Below, in pieces: positions 1 to 43,260 of a stretch of DNA of 43,260 nt. Source of the stretch: Sphingobacteriaceae bacterium. Its GTDB lineage: Bacteria > Bacteroidota > Bacteroidia > Sphingobacteriales > Sphingobacteriaceae. Position 1 is the stretch's first letter; every line of letters starts with the position of its first letter. The stretch is from positions 1-43,260 of the forward strand of contig JAHEGO010000006.1 of NCBI GenBank assembly GCA_024645045.1. Reading direction: 5' to 3'. The notes below the pieces were generated by a model that saw nothing but the letters and a program-made list of their open reading frames with translations, did no database searches and had not been told where the DNA came from. The position numbers and the translations under genes were made by a program.

Positions 1-34
1 AAAAAAAGCCTCTGAAAATTCAGAGGCTTTTTTT
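1..34 (-). terminator. Intrinsic terminator after tRNA-Leu
   Basis: A perfect 14-bp inverted repeat (1-14 with 21-34, loop 15-20) with GC core GCCTCTG/CAGAGGC is flanked by A7 and T7. Read on the minus strand it lies directly downstream of the tRNA-Leu and ends the long minus-strand run. It is symmetrical, so it could also stop plus-strand transcription entering from the left edge. Confidence 0.9.
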
Positions 35-35
35 G

Positions 36-115
36 TACCCAGCGCCGGAGTCGAACCGGCACGGTTTCCCACAGGTGTTTGAGACCAGCGCGTCTACCAA
101 TTCCGCCAGCTGGGC
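36..115 (-). tRNA. tRNA-Leu (anticodon CAA, reads UUG)
   Basis: On the minus strand the sequence folds as a class II tRNA. The acceptor GCCCAGC pairs with GCTGGGT (last pair G-U), the D-loop is the leucine type (GCGGAATTGGTAGACGC), the anticodon loop is CTCAAAC giving CAA, there is a short variable arm, and the T-arm is GCCGGTTCGACTCCGGC. The discriminator is A, as expected for tRNA-Leu. CCA is not encoded. One U-U mismatch sits in the anticodon stem. It lies 30 nt after the hscB stop codon, with the terminator immediately downstream. Confidence 0.95.
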
Positions 116-145
116 ATTCTTGACATTTCTAAATTACTTGCTAAT

Positions 146-670
146 TCAGGATGCAAACTTATTCAAACTATCTTTAATTCGCAACAAATATTTTTTTCTG
201 TAAAATGCATCTTTTATATCTGCTAAAATGTCGCTGTTTTCAACAGAAGAAAGGGCATCAAACTTAGCGCAACTCTCTTGCAAATAGTTATTTAAGTCTG
301 ATTCGAGACCTGCTATGGTCTGAAACATTGTATTTATAGCCTCGGGGTTATCAGTACTCAAATCTGAAATTTGTTCATTGATATCCATCATTTCCATCAA
401 AAAAACAGGAGATAAAACATGTTTTTCTGTAACTGAAATTTGTCCTGTTAATGTTAATACATATTCTACCCTTTTATCAAAGTCAGTAAATAACCTATAG
501 GCTTCATTATTAAATGTAGATAATTGTAAAACTTCTGCTTGTTTCTCTGGAGATTCGTTGATGAAAAAATCAGGGTGAAATTTTTTACTGTTTAAATAAT
601 AGCGTTGCTTGATGATTTTTTCATCAGCTAAAAAAGAAACAGGAATTTCATAAAATTCAAAATAGTTCAT
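146..670 (-). CDS. hscB: HscB-type J-domain co-chaperone
   Basis: Small J-protein of the HscB family, which in other bacteria delivers the Fe-S scaffold IscU to the Hsp70 HscA. The N-terminal J-domain (about residues 1-75) carries the HPD triad at 32-34 and starts MNYFEFYEIP, typical of HscB. The C-terminal half is helical and matches the HscB cargo-binding domain in size. I chose the ATG at 670; an in-frame ATG at 715 would add 15 residues and overlap rseP by 41 nt, whereas the 670 start leaves a 4-nt gap. No iscU or hscA is in this window, and this phylum mostly relies on SUF, so the partner is unclear. Last protein gene of the minus-strand run. Confidence 0.85.
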   Translation of the reverse strand: MNYFEFYEIPVSFLADEKIIKQRYYLNSKKFHPDFFINESPEKQAEVLQLSTFNNEAYRLFTDFDKRVEYVLTLTGQISVTEKHVLSPVFLMEMMDINEQISDLSTDNPEAINTMFQTIAGLESDLNNYLQESCAKFDALSSVENSDILADIKDAFYRKKYLLRIKDSLNKFAS

Positions 671-674
671 TTTT

Positions 675-2000
675 TTATTTTGAAAATATTTTCCAAAGAT
701 CGTTTCCGAAAGCAAACACCATTAAACTAATCAAAATTACAAAACCTACCATTTGCGCACGTTCCATAAATTTATCACTTAAAGGCCTTCCAATAATAGA
801 TTCAATAATTAAGAAAACACAATGTCCTCCATCTAATGCTGGTATTGGCAAAATATTCATGAATGCTAAAATCATTGAAAGAATAGCAGTTAATGTCCAA
901 AATTTAATCCAATTAAAAGTAGCACCATAAATTGCCGCAATACCAATAGGGCCTTGAACTGCTTTATTTGCAGCTACTTCACCCCTAACTACTTTGCCTA
1001 AGCCTTTAACGTTATCTGTTAATGTAGACCAAGCTTTTGAAGCGCCAATTGGCAATGCCGAAACAAAACCATATTGAATGTTTTTCAATTCAAAATCTTT
1101 CTTTGGAAAAAATCCGATGGTTCCCTCTTTACTTACATTTACTGTTAAGTTCAATTTTTCGTCGCCTCTTAATACGATAACATCTATTGATTTACCAGCA
1201 TTTTTCACAACAATTGGTTTCAATTGATCCATGAATTGTGCAGCAGAATCATTGACAGTTAAAATCACGTCACCTACTTGCATGCCTGCTTTTGCAGCAC
1301 TTCCATCTGCAATTAAACTATCAACTTTATTCTCCACTCTTGGAAAATCATCAATGAAATTAGTTCTACCTTTTTCAGATAATTTTTCGATGAAATTTGT
1401 TGGAATGGTAATTTGTTGTGTTTGCCCTGCTCTATCGAATTCGATGACTGCATTTCCCATTAATACAGCAGAACTCCACATATCAGAGAATTTTACTAAA
1501 GGCTTTTGATTGATGCTTAAAATTTTATCACCAGATTTTAAACCTATTTCATTTGCCAATTCGTAAGCAACAATCCCGTTTTTAGCTTGTTCATTTGGAA
1601 TATAAGTATCACCATATTTAAAGGTCAACATCCAAAAAATAAATATCCCTAAAATTACATTTACAACCACACCGCCAATCATTACAATCAATCTTTGCCA
1701 AGCCGGTTTTGATCTAAACTCCCAAGGTTCAGCAGGAGCTTTCATCGCCTCTACATCCATTGATTCATCAATCATTCCAGCAATTTTCACGTAGCCTCCA
1801 AGAGGAAGCCATCCAATTCCGTATTCTGTTTCGCCAACTTTTATGCTAAATAATTTAAAACCCCAAGCATCAAAAAACAAATAAAATTTTTCGACTTTGA
1901 TTCCAAAAGCACGAGCAGCTAAAAAGTGACCTAACTCGTGTAAGACTACTAAAATTGAAAGGCCTGCGATTAATTGCGCAGCCATGATCAGTCCATTCAT
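675..2000 (-). CDS. rseP: RseP family site-2 zinc metalloprotease
   Basis: Intramembrane zinc protease of the RseP/YluC (M50B) family, which cleaves membrane-bound anti-sigma factors and remnant signal peptides. The first membrane helix carries the zinc motif HELGH at residues 21-25. One or two PDZ-like domains fill the periplasmic centre (about 130-310). The conserved NxxPxPxLDGGH motif, which supplies the third zinc ligand, lies at about 382-393 within the C-terminal membrane segments. The length of 441 residues is normal. The ATG at 2000 follows the dxr stop after 8 nt; an internal ATG at 1985 is possible but would shorten the N-terminus. Co-directional with dxr upstream and hscB downstream. 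Confidence 0.95.
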   Translation of the reverse strand: MNGLIMAAQLIAGLSILVVLHELGHFLAARAFGIKVEKFYLFFDAWGFKLFSIKVGETEYGIGWLPLGGYVKIAGMIDESMDVEAMKAPAEPWEFRSKPAWQRLIVMIGGVVVNVILGIFIFWMLTFKYGDTYIPNEQAKNGIVAYELANEIGLKSGDKILSINQKPLVKFSDMWSSAVLMGNAVIEFDRAGQTQQITIPTNFIEKLSEKGRTNFIDDFPRVENKVDSLIADGSAAKAGMQVGDVILTVNDSAAQFMDQLKPIVVKNAGKSIDVIVLRGDEKLNLTVNVSKEGTIGFFPKKDFELKNIQYGFVSALPIGASKAWSTLTDNVKGLGKVVRGEVAANKAVQGPIGIAAIYGATFNWIKFWTLTAILSMILAFMNILPIPALDGGHCVFLIIESIIGRPLSDKFMERAQMVGFVILISLMVFAFGNDLWKIFSK

Positions 2001-2008
2001 ATAAAGTA

Positions 2009-3187
2009 TTATTTATTTTTATTCAAAATCCAATTGCGTGTAAATATACGGCTTTCTGTATCGGTAGCTACATAGTCCTCGTAATTTGGGCGCTCAATAA
2101 ATGTAATTTTTTGCATACAATCTGCAATGGCATCAGACATTTCTAAAAACCCAATTTGGTCATTTAAGAAAGCAGCAACAACCTCTTCATTTGCGGCATT
2201 CAATATGCATGGCATATTTCCACCTTTTTTCATTGCATCAAAAGCCAAAGCCAAATTTTGAAAAGTAGCAGTATCTGCTTTTTCAAAACTCAATGTAGGA
2301 TAATTTAAAAAATCGAAACGAGGGAAATCAGTAATGGTTCTTTGCGGATAAGTTAATGCATATTGTATAGGCAACTTCATATCTGGCAAACCCATTTGTG
2401 CTTTCATTGAGCCATCATCAAATTGAACAATAGAATGAATAATTGATTGCGGATGTACAATAACATCAATCTGTTCTGGCTTTAAATTAAAAAGCCATTT
2501 AGCTTCAATTACTTCTAAGCCTTTATTCATTAGGGATGCAGAATCGATGGTGATTTTTGCACCCATTGTCCAGTTGGGGTGTTTCAATGCCTCGGCTTTG
2601 GTTTTATTCATTAATGCAGAACGATCCATTCCCCTAAAAGGTCCGCCGGATGCTGTTAAATAAATCTTTTCAATTTTATTATGCCATTCTCCAGCCAAAC
2701 ATTGAAATATGGCAGAATGTTCTGAATCTACAGGTAAAATTCTTACATCATATTGTTCTGCTAATGCTGTGATTAAATCACCGGCTACCACCAATGTTTC
2801 TTTATTTGCAAGCGCAATGTGCTTCTTAGCCTTAATGGCTGCAATGGTTGGTTTTAAACCAGCATAGCCCACTAAGGCTGTCAAAACTATATTTAAATTG
2901 GAGAAAGTAACCACTTCGGATAATGCTTGTTCTCCAGCAAAAACTTTAATATCGGTTCCTGCTAATTTATCCTTTAACCATGCATATTGATTTTCATCTG
3001 TAATTACGACTGCATTCACATCAAACTTGATAGCTTGCTCAGCTAATAGAATTGCGTTATGATGAGCGGTTAATACTTCCACTTTAAATAAATGTGGATT
3101 AGCTGCTACCACTTCTAATGCCTGTGTTCCAATAGAACCAGTAGATCCAAGAATTGCAATGTGTTTTTTATTTTCTGAATTTATCAT
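2009..3187 (-). CDS. dxr: 1-deoxy-D-xylulose 5-phosphate reductoisomerase
   Basis: Second enzyme of the MEP isoprenoid pathway: NADPH-dependent rearrangement and reduction of DXP to 2-C-methyl-D-erythritol 4-phosphate. The nucleotide-binding motif GSTGSIG is at residues 14-20. The metal and substrate segment VDSEHSAIFQ lies near 155, and the active-site loop SASLMNKGLEVIEA near 217. The length of 392 residues fits the family. The start codon overlaps the upstream GH3 stop by 4 nt (ATGA), which suggests translational coupling. The dxr-rseP order is seen in many bacteria. Cytoplasmic. Confidence 0.97.
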   Translation of the reverse strand: MINSENKKHIAILGSTGSIGTQALEVVAANPHLFKVEVLTAHHNAILLAEQAIKFDVNAVVITDENQYAWLKDKLAGTDIKVFAGEQALSEVVTFSNLNIVLTALVGYAGLKPTIAAIKAKKHIALANKETLVVAGDLITALAEQYDVRILPVDSEHSAIFQCLAGEWHNKIEKIYLTASGGPFRGMDRSALMNKTKAEALKHPNWTMGAKITIDSASLMNKGLEVIEAKWLFNLKPEQIDVIVHPQSIIHSIVQFDDGSMKAQMGLPDMKLPIQYALTYPQRTITDFPRFDFLNYPTLSFEKADTATFQNLALAFDAMKKGGNMPCILNAANEEVVAAFLNDQIGFLEMSDAIADCMQKITFIERPNYEDYVATDTESRIFTRNWILNKNK

Positions 3188-4671
3188 ACAATTAATTGAT
3201 CTGCAATTTTTCTATCATTTGATAACCTAGGCACTTTATTTTGACCACCTAGTTTACCTTCCTTTTTCATATAATTAACAAAAGTACCTTTTGGTAAAAT
3301 ATTTATCCTTAACCTTCTCAATACTTTACCTTGAATTAGGTCTTTGTAATATACATTTTTTTCTTGCAACAGCTCATCCACTCTTTGTTCAAAAGCAGAA
3401 AGGTTGGGTATGTTTTCGGCTGTTTCTATAAACCATTCATGGTATGGAAGCCCACTGTCTATTGGGTTTACTTGTGGTGCCACTGTAAATTCTGAAATAG
3501 CTAATCCTATTTCTTTAGCTGCAGTCATTAAAGCATATTCTACTTCTTCACCAATTACATGTTCTCCAAATGCCGAAATAAAATGTTTAATTCGACCCGT
3601 AACTTTAATGCGATAAGGAGCCTTACTTACAAATTTAATCGTATCACCAATACTATAAGACCAAAGGCCAGCATTCGTAGTTAACACGATAGCATAATTC
3701 TGATTAAGTGCTATTTCAGCTAAGGTCAATCTTTTGGGATTTTCATCGAAATAGTTCTCAACTGGAATAAATTCAAAGAATATACCGGCATTTATATTTA
3801 ACAATAAACCGTCTGCTGTTTGGCTATCTTGAAATGCAATGAAACCTTCAGATGCAGGATATGTTTCGATTGTATCGATTTTCTTTCCAATGCTTTGCTC
3901 AATTTTTGCACGGTAAGGTTCAAAGTTTACGCCTCCATATACAAACAATGAAAAGTTTTTAAAGATGTCTTTTATTTTTTGTGTATTTGACCTTTCAATT
4001 AATTTATCAAAATACATTTGTACCCAAGGTGGAATTCCAGAAATAAGCGTCATGTTTTGATCAATTGTTTCCTCCACAATTGCGTCTAATTTCGACTCCC
4101 AATCTTCGATACAATTTGTATCAAACGATGGCAATCTATTTTTTTGTAAGTAAGCCGGAACATGGTGAGCCACAATGCCAGATAGCCTTCCAGTGGCTAT
4201 CCCGGATTTCTGTTCAAGCAAAGGACTTCCTTGTAAAAAAATTAATTTCCCTTTTAAGAAGTCGGCTTTTCCTGTTTCTTGGATATAACAAAGCAGTGCC
4301 ATTTTTGCAGCATCGATGTGATGTTGCATAGAATCTTTGGTGATTGGAATATACTTTACACCCGATGTTGTTCCAGAAGTTTTACAAAAATAAATTGGCT
4401 TTCCTGGCCATAATACATCTGATTTTCCTGCAATTAAATCTTGCATGTAAGGAACCTGAAAATCTTCATAATCCCTAACAGGAACAGCCCTTTGATAAGC
4501 TTCATAAGATTTAATATTTTCAAAATTATGCGCCTTACCAAATTGCGTTTCTTTCGCTTTTATTAATAGATCTAAAAGTATTTGATTTTGAATTTGAACA
4601 GCATGCAGTTGTTGCTTTTGCAATTTTCTAGTCAGTATAGCAGCGTATATTTTTGCAAAAAAAGATTTCAT
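3184..4671 (-). CDS. GH3 family acyl-adenylating protein
   Basis: Member of the GH3 family, related to the plant acyl acid-amido synthetases and part of the ANL adenylating superfamily. The phosphate-binding motif TSGTTSG is at residues 98-104, followed by VKYIP as in the family. Plant members conjugate jasmonate or auxin to amino acids; the substrate of bacterial GH3 proteins is not settled, so I assign only the family. The length of 495 residues is normal. The open frame extends upstream to a TTG at 4689 that would overlap the preceding gene by 11 nt; the ATG at 4671 leaves a 7-nt gap and is preferred. Its stop overlaps the dxr start by 4 nt, which places it in the same operon. Confidence 0.85.
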   Translation of the reverse strand: MKSFFAKIYAAILTRKLQKQQLHAVQIQNQILLDLLIKAKETQFGKAHNFENIKSYEAYQRAVPVRDYEDFQVPYMQDLIAGKSDVLWPGKPIYFCKTSGTTSGVKYIPITKDSMQHHIDAAKMALLCYIQETGKADFLKGKLIFLQGSPLLEQKSGIATGRLSGIVAHHVPAYLQKNRLPSFDTNCIEDWESKLDAIVEETIDQNMTLISGIPPWVQMYFDKLIERSNTQKIKDIFKNFSLFVYGGVNFEPYRAKIEQSIGKKIDTIETYPASEGFIAFQDSQTADGLLLNINAGIFFEFIPVENYFDENPKRLTLAEIALNQNYAIVLTTNAGLWSYSIGDTIKFVSKAPYRIKVTGRIKHFISAFGEHVIGEEVEYALMTAAKEIGLAISEFTVAPQVNPIDSGLPYHEWFIETAENIPNLSAFEQRVDELLQEKNVYYKDLIQGKVLRRLRINILPKGTFVNYMKKEGKLGGQNKVPRLSNDRKIADQLIV

Positions 4672-4678
4672 ATTTCTG

Positions 4679-5443
4679 CTAAACTCCAAAATTGTTATCC
4701 TCCACTATGATAATTGGAAATAGGTAACGATAAGCCAGTGCAATGATTAGAAAAGACATTGGAATGGTAAATAAAACACCAACTAATAAAAAGGCTAAAC
4801 CTATGATGTTTAAAGCTAAAATGGCTAAATATAATAACACAATAAAGCCTAATTTACCTTTGGTTAATTGATAACTTAACATGAAAGCATTTCCTACCTC
4901 AAATTGCTTGTCAATGATTAAATAATTGACAAAACCAAGTCTTACATAAACCAATAAAGTTGGTAAAATAATTAATAAAAGAACGGCAAATATATATGCT
5001 AAATGCACAAAACTATCGTTAAAAATTTCGGATGGGTTTTTCGATACAGCATCAAAAAAAGCAGTAAAACTTTGGTCAATAACTCCTATGATTTCCAAAA
5101 AGCCAACCGTTAGAAACATCAAAGCCATGACTAGTAAAATTAAATAGAAACTTGCCCTTACAATCTTCAAAGCCTCAATTTTATTAGGTTTGATGGAGTG
5201 AAAAGCTAAGTTTTTTTCATCAATAATTGCAAAAGCCAACTTAATTGTTGTAACGGTAATAAATATATTTAAAAACAACGAAAAAATATTATAGATCAAA
5301 GATGCTATCAATTGTTTTTGTAATAATGCACCTAATAAACCAGATAGAAAAGACAACAGCACGATACTTAAAAATACACCAATTAATACAATGATGTTTT
5401 TTTTGGTTAAATGAAATGCAGTTGAAAAAATTGCTTTGATCAT
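4679..5443 (-). CDS. Multi-pass membrane protein, unknown function
   Basis: A 254-residue integral membrane protein with about six hydrophobic helices (near residues 15-40, 48-75, 95-122, 145-172, 195-220 and 222-248), few charges and short loops. The architecture resembles DUF975/DUF4013-type inner-membrane proteins, but I see no diagnostic motif and do not assign a function. It is packed between a GT4 glycosyltransferase (1-nt gap) and a GH3 protein (7-nt gap). The tight spacing suggests co-expression and possibly a role in envelope lipid or glycan metabolism, which is inference from context only. Confidence 0.75.
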   Translation of the reverse strand: MIKAIFSTAFHLTKKNIIVLIGVFLSIVLLSFLSGLLGALLQKQLIASLIYNIFSLFLNIFITVTTIKLAFAIIDEKNLAFHSIKPNKIEALKIVRASFYLILLVMALMFLTVGFLEIIGVIDQSFTAFFDAVSKNPSEIFNDSFVHLAYIFAVLLLIILPTLLVYVRLGFVNYLIIDKQFEVGNAFMLSYQLTKGKLGFIVLLYLAILALNIIGLAFLLVGVLFTIPMSFLIIALAYRYLFPIIIVEDNNFGV

Positions 5444-5444
5444 G

Positions 5445-6713
5445 TTAGTTGTTTAAAATTGCTTTTGCATAATTTTCCCAGCTTAAATGCTTAGCTGTTT
5501 CAGTCACATTTTTTCGATCTATTGGTTGATCTAACATGTGGATCATTTCATTTGCCATCGATTGAATATCTCTATCTTCAGCTAAATAGCCATTATAGCC
5601 ATGTTTGATGGTTTCTGGAAAATGTCCAACTTTAGTTGCTAAAACAGGTAAATCAAAATTATAACTAATGGATTCTACGCCAGAAGGTGTGGCATTTAGG
5701 TAGTATAATAATATAGCATCTGCTATTTGAAAATACTCATGTACTTTTTCATTTGGTACAAATTCATTGACAACTGCTACCCTATTTTGCAATTGGTATT
5801 TTTCAATTAATTCCAATGGTCGATAATCTTGTTCGTTATCGGTATTATTCAAGAAAATAGATTTTGCAGTATTAAACAATGTTTTTTTAATACGCGTACT
5901 CCATTTGTTTTGATCTAAAGTTTGCCAAAAAGATTCACCAACTATTAGCAGCGAAACATCATCTCTCTGTTTTGCAACTGCTGCAAAAGATTCAATTACT
6001 TGATGTAAACCCTTGTATTTCCTAATAAAACCAAAAAACAACAAGACTTTTGGCGCTAAATTTAAACTTGCTTTTTTTGTTGCAATGTCAAAATCTGCTT
6101 GTGGTTTAAACATATCATAAATTGGATGATATAATTTAATCACTGTTCTTGATTGATCTTTTGCCCTTATGCCTGTTTCGTTAACGGTAACTTTCATTTT
6201 TGGAAAAGCATGTTTCAACTCCTCCACCGTTTGATAAGAATGTGTTATGTATGTATTCGCTACACTTAATCCATATTTTGTAAATAGTTTATCAATAGAA
6301 CTTGCTTCTTTTTGAACGACTAAGTGCAAATCAAAAATTACTTCGATGTTGTGTTTTTTTAATCCTCTAGCGATGTATCCCATGGGTAAACCTTGAATAG
6401 CTATTGCCCATTGAAAAATAACTTTAGACGGCTGTAAATTTGCAATGAAATTAACAGTTTCAGCCCAAGTTGCTGGATTATTATAATTAGTAATATAAGT
6501 GATTTTAATATTCGTTCCAGCTAATTGATCTGCTTTAGAACTTCTATCAATAAAATCTCTTGGAATGATAGCTGGGTATTGTTGCGTCCATGACACAATG
6601 TGTACTTCATGTCCAAGCGCATCTAATGCCTTAGCTAACGAAGTATTGTAATTTGCTATTCCTCCTTTAAATTGAGGTCCAGGTCCAAAGAGTACTATTT
6701 TTTCAGTCGACAT
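5445..6713 (-). CDS. GT4-type glycosyltransferase
   Basis: GT-B fold glycosyltransferase resembling family GT4, predicted to transfer a sugar from a nucleotide-sugar donor. The N-terminus has the acceptor-side motif GPGPQFKGGIANYN with the glycine-rich loop of GT4 enzymes. The donor-side segment ATPSGVESISY, which resembles the family's E-x7-E region, is at about residue 341. There is no signal peptide or clear membrane helix. The open frame begins at a TTG (6719), but the ATG at 6713 (MSTEKIVLFG) is the more likely start; the protein is then 422 residues. It follows the epimerase after 17 nt and precedes a membrane protein by 1 nt. Donor and acceptor cannot be told from sequence. Confidence 0.88.
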   Translation of the reverse strand: MSTEKIVLFGPGPQFKGGIANYNTSLAKALDALGHEVHIVSWTQQYPAIIPRDFIDRSSKADQLAGTNIKITYITNYNNPATWAETVNFIANLQPSKVIFQWAIAIQGLPMGYIARGLKKHNIEVIFDLHLVVQKEASSIDKLFTKYGLSVANTYITHSYQTVEELKHAFPKMKVTVNETGIRAKDQSRTVIKLYHPIYDMFKPQADFDIATKKASLNLAPKVLLFFGFIRKYKGLHQVIESFAAVAKQRDDVSLLIVGESFWQTLDQNKWSTRIKKTLFNTAKSIFLNNTDNEQDYRPLELIEKYQLQNRVAVVNEFVPNEKVHEYFQIADAILLYYLNATPSGVESISYNFDLPVLATKVGHFPETIKHGYNGYLAEDRDIQSMANEMIHMLDQPIDRKNVTETAKHLSWENYAKAILNN

Positions 6714-6730
6714 TTTCAAATAGTATAATT

Positions 6731-7771
6731 TTACTTTTTACTATTTTCAACGGCTTTATCATAAACTCTTCTCAAACCTTCCGCTAAAGAAATTTTTGGA
6801 GTCCAACCATATTTTTCTAATACATAAGTCATATCAGAATGTCTGGCATGTACTCCAACTGGCTTATCTAGCAATGGTTTGATAGTTGGTTGATACCCTG
6901 CAAAACCTGCAAATACATCAATAATTTCTAAGAAAGAATATAATCTACCAGCACCAATATTGATTGCTGAACCATCTGTAATATTATCCATCGCTAAAAA
7001 GATTGCATCAATACAATCATCGATGTGAACGAAATCTCTACCTTGCTTACCAGAACCCCATACTTCAAATGGATCCTCTTTTTTAGCAGCTCTTAAAGCA
7101 ATTGCTGGAATTGGATAAGTTAAATCTTGGTCTTCGCCATAACCAGAAAACGGACGCACACATGCAACCGAAATGCCGTAATATTTTGCAGCAATTCTAG
7201 CCAAGTATTCGCCTGTTAATTTTGACCAACCGTAAGTCATGTCAGGTTTTCCTAAATTATGATCAAAGTCGATATCGCTTTCTTTTAAAGCAACGAAATC
7301 TGTATCAGATTGTAAATCGATAGGATATGCAGCTGAAGAGCTTGGATACATTACCCTTGCAGGTTTATGGTTACAAACCCAATAGAAAAATTCAGCATCA
7401 ATTGCTAAATCAATTGCTACCATCATTGGATCACCATCAATTTTAGCTCGACCACCTACAATGGCTGCAAAGTGAAACACATCTGTGAACTTGTCGAAAG
7501 CTAAACCATAATGTTCTTGAATGTAATTTTGATTTGCCGTCATTTTATTCAATAATGTTCTGAAATCACCATTGAAAAAATAAACTCTTCCGTTTTCATA
7601 AACTGACAAATCTTTAACAGATTCACTTGGGTTCGTTAACCATTGATCAGGATGAATTCCTGTAGATAAATTATCTACTATTATGACTCTATCTTCGTTA
7701 TTCTTTAAAATTCTTTTGACTAAATTTCTTCCTACAAACCCGCAGGCACCAGACACTAAATGGTATTTCAT
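6731..7771 (-). CDS. NAD-dependent epimerase/dehydratase (extended SDR)
   Basis: Nucleotide-sugar-modifying enzyme of the extended short-chain dehydrogenase family. The Rossmann motif GACGFVG is at residues 8-14, an acidic cofactor residue follows in IIVDNLSTG, the active-site serines lie in YPSSSAAYP (142-150), and the catalytic pair is Y180-x3-K184. Motifs such as RPFSGYG and GRDFVHIDD are typical of UDP-glucose or GDP-mannose epimerase/dehydratase relatives. The length of 346 residues is normal. It sits between a GT2 (11-nt gap) and a GT4, so it probably makes an activated sugar for the same glycan or glycolipid. The exact substrate is not assigned. Cytoplasmic. Confidence 0.9.
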   Translation of the reverse strand: MKYHLVSGACGFVGRNLVKRILKNNEDRVIIVDNLSTGIHPDQWLTNPSESVKDLSVYENGRVYFFNGDFRTLLNKMTANQNYIQEHYGLAFDKFTDVFHFAAIVGGRAKIDGDPMMVAIDLAIDAEFFYWVCNHKPARVMYPSSSAAYPIDLQSDTDFVALKESDIDFDHNLGKPDMTYGWSKLTGEYLARIAAKYYGISVACVRPFSGYGEDQDLTYPIPAIALRAAKKEDPFEVWGSGKQGRDFVHIDDCIDAIFLAMDNITDGSAINIGAGRLYSFLEIIDVFAGFAGYQPTIKPLLDKPVGVHARHSDMTYVLEKYGWTPKISLAEGLRRVYDKAVENSKK

Positions 7772-7782
7772 GTTAATTGTAA

Positions 7783-8736
7783 TTAAATATGTTTTTCAAT
7801 TTGATAGTTGTTGCGATCATGGGTACTACGACCTACCATTTCAGCAATAAAGCCAGTTAAAAATAATTGTACGCCAATAATGGTCATCACTAAAGCAATG
7901 TAAAACAGCGGTTGAGCTGTTACATCTCTAGAAATGTGTTGACCTTCATAAATCGTATAAAGCTTGTCTGCAATGATGTATATGGCAATTAACATTCCTG
8001 ATAGAAATGACAATACGCCAATCGTACCAAAAAAATGCATTGGTTTTTTTTGAAATTTCCCAACAAAAAAGATAGAAAGCAAATCTAAAAATCCATTCAC
8101 AAATCTGCTTAAACCAAACTTAGTAACACCGTATTTTCTGGCACGGTGTTCAACTGGTTGCTCTACAATTTTAGTAAACCCAGCCCATTTCGCTATAACT
8201 GGAATGTATCGGTGCATTTCGCCATACACCTCTATATTCTTTACTACTTCTTTACGATATGCTTTTAAACCGCAATTAAAATCATGTAGATTGTTAATAC
8301 CAGACATTTTTCTAGTTGCCCAATTAAATAATTTAGTAGGAATGGTTTTTGAAAGTGGATCGTAACGCTTCTTTTTCCAACCAGATATTAAATCTAATTT
8401 TTCATCTATTAGGCGGTGATACATCAATGGTAATTCATCTGGGCTGTCTTGTAAGTCGGCATCCATGGTAAAAACTACATTTCCTTGTGCAGCTTCAAAG
8501 CCTACATTTAACGCAGCAGATTTACCATAATTCCTGCGAAACTTGATACCCTTTACATTTGGGTTTTTAGCTTGCAAGCCTTCAATCACATTCCATGATT
8601 GATCTTTACTTCCATCGTCAATAAACATCAACTCATAGCTGAATTTATTCGCATCCATTACCCTCACAATCCAGTCATGTAATTCTGGAAGCGATTCATC
8701 TTCATTCAATAAAGGAATAACTATTGATATATCCAT
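7783..8736 (-). CDS. Membrane-anchored GT2 glycosyltransferase (GtrB/ArnC-like)
   Basis: Family 2 glycosyltransferase of the polyprenyl-phosphate sugar-transferase type. The GT-A domain (about 1-225) opens DISIVIPLLNE, has FIDDGSKD near residue 40 and the metal-binding DAD at 92-94 in MDADLQDSPDE. The C-terminus carries two membrane helices (about 235-260 and 275-300) and ends in the basic segment MVGRSTHDRN. By homology to GtrB, ArnC and DPM synthases it likely loads a sugar onto undecaprenyl phosphate at the inner membrane. It follows the DUF4199 gene by 11 nt and precedes the epimerase by 11 nt. The sugar is unknown. Confidence 0.9.
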   Translation of the reverse strand: MDISIVIPLLNEDESLPELHDWIVRVMDANKFSYELMFIDDGSKDQSWNVIEGLQAKNPNVKGIKFRRNYGKSAALNVGFEAAQGNVVFTMDADLQDSPDELPLMYHRLIDEKLDLISGWKKKRYDPLSKTIPTKLFNWATRKMSGINNLHDFNCGLKAYRKEVVKNIEVYGEMHRYIPVIAKWAGFTKIVEQPVEHRARKYGVTKFGLSRFVNGFLDLLSIFFVGKFQKKPMHFFGTIGVLSFLSGMLIAIYIIADKLYTIYEGQHISRDVTAQPLFYIALVMTIIGVQLFLTGFIAEMVGRSTHDRNNYQIEKHI

Positions 8737-8747
8737 TTAACTATTAT

Positions 8748-9293
8748 TTATTCAAAAACAGGTCTTTTCTTTTTCATTATTGCAGCAATAATGAAAGACA
8801 ATACAAATCCAAATGCAGATGTTCCTAAAAAGTTCAAGCCAACTCTTTTCAATGTAACGCTGTAATCTTGTTCATTCAATCGCTCTAATGCTTTTGAAAT
8901 ATCGTCTTCAGAAGCACCAAATTTTTGCATCATCGCTACTGCATTTTCTATCACTGTATCTTTAATGATGATAGGTAAATTAGTATCTATAAAATTCATC
9001 AACACATAACCAAATAAGCCAGATATTAATGCTCCTATTGCAAAAGTGAAAAACCCCGTAAACAAGGCTTCAGATAAACTAATATAGCCTTCTTGCGAAG
9101 CCCTAAATTCTTTAACTGACAAAACAATAAATGTGATGATAAACACCATACTTAAACTTGTCCATGTACCACTTGCTAATAATTTTGCATCAATCACGTA
9201 CAATAAAATTGTGTACAAAACAGAAACTAGTCCTGAAATAATACCCCATTTTAAAGCAACGCTTCTAAATTCTTTAACTGCTTGATTTTCCAT
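8748..9293 (-). CDS. DUF4199 domain membrane protein
   Basis: A 181-residue inner-membrane protein with four hydrophobic helices (about 13-35, 45-62, 74-100 and 150-172) and a soluble acidic segment at 115-145 that faces one side. The layout and motifs (VALKWGIISG at the first helix, SEALFTGFFTFAIGALIS) match DUF4199, a family widespread in Bacteroidota with no established function. It lies 2 nt after the preceding gene and 11 nt before the GT2 gene. DUF4199 next to this kind of GT2 is a common arrangement in the phylum, which suggests a link to glycolipid assembly; that is inference. Confidence 0.85.
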   Translation of the reverse strand: MENQAVKEFRSVALKWGIISGLVSVLYTILLYVIDAKLLASGTWTSLSMVFIITFIVLSVKEFRASQEGYISLSEALFTGFFTFAIGALISGLFGYVLMNFIDTNLPIIIKDTVIENAVAMMQKFGASEDDISKALERLNEQDYSVTLKRVGLNFLGTSAFGFVLSFIIAAIMKKKRPVFE

Positions 9294-9295
9294 AA

Positions 9296-10015
9296 TTATA
9301 AATTAAAAAATGAATGATTGAAACGATCTGTTCCATGATAATAGGCTAACAATGATGCCAATGTTGCGGCATCTAGGGCTTTATTTGGAGCTGAAGAAAG
9401 GTATTCTGAAAAATCTTCTGCTTTGTAAGCCGGACTTGCAAAAAAAGAAACGATTGGATAAAACCATTCTTTAATTTCAGATTGCACATTCAAAGTATGT
9501 TGAACCCTAGCAATCTCTGAATAAGGCGCATCAATTAAAATTTGGTTTGCAATGATGTCTTCATAGATTGCATGTTCATCTTGAAACTCATCATCTTCTA
9601 CCAATAAAAATTCTTTTAGGTAATCATCTAAGTCAGGGTCTAAACCTTCTTCTTTACATTCTTTGATATAAAGCAATAGGTTAAGCATTTCCGTTCCCCT
9701 ATCTATGGTTTGGTCTTCAATTGCTTCCCATTCTTCCGACTCTAAATAATCTTCTTCTAATTGCAGAGCATCAGCCGCAAAGAAATTAATCATTAATAAG
9801 TCAAATAAATATTCTCTAATGGGATCGAATTTGGGAAAATCATCAATGCACTTATCAAGCATTGCAACTTTATCCATAAATGCTTCTTCCGATTCAAAAA
9901 CAGTTGTTAATTGTTCAAAAATTTCTTTTGCTGAAATATCATCGGCTTGCACTAGCGCTCCTTGTTGAAAGCCAGCTATTGTAGCAGCTAAAGCATCCTT
10001 AATTGAATTATCCAT
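9296..10015 (-). CDS. Acidic hypothetical protein
   Basis: I do not recognise this 239-residue protein. It is strongly acidic, with runs rich in Glu and Asp around residues 100-165 (LEEDYLESEEWEAIEDQ, LVEDDEFQDEHAIYED), predicted mostly helical, with no signal peptide, membrane helix or obvious catalytic motif. That composition suits a cytoplasmic binding or adaptor protein. It is separated by 1 nt from the dihydroorotase-like gene downstream and by 2 nt from DUF4199, so it is certainly part of the same transcription unit. The start ATG at 10015 is well placed. Confidence 0.75.
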   Translation of the reverse strand: MDNSIKDALAATIAGFQQGALVQADDISAKEIFEQLTTVFESEEAFMDKVAMLDKCIDDFPKFDPIREYLFDLLMINFFAADALQLEEDYLESEEWEAIEDQTIDRGTEMLNLLLYIKECKEEGLDPDLDDYLKEFLLVEDDEFQDEHAIYEDIIANQILIDAPYSEIARVQHTLNVQSEIKEWFYPIVSFFASPAYKAEDFSEYLSSAPNKALDAATLASLLAYYHGTDRFNHSFFNL

Positions 10016-10016
10016 A

Positions 10017-11276
10017 TTATTTTAGCTGGTTATTGTTGATGATTGAAATTACTTTTCCTTTTAATTCTTGATTGATCAATGCGGTGTTTTTTGATTTAGA
10101 CAAAATGTCTTTTGATTGAAGTGTCCATTTTGCATTTGGATCAAAAACCGTCAAAGATGCTGCTTGATTAACAGCTATAGTTTGCGTTGCTAAACCTAGC
10201 ACTTTTCTAGGTGCATCTGTCCATTTAAGAATAATCTCTGTTATATCCATTTGTTTCTCTAAAGACATCAACGACAATGAAAATGCAGTTTGCAAACCAA
10301 TCATACCTTCGCTTGCGTGTTCAAATTCTACTTGTTTATGTTCTAAGTCTTCTGGCGTATGTTGAGAACAAATGGCATCAATGGTACCTTCTTTCAAGCC
10401 TTGCTTTAATGCTTTAATGTCTTCTTTCGTTCTTAAAGGTGGTGATAGTTTGAAATTGGAATCGAAATTTGCAAGTGCAGAATCATCGAAATACAAATTG
10501 TTTACACTGACATCTGCCGTTACTTGCAAACCTTTCTTCTTTGCTGCCTTAATCAATTCAACTGACTTTGCTGAACTGATACATGAAAAGTGTATTCTTG
10601 AATTTTGGTATTCTGCTAAAAATAAATCTCGGGAAACCATTAACTCTTCTGCAAGTGTTGGATTCCCCTTCATTCCTAGCAAAGTACTCATTTGTCCTTC
10701 ATTCATTTTAGCATTTTGAGAAATACTTTTTTCTTCTGCTTTTGCAATGATAAAACTGTCAATACCTTTAGCATAAAGCAAAGCACGAGACATTAAACCC
10801 GCATCCTGAACAGCTCTTGTTCCATCTGAAAATGCGATGGCTCCTGCTAATTTCATATCATACATTTCTGCTAAATCTTTTCCTTCTCTATTTGCTGATA
10901 AGGATCCAATTGGAAATATATTTACTGCATTACCTTTCGCTTTATTGTTAATGTATTCTATTTCAGATTTACTTTTAAGTGCGGGTTGTGTATTCGGCAT
11001 GAGTGCGACACCAACAAAACCTCCTTTTGCGGCAGCATTTAATCCAGACTCAATATCTTCTTTGGTTTCAAAACCAGGATCACAAAAATTAACATTTAAA
11101 TCTAACCAGCCAATTGAAACATATTGACCTTTACAATCTATAAGTTTTGCTCCCGAAACATTTAGCTTTTTTCCAATCTCTTTGATGATTTGATCTTGAA
11201 TATAAATATCAACCACTTTTAAATGATGAGGAGATTTTGGGTCGATAACGGTAATCGATTGTAAAATTAATTTCAT
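10017..11276 (-). CDS. Dihydroorotase-like pseudoenzyme (PyrC class I fold)
   Basis: Full-length (419 residues) class I dihydroorotase-like amidohydrolase. The scaffold motifs are present (GWLDLNVNFCDPG, MPNTQPAL, PPLRTKEDI), but the active site is gone. The HxH metal pair is N61-x-N63, the substrate arginine after it is C65, the H of the usual H-x-E-D is K179, the second metal histidine of the LHICHVST-like segment is C232, and the catalytic aspartate of DHAP is Q305. It therefore should not hydrolyse dihydroorotate. Non-catalytic PyrC-like proteins are known to act as structural partners of aspartate transcarbamoylase, and Bacteroidota relatives share this degeneration as I recall. Such a scaffolding role in pyrimidine synthesis is the best inference. 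Automated pipelines will name it dihydroorotase. Confidence 0.88.
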   Translation of the reverse strand: MKLILQSITVIDPKSPHHLKVVDIYIQDQIIKEIGKKLNVSGAKLIDCKGQYVSIGWLDLNVNFCDPGFETKEDIESGLNAAAKGGFVGVALMPNTQPALKSKSEIEYINNKAKGNAVNIFPIGSLSANREGKDLAEMYDMKLAGAIAFSDGTRAVQDAGLMSRALLYAKGIDSFIIAKAEEKSISQNAKMNEGQMSTLLGMKGNPTLAEELMVSRDLFLAEYQNSRIHFSCISSAKSVELIKAAKKKGLQVTADVSVNNLYFDDSALANFDSNFKLSPPLRTKEDIKALKQGLKEGTIDAICSQHTPEDLEHKQVEFEHASEGMIGLQTAFSLSLMSLEKQMDITEIILKWTDAPRKVLGLATQTIAVNQAASLTVFDPNAKWTLQSKDILSKSKNTALINQELKGKVISIINNNQLK

Positions 11277-11333
11277 TGTTATAAATGGCCTTAAAGTTAT
11301 TGAGGAAAATCAGCTTAAATGCCGAATACCTAT

Positions 11334-13373
11334 TTATGGATTAAAACGGCTAAAGAACCTTAAAATAAGCACTTCTGACGCTAAAAATACCAGTGCTAAA
11401 ATAACACATATTTTCCATAATTGAAGTCCTAAACTGTCTTGAGAGATGCTATTTTTCAAATTTTGTATAGTAGCATCATAAACCTTGAGTTTATTTATAT
11501 TTAAACTAGCTAATTCTGAGGATGTTATGTAATTTAAATTTGATTCTGAACGGTTATAATTTAGCGCAATTGATGCGATGCTTTGTTGATTATTCTTTAA
11601 ACTGAGCCAACCAGCCTCATTTACATCTGATGGGATAACTAATTTAACGCTCGAATTGACCAATTTCCATTCAGGAATCCATAACTGATTACCAATGGAT
11701 AAACTGTATTTATTTTGATCGGATAATGGATTAGCAATGCGATTCATTGGCACCAAATTTTTTCCAGATACAACATACGCTAGTGGTTGATTTGACGAAA
11801 CCAATTGAGGTATTTTCAAAAATATTGGAACCATTAATGGGTGTTCTGCGAAATCTCCAAAAGTTGGATCTAACGAAAATGAAAATAAAAATACATCCCC
11901 TTTTTTGAACTTTTGTTTTTGTAAAACGGAAGCGCCATCTTGTAAATTCATTAATGATGATGTAGTATTTCTGTTCCAAATAAAGTGTTTTTTAATTATA
12001 GGAAAATTGACATCTTGGCTTATTTTGGTGAAAACATCTTCAAATGTTTTTTCATTTAAATTTAATGACTTAATATTTTGAGTATTCGATTGAATGCCAA
12101 TGCAATTAGGCATTTGGAATACATTCAACAATTGGTTTAAACTATTAAAATTTGTACGTTCTGATGGAATAATAATTAAACTTTTACCATTCGAAACGAA
12201 TTTCTGTAAAGCCTGCACCAACCCATCTGAAACATTAATAGGTTCGTTTAAAATAATTGTTTCTGTTAAATCAAATATTGAAAAATTAATTTGATCGAAT
12301 TGATTGGTTGTTAATTTAATTAATGGTTCTGTTCGATAAACAGTTTGAATAAACGGAGAAGTGTTTTTATTTCCATCTATCAATAGAACAGGTAATGCAT
12401 TTGCAATGGTATATGTAAAATAATATTGGTCGTCAAATGCTAATTGTTCTGACTCTAAAAATACTTTCGCATTTTGAACTCCTTCGTTATCATTGGTAAA
12501 AATAAAAGTATCTACAATTGATGAATTTTCATTTAAACTAATGGAATTCAACGCCTTAGATATATTATTAATTTGTAGTTTAACAGGAATTTCTTTGCAA
12601 TCATGGTCAGCATGATTGGTTATTCTAACAAGTAACTTTTCTTTTTGATTGGCCATATGAATTGGCGTTTCAAACCAAACTGAATCAATAGAAATATTTT
12701 CAATTACACTTGGTTTAAACACAACCATTCGATAAAAAATAGTTGAATCAAAAGATTGACTTTTCCTTTTAGAAATAAAATTTTTCTGATAATCGCTTAA
12801 ATAAAAATAGTTTTTATTTACAGAAGTGAATGTAGAAAATAAAGCATTTTGCCTGGCAATAATTGCATCTATCGTTCTAGTATTTGCAGATAATTTTACT
12901 TCATCAACCGCTTTAATAGCAAGCTCTTTAGTAAGTATTTGCTGACTTTCAACAGAAAAATCGTTGGTAATAATTTGAAATTTATCTTGTAATTGATAGG
13001 CTGTAATAATTTCTTTTGCTTTAATTTTTGCTTGATCCAACAGGTTTCCATTTTCATTTTGCAATGACATGCTGTAAGAATTATCTATATAAATAGACAC
13101 ACTATTATTACCACTTTTAGGAGTATTTGGATTAATTGGTAAATATGGTTTTGCAAAGGCAAAGACTAAAAAAACAATAAAGAAAATTCGTGCAAGCAAA
13201 ACAAGTATGTGCTTTAACTTTTGTTTTTTAATTGTTTCTTGTTGAACTTCTTTTAATTGTTGAACATTACTAAATAAAACCCTTTTGTACTTTCGTAAAT
13301 TAAATAGGTGTATCAAAATAGGAATTGATACTGCTAATAAAGAAAATAAAATATTTGGGTTGCTAAATCTCAT
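11334..13373 (-). CDS. BatA-domain, VWA-type membrane protein
   Basis: A 679-residue membrane protein with the BatA N-terminal domain: MRFSNPNILFSLLAVSIPILIHLFNLRKYKR-type start, helix 1 at about 7-25 and helix 2 at about 55-75. A von Willebrand A-like domain follows, with the metal-site motif DNSYS (D97, S99, S101). A long periplasmic portion is followed by a C-terminal helix at about 655-675. BatA-type proteins occur in Bacteroides aerotolerance clusters, but this one stands apart from any bat operon or MoxR gene, so its function is open. It is the first gene of the minus-strand run, 57 nt before the dihydroorotase-like gene, and divergent from the WD40 gene across 39 nt. Confidence 0.85.
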   Translation of the reverse strand: MRFSNPNILFSLLAVSIPILIHLFNLRKYKRVLFSNVQQLKEVQQETIKKQKLKHILVLLARIFFIVFLVFAFAKPYLPINPNTPKSGNNSVSIYIDNSYSMSLQNENGNLLDQAKIKAKEIITAYQLQDKFQIITNDFSVESQQILTKELAIKAVDEVKLSANTRTIDAIIARQNALFSTFTSVNKNYFYLSDYQKNFISKRKSQSFDSTIFYRMVVFKPSVIENISIDSVWFETPIHMANQKEKLLVRITNHADHDCKEIPVKLQINNISKALNSISLNENSSIVDTFIFTNDNEGVQNAKVFLESEQLAFDDQYYFTYTIANALPVLLIDGNKNTSPFIQTVYRTEPLIKLTTNQFDQINFSIFDLTETIILNEPINVSDGLVQALQKFVSNGKSLIIIPSERTNFNSLNQLLNVFQMPNCIGIQSNTQNIKSLNLNEKTFEDVFTKISQDVNFPIIKKHFIWNRNTTSSLMNLQDGASVLQKQKFKKGDVFLFSFSLDPTFGDFAEHPLMVPIFLKIPQLVSSNQPLAYVVSGKNLVPMNRIANPLSDQNKYSLSIGNQLWIPEWKLVNSSVKLVIPSDVNEAGWLSLKNNQQSIASIALNYNRSESNLNYITSSELASLNINKLKVYDATIQNLKNSISQDSLGLQLWKICVILALVFLASEVLILRFFSRFNP

Positions 13374-13412
13374 TGCTTCAAAAATAATAAATATATACTA
13401 TATTTATGTTTC

Positions 13413-14312
13413 ATGGAAATAGCCAAACATTCATACGATTTAATTGGTCATAAACATCCAATCTACGCATTGGCAGGCTCTAGCAAATCTCATATAGTAT
13501 TTACTGCTGGAGGCGAAGGCGCAGTTGTGGAATGGAGTTTAAAGAAGAAAACGTTTTTAAAAATTGTATTTCACATGAAGTCAAGTATATATTGCCTTCA
13601 TAGTATTGCTAAACCAAACATAATCATTGCAGGAGACAGACTTGGCAATATTGCTGGTTTTGACTTTGAAAGTCAACAAGTCGTGTTTCATTTTAAAGCA
13701 CACCAATCTGCTATTTTCGCTATTCAATCTGACAGCGAAAATTTTTATTCCGTTTCTGAAGACGGTTGTCTGAATAGCTATTCTCTAGCAGATTACAGCC
13801 TTATCAAGCAAAATAAAATCAATCAACATACACTTAGAACAATAACATTAAATCCGAACAATAACGATTGTTTAATTGGCGGCAAAGAACAGTTTTTGAA
13901 CGTATATGATAAAAACGACCTAACAAATCCAAGATCATTATTAGGCCATTCACTACCCATCTTTTCAAGTTGTTACAATGTAAACCAACATCATTATATT
14001 ACAGGAGCTAGAGATGCACAAATAAATGTTTGGGATACCAATGGGCAAGGTTTAATCCAAAGCATTCCAGCGCATTTATTTGCAATAAACGACTTATTGA
14101 GTATACCGTCAAAACAAATTATTGTATCAGCAAGCAGAGATAAAAACATAAAAATATGGGATGATAAAAACTATCAATTATTACAGAAAATAGATAGTTC
14201 AACTAACGGTCACAAACTTTCCGTTAACCGATTGTGTTATACTCCTTTTGAAAATACAATGCTAAGTGTTGGAGATGATAAAATTTTAAAGGTTTGGGAA
14301 ATTACTGCTTAA
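13413..14312 (+). CDS. Stand-alone seven-blade WD40 protein
   Basis: A 299-residue protein made entirely of WD40 repeats. Seven blade ends can be read in order: VVEWSL, IAGFDF, LNSYSL, LNVYDK, INVWDT, IKIWDD and LKVWEI. Several are preceded by GH dipeptides (GHKHPIYAL, GHSLPIF, GHKLSVNRL), so it forms one complete propeller with no enzymatic domain, signal peptide or membrane segment. The role is probably as a cytoplasmic protein-protein scaffold; the partner is not evident. The start ATG at 13413 lies 39 nt from the divergent BatA gene. The stop is only 8 nt from the convergent NlpC/P60 gene, with no room for a separate terminator. Confidence 0.88.
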   Translation: MEIAKHSYDLIGHKHPIYALAGSSKSHIVFTAGGEGAVVEWSLKKKTFLKIVFHMKSSIYCLHSIAKPNIIIAGDRLGNIAGFDFESQQVVFHFKAHQSAIFAIQSDSENFYSVSEDGCLNSYSLADYSLIKQNKINQHTLRTITLNPNNNDCLIGGKEQFLNVYDKNDLTNPRSLLGHSLPIFSSCYNVNQHHYITGARDAQINVWDTNGQGLIQSIPAHLFAINDLLSIPSKQIIVSASRDKNIKIWDDKNYQLLQKIDSSTNGHKLSVNRLCYTPFENTMLSVGDDKILKVWEITA

Positions 14313-14320
14313 AATAAGCG

Positions 14321-15094
14321 CTATGCCTTTTGAAACAAGCGTTTCATTAATCTTAATTTGTGCGTATAAGCTTGTGTTTCTAAATTGAATATCCCTTGGT
14401 GGTCTAATTGGTCTATTCGAACTTGACCTGAAGCATGAATAATTTGTCCCTCTCCTAACGCGATACCAACATGTATAATTTTACCGTCTTCGTTGTCAAA
14501 AAAAACCAAATCACCTGCTGTCAATTCATCTACAAAATTAATGGTTTCACCATGCAAAGCTTGATCCTTGGCATCTCTAGGAATAGCACAACCAATAATC
14601 TTATATACTACTTGGGTAAATCCAGAACAGTCTATTCCAAAAATTGAACGACCTCCCCATTGGTAAGGCGTTAACAAAAACAATTTAGCTAACGAAATTA
14701 TATTAAACTGATTAAAATATTTTGCTGAATTGGTCTGACCAGTAAATGAATATTGTTGTTGATTTATTGCTAAATTATTTTCTTTAAAAGCAGGCAAATT
14801 TGATCCAATGCTAATTGCTTGTAACCCAGCACCAGATGATAACATAGAAACTCTATCGATATTTATTTCATGAGCATTTAGCAATTCATCGGCTTCAATT
14901 AAATTGCATTGTTTAGGATCAATCCAACCGGTATATTCATCCCACAAACATTGGATCTTCCACCACTTGGGTAGTTTTTCTAAAACTTCAACGGATTCAC
15001 CAAATAAAATTTGTGTTACTTGTTCAGCGGAATCAGCAGGTTCAGCACGAACAGGAACTACGCTTAAAGTGATGATCGCAAATTGTCTGCTCAT
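14321..15094 (-). CDS. SH3-NlpC/P60 cell-wall peptide peptidase (YkfC-like)
   Basis: Cysteine peptidase of the NlpC/P60 family. An N-terminal SH3-like domain (about 5-65) begins with the VPVRAEP motif, a linker region follows, and the catalytic domain (about 130-250) has C156 in DCSGF, H208 in IIHVGIAL and H220 in IIHASG. The architecture and lack of a signal peptide resemble YkfC-type gamma-D-glutamyl-diamino-acid endopeptidases, which act on muropeptides during cell-wall recycling; the exact bond is inferred. Convergent with the WD40 gene and 18 nt downstream of the ferredoxin gene, so possibly co-transcribed with it. Confidence 0.88.
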   Translation of the reverse strand: MSRQFAIITLSVVPVRAEPADSAEQVTQILFGESVEVLEKLPKWWKIQCLWDEYTGWIDPKQCNLIEADELLNAHEINIDRVSMLSSGAGLQAISIGSNLPAFKENNLAINQQQYSFTGQTNSAKYFNQFNIISLAKLFLLTPYQWGGRSIFGIDCSGFTQVVYKIIGCAIPRDAKDQALHGETINFVDELTAGDLVFFDNEDGKIIHVGIALGEGQIIHASGQVRIDQLDHQGIFNLETQAYTHKLRLMKRLFQKA

Positions 15095-15112
15095 GGAAAT
15101 GTATAATTAGAT

Positions 15113-15523
<411 letters not shown>

Positions 15524-15550
15524 TCAGAATTTCAAAATAAAATATAAAAA

Positions 15551-16564
15551 ATGGAAATAATCGCTGCATTAAACGAATTAGGATTGTATTTAACTCATAA
15601 GGATGAAGATTTAGTGAGTCAAATAAATAATGCTGCTAATTATAACCCATGGTTTAGTAAAGAAAACATGACTTTAGCCATTGATTCTTGGGCGAAATTA
15701 TTAAATACCGATAAATTGAACGGATGGATGCAAAGGGAGAAATTCACTGCATTAAATGAGCGCAAGAAAATCGGATTGGTATTAGCTGGGAATATTCCAA
15801 TGGTCGGATTTCATGATATTATATCGGTCTTGATAACTGGTCATGAGGCACATATTAAATTATCTTCTCAAGATCAAAAACTAATTCCATTTTTACTTAA
15901 TAAGCTAATTGAAATAGCTCCTGCTTTAAAAAATCAAATTTATTATCCAGAAAAGCTAAATGAGGTAGATGCAGTTATTGCTACTGGTAGCGATAATTCG
16001 GCTAGGTATTTTGAATATTATTTTGGACAAAAACCAAATATTATTAGGAAAAATAGAAATAGCATTGCCATATTAGAAGGCAACGAAAGCCCTGAAGAAA
16101 TAGTAGCTTTAGGGAATGACATATTTAATTATTTTGGTTTAGGTTGTAGAAATGTCTCTAAAATTTACATCCCAAAAAATTATGATTTAACCTATTTATT
16201 AGATCATTTAGAAAGTTACCATCGCATTGCAGATTTTCATAAATACCATAACAATTATGACTTTCAAAAATCACTTTTGTTGGTGAACGGCGTAAAACAT
16301 TTAGATAATGGATTTTTACTACTAAAAGAAAGCGATTCGCTTTTAGCCGCAATATCTGTTTTGCATTACGAATATTATGAAGATTTAGATTCGCTTCAAT
16401 CAAAAATCGAATTAGAGAAAGACAAAATACAATGTATTGCTTCTCACCTAAAAATTAACACAACCTGCCAATTGGTTGGTTTTGGTGAAACACAACAGCC
16501 TGGATGGACCGATTATGCGGATGACGTTAATACCATTTCTTTCCTAAAAAAAATAGCCAATTAA
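15551..16564 (+). CDS. LuxC-like acyl-CoA reductase family protein
   Basis: A 337-residue protein of the acyl-CoA reductase (LuxC, PF05893-like) family, related to aldehyde dehydrogenases. Family features are the GLVLAGNIPMVGFHDIISVL segment at about 75-94 and the nucleophile candidate C199 in FGLGCRNVSKIYIP. LuxC reduces activated fatty acids to aldehydes; here no luxD or luxE is near, so the substrate is unknown and bioluminescence is not implied. The protein is shorter than Vibrio LuxC (about 480). It is divergent from a ferredoxin gene, consistent with a redox role. Its stop codon lies inside a 15-bp hairpin that probably terminates transcription. Confidence 0.85.
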   Translation: MEIIAALNELGLYLTHKDEDLVSQINNAANYNPWFSKENMTLAIDSWAKLLNTDKLNGWMQREKFTALNERKKIGLVLAGNIPMVGFHDIISVLITGHEAHIKLSSQDQKLIPFLLNKLIEIAPALKNQIYYPEKLNEVDAVIATGSDNSARYFEYYFGQKPNIIRKNRNSIAILEGNESPEEIVALGNDIFNYFGLGCRNVSKIYIPKNYDLTYLLDHLESYHRIADFHKYHNNYDFQKSLLLVNGVKHLDNGFLLLKESDSLLAAISVLHYEYYEDLDSLQSKIELEKDKIQCIASHLKINTTCQLVGFGETQQPGWTDYADDVNTISFLKKIAN

Positions 16565-16584
16565 TTTAATTAATTGGCTATTTT
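16550..16584. terminator. Bidirectional hairpin terminator
   Basis: A perfect 15-bp inverted repeat (16550-16564 with 16570-16584) encloses the 5-nt loop TTTAA and has the core AATAGCCAATTAA. The acyl-CoA reductase stop codon (16562-16564) is part of the stem. It stands between two convergent genes with A-rich and T-rich flanks, so it can serve both strands. Confidence 0.75.
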
Positions 16585-16600
16585 AATTTGTTAGATTTAA

Positions 16601-18316
16601 TTATCTGACTGCTACTTTGAAAGCATCAGTTTCTGCATATTTCTTGAACTCTAAATCTTTAACGGCTTTAGCTTTTAAAGATTGATCTTCTAAAATTGCA
16701 CGTGATAAGTTTGTAGTTAAATTATCTAATTTATTAGTTCTTGCTGCAATTACAGCCCTTAAATAATATACACTTGCATTTTGTTGAGCGCAATCTAAAC
16801 TCTTCAATGCTTGATCATAATTACCCGCTAAGGTTGCTGCTAGTGCTGCATTGTATGAACATGAATTTACAGATCCATAATATGATAATGCTGCATTGTA
16901 ATCTCCTTGGCGAATTTTCAAGTTACCTAAGTTTAAATTGTTTTGAGCACCAAAAGATTTAGCTAATAAATAATTTCTTTCTGCATTTACATAATCATGT
17001 TTCTGCGCATATGCTACACCAAGGTTGTGGTAAATAATTGCATTGTCTTTATCTAATGATGCAGCTTTGTTTAATAATACAATTGCGTCATCGGCTTTTG
17101 AACCTTGATTTAAATAAGTATAAGCAATATTCGCAATCGGTCTCCAATCTGCAGGGAAAGCAGCATTAGCTTTATTGTAAATTGTCAATTTAACGGCTTC
17201 ATCAGTTGTTAAAGTTGATGCATACAACAATTCTTCAATCGTTAAAGTAGGTGTTTCTTTAGCTGCTTCAACACTAATTTCAGCATCTGATTTACGCTTA
17301 GCTGTTGCAATTAAAGTTACTTCAGATCTTCTTAAGGTTGGCAATAACTTATTTGCTAATTTTTGATATGATTTTAATTTTTTAATCGCGTTTTCTCTTT
17401 CAATTGGATCTGCAACTGTAGAAACAATGCTGATAATTTGGTCACGATCTGCTAAGTCAGAATTTGCAGCAGCTTGTTTTAAACCGTCCCAATCTTCGGC
17501 AGTTGCAGATTTTTTATAAAACGAACTATCATTTACTTGTTTAACGCCTTTTTTCTTTAACCAAGACAATAAGAACTCATAGGTTGCATCTGTACGATTA
17601 ATTGATAATTGATCGTTTCTTCTTAATTCTCCATCAGGAGATGCATAAGACGAAATGCTGATACCAGTTAATTGGTTACCTGATTTTACAAAACTTTCAA
17701 AAGCTTTGATGTCTGCAGATTTCTTTTGTTTAGCTGAAATTGATGCATCATCTATATTGAATAAAATTTGTCCTTTTTGCTCAACTGGAACAACTTTTTG
17801 GAAGTTATCAGCTGCTAACATTGCCACATCGGTTGTATTGATTGAATAGGCAGTAGTTAAAGTTCCTTTAGCTAATTCTACACTTCCAAAAGACAAGCAT
17901 TTTTTACCTTTAGTTGCAATTAAATCGAAAACTAAAGTAGCATCAGCCATTTTATCGTTATAAGCTACACGGTCTGTATAAGTAAATGTACCACCAGTTA
18001 ATTTACTAATAGTTGCACCTTTTACATCTACAACCAATTCACCTTTAATAAATGCAGGTTTTAACTTTGTAGCTGTTCCGTTGTAATTGATACTTGGATT
18101 TAAACTAATACTTGTTTTTTTATCAAAATATTTTGCAGGAATTTTACCTGTTACCAAAACATCAATACTATCACCCCTAACTTCTAGAGGACTTGGTTTA
18201 GCCTCGTAACTAATGGTGTTAGATTTGGTTTTCATAGACTTAAGCGAATTACAACTCGAAAAGAAAGCGGTAAGTGCAAAAGCTGCTAAAAACAATTTAA
18301 TTTGAAAAGTTTTCAT
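16601..18316 (-). CDS. OmpA-like/TPR lipoprotein
   Basis: A 571-residue envelope protein. The N-terminus is a lipoprotein signal ending FFSSC (C22 as the lipidated cysteine). Residues about 40-180 are a beta-rich domain. Residues about 210-250 contain an OmpA-like segment (SYASPDGELRRNDQLSINRT, shape of the peptidoglycan-binding motif with N, LS and R kept), with an inserted helical region after it. The C-terminal part (about 370-560) is TPR repeats, for example ADDAIVLLNKAASLDKDNAIIYHNLG. Likely anchored in the outer membrane facing the periplasm and binding the cell wall; the partner of the TPR part is unknown. Transcribed from the strong promoter at 18415-18444 with a leader of about 90 nt. 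Confidence 0.85.
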   Translation of the reverse strand: MKTFQIKLFLAAFALTAFFSSCNSLKSMKTKSNTISYEAKPSPLEVRGDSIDVLVTGKIPAKYFDKKTSISLNPSINYNGTATKLKPAFIKGELVVDVKGATISKLTGGTFTYTDRVAYNDKMADATLVFDLIATKGKKCLSFGSVELAKGTLTTAYSINTTDVAMLAADNFQKVVPVEQKGQILFNIDDASISAKQKKSADIKAFESFVKSGNQLTGISISSYASPDGELRRNDQLSINRTDATYEFLLSWLKKKGVKQVNDSSFYKKSATAEDWDGLKQAAANSDLADRDQIISIVSTVADPIERENAIKKLKSYQKLANKLLPTLRRSEVTLIATAKRKSDAEISVEAAKETPTLTIEELLYASTLTTDEAVKLTIYNKANAAFPADWRPIANIAYTYLNQGSKADDAIVLLNKAASLDKDNAIIYHNLGVAYAQKHDYVNAERNYLLAKSFGAQNNLNLGNLKIRQGDYNAALSYYGSVNSCSYNAALAATLAGNYDQALKSLDCAQQNASVYYLRAVIAARTNKLDNLTTNLSRAILEDQSLKAKAVKDLEFKKYAETDAFKVAVR

Positions 18317-18364
18317 ATCTGTTATTTTGAATGCGTTTTAAATGCTAAAAATAATTAGTAAGAA

Positions 18365-18398
18365 TTGTTTTATTACTAATTATAATACCCTATTTTTG
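18365..18398 (+). promoter_or_regulatory. Putative promoter of the small gene-ftsE-tlpA unit
   Basis: TTG at 18365-18367 and TATTTTTG at 18391-18398 are separated by 23 nt, matching TTG-N19/23-TAnnTTTG at the long end of the range. It would give a leader of about 60 nt. It faces the minus-strand promoter at 18415-18444. Confidence 0.5.
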
Positions 18399-18414
18399 TT
18401 TAAATAGAGATGCG

Positions 18415-18444
18415 CAAATATAATAGAAATTGACGAAATTACAA
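18415..18444 (-). promoter_or_regulatory. Promoter of the OmpA/TPR lipoprotein gene
   Basis: On the minus strand TTG (18442-18444), a 19-nt spacer and TATATTTG (18415-18422) reproduce the Bacteroidota primary sigma factor consensus exactly. The predicted start is near 18408. Confidence 0.75.
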
Positions 18445-18452
18445 TTTCAAAC

Positions 18453-18460
18453 AAAGGAGG
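18453..18460 (+). promoter_or_regulatory. Strong Shine-Dalgarno AAAGGAGG before a TTG start
   Basis: AAAGGAGG is a near-complete anti-16S match located 4 nt before the TTG at 18465. Most genes in this window have only A-rich starts, so this site is an exception and supports TTG as the start of the 71-codon gene, which has no internal ATG. Confidence 0.65.
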
Positions 18461-18464
18461 CTTT

Positions 18465-18680
18465 TTGTACATAATAAAAGTAAAAGGGATCGCAAAAATC
18501 CCGGATTATATTCAACTTCGTGATGAACAATTCACGCTTCTAGCCTATTTTAGAGTAGATAGACCTGAAAAATCTATTGAAAAATGTGGGCTTGCTGCGC
18601 ATACCGAATACTTAAACGAACTCATAAAAACCATCCCTTTTGGTGTTATTCAAAAATTAGAACTCAATGGAGACCAATAA
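18465..18680 (+). CDS. Small conserved-type protein upstream of ftsE
   Basis: A 71-residue soluble protein starting with TTG, with no ATG anywhere in the frame. The text YIIKVKGIAKIPDYIQLRDEQF looks like a small alpha/beta domain; the motif RVDRPEKSIEKCGL follows. I recognise it as a kind of short hypothetical protein found beside ftsE in Bacteroidota, without known function. Its 3' end overlaps ftsE by 14 nt, so the two are translationally linked. The good Shine-Dalgarno site and overlap make it a real gene despite its size. Confidence 0.7.
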   Translation: MYIIKVKGIAKIPDYIQLRDEQFTLLAYFRVDRPEKSIEKCGLAAHTEYLNELIKTIPFGVIQKLELNGDQ

Positions 18681-19356
18681 CCCGATTATCCAACTTCAAG
18701 ACATCAATGTTTTTCAACAAGATCATTTGGTGCTTTCTGGCGTAACTTTAGCTATCAATAAAGGAGAATTTGTGTTCCTTATTGGCCAAACAGGCAGCGG
18801 AAAAAGCAGTTTACTTAAAACCATTTATGGCGATTTGAAAATAAGTCAAGGAAATGGACATGTAGTAGGATTCTCTTTGACAAGCATCAAAGAAAAAGAA
18901 GTGCCATACATGAGAAGAAAAATGGGCATCGTTTTTCAAGATTTTCAATTATTAACCGACCGTTCAGTAGAAGATAATTTGAAATTTGTCATGAGTGCAA
19001 CTGGATGGGATGATCCTAAAATGATTGCGGCAAGAACGGAAGAAGTTATCAACGAAGTAGGATTAGCTGGAAAGAATCATAAAATGCCACATCAATTATC
19101 AGGTGGTGAACAACAAAGGGTGGTAATAGCCCGAGCGATGATCAATCATCCTGAAGTAATTTTAGCAGACGAACCAACAGGAAACCTAGACCCTGATTCT
19201 TCTGTAGAAATTATGAATTTATTATTAAAGATTTCTAAAATGGGAACCGCCGTGGTGATGGCTACGCATGACTATCGCATGATTGAGAAATTTCCATCAA
19301 GAATTATCAAATGTGAAAGAGGTAAAATTATTGAAGACCATTATCAAACTGTATAA
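18667..19356 (+). CDS. ftsE: FtsE-type ABC ATPase
   Basis: ABC-transporter ATPase of the FtsE/LolD class (229 residues), which works with the membrane protein FtsX to activate peptidoglycan hydrolases at division. Walker A GQTGSGKS is at 40-47, the Q-loop glutamine is in VFQDF (about 91), the signature LSGGEQQR at 144-151, Walker B VILADEP at 164-170 and the H-loop in MATHDY. No ftsX is adjacent; in this phylum it is often elsewhere, so FtsE rests on sequence type and the start context, and another MacB/LolD-like exporter ATPase is the alternative. Overlaps the upstream small gene by 14 nt and precedes the thioredoxin gene by 9 nt. Confidence 0.85.
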   Translation: METNNPIIQLQDINVFQQDHLVLSGVTLAINKGEFVFLIGQTGSGKSSLLKTIYGDLKISQGNGHVVGFSLTSIKEKEVPYMRRKMGIVFQDFQLLTDRSVEDNLKFVMSATGWDDPKMIAARTEEVINEVGLAGKNHKMPHQLSGGEQQRVVIARAMINHPEVILADEPTGNLDPDSSVEIMNLLLKISKMGTAVVMATHDYRMIEKFPSRIIKCERGKIIEDHYQTV

Positions 19357-19365
19357 ATTAAACAC

Positions 19366-19878
19366 ATGAAAAAAATATTTTTTACGCTATTGGTTTTATT
19401 AGGATTGAATAGCATTTCATTTGCACAAAGCGAAGGAACAGAAGTTGGAAACAAATTTGTTGACCTGAAATATGCAAATCCAGAAGGAAAAGAAATTGCG
19501 CTTTCTTCAATCAAAGGAAAAGTTGTTTTACTAGACTTTTGGGCATCATGGTGTGGACCTTGTCGCATGGAAAACCCGAATTTGATTAAAACCTACGCTA
19601 CTTTTAAAAATTCGAAATTTAAAAATGCAAAGGGGTTTGAAATTTACAGTGTATCATTAGACAAAAACAAAGAACCTTGGGTGGCCGCTATTGCTAAAGA
19701 TAAATTAGTTTGGGAAAACCATGTTTCCGATTTAAAAGGATGGTATTCTAGTGCCGCAGCAGCTTATGGCGTTTCTTTTATTCCTCAGAATTTTTTAATA
19801 GATGGCAATGGAATAATTGTTGCTAAAAATTTAAGAGGCGAAGACTTAGACAACGAATTGAAAAAATTGTTGAAGTAA
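19366..19878 (+). CDS. Exported TlpA-like thioredoxin
   Basis: A 170-residue thioredoxin-fold protein of the TlpA/AhpC-TSA group. The signal peptide ends near A20 (SISFA/Q), the redox site WCGPC is at 62-66, and the cis-proline segment FIPQNFLID follows near 145. It should act in the periplasm as a thiol-disulfide reductase; the substrate (for example cytochrome maturation or oxidised surface proteins) is not shown. It follows ftsE by 9 nt in the same unit. A terminator for it lies 40 nt downstream, inside the coding sequence of the convergent gene. Confidence 0.9.
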   Translation: MKKIFFTLLVLLGLNSISFAQSEGTEVGNKFVDLKYANPEGKEIALSSIKGKVVLLDFWASWCGPCRMENPNLIKTYATFKNSKFKNAKGFEIYSVSLDKNKEPWVAAIAKDKLVWENHVSDLKGWYSSAAAAYGVSFIPQNFLIDGNGIIVAKNLRGEDLDNELKKLLK

Positions 19879-20673
19879 TTAAAGAAATTTTTTAATAGAC
19901 TTAATACTTCCTAAATGAAAAACCTGGATGCCTGTTGGTAAGTCCAGGTTTTTTTTTGGATGTTGAATCTCTCCGTTTTCATTCAAATAAAGAGGCATTG
20001 GATTTTTAATACTGTGTAATTCAAAACCCAGTTCTTTAAAATAGCTATTGCCTGCAAATGCTATATCTGTATAGGTCATAAGCTCATCCATTTTTTGCAA
20101 TTCCTGAAAATGATGAAGCAATTTAGTTAAACCGCCAACTACTGTAAATTCTTTTTTACTTGCGAATCTTAACAATTCGAAAGAGCGAACTGGTACTTCC
20201 CTTTTATTTAATAATCTGGCTGCAGAAAATGTAGCCATGGCAACAATTTCATCTGCTAGTAACAATGCGAAATGATAACGTGCAGTGCAATATCCTTGTA
20301 AATGATTTTCGTTTAAAAAAACACTTGCTATTGTTTTATCTACTCTAGCAATTTTACATTTACGGCCATGAATTTTCTGGTTTAAACCCATCAATGAAAG
20401 TAACCTACTTTCAATAATAGCGCGCTTAAACTCCCATTGGTATTGAAACAGCTGAATTCGCTTAACTTTACTTTGGATGCCACTGAGCAACATTTTTTGC
20501 ATGCCTATAGCTTGCAATTCGGTAGCTATTTGATCGTTTGTGATGAGTTCAATTTGTAACGGAATATTTTTTAATTGAAATATTTTGGGGCTATCTGGAG
20601 TTGATTGTATCAAATCAAAATCATAATGCTGCTGCTGTAAATATGCTTCGAAACTGAGTTCAAAAGAATTCAT
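19879..20673 (-). CDS. Phage-type GNAT-like protein coupled to mutS
   Basis: A 264-residue protein I place, from motif memory, in a family otherwise seen mainly in phages, often annotated Hef-like or GNAT-like. A zone at about 75-110 reads QWEFKRAIIESR...KIHGRKCKIARV, followed by FLNENHLQGYC (119-129) and the core ELLRFASKKEFTVVGGLTKLL (166-186), then FKELGFEL near 212-219. These match the acetyltransferase-like fold; no nuclease motif is visible and the substrate is unknown. The start ATG shares one base with the mutS stop codon (TAATG), so it is translated after mutS. Its stop abuts the stop of the convergent thioredoxin gene. Confidence 0.7.
   Translation of the reverse strand: MNSFELSFEAYLQQQHYDFDLIQSTPDSPKIFQLKNIPLQIELITNDQIATELQAIGMQKMLLSGIQSKVKRIQLFQYQWEFKRAIIESRLLSLMGLNQKIHGRKCKIARVDKTIASVFLNENHLQGYCTARYHFALLLADEIVAMATFSAARLLNKREVPVRSFELLRFASKKEFTVVGGLTKLLHHFQELQKMDELMTYTDIAFAGNSYFKELGFELHSIKNPMPLYLNENGEIQHPKKNLDLPTGIQVFHLGSIKSIKKFL
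19918..19957 (+). terminator. Terminator of the ftsE-tlpA unit inside the opposite gene
   Basis: The stem 19918-19928/19943-19953 (11 bp, core AACCTGGA/TCCAGGTT) has a 14-nt loop and continues into T9. It begins 39 nt after the thioredoxin stop and lies in the last codons of the minus-strand GNAT-like gene. On the minus strand it is followed by T5, so it could act both ways. Confidence 0.7.
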
Positions 20674-23297
20674 TAGCTTTTCAATAATTTCTGAATAGCG
20701 TCTAATTTCAACAAAGCTTCAACTGGTGTTAACGCATTCACATCTAAACCATTTAAATTATCTCTGATTTCTTTTAAAACAGGGTCATCTATCGAAAACA
20801 TGTTGAGTTGAAATTCGGACGAAGAATTGGCTTTTGCTTTTTTCAACACTGATTTTATATCTGCTGAAGTGCCTCTTTGTTCTTCTAGTTTTTTCAACAT
20901 AACATTAGCAGATTTAAGCACACTATTAGGCATTCCAGCCATTTTAGCTACATGAATTCCAAAGCTATGCTCGCTACCTCCAGGTAATAATTTACGCAAG
21001 AAAATAATTTTATGGTCCATCTCTTTAATAGACACATGGTAGTTTTTAATTCTTGTAAAAGTTTGGGCCATTTCGTTTAGCTCATGGTAATGAGTAGCGA
21101 ATAATGTTTTGGCTAAAACTGTTGGGTGGTTATGAATAAATTCTGCGATTGCCCAAGCGATAGAGATGCCATCGTAGGTACTCGTGCCACGACCAATTTC
21201 ATCTAACAATACTAAACTTCTATTGGATAAATTATTTAAGATGCTGGCCGTTTCGTTCATTTCAACCATGAATGTTGACTCACCTGTTGATATATTATCT
21301 GACGCTCCTACCCTTGTAAATATTTTATCTACCACGCCCATTTTTAAAGCTTTTGCGGGCACAAAAGAACCAATCTGAGCCATTAGCACAATTAAGCCCG
21401 TTTGTCTTAATATGGCCGACTTACCAGACATATTTGGCCCAGTTATCATGATCATTTGTTGCTCCAAAGGATTCAAATTAATATCATTTGGAATATAACT
21501 TTCACCAATGGCTAAGGTATGTTCTATAACTGGGTGTCTGCCTTCTGTAATTAACAATGAGGTGTCGTCTGTTAATAAAGGTTTAACATAGTCGTTTTTA
21601 GCCGCAGTAAAAGCAAAAGAACAAATTACATCTAAAAAAGCAATTAATTGCGCATCGGTCTGTATTGCTTGTATGTATTGCAACATAGACGATATTAATT
21701 CTTGATACAATTGAAATTCAATGGCTGAAATTTTCTCTTCTGCGCCAATAATTTTTTCTTCGTATTCTTTTAATTCGGGGGTAATGTACCTTTCCGCATT
21801 GACCAATGTTTGTTTACGAATCCAATCAGTTGGTACTTTATCTTTGTGCACATGTGTTACCTCTAAGTAATATCCAAAGACACTATTGAATGCAACTTTC
21901 AAAGAAGAAATACCTGTTTTTTCTGATTCTCTTTTTTGAATGGCTAATAGGTAATCTTTACCACTAAACGCAATCTTTCTTAATTCGTCTAGTTCTTCCG
22001 AAACACCTGTTGCTATTACATTTCCTTTAATTAATAATGCTGGAGGCTCAGGTTGTATCGTTTGGTTAATTTTATCTATTAACGCGATACATGGATCTAA
22101 TTGTTCAGCTAATAGTTGTATACTTTCTTCTGAAATTGCAGCTGCTAAATTTTTAATTTCTGCAATGGCTTGCAATGATCTTGAAAGTTGTATTAATTCA
22201 CGTGGGTTAACTTTTTGTAAAGCTACTTTTGCAATTAACCTTTCTAAGTCACCAATGTTTTTTATTTGTTCTTCTAATTGCTGATGAAATTCATTTTCCT
22301 TTTGTAGCAACTCAACCAAAGCGTGCCTTTTTTCTATAGCCTGCTTATCTTTCAGAGGTAATAAAATCCATTTACGCAATAACCTTGCCCCCATCGAACT
22401 ATTAGTATAATCTAAAACGCTTAACAAAGACTTTGCGTTTTCGTTATTGGCTTGAACTAATTCTAAGTTTCGAATCGTGAATCGGTCAAGCCAAACATAT
22501 TGCTCTTCCATAATTCTACTAATGGTAGAAATATGTTGTAAATGATGGTGTTGTGTGTCGTAAATATAATGTAATGCAGCTCCCGCAGCAATAATTGCTG
22601 CATCTAATTGTTCTATTCCAAAACCCTTCAAACCATTGGTTTGAAAGTGCTTGATTAAAGTTTCTGATGCATAATCTTTCGCAAATATCCATTCTTCTAA
22701 ACCGAAGAAATAAAATGAGTCGCCAAATAATTGCAATAATTTTTTCTGTTGGTTCCTAACGCATAATATTTCTGTTGGCTTAAAACTTTGAATCAGTTTA
22801 TCGATGTAATCTGCGTTGCCTTGTGCAACTAAAAACTCGCCTGTCGAAATGTCTAAAAATGCAATTCCAATTAATTGTTCAGCATAAAAATGAACTGCTG
22901 CTAAATAATTATTTGATTTATGTTGAAGGATATTATCACTATAAGAAACACCAGGTGTAACCATTTCTGTTACTCCTCTTTTTACAATGGTTTTAGTGGT
23001 TTTTGGGTCTTCCAATTGGTCACAAATGGCAACCCTAAACCCGGCCCTTACTAATTTAGGTAAATAGGAATCCAGGGAATGATGCGGAAAGCCAGCCAAT
23101 TCTATAAAAGACGCCGATCCGTTGGCTCTCTTAGTTAAGACGATGCCTAATACATCTGCTGTTTTAATGGCATCTTCTCCAAAAGTTTCATAAAAATCAC
23201 CTACACGAAATAGCAATAATGCACCAGGGTGCTTTGCTTTAATTTCGTTGTATTGCTTCATTAAAGGAGTTTCCTTAACTTCTGTCGTCTTTGCCAA
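20673..23297 (-). CDS. mutS: DNA mismatch repair protein MutS
   Basis: Mismatch-recognition ATPase of methyl-independent repair (874 residues, normal length). The N-terminal domain carries the mismatch-probing FYETF in RVGDFYETFGEDA near residue 34. The core, clamp and ATPase domains follow, with Walker A TGPNMSGKS near 620, Walker B LLDEIGRGTST near 695 and the ATPase helix ATHYHEL. The only in-frame start giving the usual MAK-type N-terminus is TTG at 23297; an ATG at 23261 would start at MKQYNEIKAK, just before the mismatch-binding domain, and is the alternative. The 3' end is coupled to the GNAT-like gene. Cytoplasmic. Confidence 0.95.
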   Translation of the reverse strand: MAKTTEVKETPLMKQYNEIKAKHPGALLLFRVGDFYETFGEDAIKTADVLGIVLTKRANGSASFIELAGFPHHSLDSYLPKLVRAGFRVAICDQLEDPKTTKTIVKRGVTEMVTPGVSYSDNILQHKSNNYLAAVHFYAEQLIGIAFLDISTGEFLVAQGNADYIDKLIQSFKPTEILCVRNQQKKLLQLFGDSFYFFGLEEWIFAKDYASETLIKHFQTNGLKGFGIEQLDAAIIAAGAALHYIYDTQHHHLQHISTISRIMEEQYVWLDRFTIRNLELVQANNENAKSLLSVLDYTNSSMGARLLRKWILLPLKDKQAIEKRHALVELLQKENEFHQQLEEQIKNIGDLERLIAKVALQKVNPRELIQLSRSLQAIAEIKNLAAAISEESIQLLAEQLDPCIALIDKINQTIQPEPPALLIKGNVIATGVSEELDELRKIAFSGKDYLLAIQKRESEKTGISSLKVAFNSVFGYYLEVTHVHKDKVPTDWIRKQTLVNAERYITPELKEYEEKIIGAEEKISAIEFQLYQELISSMLQYIQAIQTDAQLIAFLDVICSFAFTAAKNDYVKPLLTDDTSLLITEGRHPVIEHTLAIGESYIPNDINLNPLEQQMIMITGPNMSGKSAILRQTGLIVLMAQIGSFVPAKALKMGVVDKIFTRVGASDNISTGESTFMVEMNETASILNNLSNRSLVLLDEIGRGTSTYDGISIAWAIAEFIHNHPTVLAKTLFATHYHELNEMAQTFTRIKNYHVSIKEMDHKIIFLRKLLPGGSEHSFGIHVAKMAGMPNSVLKSANVMLKKLEEQRGTSADIKSVLKKAKANSSSEFQLNMFSIDDPVLKEIRDNLNGLDVNALTPVEALLKLDAIQKLLKS

Positions 23298-23338
23298 TGC
23301 TTGCTGTTTTAAACCTTAAAAATAAACAAAAAAATGCG

Positions 23339-23869
23339 TTATTTATGGAGTTGTCTATAGAACTCCCATAAAACAATGCCTGCTGTTACCGAAATATTAA
23401 AAGAATGTTTGGTGCCGAATTGAGGGATTTCAATACACATATTTGATTGGTTTATCACTTCCTGGTCGACGCCCATCACCTCATTACCAAAGACCAAAGC
23501 GTATTTTGCTTGCGTATCAACTGCTAACTTAGCCAACGAAACACTATTTTGAACTTGTTCTATTGACGCAATTAGATAGTTGTTTTGCTTTAAATCTTGA
23601 ATTGCTAAATGGGTACTTTCAAAGTATTTCCATTGTACAGATTCCGTTGCTCCTAATGCCGTTTTTTCAATTTCTCTATGTGGAGGTTGCGCTGTTATGC
23701 CACATAAATAAACAGCTTCAACAGCGAAAGCATCTGCCGAGCGGAACACCGAACCAATGTTATTCATTGACCTAATGTTATCTAACACAATCACGATTGG
23801 GGTTTTGGTAGTTGACTTAAAAGTAGCCACATCTACCCTACCCAACTCCTCCAACTTTAGTTTTTTCAT
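23339..23869 (-). CDS. SpoU/TrmH family RNA 2'-O-methyltransferase
   Basis: A 176-residue SPOUT-class methyltransferase that would methylate a ribose 2'-OH of tRNA or rRNA using SAM. Motif 1 is NNIGSVFRSADAF (about 36-48), motif 2 LVFGNEVMGVD (about 127) and motif 3 IEIPQFGTKHSFNISVTAGI (about 145-164), which form the knotted SAM site. It lacks the N-terminal substrate-binding domain of RlmB, so the target is uncertain. A full consensus promoter sits directly before the ATG, so the transcript may be leaderless. Same strand as mutS, 41 nt away. Confidence 0.88.
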   Translation of the reverse strand: MKKLKLEELGRVDVATFKSTTKTPIVIVLDNIRSMNNIGSVFRSADAFAVEAVYLCGITAQPPHREIEKTALGATESVQWKYFESTHLAIQDLKQNNYLIASIEQVQNSVSLAKLAVDTQAKYALVFGNEVMGVDQEVINQSNMCIEIPQFGTKHSFNISVTAGIVLWEFYRQLHK

Positions 23870-23873
23870 CTTT

Positions 23874-23903
23874 CAAAGATATTTTGATTTACTTAAACCG
23901 CAA
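23874..23903 (-). promoter_or_regulatory. Consensus promoter abutting the methylase ATG
   Basis: On the minus strand TTG (23901-23903), a 19-nt spacer and TATCTTTG (23874-23881) match TTG-N19-TAnnTTTG exactly. Only 4 nt separate the -7 box from the ATG at 23869, so transcription would begin at or inside the start codon. Confidence 0.6.
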
Positions 23904-23920
23904 TTAGAAATTAATTTTTT

Positions 23921-23928
23921 TATATTTG
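23921..23928 (+). promoter_or_regulatory. -7 box of the SRP RNA gene
   Basis: TATATTTG is an exact TAnnTTTG match that ends 4 nt before the first base of the SRP RNA stem (23933), consistent with transcription starting at the mature 5' end. No clear TTG is found at the usual distance upstream. Confidence 0.65.
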
Positions 23929-23932
23929 CCTC

Positions 23933-24030
23933 GGGTAAGTCTTATACGACCAGCTCCCTTTGAACTCCCCCAGGTTCGGAAGGAAGCAAGGGTAAAAGGT
24001 TGTAGCGGTGCGATATAAGTTGCTTACCCA
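23933..24030 (+). ncRNA. ffs: Small signal recognition particle RNA (4.5S)
   Basis: A short SRP RNA of about 98 nt, which with Ffh targets membrane proteins. The apical domain holds the invariant hairpin CAGGTTCGGAAGGAAGCA, with a GGAA tetraloop at 23978-23981 and the asymmetric Ffh-binding loop. The two ends pair as a long helix: GGGTAAG at 23933-23939 with CTTACCC at 24023-24029, then TCTTATA with TATAAGT. A run of T8 (24031-24038) follows directly and completes a built-in terminator. It is divergent from the methylase gene and upstream of the transaldolase gene. Confidence 0.95.
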
Positions 24031-24038
24031 TTTTTTTT
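24031..24038 (+). terminator. T-run terminating the SRP RNA
   Basis: Eight T residues follow the closing helix of the SRP RNA, so the RNA's own terminal stem acts as the terminator hairpin. The final T residues and the next G also supply the TTG of the downstream transaldolase promoter candidate. Confidence 0.6.
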
Positions 24039-24066
24039 GAATCAATTTTTCACCCTTATATATTTT
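24037..24066 (+). promoter_or_regulatory. Putative transaldolase promoter ending 2 nt before ATG
   Basis: TTG at 24037-24039, a 19-nt spacer and TATATTTT at 24059-24066 match the consensus except for the final G. Only 2 nt lie between the box and the ATG at 24069, implying a leaderless message if this promoter is used. Confidence 0.4.
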
Positions 24067-24068
24067 TT

Positions 24069-24728
24069 ATGCAATTTTTCATCGACACAGCAAACTTAGA
24101 TCAAATTAGAGAAGCCCAAGCTTTGGGAATTTTAGATGGTGTTACTACTAACCCTTCTTTGATGGCTAAAGAAGGCATTGCCGGTGAAGAAAATGTCATG
24201 AAACACTACAAAGCAATTTGCGATATTGTAGAAGACAAAGTAAGTGCAGAAGTAATTTCAACAGATTACGAAGGCATGATCAAAGAAGGTGATAAATTAG
24301 CTGCTATTGATCCTAAAATTGTGGTGAAAATCCCTATGATTAAAGATGGTATCAAAGCTTTAAAATATTTTTCTAAAAAAGGAATCAGAACAAATTGTAC
24401 ATTAATCTTCTCTGCGGGTCAAGCATTATTAGCTGCAAAAGCAGGTGCTACTTATGTTTCGCCCTTTGTTGGTCGTTTAGATGATATTTCTTCGGATGGT
24501 ATGATTTTAATCGAAGACATTCGTCAGATTTACGATAACTACCAATTCGAAACGCAAATTTTAGCTGCATCAGTTCGTCATCCTTTGCATATTATACAAT
24601 GTGCTAAAATTGGTGCGGATGTAATGACTGGACCTTTATCAGCAATTTTACAATTATTGAAACATCCATTAACAGATAATGGGTTAGCTCAATTTTTAGC
24701 TGATCACGCGAAAGCAAATGCTAAATAA
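24069..24728 (+). CDS. tal: Transaldolase (short TalC/FSA-type)
   Basis: A 219-residue short transaldolase that moves a dihydroxyacetone unit between pentose-phosphate sugars through a Schiff base on K87 (VVKIPM). The fold markers are [25 protein letters not shown] and [11 protein letters not shown]. Close relatives that act as fructose-6-phosphate aldolase carry Gln and Tyr at two active-site positions; here they are E61 (SAEVI) and F133 (SPFVGRLDD), as in true transaldolases, so transaldolase activity is preferred. Stands alone between the SRP RNA and the convergent phosphatase gene. Cytoplasmic. Confidence 0.92.
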
Positions 24729-24740
24729 GCTGCTTATTTA
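24722..24740. terminator. Small convergent hairpin over two stop codons
   Basis: An 8-bp inverted repeat TAAATAAG/CTTATTTA (24722-24729 with 24733-24740) has a 3-nt loop. It includes the stop codons of both the transaldolase (24726-24728) and the phosphatase gene (24738-24740). The stem is AT-rich, so it is a weak terminator at best. Confidence 0.35.
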
Positions 24741-25217
24741 ATTTAATGGAATATCCTTTAGCAACGTATTGCTAGGAACAAGTATGCCTTTTACGCCCAC
24801 TTTTTCTCCTGCAGCAGCGTCTCTTGGTCTATCGCCAATAAAATAAGATTGAGCTGGGTCAATATCGAATCGGGCAAGCGCTTTTTCAACTAGTAAACTA
24901 CCGGGTTTTCTGCACAAACAATTGCCATTAAAATCGGGATGATGCGGACAATAATAGATAGAAGTAATAGTTACCCCTGCTTTAGCCATTTCAGTTAAGA
25001 AATATTGATGCATTTTATTTAATTCATCAACTGTATACAAACCTTTAGCCAAACCACCTTGATTGGTAATGATTATGATTAAAAAACCCTGAGATTGATA
25101 AGATTTGAGCGTTTCGGCCAAATGAGGTAATAATTTAAAATCTTCAAAACGCATCACATAATCACCAATTTCTTCGTTAATGATTCCGTCCCTGTCTAAA
25201 AATATCGCTTTGTTCAT
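24738..25217 (-). CDS. gmhB: GmhB/HisB-N-type HAD phosphatase
   Basis: A 159-residue HAD phosphatase of the GmhB type, which removes the C7 phosphate of heptose 1,7-bisphosphate on the way to ADP- or GDP-heptose. The DxD nucleophile motif is D8-R-D10 in FLDRDG, TNQGG is motif II, the zinc-binding loop has C90, H92, C100 and C102, and GDRPRDAAAG is the acidic motif III/IV. Length fits GmhB (about 190 or less). Histidinol-phosphatase is the main alternative, but the loop is GmhB-like and no his genes are near. Convergent with transaldolase; divergent from the DPM1-type gene. Confidence 0.88.
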   Translation of the reverse strand: MNKAIFLDRDGIINEEIGDYVMRFEDFKLLPHLAETLKSYQSQGFLIIIITNQGGLAKGLYTVDELNKMHQYFLTEMAKAGVTITSIYYCPHHPDFNGNCLCRKPGSLLVEKALARFDIDPAQSYFIGDRPRDAAAGEKVGVKGILVPSNTLLKDIPLN

Positions 25218-25248
25218 GAGCTAAAATTACGGATTTCAAAATATTAAT

Positions 25249-25256
25249 TATCTTCG
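25249..25256 (+). promoter_or_regulatory. Near-consensus -7 box for the DPM1-type/ruvB unit
   Basis: TATCTTCG differs from TAnnTTTG at one position and lies 16 nt before the ATG at 25273. An AGGAG sequence at 25258-25262 follows but is 10 nt from the start codon. Confidence 0.35.
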
Positions 25257-25272
25257 TAGGAGAAAAAAAATA

Positions 25273-25995
25273 ATGTCAGATAGTTTAGTCATCATTCCAA
25301 CGTATAACGAGAAAGAAAACATTGAAAAAATGATTCGAAAGGTACTTTCCTTAGAACCAGCATTTCACTTGTTATTGGTTGACGATGGGTCGCCAGATGG
25401 AACCGGCACTATAATTAAATCGCTACAAAAAGAATTCCCTAATCAACTGTTTTTAATAGAAAGAAGCGGCAAGTTAGGCTTAGGAACTGCATATATTACC
25501 GGTTTTAAATGGGCTCTTGACCATCATTATCATTTCATATTTGAAATGGATGCTGATTTTTCTCATAATCCAGATGATTTAATTAAACTAAGAAATAGTT
25601 GTGCAAATGGCGCCGATTTAGCGATTGGATCTAGGTATAAATCTGGAATCAATGTGGTGAATTGGCCTATGAGTAGGGTTTTACTCTCCTTTTACGCTTC
25701 AAAATATGTACAATTTATTACCGGAATGCCAATCAACGACGCAACTGCTGGTTTTAAATGTTACAGAAGAGCCGTCTTACAATCAATCGATTTCAATAAA
25801 ATAAAATTTGTGGGTTATGCTTTCCAGATAGAAATGAAGTTTACAACTTGGAAAAAAGGATTCCAAATAATTGAAGTGCCAATTATTTTTACAGACCGTA
25901 GCGAAGGCACCAGTAAAATGTCAAAAGGAATTGTTAAAGAAGCAATTTTAGGTGTTATTCAAATGAAGCTTCGTTCGTATTTTCAAAAATCATAA
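25273..25995 (+). CDS. DPM1-type polyprenol-phosphate glycosyltransferase
   Basis: A soluble 240-residue GT2 glycosyltransferase of the dolichol/polyprenol-phosphate mannose synthase group, predicted to make a lipid-linked mannose or glucose at the cytoplasmic face of the membrane. [12 protein letters not shown] opens the GT-A domain, [11 protein letters not shown] is near residue 37, the metal-binding DAD is at 93-95 and GSRYKSG is near 121; the C-terminal [14 protein letters not shown] motif is typical of the family. No membrane helix is seen. Its stop is 4 nt before ruvB, so the two are co-transcribed. Confidence 0.9.
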
Positions 25996-25999
25996 CTCA

Positions 26000-27028
26000 A
26001 TGAATAGCAATTTAGACCCATCATTAGAAAACTTAGGCAACGAAGACCGCGATATTGAACGTGTGCTTCGCCCCTCTGCTTTCGATGATTTTACGGGACA
26101 ATTTAAAATTATTGAGAATTTAAAAATATTTGTAGAAGCGGCTAAGAAAAGAAAAGAAGCGCTAGACCATGTGCTTTTACACGGCCCTCCGGGTTTAGGC
26201 AAAACAACCTTATCTCATATTATCGCAAATGAACTAGGTGTAAATATCAAAATTACATCTGGTCCTGTATTAGATAAACCTGGCGATCTTGCTGGACTAC
26301 TGACTAATTTAGAAGAAGGTGATATTTTATTTATAGATGAGATACACCGCTTGAGTCCTGTTGTGGAAGAGTATTTATATTCTGCAATGGAAGACTATAA
26401 AATTGACATCATGTTAGATAGCGGACCGAATGCAAGGTCTGTGCAAATTAGCTTAAACCCTTTTACATTAATTGGCGCAACAACAAGGTCTGGTTTACTT
26501 ACAGCGCCTTTAAGAGCTCGCTTTGGTATCAATGCACGCTTAGAATATTACGACTCAAAATTACTTACCGATATTGTATTAAGATCGTCTGGAATTTTAA
26601 CTACGCCTATTACGGAAGAAGGTGCATACGAAATTGCCAGAAGAAGTAGAGGGACACCACGTATAGCAAATGCATTACTTAGAAGAACAAGGGATTTTGC
26701 CGAAATAAAAGGCAATGGAAAAATTGATACTACTATATCGCAATTTGCATTGAACGCATTAAATGTAGATGAATACGGTTTAGATGAAATGGATAATAAA
26801 ATATTAATTACCATAATCGAAAAATTCAAAGGAGGACCTGTAGGGCTTAAAACCATTGCTACAGCGGTTGGTGAAGACGAAGGTACTATTGAAGAAGTAT
26901 ACGAACCGTTCCTTATTCAAGAAGGATTTTTAATGCGTACTCCAAGAGGAAGAGAAGCGACTGAACTTGCCTACAAACATTTAAATAGATTACCAAATTA
27001 TAAATCGGGTAATCCTTCGTTATTTTAA
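26000..27028 (+). CDS. ruvB: Holliday junction branch-migration helicase RuvB
   Basis: AAA+ motor of the RuvABC recombination complex (342 residues, normal length). The N-terminus has the [11 protein letters not shown] motif near 24-34, Walker [10 protein letters not shown] at 62-70, Walker B FIDEIHRL near 110, sensor motifs in GATTRSGLL and the arginine-finger region in LRARFGI. The C-terminal winged helix ends with [16 protein letters not shown]. It follows the DPM1-type gene by 4 nt. The 3' end overlaps the convergent PagL-like gene by 9 nt. ruvA and ruvC are not in the window. Confidence 0.98.
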
Positions 27029-28090
27029 TTGATACTTCAATCTAATATCAGTGTAATTCGCAATGTATGTATGCGCTTTTAAGTTAATACCTAAACTCCA
27101 GTGCTCATTAATCGCATAAGAAATTTCATGTCTATGAAAAATCCTATGATAATAATTAATTGGATCATACAAGTATGTGCCAATACTGCTTGCAAAATTC
27201 ACCCTACCCATTTTAAATCCTAAACCAGTACTTATACCCGATCTGTATTGGGTTTTAGCCAATTTCCCATCCTGAATTAATTTTTGACGCAATGCTTGAT
27301 CTTGGTAAAAGTCTAAAGCAGCAACATGATACAATACTCCATTTAGTTGCTTTGTTCTACTAAATTCTAAACCGAAAATTGGATACTTTTTTGAAGTTAA
27401 ATTTCGAGTGGTTGTTGCTGAAAAAAAAGTAGAAATATAATATTTTGGATCGGAAAATAAACTTGACTTGTTTTTGCGTTTGTAATTAAAATCTACTTGA
27501 TCTAAAAAATACGTTAAACCTAAATTTATGCCTGGAAAATTTAAACCATTATTTGGATCTTTTATTCCACCATTTGAAATGTGATTGAAAATAAATGATG
27601 CATTGATGGCTGTATTTTTATTGATTAGAAAATAATTGGTCAGGCCCAAAGCTAAGTAATTGCTGATGTTTGAGCTATAGGTTAAATTACCTGGATTGGA
27701 AATAGGATCGAATTTTTTATTGGCATATACAAAACCTGCTTGTGATTTGACACCAAAAATATATTTGTGTGTAATTTTAAATTGAGGCTCCATAAACAAT
27801 GAAGTGGCAAATGCTTTACCCAATAATTCTGAATTATCTAAATCAAAATAAGTAAAAATGACACCAGACTTTGGCAAGCAATTACAATCATCAATATTTG
27901 ACTGTTTATTCCAAATATTAAATACTTCCAATTGCAATCCTTTGGGTTTTGCATCTTTGATATTTGCAACCCTGTTTGTTTGGGCAAATGCCGCAGTTGA
28001 ATTTGCAGAAATTGCATAACCTAATTGCTTTTGCGCTTTAACAGAAAAACCACTTAAAGCCAATAATATGATTAAAAAATACGCCTTCAT
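27020..28090 (-). CDS. PagL-like acyloxyacyl hydrolase family barrel
   Basis: A 356-residue outer-membrane protein with a signal peptide ending about VKA/Q (residue 19-20) and alternating hydrophobic strands throughout. It contains [15 protein letters not shown] (170-184), which aligns with the active-site loop of the lipid A 3-O-deacylase PagL. His170 and Ser172 are kept, but the acid that completes the PagL triad (Glu) is Asn184. It is about twice the length of PagL, so the second half may form extra strands. The open frame starts with TTG (28093); ATG at 28090 is preferred. Catalytic activity is therefore uncertain. Confidence 0.8.
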
Positions 28091-28110
28091 CAATATTTTA
28101 AAAATTGAAG

Positions 28111-28118
28111 TAAATTTG
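28111..28118 (+). promoter_or_regulatory. -7 box TAAATTTG for queG
   Basis: An exact TAnnTTTG match 22 nt before the queG ATG, giving a leader of about 15 nt. A TTG at the usual distance is not evident. Confidence 0.5.
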
Positions 28119-28140
28119 CAATAATTATTTATAAAAACAC

Positions 28141-29064
28141 ATGCATAGCCATCAGCACAGCCAATTGATTAAAGATACAGCAAATATGCTGGGGTTTTTA
28201 TCCTGTGGGATTGCGCAGGCTGGATTTCTTACGGAAGAAGCACCACGCTTAACAAAATGGCTAAACGAAAAAAAGAATGGGGAAATGGCCTACATGGAAA
28301 ACCACTTCGACATGCGCTTAGATCCTAGCAAATTAGTTGATGGTGCAAAATCTGTGATTTCATTGAGTTATAATTATTTCACCAATCAAAGTCAAATAGA
28401 TTCAAATGCACCTAAAATTTCAAAATATGCATTCGGTGAAGATTACCATTTTGTAATAAAAAATAAATTAAAAACCTTTCTTCAAATTCTAAAAGAAAAT
28501 ATTGGCGATTTCAATGGTAGGGTATTTGTTGACTCTGCTCCTGTTATGGAAAAAGCTTGGGCTCAAAAGTCTGGTATTGGTTGGGTCGGTAAAAATGCGA
28601 ATTTAATTACCCAAAAGCAGGGGTCCTTTTTTTTCTTAGCAGAAATTATATTAGACATTCCGCTCAGCTATGATGCACCAGCAACAGACCATTGCGGCAC
28701 TTGTACAAAATGCATTGATGCCTGTCCAACACAAGCCATTGTAGATCCATATATTGTTGATGGAAGCAAATGCATTTCCTATTTTACCATCGAATTAAAA
28801 AATGAATTTCCTAAAGAAATGAAAGGGAAATTTGATAACTGGATGTTTGGATGTGATATTTGTCAAGATGTATGCCCTTGGAATAGATTTTCTAAACCTC
28901 ATCAAGAAAGTAAATTTAATGCATCTGAAACAATGCTAAACATGAAGGCTAGCGAATGGAAAGAACTAACTGAAGAAACATTTCAATTAATCTTTAAAAA
29001 TACAGCTGTAAAACGCACAAAATATGAAGGGCTGAAACGCAATATAGACTGGCTTTCCAAATAA
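28141..29064 (+). CDS. queG: Epoxyqueuosine reductase QueG
   Basis: Cobalamin- and Fe-S-dependent enzyme for the last step of queuosine formation in tRNA. The catalytic aspartate candidate is D131 in VDSAPVMEK. The ferredoxin-like part has C185, C188, C191 and C195 ([12 protein letters not shown]) with a second cluster at C238, C241 and C245 ([10 protein letters not shown]) plus C211. At 307 residues it is the short form without the C-terminal HEAT repeats of E. coli QueG, as in many Bacteroidota. The start ATG is 50 nt from the divergent PagL-like gene. Confidence 0.95.
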
Positions 29065-29074
29065 TCATTCAATA

Positions 29075-29104
29075 AAAAAGGCCTCTTAAATTAGAGGCCT
29101 TTTT
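29075..29104. terminator. Bidirectional terminator between queG and the giant gene
   Basis: A 12-bp stem (29075-29086 with 29093-29104, core GGCCTCT/AGAGGCC, loop TAAATT) is flanked by A5 and T5. It stands between two convergent genes and suits both directions. Confidence 0.85.
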
Positions 29105-29121
29105 ATTTATTTCGTTTTAAA

Positions 29122-32100
29122 TTACTTATTAATTACGACACGTTGTGTGATAACTTTATCGTTATACCTCACGTGTGAAAAATAAATACCTGGTGCAATT
29201 GAAGGCATAACGGCTAGTTGCACATTGTTTACCCCCGTTTGCATTCCTTCATAATGTGCAGACTGCATTACCTGTCCTAATACATCTACTAATTGAATTT
29301 CTACATCACCTTGTGAAGGTAATGACAACATATAGTTGATGGCATGACTTGCAGGATTTGGGAATGGGCCTGCTGCAATAAATCCTACTGCTTTAGGGTC
29401 ATTGATTCCTTGCCCACAAGGCGCAAATGGGAATACATACATTGTTAATGTATCATTGGTTTGATTCAAATCATCTTGAATGTCACTTAAATAAGTACTC
29501 AAAACCCTTACCGCTGCTGGATCACAATCTAATACATCATCAAAAGTATGTGATATAACTTCTTGCGGTGCAATGACAGCTGTAATTAATTCTGTTTTGG
29601 TAACGGTGCCATTTTTACCACCTTGAATAGTATAATTAACATTGAAGTTTGAAATGGTATCAGTACCTGAGTTTTTAATTAAAATAGTAACTGGTGTAAA
29701 TTGATCTACTGTACTATTTACAGGCGACACATAAGCATCCATCTTTCCATCTGTAATACTTGATATAGAAGAGAAGAATGTGCTTGTCATGACGTTATTT
29801 AACGGCGTAGTGTCGTTTAATAAATATGCTTCAACTCTTAAAGTATAATTTCCAGTTAATGCAGGTGTAATCTCAGTTTCAAAAGTATAAGTTAATAAAT
29901 CGGCAGGTAACAATGGACGATATGGGTCTTCTACAGGAATAACCTCATTAGCCATTTCAACATTGTCTACAAAATACTTCACGTTCAAACCTGAAACCTT
30001 ACTCAATCCAATATTTTTAACAGAAATCACAACAGGGATTTTTGTTGGATATACTTCTGGTGGAGGTAGTGGATTGTCAATACTTTCAATTTTCACGTCA
30101 CCTAAAACCACAAATTCGTCAGCTCCAATATCTGGGAATTTAGGATCTCTAGGCTGACCTTCAATATCTTTTGTAATTTCAGGGATTACAACACCAGCAG
30201 CATCTAAGAACGTATTGGTTAACCTTAAATTTGTGGTTGTAAAGTAATCTGGATCAACTGAAACTCCATTATCATCTTTCAAATAAACATCTCTGTATTC
30301 GTCAAATGTTAAATAATCAACGGAATTTACCCTAGCAAATAAACCAGTTTTAGTGGCCATGTTATTGTTATCTGATGTATCAATTGAATTTGGATCATCA
30401 ATTAATAATGCAAAACCATTATTTGAATTATAAATTGAGTTATTCAACATGCGAATTCCTTTTGAATTGATATCCATTTTAAGGGCTGCGCTGTTTACAG
30501 AATTACCATCGTAATTAATTGAGTTATTATAAAGATTTAATGGATAAACTTTGTCTAAACTTAAACCAAATCCATCCATACCTAATCTAAATCCACCACC
30601 AATCATATTATTGGCAACTAAAAGACCGTTTACTCCTATGACATCATTCAATGCCATACCTACTGATGATGCATAAACAATTTTGTTATTAGTGATTCGC
30701 GAATCCACACGGTCAATGATTACATTGATTCCTGTTGAATTCAATTGATTTTTACGCATGATTACTTGATTTTGATCAATTGAAGTTAAATCCACATTGG
30801 AACTAAAAATTCCGTAATTGGCTGCACCTTCAATGATATTACTATCAATGGTAACACCAAAATCTCTTATGTATTGACTGGTTCCTCTAACACCAATACC
30901 AATAGCGCCACCATAAATTGCATTCTTAATAATTCTAATATTAGAACCTCCTTTTCCAGCAGTAGTAATACTTGCAGAGTCAGAAGTAGTAATACCATAA
31001 ATATTTGGAGAGGTTGAACCTGTATCCATTTTAATGATACAATCTTTTACTAAGATATTTCTTGCATCAGAAGTGATTTGAATTGCTGCAGAACCTGCAA
31101 TAGATGTACTCGCATTTTTCAAAGTCATGTTTTTAATTTGTACATAACTTGATCTGTTTAAACGAATAATATTACGAGTAGTAGCTCCACTCACACCATT
31201 GCTATTGATAATAACATCTGCTGCATTACCAGTTTCCGATTTGAAAACAACCAAATTAGTAGCTGATGTGTTTTTGGGATTATTTATTGTAAATCTTTCG
31301 TTATAAGTTCCTGGTCTTACATTAAATGTAACTGGACCTGTAATTCCACATGCCAATGAAGCCGCTGCATCTGTAAAGGTTGCAAACGAAGGACTTGCAC
31401 CGCCAATTGTATAGACTCCGGTTTTTAAACCTGTACAAACAATATTTTGAATTGAATCATTTTTGGTAACAGGATCAGTTGTAATTCTATTTGCAGGGTC
31501 TATTCTAACTGCAAATTGATATGTTGAATTAGCTGTTGCATTGAAAGGTGTGCTGAAACTAAATACTGTGCTTGAGTATGCAGTATCTAATGAAGTAGCT
31601 GTATTTGCTGTAGGTGTAAAAGACTCTCCTACTGTTGGCACCCAAACACCAGGTGTTGCTGAATATTGCAACTTAACTGTACTTCCATTTAAACTTGTAC
31701 TACCCAAGTTCATAATTTTTACTTTAATCGTATTAGGATCTGTACTAAATACCAAAGGTTGAATGTCAACTAATGCCATATCCTTTGCATTGATAATAAA
31801 TTCATCAGCACCAATATCTGAATTCAATGGATTTCTACTTTGCTTATCTATATCAACTGCAACAGCAGGAATAAATACGCCTTTATTATCAATTAAAGGA
31901 TTCGTAGTATGTAAATTAAATGCTGAAACAAATTGTGGATCAATTTCTAACGACTTAGTTTCAAAACCAATCATCGATTGTTTTAAACTTGTCAAGTTTA
32001 ATCTATCACCACCCGAAGAACCATAATAAGCATAGTTACCAGCAGTGGTATTAGCATCCGTATAATAAATATTATTGTCAGATGCCCTAATTGAAGTTTG

Positions 32101-34959
32101 GTTCGTTACATAAAATGCATATCCACCAGCAGGGTTGTAGAAAATATTATTCATCAAACTAACATTCACACCAGCTGCTAAGAAAAATGCAGCCGAAGTA
32201 CTTGGAAGAGTTACTGGCGCTTTATCGTAGTAAACAGAATTATGGTAAATATTAATTTTATTTACTTCATTTAAGTAAATACCCGCACCACTTAGTGTTG
32301 TTTTGTAACCACCTGCCAACATGTTATTAGAAACAGTAAGCGCAGTAATACCTTCAACAGTGGTTAAATTAATACCTCTGAAACCAGCATTCGAAATTTT
32401 ATTTCCGTTGATAATACCATCAGATTTAGAACTACTGATTTTAATCCCTTCTGAACTTACAGAAGAATTTGATTTCATACTTATGGTATTCCAACTTACA
32501 GAATTTACACTCGTATTTAATAAGTTTATACCATAACCATAAGCAGAGTCTATTTTATTATTATAGATTACTGTTCCTATAGATTTAAAAGCACCCGATT
32601 GTCCAACAAATTGAATTCCGGTAACTCCATTTTTAATGGTTGTGTTTTTAATGGTCAAGTAATCTGCTTTAACTGCACTGTCAATTTTTGTTTTAAAAGC
32701 TGCAACTACTCCATATTTATAATCAGCCAAATTAGAAGAATTTGGCAAATTAATAATACAACTGTCAATTGTTACATTATTACTTCCAGTAGCAATATGA
32801 AAACCCGAGGCATAACTTGAAGTTGATAAATTGGTTAAAGTAAGATTTTTAAAACTAACATAATCTGCACCGTCTAATTGAATTACATGGTGATTAGTTT
32901 GACCTTGGTTTAAATTGGTGTTTTGAATTATTACGTCTGCTGCATTTCCTGAGAAAGAACGGAAGGTAATTGTTTTATTTGGAGATGCACCTTTAATTGC
33001 AGGAATAGAAAACGGTGTTGGATAAGTTCCTGGATATACATCAAAAACAGTTGGCCCACCTACTCCACATTCAAACGCGGCTAATGCAGAAGCAAATGTT
33101 GGATAATTTTTCAAACCAACAGGTCCACCAATGGTGTACCTACCATTTAAGCCAACACATAAATTTACAATTAATGTATCGTTGTCAAACCAAGTATCTC
33201 CAGGATATGCTGGCTCTACTCTTATCTCCATTGTATATTGTCCTGGCGCTGGAATAATCCATGGTGTAGACAAATTAAATACTTGTTTTGAATAAGATAA
33301 ACTAAGTTGCGTTAAAGTAAATGAATCTACTGGGTTAAATGCTCCATTATTGATACGGTATTTAATTGCCATTTTGTGTCCATTCACACTATTAATAGAA
33401 AGCAATCCGTCATTTTTAATTACAACAGGAATTGTGTTTGAACCTTCTCTTGGAACGAAGTTTTTATCTAATTCAAAAACTTCCAAATCATGTGGACTTC
33501 TGATTACTTCATCGGCACCAACATCTGGCATTTCTGGATCACGAGGATGATTCTCAAAATCGAAAGTAATGAATGGTAGAATATATGCTTTACGAATTAG
33601 CGCTTTGTTGTTTAATCTTAAATTTGTTGCAGATGGGAAATTTGGATTCACATTAAAAGATTGTCCGTTTTTTCCAGTTGCAGTTTTTAAAGATGCTAAA
33701 GAAGTACATTGAGTAGAACCAATAATGGCTAATTTTGTACCTGCTGTAATAAAGTAATTATTATAATTAAAAGTATCTACTGTAGTTAAATTTTTAATAA
33801 TAACAGTAGCCGCACCTAAAGAGGTATGGAAAATATTGTTCTTTAATGAAATTTTAGATGATGGTCTATCTGTAGTATATTCAATTACAAAACATGCATT
33901 TTCAGTATTGAATGCACTAGAATAGAAAATAGTATTATGTAAAAACTGAATACTTTTTGAATATTCCACATGGATACCTCTTGAGAATGCTGCTTTCGAA
34001 GTACCTGAGATCATGTTGTTGTAAACTAAAGCTGCAGATCCTCCATTCACATTGTTAAAGAACATACCAAATGTTCCATAGTTTTTAATTTGGTTGTTAT
34101 AAAAACCAAAGTTACCTGCCGCATCCCTAACACGAATACCAAATTGCATTTGACTTGGGTCAGGACGAATTGTAATTTGATTGTTTGCAATTAAAGGAAT
34201 GTTGTTATAATCAACATCAATACCAGATATACAAGCGTAAATTTTATTGTTGTTGATTTTATTTCCTTTACATGGTTTTATCGTACTTTCTCCTAATAAT
34301 CTAATTGCAAATGCACCACCATAAAATGTATTGTTAACAATACTATTGTAATTTGCACAATTAGCTAAACCAGATGTATTGTTTATATCTGAAGAAACAA
34401 TTCCAATAGCATTACCATTGAAAATAGTGAAGGTAGAATCTAACTTTAATGTACAACGATTAATTGTATTGTAGTCTGCAGAAATTTTTGGATTATCTCT
34501 GCTATACGTTAAATGAAATACTGAAGCAAATGAATTTGTTGAAGATAAAACCCTGTTGTTTTCAATTGTTAAATCTTGAAATGAAACATACCTACACCCT
34601 TCTAAACGAATAACAGAGTTATTGTATAATGTATTGTCTCCGTCATCAACAATAGTAACATCAGCGGCCCTACCCGTTTCAGATTTAAATACTACCACAT
34701 TTTTTGCAGATGCCCCTTTGAAAGGTTTAATTACAATGTTCTCATTGTATACACCAGGTCTAATGTTAAATGTTACACGACCAATAACTTCGGTTCTTGT
34801 ACTTAATAATTCCGTTACTGCTTTTTGTATAGAAGAGTAATTTGCATTATTACCACCAATGGTATAAATACCACTTAAGTATTTTGTTTGTGCTTGTGCA
34901 AAAAAAGTACAAATACTTAAAGTAAATGCAAATAGGCCGACAAAGATTTTCTTATTCAT
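29122..34959 (-). CDS. Giant T9SS-secreted beta-helix/CARDB protein (1945 aa)
   Basis: Secreted or cell-surface protein of 1945 residues. A signal peptide ends near residue 23 (AQA/QT). Three right-handed parallel beta-helix modules follow (about 30-480, 603-1050 and 1176-1612), each opening with YTIGG and PG-Y-E/P and closing with R-P-DIGADEF-like boxes. Each is followed by a CARDB/Ig-like domain (about 485-600, 1055-1175, 1615-1745) and a fourth sandwich (about 1745-1855) precedes the C-terminal sorting domain (about 1860-1945; PNPAS, DVLGQV, GIYFSHVRYNDKV). The last directs export by T9SS. No catalytic residues of pectate lyases are evident. Probably an adhesin or matrix protein; function unproven. 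Second of two related genes, 35 nt apart. Confidence 0.85.
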   Translation of the reverse strand: MNKKIFVGLFAFTLSICTFFAQAQTKYLSGIYTIGGNNANYSSIQKAVTELLSTRTEVIGRVTFNIRPGVYNENIVIKPFKGASAKNVVVFKSETGRAADVTIVDDGDNTLYNNSVIRLEGCRYVSFQDLTIENNRVLSSTNSFASVFHLTYSRDNPKISADYNTINRCTLKLDSTFTIFNGNAIGIVSSDINNTSGLANCANYNSIVNNTFYGGAFAIRLLGESTIKPCKGNKINNNKIYACISGIDVDYNNIPLIANNQITIRPDPSQMQFGIRVRDAAGNFGFYNNQIKNYGTFGMFFNNVNGGSAALVYNNMISGTSKAAFSRGIHVEYSKSIQFLHNTIFYSSAFNTENACFVIEYTTDRPSSKISLKNNIFHTSLGAATVIIKNLTTVDTFNYNNYFITAGTKLAIIGSTQCTSLASLKTATGKNGQSFNVNPNFPSATNLRLNNKALIRKAYILPFITFDFENHPRDPEMPDVGADEVIRSPHDLEVFELDKNFVPREGSNTIPVVIKNDGLLSINSVNGHKMAIKYRINNGAFNPVDSFTLTQLSLSYSKQVFNLSTPWIIPAPGQYTMEIRVEPAYPGDTWFDNDTLIVNLCVGLNGRYTIGGPVGLKNYPTFASALAAFECGVGGPTVFDVYPGTYPTPFSIPAIKGASPNKTITFRSFSGNAADVIIQNTNLNQGQTNHHVIQLDGADYVSFKNLTLTNLSTSSYASGFHIATGSNNVTIDSCIINLPNSSNLADYKYGVVAAFKTKIDSAVKADYLTIKNTTIKNGVTGIQFVGQSGAFKSIGTVIYNNKIDSAYGYGINLLNTSVNSVSWNTISMKSNSSVSSEGIKISSSKSDGIINGNKISNAGFRGINLTTVEGITALTVSNNMLAGGYKTTLSGAGIYLNEVNKINIYHNSVYYDKAPVTLPSTSAAFFLAAGVNVSLMNNIFYNPAGGYAFYVTNQTSIRASDNNIYYTDANTTAGNYAYYGSSGGDRLNLTSLKQSMIGFETKSLEIDPQFVSAFNLHTTNPLIDNKGVFIPAVAVDIDKQSRNPLNSDIGADEFIINAKDMALVDIQPLVFSTDPNTIKVKIMNLGSTSLNGSTVKLQYSATPGVWVPTVGESFTPTANTATSLDTAYSSTVFSFSTPFNATANSTYQFAVRIDPANRITTDPVTKNDSIQNIVCTGLKTGVYTIGGASPSFATFTDAAASLACGITGPVTFNVRPGTYNERFTINNPKNTSATNLVVFKSETGNAADVIINSNGVSGATTRNIIRLNRSSYVQIKNMTLKNASTSIAGSAAIQITSDARNILVKDCIIKMDTGSTSPNIYGITTSDSASITTAGKGGSNIRIIKNAIYGGAIGIGVRGTSQYIRDFGVTIDSNIIEGAANYGIFSSNVDLTSIDQNQVIMRKNQLNSTGINVIIDRVDSRITNNKIVYASSVGMALNDVIGVNGLLVANNMIGGGFRLGMDGFGLSLDKVYPLNLYNNSINYDGNSVNSAALKMDINSKGIRMLNNSIYNSNNGFALLIDDPNSIDTSDNNNMATKTGLFARVNSVDYLTFDEYRDVYLKDDNGVSVDPDYFTTTNLRLTNTFLDAAGVVIPEITKDIEGQPRDPKFPDIGADEFVVLGDVKIESIDNPLPPPEVYPTKIPVVISVKNIGLSKVSGLNVKYFVDNVEMANEVIPVEDPYRPLLPADLLTYTFETEITPALTGNYTLRVEAYLLNDTTPLNNVMTSTFFSSISSITDGKMDAYVSPVNSTVDQFTPVTILIKNSGTDTISNFNVNYTIQGGKNGTVTKTELITAVIAPQEVISHTFDDVLDCDPAAVRVLSTYLSDIQDDLNQTNDTLTMYVFPFAPCGQGINDPKAVGFIAAGPFPNPASHAINYMLSLPSQGDVEIQLVDVLGQVMQSAHYEGMQTGVNNVQLAVMPSIAPGIYFSHVRYNDKVITQRVVINK
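30113..34872 (-). repeat. Three imperfect beta-helix module repeats in the 1945-aa gene
   Basis: Three copies of about 1.3-1.4 kb lie at about 33504-34872, 31799-33153 and 30113-31434. They are ordered and in frame, with the same opening (YTIGG) and ending (DIGADEF, encoded near 33504-33530, 31799-31822 and 30113-30136). The DNA of the end boxes is clearly similar; the interiors have diverged, so these are old duplications. Confidence 0.75.
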
Positions 34960-34994
34960 GTATGCTATTGATTAAATTCTATTTCGCTAATTTT

Positions 34995-37900
34995 TTATTG
35001 ATTAATTTTTACAAATCTTCCATTATGGTATTTCTGACCAGACTTCAAGACATATAAATAAGTGCCTTCTGCTAAATCAGATATATCTGAATTGACTTTC
35101 ACAAAACCTTCTGATGATTGATCAAAATGTTTCGAGCTTACCCTTCTACCAGTTAAATCAAATACTGTTAAATCTATTGCATTTGGTTGATCTTGATACA
35201 TCACAAAGTTAATTTTTGATGCACTTGGGTTTGGATAAGCAGAGAAGTAATCTGTTAGATTATTTGCATCTACCCCTACTAATGTTGATACCGTAATACA
35301 AGTACTGTCATTTTCTGGAATCACATCATCTCCTAAAGTTGTGTATGAACAGATGTCAAATATTACTGCAGAGTCTGGATCAATTTGATATGTAAACTCA
35401 ATGTCATTGATTTGATTTTCTTTTAATTGAGTTGATATTTGCTTAACCTCTTTGACTTTATTATTTACCACCAATGTTGTTTTATATCCATAAGCAGTTA
35501 AGTTTCCATAATTCAAAACGCGAACTTTTACAGGCGTTATTTGCTTCAATGTGATATTATTTAAAGGAGTTAAAAATTGTGAAACCCCAATATCAGACGT
35601 ATCTTTTGAATACAATGTATACCTGATCGTATCATTTAAATTATTGAAATCATTATTCACAATTTGACCGTTTGGATCAGTTTTTTGAATTTCGGTATAA
35701 GCAGTTAATATATGTTTACCGCCTACTCTAGTCGAAAATTTCTTTTTGAAAATTATATTCAACGAAGAATCTGGCATCAAAGGTGCAATTACAACAGTTG
35801 AATCAATAAGTTTATCATCTAATTTATATTTCGCTTTAAAAGTTGACAATTTAACAGATCCAACATTTTTCACCCTAACCCATACTAAAACACTGTCTTT
35901 AAAAGAAGAATTCTGGAAAGGTTTAATTATTGCATTCATTTCAACGTCAAAACCAGGAATAAATTCATCCGCACCAATATCTGGAGAAACTGGATTTCTT
36001 TCTTCTCCATCAATATCTACAGTTACTACAGGGCTTGGAGCTGCTCTTCCATTCAATGCCGCATTATTTACGTGTAAATCAAAATTACTTCTATATAATG
36101 GATCAAACTGCAATGTATTGATAGCCGTAAATATTGGATTCGGCGCCAAACTTAACGCATTGATATCTTTGTAAACTTTTCCTTTCCATCTTACTAAGGT
36201 TGTGTCTTTCGTATACATTACATTGGCTGCAACATCATAAATCTCTTCTAAACTTCCTACTTCTGTTGTAAAGTCTAAAGCATAACCCTTGCCTCTGTTT
36301 TCGAATATATTACTATATATATTCATACTATTTGATTTATAAATTCTGAATGCAGCAGAAGAATCAGATTCGCCATCATACAACAAACTGTTGTTAATAA
36401 TATCGATTGAACCAGATGAGTTAATACCTTTTGAAGGAAATGCTCCTGTATTTCTAATGGCCATTGCTTGGTCACCGTATTTTCCATCTGCTAAGTAACC
36501 GCCAGCAAACATATTATTGGCAATTAAACCACGAGATAGTGTTCTACAGCTGTCCATCATGAATGCTGCATTACCTGCATTGGTAACAATATTTTCTGTA
36601 ATGATAAAATCTGTTAATGCTCCATAAACATTGATACCCGTACTTAACGGATTTCCTTTACGCATATTGATTTTGTTTTTACTGATACTATCAATTTGTG
36701 CAAAGAAAATGTCTATACCTGCAGTGTTGTTTTTATCGAACGTACAATTAATAACTTGGTTTGGTCCACGAGTTGCATTGTCTTTAGTTCCAATAAAACG
36801 AACACCAAATGCTCCTCCATGGAAATTACAATTCTTAACTGTATTGTTATTTGCAGTCGAAGGTTCGGTAAATGCAATTGAACCTGAACCCAACACGCCA
36901 ACTAATGTATTTACAATTGAAACACTGTCGAAATAAAACTCACATCCATCAATGGTATTATAACTAGCACTATCTGCTAAATGAATACCAGATGCTCTTG
37001 CTATTGCAGCACTTTTGAATGTTAAGTTTTTAAAGTTGATGTAACGAGCGCCAGCAATTTGTGCAACGTGATGTTCTGTTTGAATACCTGTATTAGAATA
37101 TTGCAAAATTACATCTTTTGCATTACCAGTAGCAGAAGTAAAGGTAACCGTTGTGTCTTTTGTAGTTTTAATTGGTGGTACAGAGAATCTCTCTGTATAA
37201 GTACCTGGAGAAACTTTGAATACGATAGAAGAATCAAATCCACAAACTAAAGCGACAATTGCTTGAGAGAAATTAGAGAAATCTTCAGTTCCATTTTTTC
37301 CAATGGTGTAATCACCTTTTTCTAATCCAACACATAAGTCTTTACAAATTGTTTCATATTGGAAAATGGTATCTAATGGTAACCTGCATGTTGGAACAAT
37401 ACGAACACATAAAGGAATAACTAAAAAGTCTTTCTTTAAGTGCTTTAAATTAAATGATACAACTTGTTCGTCATATCTACCCTTGAGTTCGTTTAATTGA
37501 ACTGTTTGGTTCCCTTTCCAAGTTTTACCCGAGTCAACAGAATATTCTAAACAAATAGATTTATCTGACAAGTTTAAATTTCCTTCGTTTAATACTGTTA
37601 CTTTAAATGTATTAGAACCATATACCGCCTTCTCATTTACAATATTTAATAAACTGACGTTGTTTGCTTCTCTTTCATATTCGATTGAACCAATATCGGT
37701 AACTCGAGGGCTACGTTTCCTGTTGTTGTAATCTCTTGCAATTCCTTTAACCGGAATTCCTTTTTTATCAAACCTTAAAGTATCTGTTAAATTTAAATTT
37801 GTACCACTGATATATCCAGGATTTAAATTGAAAGAAGTTAAATCTTTTGCAGTACTCAATTGCCAAATAGCAAATGACTGTTGATCCAATACTGGATAAT

Positions 37901-40900
37901 AGGCAAATCTTGATTCGTATTCTGACTTGTAATTATTGTGTTCAAATTCAGAAATGGGGTCGGTTGAATTAAAGAAAATGGTATAAGGTGCAGGAGTAGT
38001 TCCAGGAACTGAATCTACTTGTACTATATTATTTAAAACTTTAATTCCTGTAGGAGTAAAGAATTGTGATACCCAGTTGCCTTGGTCATCTTGCACTTGA
38101 ACTGAATCCCTTGCAATGTTTAATGCCGCGCGCAAACCGTTGTATCGAATTGAATTGTAATAGATACCAATGTTTGATGAGCGCTTAATTAAAATAGCAC
38201 CTGTTGTTGGAGTATTAGAATTTCCAAAGTCGTGTGTAATCCAGTTGTTTGAAATAATCAATTTGTTTTCATCAAATGCATCAACACCATAAGCTTTTAT
38301 ACCTACCCTATTAGAATTTTTAATTGTATTACCATTGATTAATCCACCTTCACCCGCAAAGTTATAAGAGATCGTAATACTTGAATCTGTTACGGTTCTT
38401 GGTGTAAGTATATTGAAACCAATCCTTTTAATGGTATTGTATATTGTATATATACCATTTTGGTAAAAATCATGAATATTATTACTATCAATTACATTGT
38501 TTACATCATAATCAACTTGAGATGCGCCTAATAAAGCTACACCAGCATAACCACCTACCAATTCATTTCTAACAATTTTATTGTTTGATCCATTTTTAGA
38601 ACAAGAAACAGGATCGGTAATGTCTAATTTGTTAGTGGAAGTAAATGCAATTGGATAAAATACTTTGGTTTTTAAAGTGGTGTTCACTTCAACTTTACAA
38701 CCATCAATTACAACTGATTGTGCATTACGAGTAATGTGAATTCCAGAACCAAAATTTGCTCCAGTGTTTTTAATATTCAAGTTTTTAACCCTCACAAAAT
38801 TTGAAGATTGCAAACGTAATGTATAATGCAACTTACTGTCATCACCTACCGGAGTTGCAGGCTGCTGTAAAACTACTTCTGTATTATTTAAAGTGTTGTA
38901 TGGTAAAATATTTAAATAAGGTGAATCTAAAGCCACTAAATATTTAGGAACAATTACCCTTTCTAAATAAGGACTTGATGCAGGGTGCATGTAAATATAT
39001 GTTTCGCATGCAATACCAGCTCTATTAGAAATATCATCAATTGCACCTTTTAGTGTAGTGAAATACCTAGTCGTATCTGTATTTGGTAACCTAGCTGGGA
39101 AACCAACATAATAATTACCACCAATACCCACTCCTAAATCAGCACAACGGGTATTATTGGTATAAACAGTATCTTCTTTTAATGATTTAGAAATTAAATC
39201 AACACAAACTTGATAAGTTGTATAGTCTGTTATAATGAATGGTTTTTTGAAATTATAAATTTGCTCTGAACCAATTGTTTTCATTGTTAATTTAACTGTA
39301 TCTCTACCTGCAGCAGAATAACCATCTGTAGTGACAGTATAAGTTAAAATTACTGAACGACCAGCCAATGAATATTTACCCCTATTTCTTAACCTTACAG
39401 AAAGCACATTTGGTTTACATGCACTTAATAATGGATTTCTTATTTGATTAATATCTAAGTCAATTAAAGGGATGGTAAATTCATCACAACCAATATCAGG
39501 TGTTTTAGATTTTCTTGGCTCTAAGTCAAAATCTGTTTTTACTTCATAGTTGCTTCCTTTACTTTCAACGTTAGGATCATAAGTATGTAAATCGTAAGGT
39601 AATTTTTCAAACTTAACAGGTAAAGCTAAAGACTTTCTATCGCGTGTTGAATTTGTTTGGTCATTTTTGAATGAAGTTAAAGCCGCTTGAGGTGTTTGCG
39701 TTTTTTGCGCAAATGTAAAATTCTTATCCGCATTTGAACCATTTAAATCTGATAAGCGTTTGATCAAAATTAAAGGGGTTGTTTTACTAGGATAAGAAGT
39801 ATAATACAAGTTATTTTCAGATGCAGTTAAACCATTGTTTGGTGCTCTTCCTCCACCTTTTGTTTTAGTATAATATTCTAATGAAATAGCGCCATTTGTT
39901 GAATATAAAATATTATTAAAAGCTTCAATATCTGTATTTGTACTACCAATGGTCATACACCTTGCTACAGAAGCGTTGATTGAAGTTGAACTAGTTCGAG
40001 GTGCATCCATCAATACGGTGTTATTGATAACTGAAACACCCACGCAAGTATTTAAATTAATACCACAGGTTGTTGCACCTGGTGTAGTAAATCCTCCTGC
40101 AATCATATTATTAGCAATCACAAAAGATGCTTTTTTAGATGGTGCAATTTTTTTACTCAAACAGTTTTTTACAGTAATACCTTGCCATGTAATATCATAA
40201 ATTTTATTTCCTGAAATTTCATTGGTAAAATCGCCAGCACGATCTCCCATGAATTTTACTTCAATGGCATTGGCATTTAAATCCATACCGAATTTACCGG
40301 TAATGACATTGTTTAAAATTCTGGTATCTGCATATTCCAAATAGACACCTGTTTTATGAAAACTTGCAATGATATTTTTACTCAACACGTTACCTAAATC
40401 TCTTTGTGCTGTATCTAAACCATACATGGCAATACCAAAATAACCTCCCATAATTTTATTTCCAATTATGGTATTATTACTTGAATTGATGCCGTAACAA
40501 GCAGGTGTAGTCATTAAAGTTCCTAGTTTACTTGAAACTATACCAACTAAAGAAGTTGGATAAGGTGTTTGCGTAGAGTCCAAACGAATGACACAATTCT
40601 TAATTGTATTATATTTTGCATTTCCAGCAAATTGAATACATGATCCATTGGTCATATTTCTATTTTCAACAGTCAATTCATCAAGCGTAATATATTGTGC
40701 ATTGTTCATCAATACTGTTGCATGATTTTCGTTGGTACCACCAAAGAAAGTTAACTTGGTACTGTATGCATTATTTAATGACTTAAACGTAATGGTATTT
40801 ACAGAAGATGAATTTCTGATTTTCCATAAATATACCTGCTCGTCGTATGTACCATCAGCTAATTCAATAATAGTTGGACCCGCTACCCCACATTTCAAAT

Positions 40901-43208
40901 ACTCATAAGTTTGTTGCAAACTAGAAAAAGTGCTGTCATTTGGTAGTTTATTTCTATCAATTAAGAATCGACCATCTAAACCGACGCAAACATCAATCGT
41001 TAAAGAATCGTTGAATGCACGTTGATCCCCTACTGGAGAAGTGGCAATGTATACGGTAAATTTGAAACTTTGATAACTAGGTCTGTTTACCCAATATTTA
41101 GCGGGTACCACAAAACTTTCAGTGGTGAAGTAACTTGATAAACTGGTAAATGTATGTTCAATGGCAGAATCTGGATCAATTTGATCTACGCCATTAATTT
41201 TATACATGAAATATAATTTCTTATTCGTACCAGAAGTTGGACCTTGGTAACGAACATAAATTTTCCATGGTGTTGGTTTTTTATATTTGAATACATCTGG
41301 TGTAATTCCTATGATGGCGAAATCTTCTCCACCTGGTCCAAATTCATCACAACCAATATCTGGTGGATTTATTTGATCTCTTAATTCATTGTCATAATCG
41401 ACTGAAACTTCTGTTAAAGGTGCTGTATTTCCTTTTTGATTAATGTCTGAAGAAAGTGAGTGTAAATCTGTAGGTGCAAAGAAGAAAGGATCTTTACTAA
41501 TTGTCAATTGATCTTTTCCAGAAGCTAATACCAATTCTCTTAAGTTAATTCTTGGAGCAGAGTTCCAATAGGTAAATCCAGAAACAGGATTGGTATTCGT
41601 GTCTAGCTTAGCAACAAAATAATCATTGTTATTTGCAGCAACTACAGGATTTGATGCAGCGGCAGCAGCATTGTAAAATGCATATCCAAAATTTGCATTA
41701 TAAAAAATATTATTAAAAACTTTAATTGGATTACTTGCAAGAGAACCAGCACCAGAAACGTAAAAAGCGGATGTATTATCAGGTGCTCCAACATTGGTTG
41801 GTGCATCCATTCTAACCGAGTTAAAATAAACATTTACCCATCCACAGCTATTGATAGACAAACCTTGAGGTAAATCAACAGAAGCGGTTTTATTACTAAA
41901 GAAGCCACCGGCAATCATGTTATTAGAAACGTTGACAGACCTGTTGGTTGGTGCACCTGTTCCTATAACAGCATTCATGTAAATACCGTATTGTCCAGCA
42001 CCTGTTACATAGTTGAATGTTATTTCAATATTTCCAGGAGAACTGGTAGAAATATTTTGCAAGTAATAACCCGCAGATTTTAAATCGGCAGAAGGTCTTA
42101 GCGAAACTTTATTCTTTTTAAGTTTTAAGTTGGTTAAACAATTTACATTGATACCATAATATGAAACCTGGTTAATGGTATTGTTTTCAATAACAATTCC
42201 TGTATCTCTAGCAGATGCGGAACTTGATATGGCAATACCGTAATAACCACCAGAAATTAAATTGTTTGTAATGGTGGCAAATTTTCCAGAAGTAGTTGCT
42301 GCTAAATTATAAGGTGAAGCAGACATATCTGCTAATAATATACCTGCAAATCCTCTTCCATTTGAAATGGAATCGACTGAAATATCACAATTATTAATGG
42401 TATTGTATTTTGCATCATTTAACATTTGCACACCAATACCTGAAATAATATTCTTGTTGACAATTTTTAAATTCCTTAAAGTAATTCTGTCCGCACCATT
42501 TAATTTAACAGATGTTTGAACCGAAGCATTGGTAACAATATATACATCTCTTCCACCCGATTGTGATTCAACAATTACATTTTTAGAAGGTATAACTGAA
42601 TTGTTATAATCTATTGCAGGTAATTCTAAAGGTTCGGTATAAGTTCCTGGCTTAACTTTAATCGTTAAGTCGTTACTGATACCTGAATAACGAATTGCAT
42701 TAAATGCATCAGCAATAGTTCTATAATCTGACGGGGCAATACCTACAATTTTAGTTCCTGCAATTGGAGTTGCAGTATATGCAGTTAATGTATCATTTGA
42801 TGCATTAGCATCTGTTTGGTTATTTGCTTCGATGGTATAAAACTCAAAGTTTTTACCCGCTAAATCAGTAAATGTAGTTGATAAAGTAACATTCGCTGTT
42901 GGTATTTGATTACTCGATGAAGCAGCTGGAATTGTAATAAAATTTGAATAGTTTGGTTGAACCACTCCGTTAATTTTCCATCCAACTTTCAAACTGGTAA
43001 TGGCAACTGTTCCGTAATTTCTAACTTTTACGATAACTGATTTATTAGCTGCTCCTGTATGAGGCGCTAATGGTGCCACTAAACCATACACCCCAATATC
43101 AATCACATTCTGAGCGAATGTAGTTGCACTTAAGGTTAAACAAAAAGCACTTAACAAGAATGATCTTATTAGTTTTTTTGAATTGAATTTAAATTGCTTC
43201 ATCATCAT
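34995..43208 (-). CDS. Giant T9SS-secreted beta-helix/CARDB protein (about 2740 aa)
   Basis: The larger relative of the neighbouring gene. The frame is open to ATG 43253, but a normal signal peptide (MKQFKFNSKKLIRSFLLS..., cleaved at TTFA/Q) starts at one of the ATGs 43202-43208, so 43208 is chosen (2737 residues). Order: an N-terminal CARDB-like domain (about 32-145); beta-helix 1 (150-620), 2 (743-1240), 3 (1360-1836) and 4 (1961-2410), each ending DIGCDEF, DIGSIEY or DIGADEF; CARDB-like domains between them and two after helix 4; and a T9SS sorting domain (about 2650-2737; YPNPSASK, DLTGRRV, GTYLYVL). Secreted, likely surface-bound. The upstream control region lies beyond the window. Confidence 0.85.
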   Translation of the reverse strand: MMMKQFKFNSKKLIRSFLLSAFCLTLSATTFAQNVIDIGVYGLVAPLAPHTGAANKSVIVKVRNYGTVAITSLKVGWKINGVVQPNYSNFITIPAASSSNQIPTANVTLSTTFTDLAGKNFEFYTIEANNQTDANASNDTLTAYTATPIAGTKIVGIAPSDYRTIADAFNAIRYSGISNDLTIKVKPGTYTEPLELPAIDYNNSVIPSKNVIVESQSGGRDVYIVTNASVQTSVKLNGADRITLRNLKIVNKNIISGIGVQMLNDAKYNTINNCDISVDSISNGRGFAGILLADMSASPYNLAATTSGKFATITNNLISGGYYGIAISSSASARDTGIVIENNTINQVSYYGINVNCLTNLKLKKNKVSLRPSADLKSAGYYLQNISTSSPGNIEITFNYVTGAGQYGIYMNAVIGTGAPTNRSVNVSNNMIAGGFFSNKTASVDLPQGLSINSCGWVNVYFNSVRMDAPTNVGAPDNTSAFYVSGAGSLASNPIKVFNNIFYNANFGYAFYNAAAAASNPVVAANNNDYFVAKLDTNTNPVSGFTYWNSAPRINLRELVLASGKDQLTISKDPFFFAPTDLHSLSSDINQKGNTAPLTEVSVDYDNELRDQINPPDIGCDEFGPGGEDFAIIGITPDVFKYKKPTPWKIYVRYQGPTSGTNKKLYFMYKINGVDQIDPDSAIEHTFTSLSSYFTTESFVVPAKYWVNRPSYQSFKFTVYIATSPVGDQRAFNDSLTIDVCVGLDGRFLIDRNKLPNDSTFSSLQQTYEYLKCGVAGPTIIELADGTYDEQVYLWKIRNSSSVNTITFKSLNNAYSTKLTFFGGTNENHATVLMNNAQYITLDELTVENRNMTNGSCIQFAGNAKYNTIKNCVIRLDSTQTPYPTSLVGIVSSKLGTLMTTPACYGINSSNNTIIGNKIMGGYFGIAMYGLDTAQRDLGNVLSKNIIASFHKTGVYLEYADTRILNNVITGKFGMDLNANAIEVKFMGDRAGDFTNEISGNKIYDITWQGITVKNCLSKKIAPSKKASFVIANNMIAGGFTTPGATTCGINLNTCVGVSVINNTVLMDAPRTSSTSINASVARCMTIGSTNTDIEAFNNILYSTNGAISLEYYTKTKGGGRAPNNGLTASENNLYYTSYPSKTTPLILIKRLSDLNGSNADKNFTFAQKTQTPQAALTSFKNDQTNSTRDRKSLALPVKFEKLPYDLHTYDPNVESKGSNYEVKTDFDLEPRKSKTPDIGCDEFTIPLIDLDINQIRNPLLSACKPNVLSVRLRNRGKYSLAGRSVILTYTVTTDGYSAAGRDTVKLTMKTIGSEQIYNFKKPFIITDYTTYQVCVDLISKSLKEDTVYTNNTRCADLGVGIGGNYYVGFPARLPNTDTTRYFTTLKGAIDDISNRAGIACETYIYMHPASSPYLERVIVPKYLVALDSPYLNILPYNTLNNTEVVLQQPATPVGDDSKLHYTLRLQSSNFVRVKNLNIKNTGANFGSGIHITRNAQSVVIDGCKVEVNTTLKTKVFYPIAFTSTNKLDITDPVSCSKNGSNNKIVRNELVGGYAGVALLGASQVDYDVNNVIDSNNIHDFYQNGIYTIYNTIKRIGFNILTPRTVTDSSITISYNFAGEGGLINGNTIKNSNRVGIKAYGVDAFDENKLIISNNWITHDFGNSNTPTTGAILIKRSSNIGIYYNSIRYNGLRAALNIARDSVQVQDDQGNWVSQFFTPTGIKVLNNIVQVDSVPGTTPAPYTIFFNSTDPISEFEHNNYKSEYESRFAYYPVLDQQSFAIWQLSTAKDLTSFNLNPGYISGTNLNLTDTLRFDKKGIPVKGIARDYNNRKRSPRVTDIGSIEYEREANNVSLLNIVNEKAVYGSNTFKVTVLNEGNLNLSDKSICLEYSVDSGKTWKGNQTVQLNELKGRYDEQVVSFNLKHLKKDFLVIPLCVRIVPTCRLPLDTIFQYETICKDLCVGLEKGDYTIGKNGTEDFSNFSQAIVALVCGFDSSIVFKVSPGTYTERFSVPPIKTTKDTTVTFTSATGNAKDVILQYSNTGIQTEHHVAQIAGARYINFKNLTFKSAAIARASGIHLADSASYNTIDGCEFYFDSVSIVNTLVGVLGSGSIAFTEPSTANNNTVKNCNFHGGAFGVRFIGTKDNATRGPNQVINCTFDKNNTAGIDIFFAQIDSISKNKINMRKGNPLSTGINVYGALTDFIITENIVTNAGNAAFMMDSCRTLSRGLIANNMFAGGYLADGKYGDQAMAIRNTGAFPSKGINSSGSIDIINNSLLYDGESDSSAAFRIYKSNSMNIYSNIFENRGKGYALDFTTEVGSLEEIYDVAANVMYTKDTTLVRWKGKVYKDINALSLAPNPIFTAINTLQFDPLYRSNFDLHVNNAALNGRAAPSPVVTVDIDGEERNPVSPDIGADEFIPGFDVEMNAIIKPFQNSSFKDSVLVWVRVKNVGSVKLSTFKAKYKLDDKLIDSTVVIAPLMPDSSLNIIFKKKFSTRVGGKHILTAYTEIQKTDPNGQIVNNDFNNLNDTIRYTLYSKDTSDIGVSQFLTPLNNITLKQITPVKVRVLNYGNLTAYGYKTTLVVNNKVKEVKQISTQLKENQINDIEFTYQIDPDSAVIFDICSYTTLGDDVIPENDSTCITVSTLVGVDANNLTDYFSAYPNPSASKINFVMYQDQPNAIDLTVFDLTGRRVSSKHFDQSSEGFVKVNSDISDLAEGTYLYVLKSGQKYHNGRFVKINQ
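35963..42760 (-). repeat. Four imperfect beta-helix module repeats in the giant gene
   Basis: Four copies of about 1.4-1.5 kb lie at about 41341-42760, 39478-40982, 37681-39132 and 35963-37328. The end boxes near 41341-41362, 39478-39500, 37681-37700 and 35963-35983 share DNA such as ACCAATATC and encode DIG(C/A/S)-E-F/Y. The third copy is the most divergent (DIGSIEY). Confidence 0.75.
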
Positions 43209-43260
43209 GTGGTATTTCATAGGATATGGCGACAGGTAAAAACCCATCGCCATTCCAATT

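Follow-up and report, generated by a model that had tools for sequence, protein, structure and literature searches.

The proteins described here resemble several known systems, and differ from each of them in arrangement. Their beads share the profile and fold of the CARDB domain (PF07705; solved example PF1109, PDB 3idu), but here the beads sit between beta-helices and their loop cysteines go with those of the neighboring helices. Their helix modules match the pectate-lyase-like right-handed beta-helix (PF13229; GH110, rhamnogalacturonan lyase and pectin methylesterase folds), from which they differ in being tandem repeats split by CARDB beads. With type A cargo of the type IX secretion system (T9SS) they have the C-terminal sorting domain in common (TIGR04183/PF18962); they are distinguished from it as giant multi-bead cargo with proposed inter-domain cysteine staples. 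Disulfides form among periplasmic proteins of Bacteroidota and matter there (PMC12635249). These SprF/PorG-GldK disulfides join separate proteins of the machinery for secretion and gliding, whereas the staples proposed below lie within a secreted rod. No description of CARDB-helix disulfides was found in the open-access literature, and to our knowledge interchangeable inter-domain staples with a sequence-readable rule have not been described before. The analysis presented here makes it very probable that exchangeable inter-domain disulfides, each running from a CARDB bead to a helix, cross-brace these long, type IX-secreted rods.

The window (the whole stretch of 43,260 nucleotides of the Sphingobacteriaceae bacterium contig that was analyzed) contains two adjoining open reading frames, A and B, both on the reverse strand (Table 1). 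ORF A runs from a signal-like start through helix module A1, a CARDB, A2, a CARDB, A3 and a CARDB-like region to a T9SS sorting tail; ORF B has a signal-like start, a CARDB-like domain, B1, CARDB, B2, CARDB, B3, CARDB, B4, a CARDB-like region and again a T9SS sorting tail. The signal-like starts of both were judged by eye, and the seven helix modules of the window, A1–A3 and B1–B4, were defined by profile match and alignment. The CARDB profile (PF07705) scores 45.3 bits in A and 22.7 bits in B, the latter exactly at the curated cut-off of 22.7. The PF13229 beta-helix profile matches B with 54.1 bits (cut-off 25.9), and A is not among its matches; the T9SS C-terminal sorting domain (TIGR04183/PF18962) is found with 39.1 and 36.4 bits in the two proteins (NCBIfam cut-off 23).

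Table 1. Features of ORFs A and B in the window, each protein listed from N- to C-terminus.
Feature	Position	Strand	Remarks
ORF A	29122..34959	(-)	1945 aa
Helix module A1	33490..34896	(-)	N-terminal; no CARDB upstream, no Cys pair
Linker + helix module A2	31777..33186	(-)	
A C601	33157..33159	(-)	Linker Cys of A2, type I
A C631	33067..33069	(-)	Cap Cys of A2, type I
Linker + helix module A3	30010..31464	(-)	Includes start of next CARDB
A C1175	31435..31437	(-)	Linker Cys of A3, type I; final residue of CARDB strand G in model
A C1204	31348..31350	(-)	Cap Cys of A3, type I; directly after capping alpha-helix in model
ORF B	34995..43253	(-)	2752 aa; frame open to contig end
CARDB-like domain upstream of B1	42774..43112	(-)	No Cys; boundaries approximate
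Helix module B1	41334..42776	(-)	After CARDB-like domain; no Cys pair
B C635	41349..41351	(-)	In 'PDIGCDEF' at end of B1; no clear partner found
Linker + helix module B2	39474..41018	(-)	
B C756	40986..40988	(-)	Linker Cys of B2, type I
B C788	40890..40892	(-)	Cap Cys of B2, type I
B C1256	39486..39488	(-)	In 'PDIGCDEF' at end of B2; no clear partner found
B C1279	39417..39419	(-)	CARDB A-B loop, column 15; proposed partner of C1416 (type II)
B C1350	39204..39206	(-)	CARDB strand F, column 81; proposed partner of C1370
Linker + helix module B3	37629..39173	(-)	Staple differs from other modules
B C1370	39144..39146	(-)	CARDB strand G, column 101; 'linker Cys' of the initial annotation
B C1416	39006..39008	(-)	Cap Cys of B3; proposed partner C1279
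B C1949	37407..37409	(-)	CARDB column 81
B C1970	37344..37346	(-)	CARDB column 101; proposed CARDB-internal bond with C1949
Linker + helix module B4	35934..37364	(-)	
B C1974	37332..37334	(-)	Linker Cys of B4, type I
B C2004	37242..37244	(-)	Cap Cys of B4, type I

The initial annotation of this DNA had listed ten cysteines as five pairs, each made of a cysteine in the linker behind a CARDB-like domain and a second one at the first helix turn, and had read each pair as a disulfide that locks the linker to the helix cap. All ten cysteines are present where it placed them, with spacings of 30 (A2), 29 (A3), 32 (B2), 46 (B3) and 30 residues (B4), and the first module of each protein (A1 and B1) indeed has neither a linker nor a cap cysteine. 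Its feature is thus real and its reading mostly correct, with exceptions on two points. The pairing holds for A2, A3, B2 and B4, whose cap cysteine lies 29–32 residues downstream of the linker cysteine, but not for B3 (see below). Its rule that CARDB-preceded modules have the pair fails, because B1 follows a clear CARDB-like domain, itself free of cysteine, and yet lacks both residues; within the window "not the first module" is a closer rule than "CARDB-preceded". A further cysteine, in an N-x-I-x-x-C motif of the helix ladder (A3 alignment position 142), is conserved in every one of the seven window modules and in 209 of the 296 homologous ones; it is probably a buried free thiol. As a candidate partner of the linker cysteine this residue (C140 of the profile) was rejected, since it displays no tree-aware dependence on it (LR 3.5).

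An AlphaFold model of the CARDB and the first part of A3 has a mean pLDDT of 85, and it served as the query of the structure searches, whose lists were used for naming the folds. Residues 124–325 of the model match polysaccharide lyases, pectin methylesterases and GH110 (best Z 16.5, rmsd 2.1 over 156 residues), and the CARDB bead, which has seven strands, matches PDB 3idu in Foldseek (a weak E of about 1e-3, but TM by target 0.59–0.62). The internal repeat can accordingly be read as a CARDB (Ig-like) bead with a right-handed beta-helix of the pectate-lyase type behind it, and the proposed disulfide would tie the exit face of the bead to the cap at the helix N-terminus. In type I (A2, A3, B2 and B4) it would start in the C-x-GL linker, where CARDB strand G ends, and reach the loop that follows the capping alpha-helix. 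In type II (B3) it would connect the CARDB A-B loop (C1279) to the cap (C1416), and in homologues the CARDB E-F loop or other linker positions may serve the same job. The strand order in the model (seven alternating strands) places column 15 (A-B loop), column 76 (E-F loop) and column 105 (end of strand G) on what is predicted to be the exit face, and column 59 (D-E loop) on the putative entry face; the next helix would meet the exit face, and the previous helix the entry face.

Of 295 sampled genomes of the class, 114 contain a match (E 1e-30 or better) to a profile built from the seven window modules, so proteins with these modules are common there. Loci were fetched for a subset of the genomes with matches, with larger stretches used for chosen loci. 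The 113 loci searched gave 322 module hits, of which 296 modules, from 111 loci, have the cap covered; loci L073 and L074, which duplicate L040 and L044, were excluded from the counts, and L001–L008, L010–L039 and L078–L104 lie outside them. The profile consensus holds both cysteines (...LCTGLSGTYTIGG...ALNSCGVSGPVTFNV...), and the pair is therefore a feature of the family and not a local one. When a linker cysteine at offset 5 or 6 is set against a cap cysteine at offset 8 or 9, 84 of the 296 modules have both, 2 the linker cysteine only, 18 the cap cysteine only and 192 neither (Fisher 6e-53), so that the cap cysteine is present in 84 of the 86 modules having the linker cysteine; after redundancy reduction at 60% the same four classes contain 47, 2, 15 and 140 of 204 modules. 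Homologues with one cysteine only, which the initial annotation had regarded as speaking against a bond, make up 20 of the 104 modules with either residue, and the other 84 have both. These one-cysteine homologues largely seem to become other kinds of staple rather than a refutation, since the preceding CARDB offers 10 of the 18 cap-only modules a different candidate partner, and cap cysteines of a second class (HMM 43) go with a CARDB loop cysteine. Among the 209 CARDB-preceded modules, a cap cysteine and a candidate partner occur together in 167, the cap cysteine alone in 1, the partner alone in 4, and neither in 37, B1 among them. The idea that all CARDB-preceded modules carry a pair was rejected on the strength of B1 and these 37 modules, which show that the staple is not essential for the architecture.

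Could the cysteines be unpaired or metal-binding, and travel together only through the inheritance of whole modules? Modules of one protein are often of the same type, cysteine columns with no pairing signal are common (HMM 140, for example), and some non-partner columns are weakly associated too, all of which would be expected from this explanation. The dependence of the two residues was therefore measured on a tree built from the module body, with linker and cap left out, a test that allows for inheritance. Dependent evolution of the linker and cap cysteines is favored over independent evolution with LR 132.5 (p 1e-27; 125.0 in a control run with fewer optimizer starts), as against LR 3.3–18.8 for eight other cysteine columns compared with the linker cysteine. 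On the same tree 24 of 34 linker changes fall on a branch that also has a cap change, where 2.7 are expected (length-weighted) and the maximum of 2000 random placements is 8. Among all 101,926 column pairs HMM 11-40 ranks 9th by corrected mutual information. Lineage effects are present, as indicated by control columns 249 (p 0.027) and 352 (p 9e-4), which also fall below 0.05 against the linker cysteine, and by CARDB column 59, which is associated with non-partner cysteines. Partner positions moreover shift together in register: the linker-cap pairs HMM 11-40, 13-43 and 15-44 have a difference of 29–30 (28 where the cap cysteine is at 39), and a cap cysteine at offset 4 accompanies a linker cysteine at offset 1 in 5 of 6 modules and one at offset 5 accompanies linker offset 3 in 9 of 9. 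A pair of cysteines with no further ligand is a poor metal site. Unpaired or metal-binding cysteines that merely share a history are thus very unlikely, and a linker-cap disulfide is well supported by the correlated gain and loss of its two residues, strongly so for the four type I pairs of the window. The near-constant difference would fit two parallel strands in register, and the constant sum of 182 shared by the CARDB-internal pairs 81-101 and 79-103 (found in 14/14 modules with C81 and in 4/4, respectively) would fit an antiparallel hairpin.

Module B3 departs from this pattern in several respects. C1370 sits nine residues before the GxY motif, where type I linker cysteines lie five or six residues before it, and the B3 cap cysteine is four residues before the reference strand position, not eight. 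In the CARDB alignment C1370 falls in column 101, which pairs with column 81, the column of C1350; in the B3 model (DSSP) these two cysteines, model residues 117 and 97, are on strands 115–130 and 93–100, which form a hairpin of neighboring strands G and F. The B3 bead also has a cysteine at column 15, and 68 of the 70 modules with C15 have a cap cysteine at offset 5 or 4. Because of these family statistics the bonds of B3 are most likely C1279–C1416, from CARDB to cap, and C1350–C1370, a CARDB-internal F-G bond, so that the pair C1370–C1416 of the initial annotation was most likely mis-assigned. A single uniform linker-cap disulfide in every CARDB-preceded module, which in B3 would be C1370–C1416, can point to the presence of both residues in B3 and in its two same-genus orthologues, but it is very unlikely in view of the alignment of C1370 with column 101, where all 14 modules with C81 (B3 has it) also have a cysteine, the hairpin position of the two residues in the model, the A-B loop cysteine with its usual cap partner, and the CARDB-preceded module B1 with neither cysteine.

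The type II bond proposed for B3 has many counterparts in the family. The cysteine at CARDB column 15 (A-B loop) and that at cap HMM 43 (offset 5, in 'GVCGPV') occur together in 65 modules, the CARDB one alone in 5, the cap one alone in 7 and neither in 132 (p 1e-39), and their dependence on the tree has LR 122.5. Six of the seven cap-43-only rows have a linker cysteine (L075 twice, L076, L077, L134, and L142 at offset 10), and in the seventh (L152) an A-B loop cysteine was missed by the alignment. The five CARDB-15-only rows are B3 and its two orthologues, where the cap cysteine is one column off, one module with both cap cysteines, and L134, which is a true exception. A reading of the HMM 43 cysteine as unpaired, suggested by 67 modules that have it and no linker cysteine at offsets 1–6, was rejected because 65 of the 70 modules with a CARDB A-B loop cysteine carry it. 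The A-B loop cysteine and the cap cysteine at offset 8 or 9 are also dependent (LR 47.4), here in the sense of mutual exclusion. HMM 418 was considered as a partner for cap 43 and set aside, as the two sites are expected at opposite helix ends; C418 is found only in modules with cap 43 (16/16, from 11 loci, e.g., L175, L173, L152 and L171). HMM columns 69 and 134 form a strongly linked cysteine pair in a few modules (phi 0.91, weighted counts 5 and 6).

The 18 modules with cap offset 8 or 9 and no linker cysteine comprise nine with a cysteine at CARDB 75/76, one with an A-B loop cysteine (L120) and eight without a clear partner; the latter are L113 and seven modules with no detected CARDB, six of which follow Ig-like domains. 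Restricted to CARDB-preceded modules the class has 11 members, the nine with 75/76, the one with the A-B loop cysteine, and L113 with none. Locus L108 has a cap-5 module with neither a detected CARDB nor a clear partner, and in the discovery set nine cap cysteines in total have neither a linker cysteine nor a candidate partner. For the cap-only modules (L123, L116, L068 and L009) behind Ig-like domains that bear two late cysteines, in 'YYRCxVxC' or a similar sequence, no obvious partner of the cap cysteine was found. L009, on contig C58 of the same genome as the window, encodes a third giant protein (2786 aa) with three modules, one having a cap-only cysteine after an Ig-like bead, one a type II staple and one no staple. 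These partnerless caps could be taken to mean that the cap cysteine bonds between chains or subunits and not within one chain, and co-occurrence within a chain is compatible with that too. Such bonding is extremely unlikely: going by sequence order, the partners are found on the side of the CARDB that faces the cap, and most N-terminal modules, which lack a bead before them, have no cap cysteine. The preferred reading is thus still a bond within one chain, from a bead to the helix that follows it.

The other face of the CARDB displays a comparable association with the helix that precedes it. Among 138 consecutive pairs, cysteines at HMM 421 of the previous helix and at CARDB column 59 go together in 34/34 and 34/35 cases (p 1.5e-31, 12 loci, L156, L158, L117, L178, L122, L062 and others), with LR 97.7 on the tree versus 5.5 for a control. 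It is proposed that 421-59 is a second staple, which in some lineages would additionally tie the last part of the preceding helix to the CARDB entry face. Weaker associations link CARDB 59 to HMM 39 of the next module and HMM 179 of the previous one, and on the tree it is associated with cap offset 5 (LR 24.0); the association with non-partner cysteines means that lineage plays a part in its signal. The cysteines of CARDB, linker and cap add up to an odd number in 27 of 77 type I modules, and 22 of the 77 have C59, which would pair with a residue of the previous module. No cysteine at column 59 was found among the CARDB beads of the window.

Predictions were written down before 30 unused loci with 84 modules were fetched, 22 of them from genomes with no earlier stretch and the remaining 8 from further stretches of genomes sampled before. 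Compared with the discovery set, the modules have a median identity of 46% and a maximum of 74% (83 modules with a match of at least 250 residues). The type I residues occur together in 23 of the 84 held-out modules, with 1 linker only, 0 cap only and 60 neither. In the 70 that are CARDB-preceded, a cap-5 cysteine has a partner in 32 of 32 and a CARDB A-B cysteine has a cap cysteine at offset 5 or 4 in 28 of 29; overall concordance is 68/70. The 421-59 pair is seen in 10 of 47 consecutive held-out pairs, with one more having the CARDB cysteine only, and this becomes 11/11 when neighboring columns are allowed.

The prediction for N-terminal modules fared less well, in that 9 of 13 held-out ones are without both cysteines, below the predicted fraction of at least 85%. 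The four failures have no signal-like start; two are cut at the locus edge and two are short frames with an incomplete CARDB, one of which has a masked stretch. All nine held-out N-terminal modules that do have a signal-like start are without both cysteines, a filter applied after the result had been seen. In the discovery set 44 of 47 N-terminal modules with a signal-like start have neither cysteine; the exceptions are L120 and L174, where a cysteine directly follows the signal peptide and the cap has a matching one, and L160, with a cysteine inside the signal-like stretch. Most first modules lack the pair, it appears, because there is no preceding bead to bond to; B1, where the bead is present and the pair absent, is a counter-case to this account.

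Taken as a whole, these associations make it reasonably likely that in giant type IX-secreted proteins of the class interchangeable disulfides lock the CARDB and helix faces together, that many such chains are therefore rods with covalent cross-braces, and that the bonds of most members can be told from the sequence. The routes of this putative code would be from the end of strand G, the A-B loop or the E-F loop to the next cap, and from the D-E loop to the previous helix end. A CARDB and its next helix would fold in the periplasm, where their facing cysteines would be oxidized, and the stapled rod would then be exported by the T9SS, the staples stiffening a long surface or secreted rod; likely benefits are rigidity and resistance to unfolding or proteolysis. 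Neither VKOR nor DsbB was found in this genome, and VKOR is present in 4 of 31 genomes, this genome being counted in the 31. The only DSBA-family match of the genome (L210) has no signal peptide and, judging from its start, looks cytosolic; it adjoins a DnaK-like gene (named by eye). Staples of this kind, if real, call for a periplasmic oxidant, given that no DsbB or VKOR was found. They would also provide a sequence rule for inter-domain contacts, and would account for the rigidity of rods thousands of residues long.
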